A program made the translations under genes and the position numbers. 8,938 nt of DNA from CAVPRW01 sp046727435 [NCBI: bacterium]. GTDB lineage: Bacteria > Tectomicrobia > Entotheonellia > J063. How positions within the stretch are numbered: the first letter of the stretch is position 1; the number at the start of each line of letters is the position of its first letter. The stretch spans positions 1 through 8,938 of the forward strand of contig JBKPCR010000221.1 in NCBI GenBank assembly GCA_046727435.1, written 5' to 3'. Positions 1 through 8,938 of this stretch are shown here, piece by piece. The notes beneath the pieces are model-generated. The model was not told where the DNA came from. It worked only from the letters and a program-made list of their open reading frames with translations, and searched no databases.

Positions 1-78
1 TGTCGTCGGCTCTGGGGGCATGATGTCGACACACAAGCGCCACTCCAGTTCACTCAAGCCCTCGAATCTCCCTGCCAT
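1..78 (-). CDS. IS5-type transposase, N-terminal 26 codons (runs off left edge)
   Basis: The minus strand reads MAGRFEGLSELEWRLCVDIM and then PPEPTT to the window edge. This opening (MAGRFEGLS-LEW, then a PPEP-type segment) is typical of IS5-family DDE transposases of about 250-280 aa, which cut and rejoin the ends of their own insertion sequence. The ATG at 78-76 follows a strong Shine-Dalgarno AAGGAGGA (90-83) at normal spacing. The reading frame is open to base 1, so whether the gene is whole cannot be told. The element's terminal inverted repeat should lie between about 90 and 200, but with only one end visible I could not place it. The family call rests on a short N-terminus recognised from memory. 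Confidence 0.7.
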   Translation of the reverse strand, partial: MAGRFEGLSELEWRLCVDIMPPEPTT

Positions 79-209
79 ACGGTCCTCCTTTCCTGCTGGG
101 AGACAGTATAGCAAGCATGGCATATTAGTGGGATAGATTCATGGTTATTCCTCCGCTACTCAGATGGTTCATCCGCCAACTGTTGCCACACGCGGAATAA
201 GGTGGTTCC

Positions 210-353
210 TCAGGATTCCTGGGGGACATTGTTGTCCATGAGCGTCTCGATCAGAGCATTCACCACCGGACGCGCTTTCGGATTAACGCGGATGGCGTCC
301 ATCAGCATCTTGCAGAACACTTCAATCGAATCATCGTTGATAGTGGTTGACAT
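210..353 (-). CDS. Small hypothetical protein, 47 aa
   Basis: This short ORF starts MSTTINDDSIEVFCKMLMDA and ends VPQES. The ATG at 353-351 is preceded by AAGGAG at 7-nt spacing, a good ribosome binding site. It is the last of four small minus-strand ORFs, 29 nt after the stop of the previous one, so it probably shares their transcript. The sequence looks like a compact helical protein, with two predicted amphipathic helices around residues 8-22 and 29-40 and no membrane segment or signal peptide. I do not recognise a family. It is supported by the ribosome binding site, the co-directional spacing and a protein-like composition, not by homology. Confidence 0.55.
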   Translation of the reverse strand: MSTTINDDSIEVFCKMLMDAIRVNPKARPVVNALIETLMDNNVPQES

Positions 354-382
354 GTCTGCTCCTTAACAGAACATTCCAGTGG

Positions 383-526
383 TTAGGCCGATCCGTCGGG
401 AATCTCCTCAACAATGACCTCGGGTAAATCTTCCTCCCAGCCCTCAAAGGCCCCTTCCTCAAGCAGCTGCTCTGCCATCGCCCGGGCCTCACCTTTATCC
501 TCGGCTTCGAGTTTAAGGAAAAACAA
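383..526 (-). CDS. Small acidic protein, diverged duplicate of the upstream gene (possibly frameshifted start)
   Basis: From a TTG at 526-524 the frame encodes 47 aa, FFLKLEAEDKGEARAMAEQL onward, with a tail WEEDLPEVIVEEIPDGSA. That tail matches the upstream neighbour's WEEDPPEIVSIEILDEPDAP, and the preceding strand-plus-helix region is alike, so the two look like tandem paralogues. The predicted shape is a beta strand, an alpha helix and another strand, vaguely like small DpnD/PcfM-type proteins; that likeness is weak. No ATG exists in this frame. An ATG at 546-544, overlapping the upstream stop, begins MPRRNDVCF and would join this frame if the five-T run near 520 had one more T or if ribosomes slipped back by one. 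The gene may therefore be 383-546 with a frameshift, or a decaying copy. Confidence 0.5.
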   Translation of the reverse strand: MFFLKLEAEDKGEARAMAEQLLEEGAFEGWEEDLPEVIVEEIPDGSA

Positions 527-532
527 ACGTCG

Positions 533-721
533 TTACGACGGGGCATCAGGCTCGTCGAGGATTTCAATGGAGACGATCTCGGGCGGGTCTTCTTCCCACT
601 CCGAGAGCTCGGCCTCATCAAGGGCCGTTGCTTTGATTTCCTCGGTGTCGGCATCGTCCTCGACCTCGAACTCGATAGAGGTGCGTCGAGTGACTTCGAC
701 CTCAACACGGACTCGTTTCAT
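533..721 (-). CDS. Small acidic hypothetical protein, 62 aa
   Basis: The protein starts MKRVRVEVEVTRRTSIEFEV and is strongly acidic in its second half (EWEEDPPEIV near residues 41-50). I chose the ATG at 721-719 over longer upstream options because AAGGAG lies 6 nt before it, and because the extra upstream residues are basic and unlike the rest. The predicted layout is a charged beta strand, a second strand, a helix around 27-40 and a final strand. The downstream ORF at 383-526 is a diverged copy, sharing the WEEDxPE motif and a similar strand-helix run. The start lies 28 nt after the stop of the 72-aa gene upstream, so translation is probably from one operon. No family is assigned; a resemblance to DpnD/PcfM-like small proteins is only suggestive. 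Confidence 0.65.
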   Translation of the reverse strand: MKRVRVEVEVTRRTSIEFEVEDDADTEEIKATALDEAELSEWEEDPPEIVSIEILDEPDAPS

Positions 722-749
722 GCCCCACTCCTTAGAAGACAAGAATCCG

Positions 750-968
750 CTACGGGGCTGGTTCGCCAGAGGGTTCTTCCATGGACCGTTCCAGGGCTCG
801 TTGCCATTGCTGATACAGCCATTCCTGTTCCGCAGGTGAGAGGTGCTGTTCTGCCCATTCGGCAAGTTTCCTAAACCGCACTGGCAGCGGCAGCGCCTCA
901 AATGTATGTAATGCTTCCTCCATGGTGATTATTTTCTCAATTCGTTCCTTGCGAGCCTGCTTATCCAT
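750..968 (-). CDS. Small hypothetical protein, 72 aa, first gene of a four-ORF cluster
   Basis: The protein begins MDKQARKERIEKIITMEEAL and continues with a helical, amphipathic sequence rich in Glu, Gln and Arg, including LAEWAEQHLSPAEQEWLYQQ near residues 35-54, then a Pro/Glu-rich tail. It has no signal peptide or membrane segment. The ATG at 968-966 is preceded by GGGAGGGAAC, a strong Shine-Dalgarno. A candidate extended -10 promoter lies about 43 nt upstream, and a small hairpin overlaps the ribosome binding site. It is the most upstream of four short co-directional ORFs (72, 62, 47 and 47 aa) spaced 6 to 29 nt apart. I do not recognise the family; a regulator or partner of the acidic proteins is conceivable but unproven. 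It ends with TAG. Confidence 0.65.
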   Translation of the reverse strand: MDKQARKERIEKIITMEEALHTFEALPLPVRFRKLAEWAEQHLSPAEQEWLYQQWQRALERSMEEPSGEPAP

Positions 969-973
969 GTTCC

Positions 974-989
974 CTCCCGAGCAAGGGAG
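974..989 (-). promoter_or_regulatory. Small hairpin overlapping the ribosome binding site of the 72-aa gene
   Basis: On the minus strand CTCCC and GGGAG form a 5-bp GC stem around a 6-nt loop (TTGCTC). The 3' arm contains the Shine-Dalgarno of the gene starting at 968. It could lower translation by masking that site. The stem is short and may be chance in GC-rich DNA. Confidence 0.25.
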
Positions 990-1010
990 CTTGGGCGAAG
1001 ATCTGGTTCA

Positions 1011-1038
1011 AGTGTAGCATGAGCACCCTGAGGATGAA
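1011..1038 (-). promoter_or_regulatory. Candidate promoter of the four small ORFs
   Basis: The minus strand carries TTCATC (1038-1033), a 16-nt spacer and TACACT (1016-1011) preceded by TGC, an extended -10 motif. The -10 is about 43 nt before the ATG at 968. The -35 is poor (3 of 6 consensus bases), so the call rests on the extended -10 and position. Confidence 0.3.
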
Positions 1039-1150
1039 CCAGCCGTGCAGCGCACGGCATGGGTGGGCAAAATCACGAGGGAGTTCCTCTGCAGCCGCTT
1101 CGTTTCCTCCCGTGGGGGTGGGTGGAAGTCCCGCGCCCTGCTGCGTTGTG

Positions 1151-1333
1151 GGTTTGCGCGTGCACCCGCCCTTGCTGCGCCATTCGGTGGCGCAGACGCT
1201 GTTGGAGCGGGGGATGACGCTGGAACAGATCCAGAAGTTCCTCGGCCACGCGAAGTTAGAGACCACACAGATTTACGCGGAGTCATCACCAGGGATGATT
1301 AAAGCGAGTTACCAAAGGGCATTAACAGGGTGA
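1151..1333 (+). pseudogene. XerD-like tyrosine recombinase, C-terminal fragment
   Basis: The frame reads VHPPLLRHSVAQTLLERGM, then LEQIQKFLGHAKLETTQIYA, and ends in a helical tail before TGA at 1331-1333. This is the end of a tyrosine recombinase catalytic domain: LLRHS box II with its Arg, the LGH box, and the nucleophile Tyr in TTQIYAES. The box II His two residues before LR is replaced by Pro (CAC to CCC would be one base), so activity is doubtful even if the rest existed. Upstream of about 1150 the same frame no longer looks like a recombinase, so the N-terminal domain and box I Arg are gone. This family cuts and rejoins DNA for integration or integron-like capture. It is a remnant, not a working gene, and differs in sequence from the recombinase pieces at 1980-2112 and 7303-7670. 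Confidence 0.75.
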
Positions 1334-1359
1334 GCCAAGCCATGGTTGCCCCGTGCCTT

Positions 1360-1882
1360 TTACGACAGAACCCCAATCCTCGCCTTGGGAAGTTCTATGG
1401 TCCTGTCGTGGGCGGCTGACGCCTCCCGCGGACCCAGCCGCGACCTGCCGTCAGGCCCCAGACCACGAGCGAGAGGCCGACCGCCAACGGGACGACCGTC
1501 CGTGTGACCTGCGAGCCTAATTCCTCCGGGGGCAGCGTGCCGCACCATGGACATCAGCCCCCACAGGCGTTCATCAACAATCCGGCGCAGATTCGATAAG
1601 TCGATGTTTACGATCGCACCATTGAGAATAGTCCCGGCCGCGACGAGCCCATGGTCGACGTGATTGAGGCCCGCAAAGACCTGTCATACGGCGCCCTCAT
1701 CAGTAATATCCATCACGCTGTGCCCCCCCACCCAGCTCCCGCTCGGCCTGCATGAGCTTGTCCTGAAAGCGGCCGGCGATTGTGACCTCCGCGCCTTCGT
1801 GCCGTGCCAGGCGTGCGGTTGCCAAGCTAATCCCACTGCTCCCACCGATCACCACTACATGTTCACCGTTGAGTTTCATCAC
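1360..1882 (-). pseudogene. Short-chain dehydrogenase/reductase (SDR), frameshifted
   Basis: The first frame begins MKLNGEHVVVIGGSSGISLA and continues ARLARHEGAEVTIAGR, a Rossmann-fold NAD(P)-binding start typical of SDR oxidoreductases; the usual GxxxGIG has its last Gly changed to Ser. After about 55 codons the frame breaks at a G-run (seven Cs on the plus strand, 1723-1729). The next frame continues with MDITDEGAV, a TGA at 1686-1684, then QVFAGLNHVDHGLVAAGTIL and LRRIVDERLWGLMSMVRHAA, again SDR-like. Beyond about 1530 the similarity fades and the active-site YxxxK is not visible; the last open frame ends at TAA 1362-1360. Usual SDRs are about 240-250 aa, so most of the gene length is present but disabled. 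Start ATG 1879-1877, or GTG 1882. Confidence 0.75.
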
Positions 1883-1979
1883 TCTCGCCTTGCGAATGCA
1901 GCAGGGTCAAGTCATGCATAATCGCGCCACCGCAGGCCGAGAGTGCCCGACGCGGCGTCGCTCCAATCACGCCAGCGTG

Positions 1980-2112
1980 TCAATACGCGACCTTCAATGC
2001 TGCCGACTTCGCCGGCCGGCATAAGCCGCCTCCGGTCATATGGCTTTGTGGTTCCAGGATCAGGATGACCCACTGTTCGTTGCACATCTTCAAGCTTGAC
2101 CGCATTCTCCGA
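1980..2112 (-). pseudogene. Tyrosine recombinase C-terminal fragment, copy A
   Basis: The frame reads NAVKLEDVQRTVGHPDPGTT, then KPYDRRRLMPA. This is the end of an integrase catalytic domain, with the GH box and the nucleophile Tyr in PYDRR. A small indel after LMPA shifts to a second frame that ends AKSAALKVAY and TGA at 1982-1980. The same ending, KSAALVVAD, closes the larger pseudogene at 7303-7670, in the same orientation and clearly alike at the DNA level. The two are diverged copies of one recombinase type about 5.3 kb apart. Nothing recognisable of the protein remains upstream of about 2112. Box II (HxxR) is absent. Confidence 0.7.
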
Positions 2113-2260
2113 CTTGGTACGAGCCATACCGCGAAGACCCACGGAATCTTCAGCATCGGCCCAACGGTGTCGCTGTTCCTACGAACACTGAATCTTGTCT
2201 GTCATCGTGGCTTCGCTACTACCCAAGATCGATGGATCTCCTGGGAGCACCGCGTGGTCA

Positions 2261-2289
2261 TTCAAAGTGTACAGCTAACATGATAGAAT
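2261..2289 (+). promoter_or_regulatory. Candidate promoter of the EVE-nuclease gene
   Basis: TTCAAA (2261-2266), a 17-nt spacer and TAGAAT (2284-2289) resemble a housekeeping sigma promoter, matching 4 of 6 and 5 of 6 consensus bases. It lies about 105 nt before the start at 2395, leaving a long leader. The rest of 2113-2394 shows nothing else I can name. Confidence 0.35.
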
Positions 2290-2394
2290 TGCCCATACCG
2301 CCTCGATGTGGATAGCATGAGCTGGCGGAGCGATCGCCGTTCCGAGAGGCATACCAACTCCCGATTCTCGCCTCAGTGACCGCATGAGGTATGG

Positions 2395-3501
2395 ATGATG
2401 TCGATGCGTCAGTATTGGCTGGATCTGTTTACGGGGGCCACCTGGCAAGAGTTCCTCGAGGCCGGCGGAGACATCTCCGGGTTCCGCGAACGACGGTGGA
2501 AGATCGTCCAACAAATCAAGCCTGGCGATTACCTCCTGTGCTACCTCACCGGCGTCTCCCGATGGATCGGCGTGTTGGAAGTGGTCTCGTCCCCCGTCAA
2601 GGATACTAGCCCGATCTGGAAGGATGAAGTGTTTCCCTGCCGGGTACATGTGAAGACCGTGATTACACTCACCCCAGAAACCGCGGTCCCGGTCCTTGAT
2701 CTCCAAGAGCAGCTGACGATCTTTCATCATCTGAAAAGTCCTCTGGCATGGACCGGTCACTTTCGCGGGTCGCCCATGAAATGGAAACCCACCGATGGTG
2801 AGGTCGTCGTTGAGGCGCTCCGCGAGGCGCACAAGCATCCGGTGGTGCGGCCGGTGAGTGCCGCCAAGTTGGCACGGCGACCTCGGGCATTGAACGCTCG
2901 TGTGGGCTCTGTCACCGTTCCCGAGGGCGAGGATGCGCTCGACGGCGAGCTTCAAGCCAGTCAAGTTCCCACCGCACACACCGAGATCCAATGGCTGCTC
3001 CTGAAGTTGGGTCACGAGATGGGATTTGATGTGTGGGTAGCGCGCAATGACCGGAGTCGTGGGGTGGCGGGCCACCAGTTTACGGAGTTGCCCCGCTTGA
3101 AATCTGAACTGCCCCTGCAGTTCGACGACGCCACCAACCGGACCATTGAGCTCATCGATGTCCTTTGGCTGAAGGGCCATGCCATTGTGGCGGCGTTTGA
3201 GATCGAAAGCACCACCTCCATTTACTCAGGGCTGCTCCGCATGTCTGATTTGATTGCCATGCAGCCGAATCTGAATATCCCGCTCTTTCTCGTGGCCCCA
3301 GATGAACGCCGGGAGAGGGTGCTTGTCGAGGTGAACCGCCCAACGTTTACTCGCTTGTCACCACCGTTGGCCGAGGTGTGCCGCTACATCGCCTTTTCTG
3401 CCCTGCGTGAGCGACTGAGCCAAGTGGCGCCGTTCGTGCGCTACCTGAAGCCGGACTTTCTGGACGACCTCTCGGAATCGTGTGAGATCGAAGACGCCTG
3501 A
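2395..3501 (+). CDS. EVE-domain protein with C-terminal PD-(D/E)xK nuclease-like domain
   Basis: Of 368 aa, residues about 5-145 look like an EVE domain (PUA/YTH-like fold): YWLDLFTGATW, then a loop to IKPGDYLLCYLTGVSRWIGV (41-60) and LEVVSSP. Such domains bind modified bases in DNA or RNA and are often joined to restriction or regulatory modules. After a variable linker (150-190), residues 195-320 hold a compact alpha/beta core: E197 in a helix, IDVLWL with D255, then AAFEIESTTSIYSGLLRMSD with E269 and E271, fitting a PD-(D/E)xK-like nuclease in which the usual Lys is replaced. I infer a modification-dependent (type IV-like) nuclease or DNA-defence factor; neither activity is proven. GAGG at 2386-2389 fits starts at 2395, 2398 or 2404, and the domain itself begins at the third Met. 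No partner gene is adjacent. It converges with the dioxygenase gene, 15 bp away. Confidence 0.75.
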   Translation: MMSMRQYWLDLFTGATWQEFLEAGGDISGFRERRWKIVQQIKPGDYLLCYLTGVSRWIGVLEVVSSPVKDTSPIWKDEVFPCRVHVKTVITLTPETAVPVLDLQEQLTIFHHLKSPLAWTGHFRGSPMKWKPTDGEVVVEALREAHKHPVVRPVSAAKLARRPRALNARVGSVTVPEGEDALDGELQASQVPTAHTEIQWLLLKLGHEMGFDVWVARNDRSRGVAGHQFTELPRLKSELPLQFDDATNRTIELIDVLWLKGHAIVAAFEIESTTSIYSGLLRMSDLIAMQPNLNIPLFLVAPDERRERVLVEVNRPTFTRLSPPLAEVCRYIAFSALRERLSQVAPFVRYLKPDFLDDLSESCEIEDA

Positions 3502-3516
3502 GAAGCCTCCGAAGGG

Positions 3517-4527
3517 TCAAGCGGGATCGCGCTGGACCGCGGCATTATAATTGGCATCGTACCACCAGCGTAGGTACTGCTCGTAGGTGATGGGTGGAAA
3601 CTTCGGTGGGTTCTCCGGCCCTTGGCAAGTCGGCAGACAGGCAATCATGGTGTCGATCTGGGGTCCCAGGAAAAAGGGGATGGCGTAGCGGTGCCTGCCA
3701 ACGGGTGGCAGGGCGCGATGCGGGGTGGATTTGAATCGACCATTGGTCCAGCGGTACATCATGTCCCCCGCATTCACGGCAAACGATCCTGGGGTATAGG
3801 GCACCTCGAGCCAGGTGCCAGACGGCATCCGGACCTGCAGGCCCGGCACGTCGGTTTGGGCCAGCAAGGTCAGGAAGTTGGCGTCGGTATGGGGGGCAAT
3901 GCCGAACTGGTTGACCTCGGCCGGCACCGGGGGGTAGTGGGACAGGCGGAACGAAAACTGGCTGTCGGCAAAGGCACGGTCGAAGTATCCCGGCGACAGG
4001 TCAAGCGCCACCGCACAGACCGGGAGCATCCGGCGCGCCAGTGCATCTACGGCCGCGGTATAGTCCAGGACCGTCTCGCGAAACCCCGGCAGGCGGTCGG
4101 GCCATTGGTTCGGCCCCACAAAACGCCGTCCCGACCGGAGCAGCGGGTCGTCCGGCCGGCGCTCGCGTTTGACGAAAAAGGCTTCGTTCAGGTCGGGTTT
4201 ATCGTTCGCGTTGACCTCCGAGGTCCAGACGGCGTACTGGCCCATCGCCATGTAGCCGTTGTTGTGCTCGTTCATCCGCAGCGCCATCTTCGCCTCCAAG
4301 GGCTGATCGTGAAACCGCTTGGCCTCCGCAAAGGTGCGATCGATCAACGCTTGTGCGATCCCATGATTGATGATGGTGAAGAAGCCAATCGTTTCCAGGG
4401 CGTCGCGCAAGGCCGCCGCCGTCGCCTCGAGTGCTCCCGGCACGCCAGCAAAGTATGGCCCGAGGTCGATGACGGGGATGGTGGCATCCGGAACAGCCCG
4501 TGGTGGTAGATCGAGTGATGCGGCCAT
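3517..4527 (-). CDS. Isopenicillin-N-synthase-like 2-oxoglutarate/Fe(II) dioxygenase
   Basis: The 336-aa protein has the two parts of this family. An N-terminal DIOX_N-like region starts IPVIDLGPYF (about residues 17-26) and includes IGFFTIINHGI. A C-terminal double-stranded beta helix carries the iron triad H213 and D215 (APHTDANFLTLL) and H270 (STPHRAL). The 2-oxoglutarate-binding Arg is R280, in RYAIPFF, where Ala replaces the usual Ser of RxS. Family members use 2-oxoglutarate and O2 to hydroxylate, desaturate or cyclise small molecules in the cytoplasm; the substrate is unknown. The ATG at 4527-4525 follows GGAGGGAGG; a 17-codon upstream extension is possible but lacks such a site. The SsuD-like gene lies upstream in the same direction, hinting at oxidation of sulfonates or similar compounds, but 454 bp separate them. 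Confidence 0.85.
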   Translation of the reverse strand: MAASLDLPPRAVPDATIPVIDLGPYFAGVPGALEATAAALRDALETIGFFTIINHGIAQALIDRTFAEAKRFHDQPLEAKMALRMNEHNNGYMAMGQYAVWTSEVNANDKPDLNEAFFVKRERRPDDPLLRSGRRFVGPNQWPDRLPGFRETVLDYTAAVDALARRMLPVCAVALDLSPGYFDRAFADSQFSFRLSHYPPVPAEVNQFGIAPHTDANFLTLLAQTDVPGLQVRMPSGTWLEVPYTPGSFAVNAGDMMYRWTNGRFKSTPHRALPPVGRHRYAIPFFLGPQIDTMIACLPTCQGPENPPKFPPITYEQYLRWWYDANYNAAVQRDPA

Positions 4528-4539
4528 GGGAGGCCTCCC
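4528..4539. repeat. 12-bp perfect palindrome at the dioxygenase ribosome binding site
   Basis: GGGAGGCCTCCC lies directly before the dioxygenase ATG on the minus strand and overlaps its purine-rich ribosome binding region. It could bind a dimeric regulator or fold weakly in RNA, or be chance. Confidence 0.35.
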
Positions 4540-4981
4540 TCCGGAGCAATGGTTGGCAACAGAGATCTGGGACACCATCGTGTGGCGACTCTTGTCACCG
4601 CGGTGCCCGTGAACGCACGTCTACTCTCACCGCGTGGCGACTGGCGGACACCAATGGCCCAGTCATCGATGAGAGCTGCGTGCCGGATGGTTCGCGTGGC
4701 CACGTTCGTATGGCCTGAGAGCGCAACAGGTGCGACCCACTTCATGAGAGTCTTGGTTTCCTATACGTGACACGCAAGGGCGATCACCCTGGCATGCGTC
4801 CTTCGTTACGACGCGAGCACGATGCTGGACGAGGGAGAGGAGCCTCTGAAACGCGTTGGGCCCGATGGCGAGGCGCTCCCCCGCCCGCGACTGCCGATCG
4901 CCCTCTGCCTCGAGGGGACCTTGGCGAATCCGCTCGATCACCGCCACACCGTTGTGCCCTGGAAGAAGACACCACAACCGC
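4528..4981 (-). other. Intergenic stretch with no recognisable gene
   Basis: Several short frames are open here on both strands, but none has a convincing start, ribosome binding site or family resemblance. The longest (minus, 4663-4992) is rich in Arg and Cys and overlaps the neighbouring gene's end. The stretch must hold the promoter of the dioxygenase gene unless it is read from the monooxygenase upstream. It may be decayed coding DNA. Confidence 0.4.
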
Positions 4982-6097
4982 CTATCCCCCACCCTGGTCC
5001 ACTAGCGCTGCGGCCGTGGCCGCACGCAGCCGCGGCACGATCTCCTGGCTCACGCGTCTGCACTCCTCCAGGTGGGGGAACCCTGACAGAATGAACTCAT
5101 CGATACCGAGACGCCAGTAGGCGAGGATCTCGTCGGTCACCTGCTGCGGCGTGCCGACAATGGCGGTCCCACAGTTGACCCGGACCGTGGACAGGCCATT
5201 CCAGAGATGGGCGCCGATCCGATGCTGGGCCACATGTCGCGCTTGGGCCTGCGGTCCCACCATCGGCGTGCCGACCATCACGGCCTGGCGCTGCTGCACA
5301 ACGTGTGGATCCGCATGGGCGATCAGGCTTTCAGCCGCGGCCCAGGCGGCGTCCGGGTCGTCGCGGACCACCAGATGTGTCCGCAAACCAAACGTGAGCG
5401 TCCGACCACAGGCCTGGGCCTGCGCCGTGACCCGCTCAATCCGCGCGGCGATCGGCTCCAGTGGCTCAATCCACATCAAGTACACCTCAGCAAGCCGCGC
5501 CGCCAGAAACTCGGCACGCGGCGAGGCACCCCCTTGATAGACACGCGGTGTGGCCACGGGTGGCGGCGAGCAGCGGGCGCCGCGCAGGGTGATGGAGGTC
5601 CCGTGGAAATCGGTCAGCTCTCCCGTCCACAGGGCCCGACAGGTTCGTATCAGCTCCTCGGCCTGTTCATAGCGCCCCGCGTGGTCGAGCTCCACCCCCA
5701 AACGTTCGAAGTCTCCCGGAATCCCACCAGGCACAAGGTTAATATCCACCCGGCCATGACTGATCTGATCCAGCGTCGCGATCATCTTGGCCAGCAGTCC
5801 GGCGGCGATGAACCCCGGCCGGATGGCAATGAGGAAGCGAATCCGGCTCGTGACTGCGGCCAGGGCCGTGGCCATGGTCCAGGTCTCCGCCAGCGGCGCG
5901 CCTTCATCAAAGAGTCCGTTGACAAAGCGGGTGGGGATCAGCAATGACGAGAATCCCAGCCGCTCCGCCGTCTGCACGACCTCGCGCAAGTAGTTAACGG
6001 TCGGGGCTCGTTCCGCCTGCATGGTGCCTAAGCGAACGCCGTCCCCATCGATCGGAATACACCAGTCGAACCGCGGTTCTGGACGTGCGGCGACCAT
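4982..6097 (-). CDS. SsuD-like FMNH2-dependent monooxygenase (luciferase-like family)
   Basis: The 371-aa protein resembles alkanesulfonate monooxygenase SsuD (E. coli 381 aa), a TIM-barrel enzyme that uses reduced flavin and O2 to release sulfite from sulfonates. Matching segments are FDWCIPIDGDG, LIAIRPGF, ISHGRVDINLVPGG, FGLRTHLVVRDDPDAAW, LWNGLSTVR with GTAIVGTPQQV, and GIDEFILSGFPHLEE. Against known SsuD active-site residues, R226 and H228 correspond to R239 and H241, R297 to R306 and H333 to H342, but Y331 is F340 and no Cys lies where Cys54 is expected (PTRFVNGLFDEGAPLAETW, with a small insertion). Substrate may therefore differ from alkanesulfonates. The ATG at 6097-6095 follows GAGGAGG; 15 extra upstream codons are less likely. 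No flavin reductase or SsuABC transporter is in the window. Stop is TAG. Confidence 0.85.
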   Translation of the reverse strand: MVAARPEPRFDWCIPIDGDGVRLGTMQAERAPTVNYLREVVQTAERLGFSSLLIPTRFVNGLFDEGAPLAETWTMATALAAVTSRIRFLIAIRPGFIAAGLLAKMIATLDQISHGRVDINLVPGGIPGDFERLGVELDHAGRYEQAEELIRTCRALWTGELTDFHGTSITLRGARCSPPPVATPRVYQGGASPRAEFLAARLAEVYLMWIEPLEPIAARIERVTAQAQACGRTLTFGLRTHLVVRDDPDAAWAAAESLIAHADPHVVQQRQAVMVGTPMVGPQAQARHVAQHRIGAHLWNGLSTVRVNCGTAIVGTPQQVTDEILAYWRLGIDEFILSGFPHLEECRRVSQEIVPRLRAATAAALVDQGGG

Positions 6098-6413
6098 CGT
6101 GTGCCTCCTCGTTCCCCCGATCACCCGCTTCAAACGTGGCATGTACCCTTCTTGATATCACCCTATATTGGAGGAGCAGGTGACATATCGTATCACAAAT
6201 AGTCGGTGTTGAGACTGCACGCAAGCAGATCCCGTGGCACCTCCGTTGATCTGCGCACTGTTGCGATCGGAGGGCCACCGGGATCATGACCATGACCCGC
6301 CACGCCGAGAGAGGCATGGACGCATTGTGCCGTCTCCAGATAGATGGCCAGCGAATCCGGCTGACCCCCCTTCCAGGTCATTCACCGCAGGTGAGCGCCT
6401 CGATTCATCAGGA
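6098..6413 (-). other. Upstream region of the monooxygenase gene; possible recombinase scrap
   Basis: No intact gene is seen. The part nearest 6097 should hold the monooxygenase promoter; an imperfect palindrome sits at 6180-6196. A minus-strand frame (6381-6193) includes DSLAIYLETAQ, similar to SMAIYLETSERL at the start of the recombinase pseudogene at 7303-7670, with some matching DNA. It may be a third scrap of the same recombinase, but the match is only about ten residues. Confidence 0.35.
6180..6196. promoter_or_regulatory. Imperfect palindrome, possible operator upstream of the monooxygenase
   Basis: GTGACATATCGTATCAC has matching outer arms (GTGA/TCAC) and a partly symmetric centre, 83 bp before the ATG at 6097. 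LysR-type sites often have such T-N11-A dyads, and sulfonate genes are often LysR-controlled, but no regulator gene is in the window. Confidence 0.2.
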
Positions 6414-7187
6414 TTATCCCGGCTCTAACCGAAACTCCCCATCGTCCCCTGGCACGATCGTGTAGCGATCCCCGCTATTTGGGAGCACCTTCGTCCCCTC
6501 CTGCGTGCCCGGCCAGTAGAAGCTCACCTCGGCCGGCCTGCACTGCTGATGGGTGTGCGTCGCCTGCGGCGGCAAGGTAAACGTCTGACCATCAATCGTG
6601 TACTGAATGGCTAGGTCTGATGTGTTAGTGAGCTGAAATTCGATCTGCTGTGACGTCGGACGGCCGAACAGCTGCACCGCATAGTAAGCGCTTGTCTGGT
6701 CGCTCTGGGCCACCCCGACGCCGGTCTCCGTGACGGCCGGGTGGAGCATATTCTGCCGGTGATCGGGCGAGTGTTGCCAGTCCTCGAAGAATCCCTGGGC
6801 CAGTGCCTCCGTCGTGAATCCTGCAGGGTTCTGTTGAGAGGCGATGTTCTCGGCGATGAGGCACGCGTCATAGCCGTGCGCCTGGGCTCGTGCTTCCGGC
6901 GACTGGCCGTCGGCGGTGTGGCTGAACTAAACGGTACGGGCCATGAAGGTGGCGAAGTCTTGCGCGGTGGCAGTGAGCTGAGGGTTGACCTTTGCTGTGG
7001 GGCGGCCTTCCTGTTGGCGAAACGCATTCGTGTGACTGATGAGGCGTTCGACTACGTCCACCAGGTCGGGGGACTGGTCTCTAGTCGCCGGCGGATCGGT
7101 CGTCCTCTTCTCAGCAGCCTGCGCAGAGGGCGCCGCAGGCAGAAGAACCCATCCAAGTCCGAGAACCAGGAGCAGCCATCGGTGCAC
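6414..7187 (-). pseudogene. Secreted CAP-domain protein, interrupted by one in-frame TAG
   Basis: A GTG at 7187-7185 after GGGAGGAGG starts MHRWLLLVLGLGWVLLPAAP, a signal peptide with likely cleavage after SAQA (residue 24). A CAP/SCP domain (cysteine-rich secretory, PR-1 type) follows at about 41-165: HTNAFRQQEG, FSHTADG with H90, CLIAENIA with E113, HSPDHRQNM with H139 and H143, and YYAVQLFG. A beta-rich tail with HTHQQCRPAEV ends at TAA 6416-6414. The only fault in 257 codons is TAG at codon 87 (6929-6927), between MARTV and FSHTADG, where relatives have a sense codon, often Lys; AAG to TAG is one base. Function in bacteria is unclear, usually extracellular. It may be a fresh pseudogene, a sequencing error or a readthrough case. 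A 10-bp palindrome GGGTATACCC lies at 7225-7234 upstream. Confidence 0.8.
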
Positions 7188-7302
7188 CGTGCCTCCTCCC
7201 TCTGCCCGTGACGGAACGGGAAGGGGGTATACCCGTGCGTCAACAGTGTCGATGATCTAGACCCTTTCACCCACCATGCGTCGCTTGGACTGTGCGAACA
7301 GC

Positions 7303-7670
7303 TCAATCTGCGACTACCAATGCCGCCGACTTTGCGGGCGTCAACTGTCGCTGGTCATACAACTGTGTGATCGACGGCTCCGAATGGCCGACGGTACGTT
7401 GCACGTTTTCGAGCGTGGCTCCGTTTTGAGGGCCGTTGTGATCAATGTCGCGTGCATCCAGTAGGTTGAACAGCCACGCTCCAGTTTGAGCTGTTTGCCA
7501 AATTTCTGCAACCCTCAGTCCACACGGTCAGGGTGCAGCTGCCGGCGGAGCGCTTGCGGATCTCGACCAGCACTCGTTGGTCGGAAGCGAGGCCCGTTCC
7601 AGTCATCGGCGAGCCTAGCCCCCTCCAGATAGATGCGGAGGCGTTCCGAGGTCTCCAGGTAAATCGCCAT
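7303..7670 (-). pseudogene. Tyrosine recombinase (integrase) C-terminal half, degraded, copy B
   Basis: Read on the minus strand: AIYLETSERLRIYLEGARLA, DDWNGPRFRPTSAGRD, ALRRQLHPDRVD and a TGA. After small indels the reading resumes with KFGKQLKLERGCSTYWMHAT and LITTALK, then one missing A shifts frame to NGATLENVQRTVGHSEPSIT, QLYDQRQLTPAKSAALVVAD and TGA 7305-7303. This follows the catalytic domain of phage/island integrases, whose usual box II is AHSMRATFITTAL. Here the box II His and Arg appear as Tyr and His, each explained by a single base change, so the enzyme is dead. GH box and nucleophile Tyr (QLYD) remain. The N-terminal DNA-binding domains are absent. It lies left of the tRNA-Met fragment, so it may be the integrase of the element ending there. 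Its end matches the fragment at 1980-2112. Confidence 0.75.
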
Positions 7671-7801
7671 GCTGAAGGGAGATCTGGAGTTGTGTACAGC
7701 CTGATCAAGGGAAAAGGTTCGCGAGAGAGCCGTGAGATGGCTGTGAGCGGTGAGGGAGGGGATCAGCTCTTCCTGCATCCCCTCCCGCTCGCGGTCCCGG
7801 A

Positions 7802-7842
7802 GGCACTAGAAAGGTGGTTGCGGAGAGGTTGCGTCTAGTGCC
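7802..7842. repeat. 9-bp inverted repeat enclosing 7-bp direct repeats
   Basis: GGCACTAGA (7802-7810) and TCTAGTGCC (7834-7842) are perfect inverted copies 23 bp apart. Between them GGTTGCG occurs twice (7816-7822 and 7827-7833) with an 11-bp period, one helical turn. The place, about 65 bp before the tRNA fragment, fits an integrase/excisionase arm site of an attachment region. It could instead be an RNA hairpin. Confidence 0.5.
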
Positions 7843-7907
7843 GAGATGTGCACGATTCTGCAACCTGGCATCGCGTAAATTCAAGTACTTCTGTACGCCC
7901 AGATCAA

Positions 7908-7952
7908 CTCATAACCCAAAGGTCGCTGGTTCAAATTCAGCCCCCGCTACCA
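7908..7952 (+). other. 3' half of a tRNA-Met gene (attachment-site remnant)
   Basis: CTCATAA (7908-7914) is an anticodon loop with CAT at 7910-7912. It is followed by the 3' anticodon strand CCCAA, a 5-nt variable loop, a T arm (GCTGG, loop TTCAAAT, TCAGC), acceptor strand CCCCGCT, discriminator A and CCA ending at 7952. The bases before the loop (ATCAA) cannot pair with CCCAA, and no AGCGGGG acceptor strand or D arm lies upstream, so the 5' half is missing. Integrases often recombine at the anticodon loop or 3' end of tRNA genes and leave such half copies. The intact gene should lie at the other end of the element. Confidence 0.8.
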
Positions 7953-7955
7953 CCT

Positions 7956-7998
7956 AAAAGGCTCTGGAATCAATAGCTTCCAGAGCCTTTTCTTTTTC
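7956..7998 (+). terminator. Rho-independent terminator after the tRNA fragment
   Basis: A perfect 14-bp stem AAAAGGCTCTGGAA / TTCCAGAGCCTTTT around an 8-nt loop is followed by CTTTTT. It begins 3 nt after the tRNA CCA, so it is probably the original terminator of the tRNA-Met gene. The A-rich 5' arm makes it work in both directions. Confidence 0.85.
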
Positions 7999-8029
7999 GG
8001 CCTCACTCCAATCTGTGGAATCCCGCCTT

Positions 8030-8050
8030 TTTGACTCCACTTTGACTCCA
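8030..8050 (+). repeat. Tandem repeat TTTGACTCCA, twice at 11-bp period
   Basis: TTTGACTCCAC and TTTGACTCCA lie head to tail between the terminator and the integrase start. Short tandem repeats beside an attachment site and integrase gene are typical arm-type binding sites for integrases. That role is inferred from position. Confidence 0.5.
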
Positions 8051-8058
8051 GTTCATGC

Positions 8059-8086
8059 TTGCATCCATTTTCCCTTCTGATACAAT
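8059..8086 (+). promoter_or_regulatory. Candidate promoter of the integrase pseudogene
   Basis: TACAAT (8081-8086) preceded by TGA is a good extended -10; TTGCAT (8059-8064) at 16 nt is a weak -35. It lies about 160 nt before the ATG at 8245 and next to the tandem repeats, so integrase binding there could repress it. Confidence 0.35.
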
Positions 8087-8244
8087 CGCTCGTCGTCGGG
8101 CACCAGCGAGCCCGGCATTCGTTTCCCGTATTCGTGGTCATCCGCGACACACTCGCGGCTCGCCCACCTGTGCCACGTCATGTCCGACAGTATGGTGGGA
8201 TCTCCCCGAGAGGTCAGGATTGTTGACGAAGGGAGTAGCAGGCG

Positions 8245-8802
8245 ATGGCAAGCGTCTACCGCATTCGGAAGGAAGAGCGCACCTCAGGGGTGCGCTAGGT
8301 GGTCGATTACCGCGATAATACCGGGCGGCTCAGCACTCGGCGCCTTAAGCGCTCCCGCGACGCCGAGGCCTTCAAAAAAAGAGGTGGAAGCCAACACCTA
8401 CACCGGACCGCTCCCCCCGCGCCCCGTCCATGTCACGTTGGCCCAATGGGCCGAGGGGTGGTTCGCCCAGAAAAAGCCCTCTGCCGGGCCGGCAAAAAGC
8501 CGCGCCCCTCGACGCTCCAGAGCTGGTGCAGTGATCTGAAATCACTCCTGAGCGCGCTCGGCGGCTACAAGCTCCACGACCTCACGGCCGACGTGGTCAT
8601 CACGTGTGTAGAGCACCTCCAAAACACGCCGATTCCTGAGGGTCGGCGTAGCGGAGGTCAGCGTCCGCGCGATAAATCCATTCGCAATAAAGTCGGGCTC
8701 CTCTCCCAAATCCTGCGCTCGGCCAAAGCCCGGCGCATCATTCCTCTCAATCCCGTCCAGGATCTCGACTGGAAAGAACTCTTGGGTGAAGAGGAGCGTT
8801 AG
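8245..8802 (+). pseudogene. Phage/island integrase, N-terminal half, nonsense codon and frameshifts
   Basis: The ATG at 8245 with GGGAG upstream starts MASVYRIRKEERTSGVR, then TAG at 8296-8298, then VVDYRDNTGRLSTRRLKRSR. A Trp there (TGG) is what relatives would have. VVDYRDNTGR resembles the three-strand arm-binding (AP2-like) domain of lambda-type integrases. At the seven-A run (8374-8380) the frame shifts by one to EVEANTYTGPLPPRPVHVTL and AQWAEGWFAQKKPSAGPA. Between about 8485 and 8515 it shifts back to STLQSWCSDLKSLLSALGGY, the core-binding SAM-like domain, ending KELLGEEER at TAG 8800-8802. The catalytic domain with R, H and Tyr never follows; about half the protein is missing. Next to the tRNA fragment, it is likely the dead integrase of an element inserted there. 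Confidence 0.8.
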
Positions 8803-8938
8803 GAATTGTAAATGAATCACTCAGGGGTTTGTACGGCTGGGTGTTATGACCTCATGCCACTCATCGCCGTGGCACGCGGCCGGATACCTGGGGACGGGGG
8901 CCCGTGCTGCCTCTGACCCCTGTTGGCCCGGCTGGTAG
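8803..8938 (+). other. Right edge without recognisable feature
   Basis: The integrase similarity stops at about 8802 and no gene or repeat is recognised to the end of the window. A deletion junction that removed the integrase catalytic domain probably lies near 8802-8815. Confidence 0.4.

Follow-up and report, generated by a model that had tools for sequence, protein, structure and literature searches.

EVE domain and PD-(D/E)XK-like core in one protein: a probable single-gene modification-dependent restriction endonuclease

The window, as we call the whole 8,938-nucleotide stretch of DNA analysed here, carries at positions 2395-3501 of the forward strand a gene for a 368-amino-acid protein, the EVE-nuclease, which we aligned with 24 relatives of the same layout. 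An earlier note, made from the sequence alone, had described this gene as free of stops and frameshifts, and we confirmed that the frame is intact and open across 368 codons. Direct reading of the sequence revealed a possible ribosome-binding site, GAGGT, at 2386-2390 on the same strand, 4 nt upstream of the ATG at 2395 and 7 nt upstream of the ATG at 2398, either of which is a possible start. A 2OG-Fe(II) oxygenase gene converges on the EVE-nuclease gene, with 15 bases between the ends of the two, which are therefore not in one operon. A stem-loop considered 3' of the EVE-nuclease gene was rejected because 153 of 200 shuffled sequences folded as well or better. Across the window, Rfam gave no match at the gathering threshold, and the repeats consisted of weak pairs only.

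The oxygenase gene (3517-4578, reverse strand) and a luciferase-like monooxygenase gene (4982-6142, reverse strand) are both intact, with strong Pfam matches. The neighbours of the EVE-nuclease gene had been described as decayed, which holds for a tyrosine-integrase fragment at 1019-1333 (Pfam 8.2e-11) and for a gene with one internal stop, but not for these two downstream metabolic genes. The interrupted gene (6414-7187, reverse strand) is CAP/SCP-domain-like, and pieces of it weakly match Pfam CAP. Further sequence at 1912-2142 appears integrase-like by eye, without a Pfam match, and an integrase match at 8299-8802 is weak (Pfam, 0.18); together with the fragment at 1019-1333, these pieces suggest old mobile-element insertions. 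A tRNA-like 3' end (the GGTTCAAATTC arm), read by eye at approximately 7921-7955, is possibly an attachment-site remnant; ARAGORN found no tRNA anywhere in the window. Finally, none of the 10 window ORFs searched with Pfam matched a methyltransferase.

Sequence profiles and a structural model placed an EVE domain of the PUA superfamily (PH1033/UPF0310 type) at approximately residues 5-143 of the protein (2407-2823, forward strand). Pfam PF01878 matched at E=7.6e-4 with 19.9 bits, under its cut-off of 23, and NCBIfam PRK00809 at 3e-9 with 36.7 bits, far under its cut-off of 139. When the single window sequence was compared with PDB chains, the meaningful matches were UPF0310 protein MJECL36 (1.5e-5) and UPF0310 protein PH1033 (0.0042), while an EVE profile of 14 rows matched the PH1033 chain at 7.9e-15. 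In the model, residues 2-141 superposed on 2p5d with Z 14.8 and rmsd 2.5 over 132 aligned residues, and on PH1033 with Z 14.7, the aligned length being 130-132 residues across the two structures. YTH domains were the next folds after the PH1033 type, at Z 12.7 and lower, and the EVE-containing endonuclease VcaM4I appeared in the Foldseek list for this half at E 4.3e-4, behind PH1033-type and YTH structures. The N-terminal EVE-like region claimed in the earlier note was thus borne out by the modelled fold, and the N-terminal half belongs to the PH1033 type of EVE domain. Judging by conservation among the 25 same-layout proteins, W119 (24/25), F30 (24/25) and T/S13 (23/25) are candidate base-pocket residues; the base-binding pocket of the VcaM4I EVE domain is described as P24/W82/Y130 (PMC7897488). 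Model residues 120-123 and 125-128, which overlap the presumed base-pocket region, have pLDDT values below 50. A linker follows at residues ~144-190 (2824-2964, forward strand), with AF2 pLDDT below 50 for residues 164-190 and a partly helical stretch preceding them. The full-length model reached pLDDT 74.6 and pTM 0.48, and at this pTM the relative placement of the two domains cannot be taken as reliable.

The C-terminal core (residues 191-342; 2965-3420, forward strand) was matched by the PADLOC model REase_II at 4.2e-16 and, modelled alone, gave pLDDT 85.2 and pTM 0.82. The modelled elements run in the order helix, strand, helix, strand (starting beside D255), strand (with E269 inside and E271 just past it), helix and strand, which fits a restriction-endonuclease-like fold with one additional helix inserted between strands one and two. 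The signature D...(D/E)x(K/E/Q) is present as D255 (3157-3159, forward strand), the first acidic position of the presumed active site, and the ExE motif E269-I-E271 (3199-3207, forward strand), in which the third residue is E, not K. Replacement of ExK by ExE also occurs in BamHI.

We found no solved PDB chain related by sequence to the nuclease core, and Foldseek returned no PDB match to the C-terminal model at E<=0.001. In a second structural comparison the best match was the nickase N.BspD6I (Z 8.5, rmsd 4.1, 149 aligned), a score near the tool's stated typical best value without a clear match, with a dehydrogenase already at Z 5.9. Of the first 13 rows, twelve are nucleases or proteins of defence systems, including five BspD6I entries as well as Hna and LmuA, which we take to belong in this group; the other row, AF1548, is titled as of unknown function. 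Two repair endonucleases, EndoMS at Z 6.3 and 2vld at Z 6.2, were also among the matches. The D-x13-E spacing of the window protein resembles D456-x12-E469 of N.BspD6I, whose D456 is named in a PDB title. Taken together, the model and the sequence signature indicate that the C-terminal domain is likely a PD-(D/E)XK-like core.

The 24 relatives comprise six from genome_contigs (found by tblastn), fifteen from sampled genomes and three from IMG/VR contigs, one of the last being cut at its 5' end; the other 21 derive from genomes of several phyla. The 25 rows counted, window protein included, remained after the degenerate L062 and L075, which carries another nuclease, were dropped from a 27-row alignment. 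Fragments L007 and L040 and the short L054 record of the L075 gene were not counted as extra members, and loci L011-L018, which represent the eight genes already listed as L001-L008, were left out of the count. D255, E269 and E271 were kept in all 25 rows, as was Q199 in the first core helix (2989-2991, forward strand). In another set of 26 nuclease modules, drawn from several architectures and sharing some members with the first, D255, E269, E271 and T274 were present in 26/26 and Q199 in 25/26. The core described in the earlier note, with E197, D255, E269 and E271, held for the last three residues but not for the first. E197 is E in 10/25 rows and was rejected as a catalytic residue; H195 is present in 14/25.

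The earlier suggestion that selection keeps the gene also stood up to comparison. The window protein deviated at none of the 43 columns that were invariant in the 23 rows compared, whereas the degenerate paralogue L062 deviated at 18 of the same 43. Pairwise dN between the window gene and ten relatives was 0.24-0.35 (NG86), while dS was 2.3 and 3.2 in two pairs and, being saturated, not computable in the other eight. We read these sequence comparisons as a sign of purifying selection on the EVE-nuclease gene. L062 itself (L062:7922-9124) is a divergent EVE-nuclease paralogue with A instead of E269 and forms a second copy in genome G407, which also has a full-motif copy, L061. The presence of ExE in place of ExK, and the possibility of motif loss that L062 illustrates, could be taken to mean that the core binds DNA or nucleotides without cutting and that the protein is a regulator. 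Retention of D, E and E in 26/26 modules of several architectures argues against such a role, which we consider highly improbable.

The same nuclease module is found behind other N-termini. In L008, a nuclease 64% identical to that of the window protein (over 173 aa) is joined to an N-terminus that matches PD-T4-1 at 1.3e-20; in L033 the module lies behind a weak HARE-HTH match (0.057), and in L031 it is preceded by methyltransferase-like sequence. In the opposite arrangement, L075 has an EVE of this type (Pfam EVE 1.9e-4, below cut-off) on a different core, which by eye is PD-(D/E)XK with a DxK motif, in a region that includes Cas3 and Cse1. The N-terminus of L022 and L024 appears by eye to be another PUA-type domain, L022 being without a Pfam match. 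On the IMG/VR contigs L058 and L060 a D12 adenine methyltransferase (Pfam 1.9e-9 and 7.6e-9, respectively) follows immediately downstream of the module, and these adjacent genes (L058:4572-6187 and L060:4599-6224) likely represent a virus-borne restriction-modification pair. Taken as a whole, the predicted folds, the motif conservation and this module swapping support the description in the earlier note of a stand-alone fusion between an EVE reader and a PD-(D/E)XK-like core. N-termini of three kinds (EVE, PD-T4-1-like and HARE-HTH-like) on a common nuclease also form a natural set in which sensors can be compared on the same cutter.

Several other arrangements were observed among the relatives. 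At L040:591-1977, a different EVE protein (271 aa, Pfam EVE 1.5e-6), whose C-terminus is nuclease-like by eye, adjoins a nuclease module with a missing EVE half. Plasmid relatives without an EVE domain are annotated as CDS of 421-437 aa, and in two of the relatives without EVE, L009 and L010, the N-terminal stretch resembles a helix-hairpin-helix domain by eye. In 5 of 11 plasmid regions, counted without a control set, relatives without EVE adjoin copper or heavy-metal resistance genes; these regions (L009, L078, L079, L081 and L083) come from Cupriavidus, Enterococcus, Listeria, Komagataeibacter and Sphingomonas, and DUF2933 genes lie close by in three of the five, in two phyla. This metal-resistance setting of the relatives without EVE does not look like a defence setting.

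The neighbourhoods of the relatives, which the earlier note had proposed checking for defence genes, contained recognised defence or mobile-element neighbours at part of the loci, but ordinary genes, by eye, at the others, which form the majority. L002 has as neighbours an HsdR-like protein of type I and a stand-alone protein with a weak EVE match (0.0038); L006 lies beside DarT and a macro-domain protein, and L066 beside a methyltransferase and an integrase, while a neighbour of L065 matches the PADLOC candidate PDC-M41A. Recombinases adjoin L074, L076 and L057, and L055 and L056 are on viral contigs; on L056 a gene that by eye resembles one for a DNA methyltransferase, without a Pfam or PADLOC match, lies 446 bp upstream. 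L063, in turn, lies between dnaE-like and guaA/guaB-like genes. These defence-gene matches were counted without a control set, and we claim no enrichment.

The neighbourhoods bear directly on whether the protein could be a Type II restriction enzyme that targets an unmodified sequence, with its protecting methyltransferase encoded elsewhere. PADLOC labels the module as Type II, the L058 and L060 relatives and the EVE-nuclease L066 each lie beside a methyltransferase, and the window is only part of a genome, so that a distant methyltransferase gene is conceivable. Nevertheless, among the 82 closest ORFs at 23 loci (120 aa or longer, two per side where present, some of them spurious), the one in L066 alone matched PADLOC methyltransferase models at 1e-5; none of the remaining 81 did so, and 23 other PADLOC families were each found in one or two of them. 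Moreover, the reader is an EVE domain, a type described as a modified-base binder in VcaM4I (PMC7897488). We therefore regard a Type II enzyme as distinctly unlikely.

EVE-nucleases of this layout are rare. They were found in 18 of 1,089 sampled genomes, three of which are seed genomes chosen for having one; by sample, drawn from the phyla of the four seed genomes, the counts were 2/295, 4/297, 4/246 and 8/251, with a cut-off of E<=0.001 in one search and of E<=1e-30 in three, where weaker relatives were left uncounted. Phyla are mixed in the tree, in which support is poor for 10 of 22 inner branches and from which L055 and L075 were left out. The planctomycete L004 and L061, a sequence from the phylum sampled for G005, form a pair (support 100/94), and this pair is nested in a set with L001 (Chloroflexota) and L005 (Myxococcota by tree label; 96/96). 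Because phyla are mixed in this way, the sequence tree indicates that EVE-nucleases have moved horizontally between phyla. Searches of annotated phage records gave no match to the window protein, the L058 nuclease or the L057 EVE-nuclease. In viral contigs, a closer profile and a single-sequence query matched none, while a wider nuclease profile found six loci. Among PLSDB plasmids no record covered 80% of either query, and hence no full-length EVE-nuclease was found there.

Such a distribution helps to weigh a role in repair or the damage response, in which the EVE domain would recognise a base that is damaged (by oxidation, for example) or carries a host-made modification, and the C-terminal domain would nick beside it. 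This idea draws on the nickase and the repair endonucleases among the structural matches of the core, on the many homologues that by eye sit amid housekeeping-like genes, and on the relatives without EVE, with their helix-hairpin-helix-like N-terminus (L009, L010) and metal clusters. The rare and scattered occurrence, the viral contigs, the recombinase neighbours and the exchange of the N-terminus for that of PD-T4-1 fit defence better, and we consider a repair nuclease unlikely.

With putative reader and nuclease domains in one chain, by sequence and by fold, the reading we favour, with reasonable confidence, is that the window protein is a single-gene modification-dependent (Type IV-like) restriction endonuclease. 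Its probable role is defence of the cell, through cleavage of phage or plasmid DNA that carries chemical modifications. By analogy with VcaM4I, the EVE domain would flip out a modified base of the incoming DNA and take it up in its pocket, and the C-terminal domain, probably as a dimer, would cut nearby using D255, E269 and E271 with a divalent metal. Host DNA would be spared as it lacks the modification, and for this reason no partner methyltransferase would be needed.

Going by VcaM4I, our default guess for the base is a modified cytosine. N6-methyladenine is also possible, and was considered because YTH domains, which are m6A readers, were the next-best folds. A broader proposal, which we find doubtful but worth stating, is that the PH1033-type EVE domain reads a base other than 5mC or 5hmC (N6-methyladenine, a hypermodified phage base or a damaged base) and, at the same time, that the ExE nuclease is a general cutter recombined with several sensors of DNA state, in settings from phage defence to metal-stress plasmids. 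As one small protein, the EVE-nuclease would offer an easy test of what PH1033-type EVE domains read.

The fusion itself has been anticipated. Bell, Wolf and Koonin (2020) listed EVE-PD(D/E)XK among putative Type IV enzymes and described EVE as a probable base-flipping specificity module (PMC7641849). The window protein has the same architecture and belongs to this class, whose members were predicted there to be modification-dependent restriction endonucleases; we did not see the ExE nuclease family described here, or the swapping of its sensors, singled out in that work. The literature searched, mostly outside subscription journals, yielded no biochemistry for EVE-PD(D/E)XK proteins, while an EVE-HNH enzyme has been characterised. 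That enzyme, VcaM4I, was tested on 5mC and 5hmC and, like the window protein, combines an N-terminal EVE reader and a C-terminal nuclease in a single chain, but its nuclease is HNH whereas that of the window protein is PD-(D/E)XK-like (PMC7897488).

In structure, the core most resembles the cleavage domain of N.BspD6I/R.BspD6I (PDB 2ewf and 2p14, titled as a site-specific nickase and a restriction-enzyme subunit), with Z 8.5 and 8.0 at 9% and 7% identity. PD-T4-1, as its name and the selection that yielded it imply, reportedly protects against T4. It shares its N-terminal stretch with L008, the relative whose nuclease is so close to that of the window protein, and differs from the window protein in that the latter has an EVE reader. 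PD-T4-1 was obtained in the T4 selection by Vassallo et al. (2022; PMC9519451) and is listed with a PD(D/E)XK nuclease in Table 1 of PMC10952713. Finally, CMoRE, a single-gene GIY-YIG Type IV enzyme that cuts modified phage DNA, is likewise a single component uniting sensor and nuclease, and differs from the window protein in the type of nuclease, in its N-terminal position and in the sensor to which it is joined (PMC12923530).
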